Positions 1 through 9,760 of a stretch of 9,760 nt of DNA are shown in pieces. Origin of the DNA: Chloroflexota bacterium (lineage in GTDB: Bacteria; Chloroflexota; Anaerolineae; Promineifilales; Promineifilaceae); contig QQUD01001086.1 of assembly GCA_008501785.1 (NCBI GenBank), positions 1 to 9,760 of the forward strand, written 5' to 3'. The notes beneath the pieces are model-generated. The model had not been told where the DNA came from. It did no database searches and saw only the letters and a list, made by a program, of their open reading frames with translations. Positions within the stretch are counted from its first letter, which is position 1, and every line of letters begins with the position of its first letter. The position numbers and the translations under genes are program-made.

Positions 1-177
1 GCGGCCACATATCGCACATCGCAGATCATTGATTATGGGGACCATCCAAATACCACCAAGTATCTCACGCAGTTAATGCATATTCCACCACTCAACATCA
101 GCAATGGCAATGAGCCGGAAGGTGACTACGATGTTTTAGTCATTATTGGCGACGACTGGCGAGTACCCAGTCCGTGA
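1..177 (+). CDS. LCP-family (LytR-CpsA-Psr) protein, LytR_C domain, 3' end only
   Basis: Frame 1 is open from the window edge to a TGA at 175-177 and encodes 58 residues. The peptide has a Thr-rich strand followed by IIDYGDHPNTTKYLTQLM, then a Pro-Pro pair, and ends with DVLVIIGDDW about five residues from the stop. This pattern (T-x-I-x-D-Y-G, an alanine/leucine-type helix, then a D-V-x-V-x-x-G-x-D-W terminus) is what I recognise as the LytR C-terminal domain (LytR_C) found after LCP catalytic domains. LCP proteins transfer wall glycopolymers onto peptidoglycan at the outer face of the membrane. The catalytic LCP domain and the membrane anchor would lie upstream of the window and cannot be checked. 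A stand-alone LytR_C protein is the main alternative. It carries none of the ACGGCCGT palindromes that the other genes have, but the visible piece is short. Confidence 0.7.
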   Translation, partial: AATYRTSQIIDYGDHPNTTKYLTQLMHIPPLNISNGNEPEGDYDVLVIIGDDWRVPSP

Positions 178-197
178 GCTGGCTTATTTCTTTATAT

Positions 198-232
198 TCA
201 AGCAACTTGTGAGGGCGTTATAAGTTGCTTGA
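198..232 (+). terminator. Hairpin downstream of the LCP gene, possible terminator
   Basis: Perfect 11-bp inverted repeat: TCAAGCAACTT at 198-208 and AAGTTGCTTGA at 222-232, with a 13-nt loop. It starts 21 bases after the stop codon at 177, a normal place for a terminator. No T-run follows the right arm on the plus strand, and the stem is AT-rich, so it is not a textbook intrinsic terminator. Its right arm overlaps the first copy of the palindromic box described at 230-319, so it may instead be part of a regulatory structure. Confidence 0.4.
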
Positions 233-319
233 TGTCATCATTGTGCAAACATTTTACAACCATTCAACACAGCAACCACAATGACATCATCATTTGCACA
301 GCATGATATGATGACATCC
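230..319 (+). promoter_or_regulatory. Cluster of three TGATGNCATCA palindromic boxes, candidate operator
   Basis: The box TGATG-N-CATCA appears perfectly at 230-240. It recurs as CAATG-A-CATCA at 279-289 and TGATG-A-CATCC at 309-319. The first and third boxes are also arms of a longer inverted repeat: 231-249 (GATGTCATCATTGTGCAAA) pairs fully with 293-300 plus 308-318, leaving a 7-nt bulge. The cluster is 32 to 121 bases upstream of the lipoprotein start at 351, so a binding site for a dimeric regulator is a reasonable inference. A TATGAT hexamer at 307-312 resembles a -10 element inside the third box, but I see no well-spaced -35. The regulator is unknown. Confidence 0.45.
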
Positions 320-350
320 GCATTAAGGAGAAGACGCGTAGAGATAACCT

Positions 351-2477
351 ATGAAACAAACAATCTGGTCACGCCTTTTCCTGGGGTCCATTATGGTCGC
401 GGTTGTCGCATGTCGACCAGTCACCGAGGAAAATGGTAATCTTAGCGCAACAGAGGATGTGTCTGTTGTCACGCGATCTTCAATCATTTCCCAGCAGGCA
501 ACTGCCACAAATGACGATCAAGGTGACGCAACTCAATTACCGCCTCCTGAGCCAACCCCCATACCCACAACCACAGTCTCCCTACAACAAATTGGAAGTG
601 AGGCATCTGGCCTGCAAATTGCTGTACCGCCAGAATGGGTTAATTTGACAGGCGATTTAGACACGCCGCTGGCTGTCAATTCGCTTGGGCTGGTGGTGTT
701 ATTAGCGGCAGATTCAGAACGGGCTGGGAGTGCCTTGCTGGCAAACAAACAAATTGACACGGGTGCGTATGCCGCCGGATTGGTCACCAATCTTGACCTG
801 CCAGGTTCATCTCCAAGCACAGCATTAACCGCATTACTTGAAAATTATGATGTTTCCCCGATTGGGGTCCCAAATATGATAGAGACTGCATCGTCTGTTT
901 CTGCGGACATTCCTGGGGCATTCATTGATATTGAAGGCGCACCGCTCATCTTCAACAACGGCAGTGACAATTTGCGCACACGTATCTATTTATTCACTAT
1001 CAATCCAGGCAGTACACTTGTCTCGCTGCCAACACAAGCTGTCTTTTTATTTACAGCTGAATCAGACCAATGGGCATCTCACATCGATACATTTGATGAG
1101 ATTGCCGAAACGATTATTATCCACGACATTTTTGCCAATATTCAGATCAACGATGGCACAACTTCAATTTTGGGCAGTTTGGGAGAACAAGATTTAATAA
1201 ACGGCCGTTTAGAGTCCGGCATTAGTGATATTTGGACATTTAATAGTGAAAACGGCCGTTATGCCACCATCACCGCCAATCCAGAAGACACAAATCTCGA
1301 TTTGACCATGTCACTCATCAGCCCTTCAGGGCAAACTATTTCCACTATCGACAATGGCTTTGCTGGAGATACCGAGGTTGTAATAGATTTACTGCTGCCA
1401 GAGTCAGGCACCTACTTGATTGAAATAGAAGAGTTCTTCAATGCAGGCGGGCGTTACACGCTCAGCCTCGTCCTTACAGACGATCCTTTATTTAACAACG
1501 GAGGGCGGATCGAGCTGGGACAAACCATCCAAAGCGACCTACCAGCCGAAGGGAAAAAAGTGTGGCAATTTATCGGAACAGCCAACGACTTGGTCAGTAT
1601 TGTGCTAATTCCTGAAGGCCCGTTTGACGCAATATTAGAGTTATATAGCCCCGACGGCATTCGTCTGGTTGGTCTTGACGAAGGGTTTAGTGGTGATGCA
1701 GAAGTCATTTCTGGTTATGAACTGCCGTTGACTGGCGAATACACCATCATCATTAGCAGCTTTGCTGGTGATGGGGGCGGGTATTCCTTGTCTTTAGATG
1801 AAGGTGGAGAAGATACGGCAAACTTCCATGATGCTGGTGATTTGATCTATGGCGATGTTAAACAAGAATCATTGCAGGCCAACGAGGCGCACGCCTGGTT
1901 CTTTAATGGCACAAAAGATGATGAAGTTGAAATCACGATTACACCATTGAATTCAGCTCTAGATTTGAATATCTGGTTGTTAGACCCAAATGTGGAACGA
2001 CTCACAACCCAAGACAAGCATCCAGCAGGGGAGCAAGAACGGGTCACCTTTACACTGCCCCAAGATGGTCAATATTTGATATTGGTCAGTGAATTTTTTG
2101 GCACAGCAGGGGATTACGAGATTGAATTGGCGGCAAATGAGATCAACGAACCTACCTATGCTGGGCTGTTAGAATATGATGATCCTGTATCAGGTCGGTT
2201 AGCGGCAGAACAAAGCAATCTGTGGCTCTTTGATGCCAAGAAGGGTGATCTTTTGGACATTATGTTGACAACAACTAGATCCAATCGCGATCTTTCATTT
2301 TATATACAAGGTCCAGACGGCAATCGTGTACTCACGGTTGACAACACAGATGCAGGTGAAGATGAGGCTTTTCTCATGTTCTCGATTGGCAGCGATGGGC
2401 AGTGGGGCATTGTAATTGAAGAATTTTATGGAGATGCAGCACCTTACTCGTTGACCGTTACACGATCTAAACGTTGA
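351..2477 (+). CDS. Surface lipoprotein with four PPC-like beta-sandwich repeats
   Basis: 708 residues. The N-terminus has a basic start, a hydrophobic stretch and a lipobox ending V-V-A-C with Cys21, so a membrane-anchored lipoprotein is expected. A Pro/Thr-rich linker lies at about 63-76. Residues about 78-262 form a separate globular region that vaguely recalls PsbP/DcrB-like domains (a weak guess). Four repeats of about 105 residues follow (about 279-375, 387-484, 498-594, 607-705). Each ends in a G-x-Y/W strand, an E/S-F-F/Y/A-x-x-x-(A/G) turn and a final Y-x-(L/I)-x-(L/V) strand, for example ESGTYLIEIEEFFNAGGRY and QDGQYLILVSEFFGTAGDY. This matches the bacterial pre-peptidase C-terminal (PPC) fold, a non-catalytic surface or adhesion module. 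No protease domain is present. The start is fixed by in-frame stops at 339 and 345; no good Shine-Dalgarno lies within 15 bases (AAGGAG at 325-330 is 20 bases away). The gene contains two ACGGCCGT palindromes, both read as Asn-Gly-Arg. Confidence 0.8.
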   Translation: MKQTIWSRLFLGSIMVAVVACRPVTEENGNLSATEDVSVVTRSSIISQQATATNDDQGDATQLPPPEPTPIPTTTVSLQQIGSEASGLQIAVPPEWVNLTGDLDTPLAVNSLGLVVLLAADSERAGSALLANKQIDTGAYAAGLVTNLDLPGSSPSTALTALLENYDVSPIGVPNMIETASSVSADIPGAFIDIEGAPLIFNNGSDNLRTRIYLFTINPGSTLVSLPTQAVFLFTAESDQWASHIDTFDEIAETIIIHDIFANIQINDGTTSILGSLGEQDLINGRLESGISDIWTFNSENGRYATITANPEDTNLDLTMSLISPSGQTISTIDNGFAGDTEVVIDLLLPESGTYLIEIEEFFNAGGRYTLSLVLTDDPLFNNGGRIELGQTIQSDLPAEGKKVWQFIGTANDLVSIVLIPEGPFDAILELYSPDGIRLVGLDEGFSGDAEVISGYELPLTGEYTIIISSFAGDGGGYSLSLDEGGEDTANFHDAGDLIYGDVKQESLQANEAHAWFFNGTKDDEVEITITPLNSALDLNIWLLDPNVERLTTQDKHPAGEQERVTFTLPQDGQYLILVSEFFGTAGDYEIELAANEINEPTYAGLLEYDDPVSGRLAAEQSNLWLFDAKKGDLLDIMLTTTRSNRDLSFYIQGPDGNRVLTVDNTDAGEDEAFLMFSIGSDGQWGIVIEEFYGDAAPYSLTVTRSKR

Positions 2478-2551
2478 TTGGCTATAGCTTTTACAAATCG
2501 TAGCACACCACCTCAGATGAAAACCTGTAGGTCGTGATGCTGTCTTGACCT

Positions 2552-2608
2552 ATTGTCCTGAAAATCGTTGCACAAAACAACGTTTTATCCAACGATTTTC
2601 AGGACAAT
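2552..2608. repeat. 19-bp perfect stem-loop in the intergenic gap
   Basis: ATTGTCCTGAAAATCGTTG at 2552-2570 is perfectly complementary to CAACGATTTTCAGGACAAT at 2590-2608, around a 19-nt loop. The loop contains a nested 5-bp inverted repeat (AAAAC/GTTTT). It lies 75 bases after the PPC lipoprotein gene and 59 before the dehydrogenase. A terminator is possible, but there is no T-run on either side. The length and perfection of the arms fit a REP- or MITE-like dispersed element equally well. The rest of the gap (2478-2551) shows nothing else I can name. Confidence 0.6.
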
Positions 2609-2652
2609 TAAATAATCATCAACCTGTAATATGATCCTTGGTCGATTTTTCC

Positions 2653-2658
2653 TATAAT
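2653..2658 (+). promoter_or_regulatory. -10 box TATAAT, probable leaderless promoter
   Basis: A perfect TATAAT at 2653-2658 ends 8 bases before the ATG at 2667. With normal -10 to start-site geometry, transcription would begin at about 2664-2667, essentially on the start codon. No Shine-Dalgarno is visible between 2640 and 2666, which fits a leaderless transcript. No clear -35 sits 16-18 bases upstream. Confidence 0.5.
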
Positions 2659-2666
2659 TGGCAACT

Positions 2667-4016
2667 ATGAAATATAAAACATTATTCTTGCTGCTTTTAG
2701 TTTTACCCGTGGCAGCTTGTATTCCACGAGCGACGGAGCCAATCACCAATACCCCGCCAGTTGTGGCTGAACCGACTGCCACATTGCCTTCCGCCCCAAC
2801 CACAACACCGGAGACAGTTGTAGAAGCACCTGCTTCACCAACGGCCATTTCCACCAGCCCAATTGAAAATGCAACGGCCGTTCCCCCCACCCCAACACCA
2901 ACCGAAACACCAACCAGCACCCCGACCCCTATGCCTGTGCAGGTCAACAGTATCTCTCTAAAAACAATTATTCCTGAAGGACAGTTAGTTAGACCTACTT
3001 ACCTGACCCACGCATTTGATAACCGGCTCTTTATCATAGAGCAGGTGGGCAAGATTCGCATTGTCGAAAATGGCGTCTTGCTGGCCGAACCATTCCTCGA
3101 TCTGCAAGATCGGGTTGGGTCATTTGCGAATGAGCAGGGATTATTAGGGCTGGCGTTTCACCCGGAGTATGTGGAAAACGGCCGTTTCTTCGTCAACTAC
3201 ACCAACCCCGGCGGCAGCACCGTTATTGCCCGCTTTCAAGTTAACTCTGGCAATCCAAATCTGGCCGATCCTGACAGCGAGCGCATTTTGCTCACAATCG
3301 GCCAACCATTCAACAATCATAACGGCGGCCAGGTTGGATTCGGGCCTGATGGCTTCCTCTACATCGCCATGGGTGACGGTGGCAGTGCCGAAGACCCACA
3401 AAATAATGGGCAAAATCCAGCCACACTGCTAGGGTCTCTACTGCGTATCGACGTCAATTATGATGATGGAACCAATTTTTACGCAGTTCCCTCTACCAAC
3501 CCATTTGTCAACGACGACGCCATTCGCAATGAAATTTGGTCATATGGTTGGCGAAACCCATGGCGCTTTAGTTTTGACCGGGCCACAGGGGATTTGTTTG
3601 TTGCCGATGTCGGCCAATACACCTACGAAGAAGTGCATTTCCAACCGGCTAACAGCACCGGCGGCGAAAATTACGGCTGGAACATTATGGAAGGGCAGCA
3701 CTGTTTTAACGCAGAAAGCTGCAATTCGGAAGGGTTACAGCTCCCCATTTTTGAATACAATCACAGCAGTGGCTGTTCAATTACCGGCGGCTACGTGTAT
3801 CGCGGCACAGCTTTCCCCAGCCTCACCGGCAACTATTTTGTGGGAGATTACTGTACGGGCATTATTTGGTCTGTGATTCCGCAGGCTGATGGCAGTTGGA
3901 CAAACACGCAAGTCCTTTTCCTCGAAAAACAAATCTCTAGCTTCGGTGAAGATGCCAATGGCGAGCTTTACGCCGTTGGTCACGCCACCGGCGAAGTCTG
4001 GCAAATTCAACCATAA
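2667..4016 (+). CDS. Lipoprotein PQQ-dependent glucose/sorbosone-type dehydrogenase
   Basis: 449 residues from the ATG at 2667. An in-frame TTG at 2658 overlaps the -10 box and is rejected. The lipobox V-A-A-C places the lipid on Cys18, and a Thr/Pro-rich linker runs from about 22 to 92. From about 100 to the end it is a six-bladed-propeller dehydrogenase of the GSDH / soluble aldose dehydrogenase family, which oxidises sugars using PQQ and calcium outside the cytoplasm. Visible landmarks are RLFIIEQVGKIRIV (120-133), GLLGLAFHPEY (158-168), NNHNGG with the presumed catalytic His218, FGPDGFLYIAMGDGG (225-239), GWRNPWRFSFD with Arg296, EEV at 321-323, GGENYGW (332-338) and ITGGYVYRG (372-380). 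Four extra Cys (346, 352, 370, 396) could form disulfides. The substrate cannot be read from sequence. A close paralogue follows 47 bases downstream, probably in the same operon. It carries two iterated palindromes (Thr-Ala-Val at 70-72, Asn-Gly-Arg at 171-173). Confidence 0.88.
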   Translation: MKYKTLFLLLLVLPVAACIPRATEPITNTPPVVAEPTATLPSAPTTTPETVVEAPASPTAISTSPIENATAVPPTPTPTETPTSTPTPMPVQVNSISLKTIIPEGQLVRPTYLTHAFDNRLFIIEQVGKIRIVENGVLLAEPFLDLQDRVGSFANEQGLLGLAFHPEYVENGRFFVNYTNPGGSTVIARFQVNSGNPNLADPDSERILLTIGQPFNNHNGGQVGFGPDGFLYIAMGDGGSAEDPQNNGQNPATLLGSLLRIDVNYDDGTNFYAVPSTNPFVNDDAIRNEIWSYGWRNPWRFSFDRATGDLFVADVGQYTYEEVHFQPANSTGGENYGWNIMEGQHCFNAESCNSEGLQLPIFEYNHSSGCSITGGYVYRGTAFPSLTGNYFVGDYCTGIIWSVIPQADGSWTNTQVLFLEKQISSFGEDANGELYAVGHATGEVWQIQP

Positions 4017-4051
4017 CAATTTGGGTGCAGCGCACTTTATCATCAATACCC

Positions 4052-4056
4052 AGGAG
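4052..4056 (+). promoter_or_regulatory. Shine-Dalgarno AGGAG that decides the start at 4064
   Basis: AGGAG lies 7 bases before the ATG at 4064. It selects this start over the in-frame GTG at 4025, which has no ribosome binding site and would put 13 charged or polar residues in front of an otherwise normal signal peptide. Confidence 0.75.
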
Positions 4057-4063
4057 AATAATT

Positions 4064-5359
4064 ATGTCAAATCGTTTGTTCATGCTGGGAGCCACTTTTT
4101 TGTTGATTGTATTAGGTGTGGGCGGAACGGCCGTTTCGGCCAGGGATGTGAGGAGGGTAACGGCCGTTCCCACCGTCAATGCATCTTTCCTTGCCAGCGG
4201 GTTCTCCAAGCCCACTGACATCACCCATGCTGGAGACAATCGCCTTTTTGTCGCTGAGCAAGACGGATATATCAAAATCATTGATGAAAATGGCTCCGTC
4301 CTCGCTAATCCATTTTTAGACATTAACATCTTGGTAGACATCAATAGTGAACGTGGACTGTTGGGACTTACATTTCATCCCGATTATCCAACCACACCAT
4401 ATTTTTATGTCAACTACACAGCAAAAGGAAGTGGTGACACAATCATCGATCGATTCTCAGTCACCACTGATCCGAATCTGGCTGATGTCAGCAGTCGTCA
4501 GGAAATATTGCGTGTGGCTCAACCGCAAGAAAACCACAACGCGGGCGATCTCGCCTTTGGGCCAGATGGCTATTTGTACATCACGATGGGCGATGGGGGT
4601 GGTGGTGGAGACAACGACACAGGACACGGCACAGTCGGCAACGGACAAGAACGACAAACGCTATTAGGCAAAATTCTGCGCATTGATGCAGACAATGGTA
4701 CACCTTACACCATTCCAAACGATAACCCATTCGTTGGAGACAACAGCACATTAGATGAAATATGGGCACTCGGCTTACGTAATCCTTGGCGGTTTAGCTT
4801 TGATCGGGAAACCGGCGATTTGTACATTGCGGATGTTGGCCAGGGAGCGCGAGAAGAAGTCAACTTTCAGCCAGCCAGCAGCAGCGGCGGCGAAAATTAC
4901 GGCTGGCGCTGTTATGAAGGATTCAACACATTCAACACATCCGGCTGTGGTCCATCTAGTGACTACGTCTTTCCCATTGATGATTATCCACGCAGCAACA
5001 TTACAAATCCCAACGACGCCGGCACCTCCATCACAGGTGGATTTGTGTATCGGGGCAGCGATTTCCCTGATCTAAACGGCTATTACATCTACGCCGACTT
5101 TATTAACAGCAATGTTTGGTTAGCCAAACAGGGCAGTCCTGACTGGGAAATCACCCCAATCGGCAAGCTAACCGACCTTTTCAACCCCAGCACCTTCGGT
5201 GAGGGGTGCGATGGCGAGTTATATGTCGCTGCTTATAGCAACGGCAGCATTCTTCAAATACAAACGAATGGCAGTCCCCCCGCCCCTCTGGTTCCATCCG
5301 GCGCACACCTGCTTTATTTGCCAATGATCATGGACAATCACAACTCTAATTGTCGTTGA
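4064..5359 (+). CDS. Secreted PQQ-dependent sugar dehydrogenase paralogue with (Y)LPM C-terminal tail
   Basis: 431 residues. A Sec signal peptide (MSNRLFMLGATFLLIVLGV, then a likely cleavage after Val-Ser-Ala at 24-26) replaces the lipobox and Thr/Pro linker of its upstream neighbour. The rest aligns by eye along its length with that protein: RLFVAEQDGYIKII (60-73), GLLGLTFHPDY (98-108), ENHNAGD with the presumed catalytic His158, FGPDGYLYITMGDGGGGG (165-182), GLRNPWRFSFD with Arg239, EEV at 264-266, GGENYGW (275-281) and ITGGFVYRG (323-331). It is therefore a GSDH / aldose dehydrogenase-family propeller using PQQ and calcium, acting outside the cytoplasm; substrate unknown. A Gly/Asp-rich insert follows GDGG at 177-194. 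The C-terminus adds a Pro-rich spacer and LLYLPMIMDN at 416-425, a tail shared with the propeller-like protein encoded at 5427-7127. The pair probably arose by tandem duplication. Two iterated palindromes sit near the N-terminus, both read Thr-Ala-Val. Confidence 0.87.
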   Translation: MSNRLFMLGATFLLIVLGVGGTAVSARDVRRVTAVPTVNASFLASGFSKPTDITHAGDNRLFVAEQDGYIKIIDENGSVLANPFLDINILVDINSERGLLGLTFHPDYPTTPYFYVNYTAKGSGDTIIDRFSVTTDPNLADVSSRQEILRVAQPQENHNAGDLAFGPDGYLYITMGDGGGGGDNDTGHGTVGNGQERQTLLGKILRIDADNGTPYTIPNDNPFVGDNSTLDEIWALGLRNPWRFSFDRETGDLYIADVGQGAREEVNFQPASSSGGENYGWRCYEGFNTFNTSGCGPSSDYVFPIDDYPRSNITNPNDAGTSITGGFVYRGSDFPDLNGYYIYADFINSNVWLAKQGSPDWEITPIGKLTDLFNPSTFGEGCDGELYVAAYSNGSILQIQTNGSPPAPLVPSGAHLLYLPMIMDNHNSNCR

Positions 5360-5363
5360 GGCT

Positions 5364-5402
5364 AAAAAATAGAGACTGGAGACTTGTTTGGTTTCCAGTC
5401 TC
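5364..5402 (-). terminator. Intrinsic terminator of the minus-strand propeller gene
   Basis: GAGACTGGA at 5372-5380 pairs perfectly with TCCAGTCTC at 5394-5402. The stem extends inward by four more pairs, two of them G-U, leaving a 5-nt loop. Reading the minus strand, the stem is followed by a run of six T (complement of 5364-5369), the classic arrangement. It starts 25 bases after the stop at 5427. On the plus strand there is no T-run, so it should act mainly on minus-strand transcripts, though the stem also faces the end of the plus-strand dehydrogenase gene at 5359. Confidence 0.75.
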
Positions 5403-5426
5403 CAATCTCACAGTTCATGTTTACCT

Positions 5427-7127
5427 TTAACGAATTAACATCGGCAGAAATATTTGCTCAAATTCTTGTTTGATGGTTGCAACAAAGACATCTCTTCCTT
5501 CGCTGGTAATGTCGGCGTCTTCGTTCCAAAGTAAGTGGAGATTGTTGGTATCCAAAGTCATATGAACACCATAACTTGATGTTTCGTCAACGGCCGTTTC
5601 ATTCAACTCCACCCTTCCATCAACCTCATTCCAATAAAACATGTCGTGACCACTGCTTGGCAAGCTTTGATCCCAGCCAATATGAACCTGCCCCAATCTA
5701 TCAATGACAATTTGGAGGCCATCTAGGTATCCTTGTAAATCAGAAATCAATTGAGTCTGTTTCGTTTGACTGTTCCAATGCTTTATTTCCCCATTATTTG
5801 CAGCCACAAAATGGATGACGCCTTTCTCACTTATCATATCAGTTGGATCTGGATTGGTTGTGTCGAAGAAATCGCTGGATAGGTTTGTGACAACGGCCGT
5901 TCCTGAATCCCAGTAAAACAGCCCATCTTGCCACCACACCAAATGCAAATTGCCCTGGCTATTAAACTCGGTCTCAAGAACCTCAATGCCAGCAGAGGAT
6001 GTTCCAGCCAGGGCGCTTAAATCTTGGAATGCAGCCATATCGCTGTTCCAATACCATACTTTATTTGTTGTTTTGTAATACAGATGCGCCTTGCCACCAT
6101 CTGACACGAGCAAGGTATCATTGGCAGATTCACTGGCAAGCTCTGTTGCAGCAGTCATGGTGGGATTCCAAAAATACGTTAAGTAATTAGGAGCGTTATA
6201 GCTGTAGTTGCTGGTATATGGCAAACCAGACACATCCACCTTTACTTGCATAAAACCACAGTTCACACCCGACAAAATAGATTTGCTGCGCTTGGTAACT
6301 GAATCCCAATAATAAAAACAGGAATCGCTGGCGTCTTCATCCCAAATGACATGAGCTTTTCCATTGTTGTCAACGCTTAAATGTGCAGATTGAATATCCG
6401 CGCTAACTGGCGTTGGTAGGGTGTCAGTTACGGCCGTATCCGAATTCCAATGATAAAGTGTTTCACCTTTCTGCCACAAAACATGTGCAATTTCCTGATA
6501 GATGCCCAGTTCCAGCCTGCCGGATTCCGAGTCGGTCACCAATTGCGTGGTTGTGCTATCATGCCAATAATACAAAAAGGAATTCCCTGCACTTTGAGAA
6601 AAATCTCGCCAGACAATATGGGCTTTGCCGCTGCTATCTATCATCATCTGTGCATCTGAAACCGATAATTCACCAGATGCTTGGGCCCGGCTCGTCAATT
6701 GAATTGTTCCTAGCGTTGAATGCCAATAGAATAAGTTGTTTTCATTGATACTGGATTCTTCAAACCACAAGACGTGCGCCAAACCATCATCAGCAACACC
6801 ATGCTTATAATGATTGTGTGCAGTCCCTTCCGATTGATCAGGATCACTTAAATTGATTGTGCTGCTATTGGTAGATAAATTTCTGTAGAATAGATCGCTT
6901 CCCTCAGAACTGCCTGTTTCTTCAATCCACACCGCATGTGTTTTTCCACCTGAAGTTCGTAATGAACCCGGACCGCTATAACCATTGCCCGTATTGCCTT
7001 CGGTCATGCTGTGATCTGATATTTGATTGGCCGTTAAACTGGCTTTTTCTGGTTCAGCAACCAGAACTCCTGTGAGTACCCAACAAAATAAAACAACAAG
7101 GACGATGATTGTGCTGCGAATCTGCAT
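5427..7127 (-). CDS. Secreted 11-repeat beta-propeller-like protein with FLPM tail
   Basis: 566 residues from the ATG at 7125-7127. This start is chosen over the ATG at 7137-7139 because GGAGG (complement of 7133-7137) lies 5 bases before it and overlaps the upstream ATG. A signal peptide covers residues 1-24 (hydrophobic IIVLVVLFCWVLTGVLVA). Eleven units of about 40-55 residues follow. Most contain a (A/L/V/T)-H-(V/L/I)-x-W strand and then a (F/Y)-(Y/H)-W-(N/D/H)-S strand: AHVLW 117, AHIVW 169, AHVLW 214, AHVIW 258, LHLVW 394, VHIGW 481, LHLLW 530, each paired with sequences such as LFYWHS, FYYWDS, VWYWNS, LFYWDS, IKHWNS. This resembles sialidase/BNR-like or other propeller repeats, but I recognise no catalytic residues, so a binding or adhesive role is more likely than an enzyme. 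Eleven units would suit two propellers or a solenoid. The protein ends in IFLPMLIR. Three iterated palindromes all encode Thr-Ala-Val. Confidence 0.75.
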   Translation of the reverse strand: MQIRSTIIVLVVLFCWVLTGVLVAEPEKASLTANQISDHSMTEGNTGNGYSGPGSLRTSGGKTHAVWIEETGSSEGSDLFYRNLSTNSSTINLSDPDQSEGTAHNHYKHGVADDGLAHVLWFEESSINENNLFYWHSTLGTIQLTSRAQASGELSVSDAQMMIDSSGKAHIVWRDFSQSAGNSFLYYWHDSTTTQLVTDSESGRLELGIYQEIAHVLWQKGETLYHWNSDTAVTDTLPTPVSADIQSAHLSVDNNGKAHVIWDEDASDSCFYYWDSVTKRSKSILSGVNCGFMQVKVDVSGLPYTSNYSYNAPNYLTYFWNPTMTAATELASESANDTLLVSDGGKAHLYYKTTNKVWYWNSDMAAFQDLSALAGTSSAGIEVLETEFNSQGNLHLVWWQDGLFYWDSGTAVVTNLSSDFFDTTNPDPTDMISEKGVIHFVAANNGEIKHWNSQTKQTQLISDLQGYLDGLQIVIDRLGQVHIGWDQSLPSSGHDMFYWNEVDGRVELNETAVDETSSYGVHMTLDTNNLHLLWNEDADITSEGRDVFVATIKQEFEQIFLPMLIR

Positions 7128-7132
7128 TGTTT

Positions 7133-7137
7133 CCTCC
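7133..7137 (-). promoter_or_regulatory. Shine-Dalgarno GGAGG that decides the start at 7127
   Basis: On the minus strand GGAGG is 5 bases from the ATG at 7127. It sits in the loop of a small 5-bp stem (GTTTC/GAAAC), which may be coincidental. Confidence 0.7.
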
Positions 7138-7203
7138 ATGAAACGTAAACTTTTTTTTGTTAGGGCAAATTAACTTTTTAGAGTGTGAGCACGCGACTTT
7201 TGG

Positions 7204-7554
7204 TCAACTGAGCTTGACGCGAATCATATCATTTTTGACGACCGTAGCAAACATTTTTAACCGATAAACTTCATCTTCAGGCCAGGCAATACGGCCGTTT
7301 CTCACATCAAAACAGTAGCTATGTTCTGGGCAATACAGCTTCCAGCGATGCAGTTCCCCCTGCGACATATCGGCAGATGCATGGGGGCAGCGGCTGTCAA
7401 ATGCCACTAGCTTTCCCTCGTACTGGGCCAGCACAACTTTTCGACCATTTATTTTGACGGCTTGCATGGGGGTTGATTGCAGGGAAACGGCCGTTATCCC
7501 CGTTTCATAAAATCCATCTGCATCCGGTTCAATTTTTGGTTGCCAAAGCTTCAT
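7204..7554 (-). CDS. Small Rieske-type [2Fe-2S] ferredoxin
   Basis: 116 residues, a single Rieske domain with no signal peptide or membrane segment, so a cytoplasmic electron carrier is expected. The two cluster motifs are C-P-H with Cys56 and His58, and C-P-E-H with Cys75 and His78. These give the two-Cys, two-His ligands of a [2Fe-2S] centre. The 16-residue spacing and the following S-Y-C-F-D-V-R-N-G fit the NirD / ferredoxin-component group of stand-alone Rieske proteins. Such proteins pass electrons to ring-hydroxylating oxygenases or nitrite reductase, but no such partner is in view, so the acceptor is unknown. The start is supported by AGGAG (complement of 7561-7565) 6 bases upstream. 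It is followed in the same direction, after 76 bases with no terminator that I can see, by the propeller-like protein; cotranscription is possible but a functional link is doubtful. It contains two palindromes, one read Thr-Ala-Val and one Asn-Gly-Arg. Confidence 0.88.
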   Translation of the reverse strand: MKLWQPKIEPDADGFYETGITAVSLQSTPMQAVKINGRKVVLAQYEGKLVAFDSRCPHASADMSQGELHRWKLYCPEHSYCFDVRNGRIAWPEDEVYRLKMFATVVKNDMIRVKLS

Positions 7555-7566
7555 TGATTGCTCCTG

Positions 7567-7587
7567 TAAAATAGTCTCGCTATTTTA
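7567..7587 (-). promoter_or_regulatory. TAAAATAG-N5-CTATTTTA inverted repeat upstream of the Rieske gene
   Basis: Perfect 8-bp arms at 7567-7574 and 7580-7587 are separated by 5 bases. The repeat is just upstream of the Shine-Dalgarno of the Rieske gene. On the minus strand the distal arm contains TAAAAT (complement of 7582-7587), usable as a -10 box. The geometry suits an operator for a dimeric repressor overlapping the promoter; this is inference. Confidence 0.4.
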
Positions 7588-7623
7588 TCTTAGATTCGCT
7601 CGGTAAAAAAGCTCACAGACCGC

Positions 7624-7629
7624 TATAAT
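7624..7629 (+). promoter_or_regulatory. -10-like TATAAT ahead of the small membrane-protein gene
   Basis: A perfect TATAAT hexamer lies 88 bases upstream of the ATG at 7718, in the divergent gap. No recognisable -35 is present at 16-18 bases. If used, the transcript leader would contain the 18-bp stem-loop at 7651-7696. Confidence 0.3.
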
Positions 7630-7650
7630 CATTCCCGTTATCGTTATTTG

Positions 7651-7696
7651 GGAGTGGAGGCTTTAGCCGGAATGTTCTGGCTAAAGCCTCCACTCC
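7651..7696. repeat. 18-bp perfect stem-loop, REP-like, in a divergent gap
   Basis: GGAGTGGAGGCTTTAGCC at 7651-7668 is perfectly complementary to GGCTAAAGCCTCCACTCC at 7679-7696. Three more inner pairs, one of them G-U, leave a 4-nt loop. Each arm also contains a small inverted repeat (GGCT..AGCC). It lies between divergently transcribed genes, so it is not in a terminator position for either. I favour a dispersed REP-like element, with a leader regulatory structure as the alternative. The rest of the gap (7588-7650) holds only the -10-like hexamer. Confidence 0.65.
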
Positions 7697-7717
7697 AGGC
7701 AATATTTGGAATTACCC

Positions 7718-8128
7718 ATGAAAATCCCAAACAAACTACCGGGCTTACAATTGATTACCGCACTGCTTGCCATTTACGCCGCCATCTGGATTAGTCTCGA
7801 AGGCGCATTGGCGCAGGTGTTGGTTATGGGCGTTGGTGTTACAGTGGTTGCTGCGGGGCATTTGATGCAGCGGTATTTGGGCGGGCGCACGGTTTCGGTA
7901 ATGGTGGGGGTGGCGGTTACGGCCGTTCTCGGACTCCTCACCGGCATCTTCAGCATCGGCATGACACTAATCTTCATGGCCATCAAAACCGGGCTGCACG
8001 CACATGGTCCCGAATTTACCCAAGCCGAACTTACCTGGGTGATGCAACAACTGCCGTTGTGGGGAATCGTAGGACTGTTAGCAGGAACGGCCGTTGGACT
8101 GCTAACAGCCGGGTTTTCAAATTCCTAA
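7718..8128 (+). CDS. Small multi-pass membrane protein of unknown function
   Basis: 136 residues from the ATG at 7718; an in-frame TTG at 7706 adds four residues and has no support. Hydrophobic segments are at about 10-26, 30-48, 60-90 (possibly two helices) and 113-131, giving about four or five membrane spans. A short polar stretch (KTGLHAHGPEFTQAEL, 90-105) precedes the last span. I do not recognise the family and see no catalytic motif. The Shine-Dalgarno is poor. The stop codon overlaps the left arm of the hairpin at 8127-8176. It carries two palindromes, both Thr-Ala-Val and both inside hydrophobic segments. It stands alone on the plus strand, divergent from the Rieske gene and convergent with the OB-fold protein gene. 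Confidence 0.75.
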   Translation: MKIPNKLPGLQLITALLAIYAAIWISLEGALAQVLVMGVGVTVVAAGHLMQRYLGGRTVSVMVGVAVTAVLGLLTGIFSIGMTLIFMAIKTGLHAHGPEFTQAELTWVMQQLPLWGIVGLLAGTAVGLLTAGFSNS

Positions 8129-8176
8129 GTGTGCGTTCGGAAATAACTTTGGACATTCATTGCCGAACGCACACTT
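8127..8176 (+). terminator. 14-bp perfect hairpin overlapping the membrane-protein stop codon
   Basis: AAGTGTGCGTTCGG at 8127-8140 pairs perfectly with CCGAACGCACACTT at 8163-8176, around a 22-nt loop. The left arm includes the last two bases of the TAA stop. It lies between convergent genes, so a terminator is likely by position, but no T-run follows on either strand. Confidence 0.5.
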
Positions 8177-8179
8177 GAA

Positions 8180-8216
8180 GCTCATCCGTCAATTCCATAT
8201 TTATAAACGGATGAGC
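8180..8216 (-). terminator. 10-bp hairpin directly after the OB-fold protein gene
   Basis: GCTCATCCGT at 8180-8189 pairs with ACGGATGAGC at 8207-8216; the loop is 17 nt and AT-rich. It ends one base before the minus-strand stop codon at 8218-8220 and could stop minus-strand transcription together with the neighbouring 8127-8176 hairpin. There is no T-run. Confidence 0.45.
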
Positions 8217-8217
8217 A

Positions 8218-9192
8218 CTAAGGGTATGCAGGTGTTCCTGGAGGTGGATAGGCGGGAGGGGTTACTTCTTGAGGCGTTGCTGTAGGAAGCCCTATCGGTG
8301 GCTGCGAGCCATTTCCAGGCGTTGCGGTTGCATTGGGGTCAGGGGTTGTGGTTTCTGTGGCCGTGTGGGTAACGGTTGCGGTACCCGCTGGAGCACCTGT
8401 TGTCGCTGTTGGCTGGTTGCCAGAAACCGTCGTTGGCGAGGCGGTAGGTTGCGTCGTCGGGCGTAGGGTTGGGGTTGCGTCAACAGGTGCAGATGTTGGA
8501 AAACCTGGCGGTGTGTTGGTTGGCGACTGCGTGGGAGTCGCAGTTGGAGGGGTAAGCGTCACGGCCGTTTCGTCATTCACGGTTGGTGTTAGCTCAGGCG
8601 GTTCACCAGAAACGGCCGTTGCCGTCATCGTTGCCACAGTGCCCTGAGCACCGCTATCAACCGGGGATGTACCGGGCAGCGGCAGCGGATTCGGCTGCAC
8701 AATGCGTGACACGACCAAATACCAAACCGAAGCCATCTCCGGCTCTTTGCCACAGCCAGACGGCCCTTGATACCGTTGCCACACGCCATCCACCGTTAAA
8801 GTTGTGTCTGCTGGAATTAAATGCAGCAGCGACTCTAACCCCTGTGCATTCATCTGCAAATCTTCGGCAATCAATCCCCATCGAATCACCGGACCATCAA
8901 ATGAAACACAATCTGGAGGCGTTAATCGCGTGAAACGCCCCGTTACACGAATCCGCTGATCCCGGTATTGTTCAGGATTAGCTTGCAGGTCGGGAAATGA
9001 GACTGGCTCAAACGGGGCGTTGTAGTTGACGGGAACGGCCGTTTCAGTCGCCACAAACGGCTTAATTGGGCGCAAATTATTTCCAGACAATAATGCCGTT
9101 GCCCCCAAAATCAAAAAAAGCAGCAACAATATTACCAGTATCCACCCAATCGCACGGCGCGGAGTTTGTGATTCGTTCGTCTCTTCACTCAT
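8218..9192 (-). CDS. Membrane-anchored OB-fold-like protein with long Thr/Pro-rich tail
   Basis: 324 residues. A short polar N-terminus with RR at 12-13 is followed by one membrane segment (about 14-36). A linker (about 37-62) leads to a globular domain at about 63-168 containing FPDLQANPEQYRDQRIRVTGR, a G-V-W strand and Val-rich final strands. This looks like an OB-fold of the kind used by small extracytoplasmic binding domains. It is not a family I can name with certainty. The only two cysteines (95 and 147) are both in this domain and could form a disulfide. Residues about 170-324 are low-complexity Thr/Pro/Ala, ending in PPAYPPPGTPAYP, probably a disordered and possibly glycosylated outer tail. 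Topology should be N-in, C-out. No Shine-Dalgarno precedes the ATG; a TAAAAT box 6 bases upstream suggests leaderless translation. Three palindromes all encode Thr-Ala-Val. Confidence 0.75.
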   Translation of the reverse strand: MSEETNESQTPRRAIGWILVILLLLFLILGATALLSGNNLRPIKPFVATETAVPVNYNAPFEPVSFPDLQANPEQYRDQRIRVTGRFTRLTPPDCVSFDGPVIRWGLIAEDLQMNAQGLESLLHLIPADTTLTVDGVWQRYQGPSGCGKEPEMASVWYLVVSRIVQPNPLPLPGTSPVDSGAQGTVATMTATAVSGEPPELTPTVNDETAVTLTPPTATPTQSPTNTPPGFPTSAPVDATPTLRPTTQPTASPTTVSGNQPTATTGAPAGTATVTHTATETTTPDPNATATPGNGSQPPIGLPTATPQEVTPPAYPPPGTPAYP

Positions 9193-9198
9193 ACAAAT

Positions 9199-9204
9199 AT
9201 TTTA
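9199..9204 (-). promoter_or_regulatory. -10 box TAAAAT, probable leaderless promoter of the OB-fold gene
   Basis: On the minus strand TAAAAT (complement of 9199-9204) ends 6 bases before the ATG at 9192. There is no purine-rich ribosome site in between. The geometry matches that of the dehydrogenase gene at 2667. No firm -35 is seen. Confidence 0.4.
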
Positions 9205-9246
9205 TCTGCAAAATCTGTGAAATCTATGATAATTAGCACATAATAC

Positions 9247-9760
9247 CTATTCAGATCGACTTCGCAACCTATCAAATTTAGGTAACTGCGTCCCGCGATG
9301 GTGTACCCACCATTCAACAATCAACACAATTACCGCAATACCAAGCAGCCAGGGCCAAAATTCACGCTGCCCAACGTCTTCTGCAACGGCCGTTTCCACC
9401 GTCGTCTGTCCAATTTGAATCTGTGCCACCGGTCGAATATCTGATTCACCCGGCGCAAACAGGTTGACGGCAAAATTACCTGCGGCTCGATCGCCACGAC
9501 TGTCACGCAAATTTACCGCGTACAGTCCCGGCTGTTCTGTCTCGGTGAAAATGATACTTTCTTCACCCACTTCTTGCAGCCAGCGACTACCATCTGGTTT
9601 GAGCACGGAAACGGCCGTTGTGCCAGCTCCCGGTGCAATCGGCACCGGATCACCCGGATGTAACCCAGTTGGGGTGGCAAACGCACGCCCTGGACTCAAC
9701 CAGCCCGTAATATTAGCCATTAACACAGGAAATGCAATTTGTAACGGTAAATCAGAGTCC
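9247..9760 (-). CDS. C-terminal part of a membrane protein, VWA/BatA-like, 5' end outside the window
   Basis: The frame is open to the window edge (first whole codon at 9759), giving 170 residues before the TAG at 9247-9249. The visible part begins DSDLPLQIAFPVLMANITGWLSPG, so the GTG at 9726 is internal, not a start. A beta-rich region follows with EQPGLYAVNL, then GNFAVNLFAPGESDIRP, then a membrane segment (about 134-152, WPWLLGIAVIVLIVEWW) and a basic cytoplasmic tail. The phrase L-Q-x-A-F-P-x-L-x-A-N, the G-x-Y-x-V and F-A-V-N strands, and a final single helix with E-W-W are what I associate with the C-termini of BatA/VWA-type membrane proteins of Chloroflexota. The VWA domain itself is not visible, so this is a family-style inference. 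Two palindromes encode Thr-Ala-Val. It is 54 bases upstream of, and in the same direction as, the OB-fold gene, so the two may share an operon. Confidence 0.65.
   Translation of the reverse strand, partial: DSDLPLQIAFPVLMANITGWLSPGRAFATPTGLHPGDPVPIAPGAGTTAVSVLKPDGSRWLQEVGEESIIFTETEQPGLYAVNLRDSRGDRAAGNFAVNLFAPGESDIRPVAQIQIGQTTVETAVAEDVGQREFWPWLLGIAVIVLIVEWWVHHRGTQLPKFDRLRSRSE

What the first reader, a model, noticed from the sequence alone, without database searches (positions are those of the whole stretch)
1200..9619. HIP1-like highly iterated palindrome AACGGCCGTT
The 8-base core ACGGCCGT occurs 18 times where about 0.15 is expected at even base composition (9760/65536). The full 10-mer occurs 14 times where about 0.009 is expected. 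Every complete gene carries two or three copies, whatever its function, strand or protein fold, so selection on the protein cannot explain it. Every CGGCCG I found is embedded in ACGGCCGT. Cyanobacterial HIP1 is the only close analogue I know; I do not know a named element with this sequence. It could be a target of a DNA methyltransferase, a nucleoid or segregation protein, an uptake sequence, or a mismatch-driven mutational attractor.
Basis: partly seen in the sequence, partly recalled or inferred. Interest (0 to 1): 0.85.

Follow-up and report, generated by a model that had tools for sequence, protein, structure and literature searches.

The report
Chloroflexota genomes' own iterated palindrome
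Bacteria of one Anaerolineae family carry hundreds to thousands of copies of a short DNA palindrome built on CGGCCG, in clade-specific dialects of which one is also dense in phages, and the DNA on both sides of each copy bears a strand-asymmetric footprint, seen more faintly at the cyanobacterial HIP1 palindrome, that hints at what such sites are for.

Summary
In detail: 18 ACGGCCGT and 14 AACGGCCGTT in 9760 bases, against 0.11 and 0.01 in shuffles. In relatives it is genome-wide: up to 5060 copies of the 10-mer in 6.2 Mb. In a 396-genome sample of the class, strong carriers fall in one family. The invariant part is CGGCCG. Flanks form symmetric dialects: ACGGCCGT (most carriers), TCGGCCGA (2 genomes), GCGGCCGC (1), bare CGGCCG; one genome has TGCCGGCA instead. 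Phage contigs carry the ACGGCCGT dialect. Sites are conserved far above control 8-mers, which speaks against a neutral mutational attractor. None of three DNA methyltransferase families is coextensive with it. New here: both strands are G-rich and C-poor on the 5' side of each site (skew +0.30, fading over about 40 bp). This follows the site in rpoB columns, is absent at other palindromes scanned, and recurs more weakly at cyanobacterial HIP1. Best reading: sites of a two-fold symmetric factor, kept by selection, where DNA is processed strand-asymmetrically. Factor unidentified. Works like HIP1; not HIP1.

The parts
1201..1208 (.). HIP site ACGGCCGT (in AACGGCCGTT 1200-1209)
1252..1259 (.). 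HIP site ACGGCCGT (in AACGGCCGTT)
2874..2881 (.). HIP site ACGGCCGT (in AACGGCCGTT)
3178..3185 (.). HIP site ACGGCCGT (in AACGGCCGTT); same site intact in G408 (L411), one base off in G410 (L413)
4127..4134 (.). HIP site ACGGCCGT (in AACGGCCGTT)
4160..4167 (.). HIP site ACGGCCGT (in AACGGCCGTT)
5590..5597 (.). HIP site ACGGCCGT (in AACGGCCGTT)
5893..5900 (.). HIP site ACGGCCGT (in AACGGCCGTT)
6430..6437 (.). HIP site ACGGCCGT (TACGGCCGTA)
7291..7298 (.). HIP site ACGGCCGT (TACGGCCGTT)
7487..7494 (.). HIP site ACGGCCGT (in AACGGCCGTT)
7919..7926 (.). HIP site ACGGCCGT (TACGGCCGTT)
8087..8094 (.). HIP site ACGGCCGT (in AACGGCCGTT)
8561..8568 (.). HIP site ACGGCCGT (CACGGCCGTT)
8612..8619 (.). 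HIP site ACGGCCGT (in AACGGCCGTT)
9035..9042 (.). HIP site ACGGCCGT (in AACGGCCGTT)
9386..9393 (.). HIP site ACGGCCGT (in AACGGCCGTT)
9611..9618 (.). HIP site ACGGCCGT (in AACGGCCGTT)

Best explanation
A highly iterated palindrome (HIP) of a Chloroflexota family. Each copy is a binding site for an unidentified, two-fold symmetric (dimeric) DNA-binding factor that reads CGGCCG plus one or two flanking bases per half-site; the flank preference drifts between clades (dialects). The factor acts on DNA inside the cell, chromosomal or phage. Copies are kept by selection, or by an equivalent biased repair, of about 4 to 5 scaled units per site. At the sites DNA is repeatedly handled strand by strand (nicking, resection or resynthesis, with one strand exposed or renewed on each side). 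Over time this leaves each strand G-rich and C-poor on the 5' side of the site. I think a repair or recombination role most likely. Shown: enrichment, distribution, dialects, conservation, phage sites, the skew switch, and that no searched methyltransferase family is coextensive. Inferred: the factor, its dimeric nature, the selection strength (from an assumed mutation-selection-drift equilibrium), that the skew is a processing footprint, and the repair or recombination role.
For: Genome-wide counts. Dialects are symmetric on both flanks: A..T 1055 of 1696 CGGCCG in 26 genomes, T..A 98 of 125 in two, G..C 55 of 59 in one. Sites occur in all three frames and outside ORFs. One-base core variants sit at about 7-19 per Mb per type against 1450 per Mb for the site; the mean ratio of about 110 gives a scaled selection of about 4.7. 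In 14 of 14 genome pairs the 8-mer is better conserved than control 8-mers; for example G411 and G412 at 82% identity share all five of their aligned sites against 20% of control 8-mers. Fifteen viral contigs carry 0.7-3.7 sites per kb, and six of eight contigs tested show phage functional genes. Skew switch: +0.301 at 2-10 bp to +0.092 at 31-40 bp, n=1185; same sign in T and G dialects; positive in 27 of 27 A genomes with 10 or more sites; +0.50/-0.48 at third codon positions and +0.345 between genes; in rpoB 0.239 with the site against 0.022 without, 10 of 10 columns; other palindromic 6-mers z mean -0.10, sd 1.00, n=597. It also follows a different motif, TGCCGGCA, in G407, and HIP1 in cyanobacteria weakly.
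Against: The factor is not identified. The extended skew is nearly absent in phages (+0.123 at 2-10 bp, then +0.03 or less) and weak in the bare-CGGCCG genomes, which have the most sites (+0.05). Four-fold sites near conserved copies diverge about as much as distant ones (0.42 against 0.45), so there is no sign of raised mutation. The bias is mainly G for C, with little change in A and T, which no simple deamination footprint gives; it could instead be selection for G-rich arms. HIP1's skew is about 2-7 times weaker and not seen in one of four cyanobacterial sources. G405 (6 sites) shows none. Genomes are related and not independent, and most are fragmented drafts.
Confidence: 0.45

Rival explanations
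1. Architectural reading: the sites bind a nucleoid or segregation protein, and the G-rich 5' arms are part of an extended binding or wrapping preference kept by selection, not a footprint of processing.
For: Conservation of sites and rarity of one-base variants; G at 3 and 4 bp from the 8-mer is raised in hosts (0.43, 0.49) and phages (0.46, 0.36); spacing is near-Poisson (CV 1.12) with few pairs closer than 25 bp (9 observed, about 32 expected, though the expectation includes overlapping placements); no raised substitution near sites.
Against: The skew fades smoothly over 40 bp with a small tail to 400-800 bp, longer than one protein would read. Phages keep the site but not the arms. One to two sites per kb in all genes is unusual for known segregation sites (recalled).
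Confidence: 0.2
2. DNA uptake sequence with dialects, as in Neisseriaceae: the motif is kept because DNA carrying it is preferentially taken up and recombined.
For: Clade-wise dialects around an invariant core, with thousands of copies, resemble DUS dialects (PMC3630211, abstract and passages seen). Sites are conserved.
Against: Known DUS dialects share a core 5'-CTG-3', which is not a palindrome; here both flanks change symmetrically. Viral contigs carry 0.7-3.7 sites per kb. Competence genes were not searched.
Confidence: 0.14
3. Methylation-driven HIP as in Elhai's model: an orphan cytosine methyltransferase methylates CGGCCG or GGCC, and methyl-directed mismatch repair ratchets the sites up.
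For: Elhai reports at least one putative matching methyltransferase in all cyanobacterial genomes with such sequences (PMC4390886, section 2.5.3), though four HIP1-rich strains lack a recognisable CGATCG enzyme (passage). GGCC is an m4C target in Synechocystis (PMC6560206, passages). MutL is found in 48 of 52 genomes. The skew would fit a nick-and-excise process.
Against: PF00145 is absent from 14 of the 29 genomes with 361 or more 10-mers, e.g. G371, G178, G412, G417. PF01555 has only weak hits in G371, G405, G417 (E 6e-5 to 5e-4) and modest ones in G412 and G178. D12 hits occur in 42 of 52 genomes, carriers and non-carriers alike, and the three proteins examined are Dam-like. G215, rich in CGGCCG (O/E 9.9), has no hit in any of the three families. 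Vsr is in 8 of 52. A and T flanks do not create the GmeC step that the model needs.
Confidence: 0.1
4. Chi-like site: stops a RecBCD or AddAB type nuclease and leaves a G-rich 3' tail for RecA; the palindrome works in both directions.
For: 3' tails would end at the site on both sides, the polarity of the skew. Phages that must survive such a nuclease would gain by carrying the sites, and viral contigs carry them.
Against: Strong PF12705 hits in long frames (1012-1118 aa, AddB-like) are in six genomes (G419, G404, G361, G421, G011, G422), with weaker ones in long frames of G162, G308 and G254; most other carriers show only shorter frames, typically 270-300 aa. Chi is read in one strand (recalled), so symmetric dialect changes are unexpected.
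Confidence: 0.06
5. Neutral mutational attractor without selection.
For: Sites lie in all frames and genes.
Against: Position-wise conservation in 14 of 14 pairs. At four rpoB columns, 72 of 73 cores in A genomes keep A..T, against 5 of 22 in other genomes (counted from the table).
Confidence: 0.03

Closest known systems
HIP1 (GCGATCGC) of cyanobacteria and Elhai's alternate HIPs (TCGATCGA, GGGATCCC, GGCGCC)
   Same: GC-rich palindrome iterated about once per kb, in genes of all kinds, with an invariant core and lineage-specific flanks or replacements. Same sign of GC-skew switch at HIP1, but weaker (+0.04 to +0.06 at 5-40 bp, 707 sites in four sources).
   Different: Different core (CGGCCG); a different phylum; no coextensive cytosine methyltransferase family among those searched; skew about 2-7 times stronger, depending on distance.
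DNA uptake sequences of Neisseriaceae (dialects; PMC3630211)
   Same: Thousands of copies, an invariant core, clade-specific dialects.
   Different: Known DUS dialects share a short non-palindromic core; here a perfect palindrome whose two flanks change together; phages carry it.
Chi sites (recalled)
   Same: Short, over-represented, species-specific, also useful to phages; a strand-asymmetric neighbourhood would be expected.
   Different: Palindromic; strong AddB-like hits in only six of 52 genomes.
Sites of type II methyltransferases or endonucleases with CGGCCG or GCGGCCGC specificity (EagI, NotI types; recalled)
   Same: Same recognition letters.
   Different: Restriction sites are usually avoided, not iterated (recalled); no coextensive enzyme family found.

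Membership tests
Highly iterated palindromes (general kind) | A perfect palindrome strongly over-represented over the whole genome | tested here: met
   29 of 52 family genomes hold 361-5060 copies of AACGGCCGTT; the reversed control is 1-42 in those 29.
Highly iterated palindromes (general kind) | Copies in genes of any kind and any frame | tested here: met
   Frames 467/320/147; 122 of 1056 outside ORFs of 450 nt or more.
Highly iterated palindromes (general kind) | Lineage-specific variants replacing each other | tested here: met
   A, T, G, bare-core and TGCCGGCA types.
HIP1 | Sequence GCGATCGC with core CGATCG | tested here: not met
   Window counts: CGATCG 2, GCGATCGC 0.
HIP1 | Cyanobacterial genome | tested here: not met
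   Carriers are Anaerolineae/Chloroflexi records.
HIP1 / Elhai model | Resident methyltransferase for the core in nearly all carriers | tested here: not met
   PF00145 absent from 14 of 29 carriers and only weak PF01555 hits in several of these; drafts, but MutL is found in 48 of 52. Specificities were not determined.
HIP1 | Flanking GC-skew switch (a property found here, not a published criterion) | tested here: met
   for HIP1 (weak), for this element.
DNA uptake sequence | Enhances transformation through a pilus receptor | not testable with these tools
   No experiment possible; competence genes were not searched.
DNA uptake sequence | Non-palindromic oriented motif | tested here: not met
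   Perfect palindrome with symmetric flanks.
Chi site | A RecBCD/AddAB type enzyme in carriers | tested here: inconclusive
   PF12705 in 45 of 52, but strong hits in long AddB-like frames in only six genomes; AdnAB and RecBCD were not searched separately.

The most novel reading that the evidence does not exclude
Highly iterated palindromes are a general, convergent class of chromosomal sites, present at least in cyanobacteria and a Chloroflexota family. At them a dimeric factor directs strand-specific DNA processing roughly once per kilobase. The strand-symmetric GC-skew switch is their motif-independent signature and could be used to find unknown HIPs: in a scan of palindromic 6-mers it singles out GCCGGC in G407, whose HIP TGCCGGCA was first noticed through a control count. 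Phages that share a dialect could be matched to hosts by it.
Probability: 0.4. Interest if true: 0.93.

Novelty: new variant of a known kind. Interest (0 to 1): 0.86.

Why it matters
HIP1 has been known for decades without an agreed function (recalled). This shows an independent system of the same kind outside cyanobacteria, with dialects. Several carriers lack the methyltransferase link on which the published model in PMC4390886 rests. It also shows a measurable strand-asymmetric footprint that HIP1 shares in weaker form. That turns 'what do HIPs do' into a direct test: map nicks, gaps and bound proteins at HIP sites. Dialects give natural swaps for finding the factor, and phage dialects may help host prediction.

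Tried and rejected
Methyltransferase as the cause: PF00145, PF01555 and PF02086 searched over the 52 family genomes; none coextensive (the match list was cut, its per-genome table was not). The D12 lead (Elhai places a GGCC enzyme in this Pfam family; GGCC m4C in Synechocystis) was dropped because the three proteins examined, of 42 genomes with hits, are Dam-like: closest to DpnM for G371, NCBIfam TIGR00571 for G371, G008 and G410. That the others are GATC-specific too is inference. Vsr: 8 of 52. MutL: 48 of 52, not discriminating.

Hairpins or extended palindromes: arms no more complementary than expected beyond the first flanking base. Codon artefact for the skew: excluded by third codon positions, intergenic sites and rpoB columns. 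Regular spacing: near-Poisson. Other class members as carriers: G240 and G327 have CGGCCG/GCCGGC ratios above 3 and G277 and G121 above 2.5, but their stretches show O/E of 0 to 2.6. G091, also above 2, shows 0.6 in its one readable stretch.

T- and G-dialect phages: the T scan gave 6 stretches, of which 2 passed my threshold.

Literature: searches found, in their listings, no report of a CGGCCG-type HIP or of a skew at HIPs; most listed papers were not opened. A paper on HIP1 selection that I recall (Nucleic Acids Research 2018) is not held.

Dead ends: ParA-like query for plasmids; HIP1-repeat string against plasmids; led only to one cyanobacterial plasmid used later. Scripts stopped with an error; rows that 33 and 69 had printed were used, the rest was redone. 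Rows dropped: loci found by the motif itself (L026-L045) and nine loci overlapping other fetched stretches were left out, but not; an overlap of about 700 bases between two G404 stretches (L071, L109) was missed. Masked stretches (all N: L111, L118, L122, L139, L142, L145, L158, L165; L403) carried no data.
Full report
Observation. The window holds 14 AACGGCCGTT and 18 ACGGCCGT; shuffles give 0.01 and 0.11. All 18 CGGCCG are inside ACGGCCGT. All 18 lie in the eight ORFs that I take as genes, two or three in each (coordinates). Pfam names a PPC-domain protein, two tandem glucose/sorbosone dehydrogenases and a Rieske protein; four of the eight proteins have no family.

Where it occurs. The window's genome is not held. 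A scan of the collection of 84,980 species genomes for three 10-mers within short gaps gave 20 stretches: 16 in Anaerolineae/Chloroflexi records and 4 elsewhere. Whole-genome counts for 12 of the genomes behind them separate seven with 780-5060 copies from five with 6-52. In 396 genomes of the class, drawn from a larger group, 19 hold 396 or more copies, three hold 79-149, and the others 29 or fewer. All 19 are among the 52 genomes of one family, where 29 hold 361 or more, six hold 51-149 and 17 hold 29 or fewer. Counting the core against the same-composition palindrome GCCGGC over the 396 genomes, read by eye from the table, a ratio of 3 or more occurs in 24; 22 are in this family, and stretches of the other two, G240 and G327, show O/E of 0.4 to 2.1. 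The tool does not name the family. Other classes were covered only by the scan. The window's second GSDH is closest to G408, G410 and G411 (62-64% identity), and window site 3178 is intact in G408.

Anatomy and dialects. In stretches of about 3-44 kb per genome (most 20-40 kb) the core CGGCCG is enriched in most family members, but its flanks differ. In 26 genomes ACGGCCGT is 1055 of 1696 CGGCCG. In G404 and G106 TCGGCCGA is 98 of 125. In G192 GCGGCCGC is 55 of 59. In G162, G421, G361 and G422 the core has no flank preference (307 sites in 65 kb). Ten others (G079, G414, G415, G047, G337, G299, G126, G418, G419, G420) show a core O/E of 3.4-5.4 without a clear flank preference. G406, G316 and G344 are at 1.3-1.8, and G405, counted as a carrier by its 361 10-mers, at 1.8-2.5. 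G407 has few CGGCCG (O/E 0.32) and instead TGCCGGCA, 15 of 22 GCCGGC in 14.7 kb. An rpoB tree of 40 genomes places the 22 A-dialect genomes with one non-carrier, G344, in a 23-genome group with SH-aLRT 84, drawn open; the T genomes G404 and G106 and the bare-core or weak-flank genomes G162, G215 and G290 fall together elsewhere (support 82). G404 (T) and G162 (bare core) are sisters, so a relaxed-specificity state may bridge dialects; this is inference.

Selection on sites. The site stands at 1450 per Mb against 7-19 per Mb for each one-base core variant and 46-124 for variants of the outer base; core variants are not enriched over other-dialect genomes (ratios 0.34-1.71). In 14 alignments of an rpoB region (6.1-8.6 kb aligned) between A genomes, 138 of 177 gap-free sites are intact in the partner (shared sites counted from both sides; pairs share genomes), against 3-54% of control 8-mers, higher in all 14. 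Counted once each in seven pairs, 37 sites are shared and 29 unshared, the latter including unalignable places. At four rpoB columns ACGGCCGT stands in 15-25 genomes. Among A genomes that have the core there, 72 of 73 cases have A..T; among other genomes 5 of 22 do (my count). Four-fold positions near conserved sites diverge about as much as distant ones (338 of 808 against 4243 of 9364). Spacing is near-Poisson (CV 1.12), with 9 distances under 25 bp against about 32 expected, an expectation that includes overlapping placements. Neighbourhoods of m5C methyltransferases hold fewer sites (0.98 per kb) than random stretches (1.67), but the conserved rpoB regions are as low (1.01), so low density is not a mark of acquired DNA alone.

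Phages. Nineteen of 163 viral stretches, from 15 IMG/VR contigs, carry the A dialect, at 0.69-3.72 sites per kb; most were found through site clusters, so densities are biased upward. Of eight contigs tested with PHROGs, six show phage functions: tape measure, portal and head protease, terminase (two), helicase loader, endolysin/FtsK-like. Core one-base variants are rare there too (5-30 per Mb per type against 2344). The hosts of these contigs are not known.

The strand-asymmetric flanks. Read from outside into the site, both strands are G-rich and C-poor. In A genomes (1185 sites) the skew is +0.301, +0.178, +0.145 and +0.092 in the bins 2-10, 11-20, 21-30 and 31-40 bp, then +0.03 to +0.05 out to 160 bp and +0.01 to +0.03 out to 800 bp. 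T dialect (99 sites): +0.231, +0.223, +0.122, +0.104. G dialect (55 sites): +0.202, +0.214, +0.132, +0.032. CGGCCG without A..T in the same A genomes: +0.056, then about zero. Control palindromes in A genomes: GCCGGC, TGGCCA and GCGCGC within 0.04 of zero; AGGCCT and CGATCG, with few sites, reach 0.08 with |z| below 2. CGGCCG of weakly enriched or non-carrier genomes: about zero. Bare-core genomes: +0.049 and +0.056; G290 and G215: +0.025 and +0.081. Phages: +0.123, then +0.03 or less. Window, 18 sites: +0.456, +0.231, +0.180, +0.207 (all). Random positions: mean -0.0007, sd 0.0074 over 200 draws. The arms are not complementary beyond chance apart from the first flanking base. At third codon positions the skew is +0.50 left and -0.48 right within 10 bp (baseline -0.018); it is mainly a swap of G for C, with A+T falling from 0.41 to 0.37 and 0.32; 100 intergenic sites show +0.345. 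All 27 A genomes with 10 or more sites are positive, z 2.7-9.9; G405 with 6 sites is not. In rpoB the third-position contrast is 0.239 with the site and 0.022 without, in 10 of 10 columns, five of which rest on one to three genomes. In a scan of palindromic 6-mers per genome, CGGCCG ranks first in 36 of 50 genomes; the other 597 scores have mean -0.10 and sd 1.00, and the one above 4 is GCCGGC in G407, part of its own HIP (genomes are related and flanks can overlap).

HIP1. In Planktothricoides stretches (405 sites), parts of two named cyanobacterial plasmids (Trichormus 89, Chroococcidiopsis 154 sites) and one uncultured cyanobacterial genome (59 sites), HIP1 shows the same sign: pooled +0.042, +0.054, +0.059 and +0.040 at 5-10, 11-20, 21-30 and 31-40 bp, z 2.6-4.7, with a small tail to 400 bp in Planktothricoides. 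CGATCG outside HIP1 shows about zero in these bins; single control bins reach z 2.8. By source, at 5-30 bp: z 6.3, 2.0, 2.8 and 0.5. So the effect is clear in Planktothricoides, suggestive in two sources and not seen in one.

Candidate proteins. PF00145 24 of 52 genomes, PF01555 48 of 52 (41 over the cut-off), PF02086 42 of 52, Vsr 8 of 52, MutL 48 of 52, PDDEXK_1 45 of 52. None separates carriers from non-carriers. Carriers such as G371 have no PF00145 hit, no PF01555 hit better than 4.6e-4 and a D12 enzyme closest to DpnM. The core has no adenine, so an adenine methyltransferase cannot methylate it. Draft genomes can hide a gene, but rpoB is found in 47 of 52 and MutL in 48 of 52, so repeated absence is informative.

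Reading. Symmetric dialect changes argue for a dimer reading double-stranded DNA. Conservation argues for selection or an equivalent drive. Phage sites argue that the factor acts inside the cell. The polarity of the skew equals what would follow if strands with 3' ends at the site were repeatedly exposed, or if 5'-to-3' excision or synthesis started there. Nick-directed mismatch repair and Chi-like end processing could both give that polarity. Elhai's version needs methylation (PMC4390886, section 3.4 part 1 of 2 read), which is not supported here. A purely selective origin of the G-rich arms is not excluded.

Novelty. The kind is known (HIP1, alternate HIPs); the element, its dialects, its phages and the skew signature were not found in print in the searches named in Tried and rejected. 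I saw the abstract, sections 2.3, 2.5.3 and 3.4 (part 1) and passages of PMC4390886, and passages of PMC6560206, PMC6329791 and PMC3630211. In PMC6329791, three Lake Biwa Chloroflexi draft genomes are reported with methylated GANTC, TTAA and GCWGC (passages); two of them are assigned to the CL500-11 group of Anaerolineae, and whether that group lies in the present family was not tested.

Noticed in passing
G407 stretches L104, L129, L250: This genome has its own iterated palindrome TGCCGGCA (15 of 22 GCCGGC in 14.7 kb), with the same flanking skew and a depletion of CGGCCG.
   Followed up: partly
G192 and G162, whole-genome counts: GCCGGC is almost missing (51 in 8.0 Mb and 132 in 4.1 Mb) while CGGCCG is abundant (13814 and 21019); perhaps restriction avoidance.
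   Followed up: no
G010 (record of L036): Only 28 copies of the 10-mer, on eight contigs: the bin may contain contigs of a carrier.
   Followed up: no
L031:6114-6199, L026, L027, L030: Local clusters of the 10-mer in a cyanobacterium and other bacteria whose genomes hold only 6-52 copies; they look like local repeats.
   Followed up: no
L057 (G411), L062 (G012): Methyltransferase neighbourhoods of about 3.7-3.9 kb without any ACGGCCGT; rpoB regions are also below average, so this is not proof of recent acquisition.
   Followed up: partly
whole family, PF12705 search: AddB-like frames of 1012-1118 aa with strong hits in six genomes, while shorter frames, typically 270-300 aa, are found in most.
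   Followed up: no
A-dialect viral contigs, stretches L002, L268, L001: 3.0-3.7 ACGGCCGT per kb, above the host mean of about 1.5-1.7 per kb; dialect might serve for host prediction.
   Followed up: partly
window 2658-5359: Tandem glucose/sorbosone dehydrogenase genes; a tandem pair also lies on G408 contig C704.
   Followed up: partly
PLSDB records NZ_CP119140, NZ_OL790812: Records of 2.2 and 4.1 Mb in the plasmid collection look like chromosomes.
   Followed up: no
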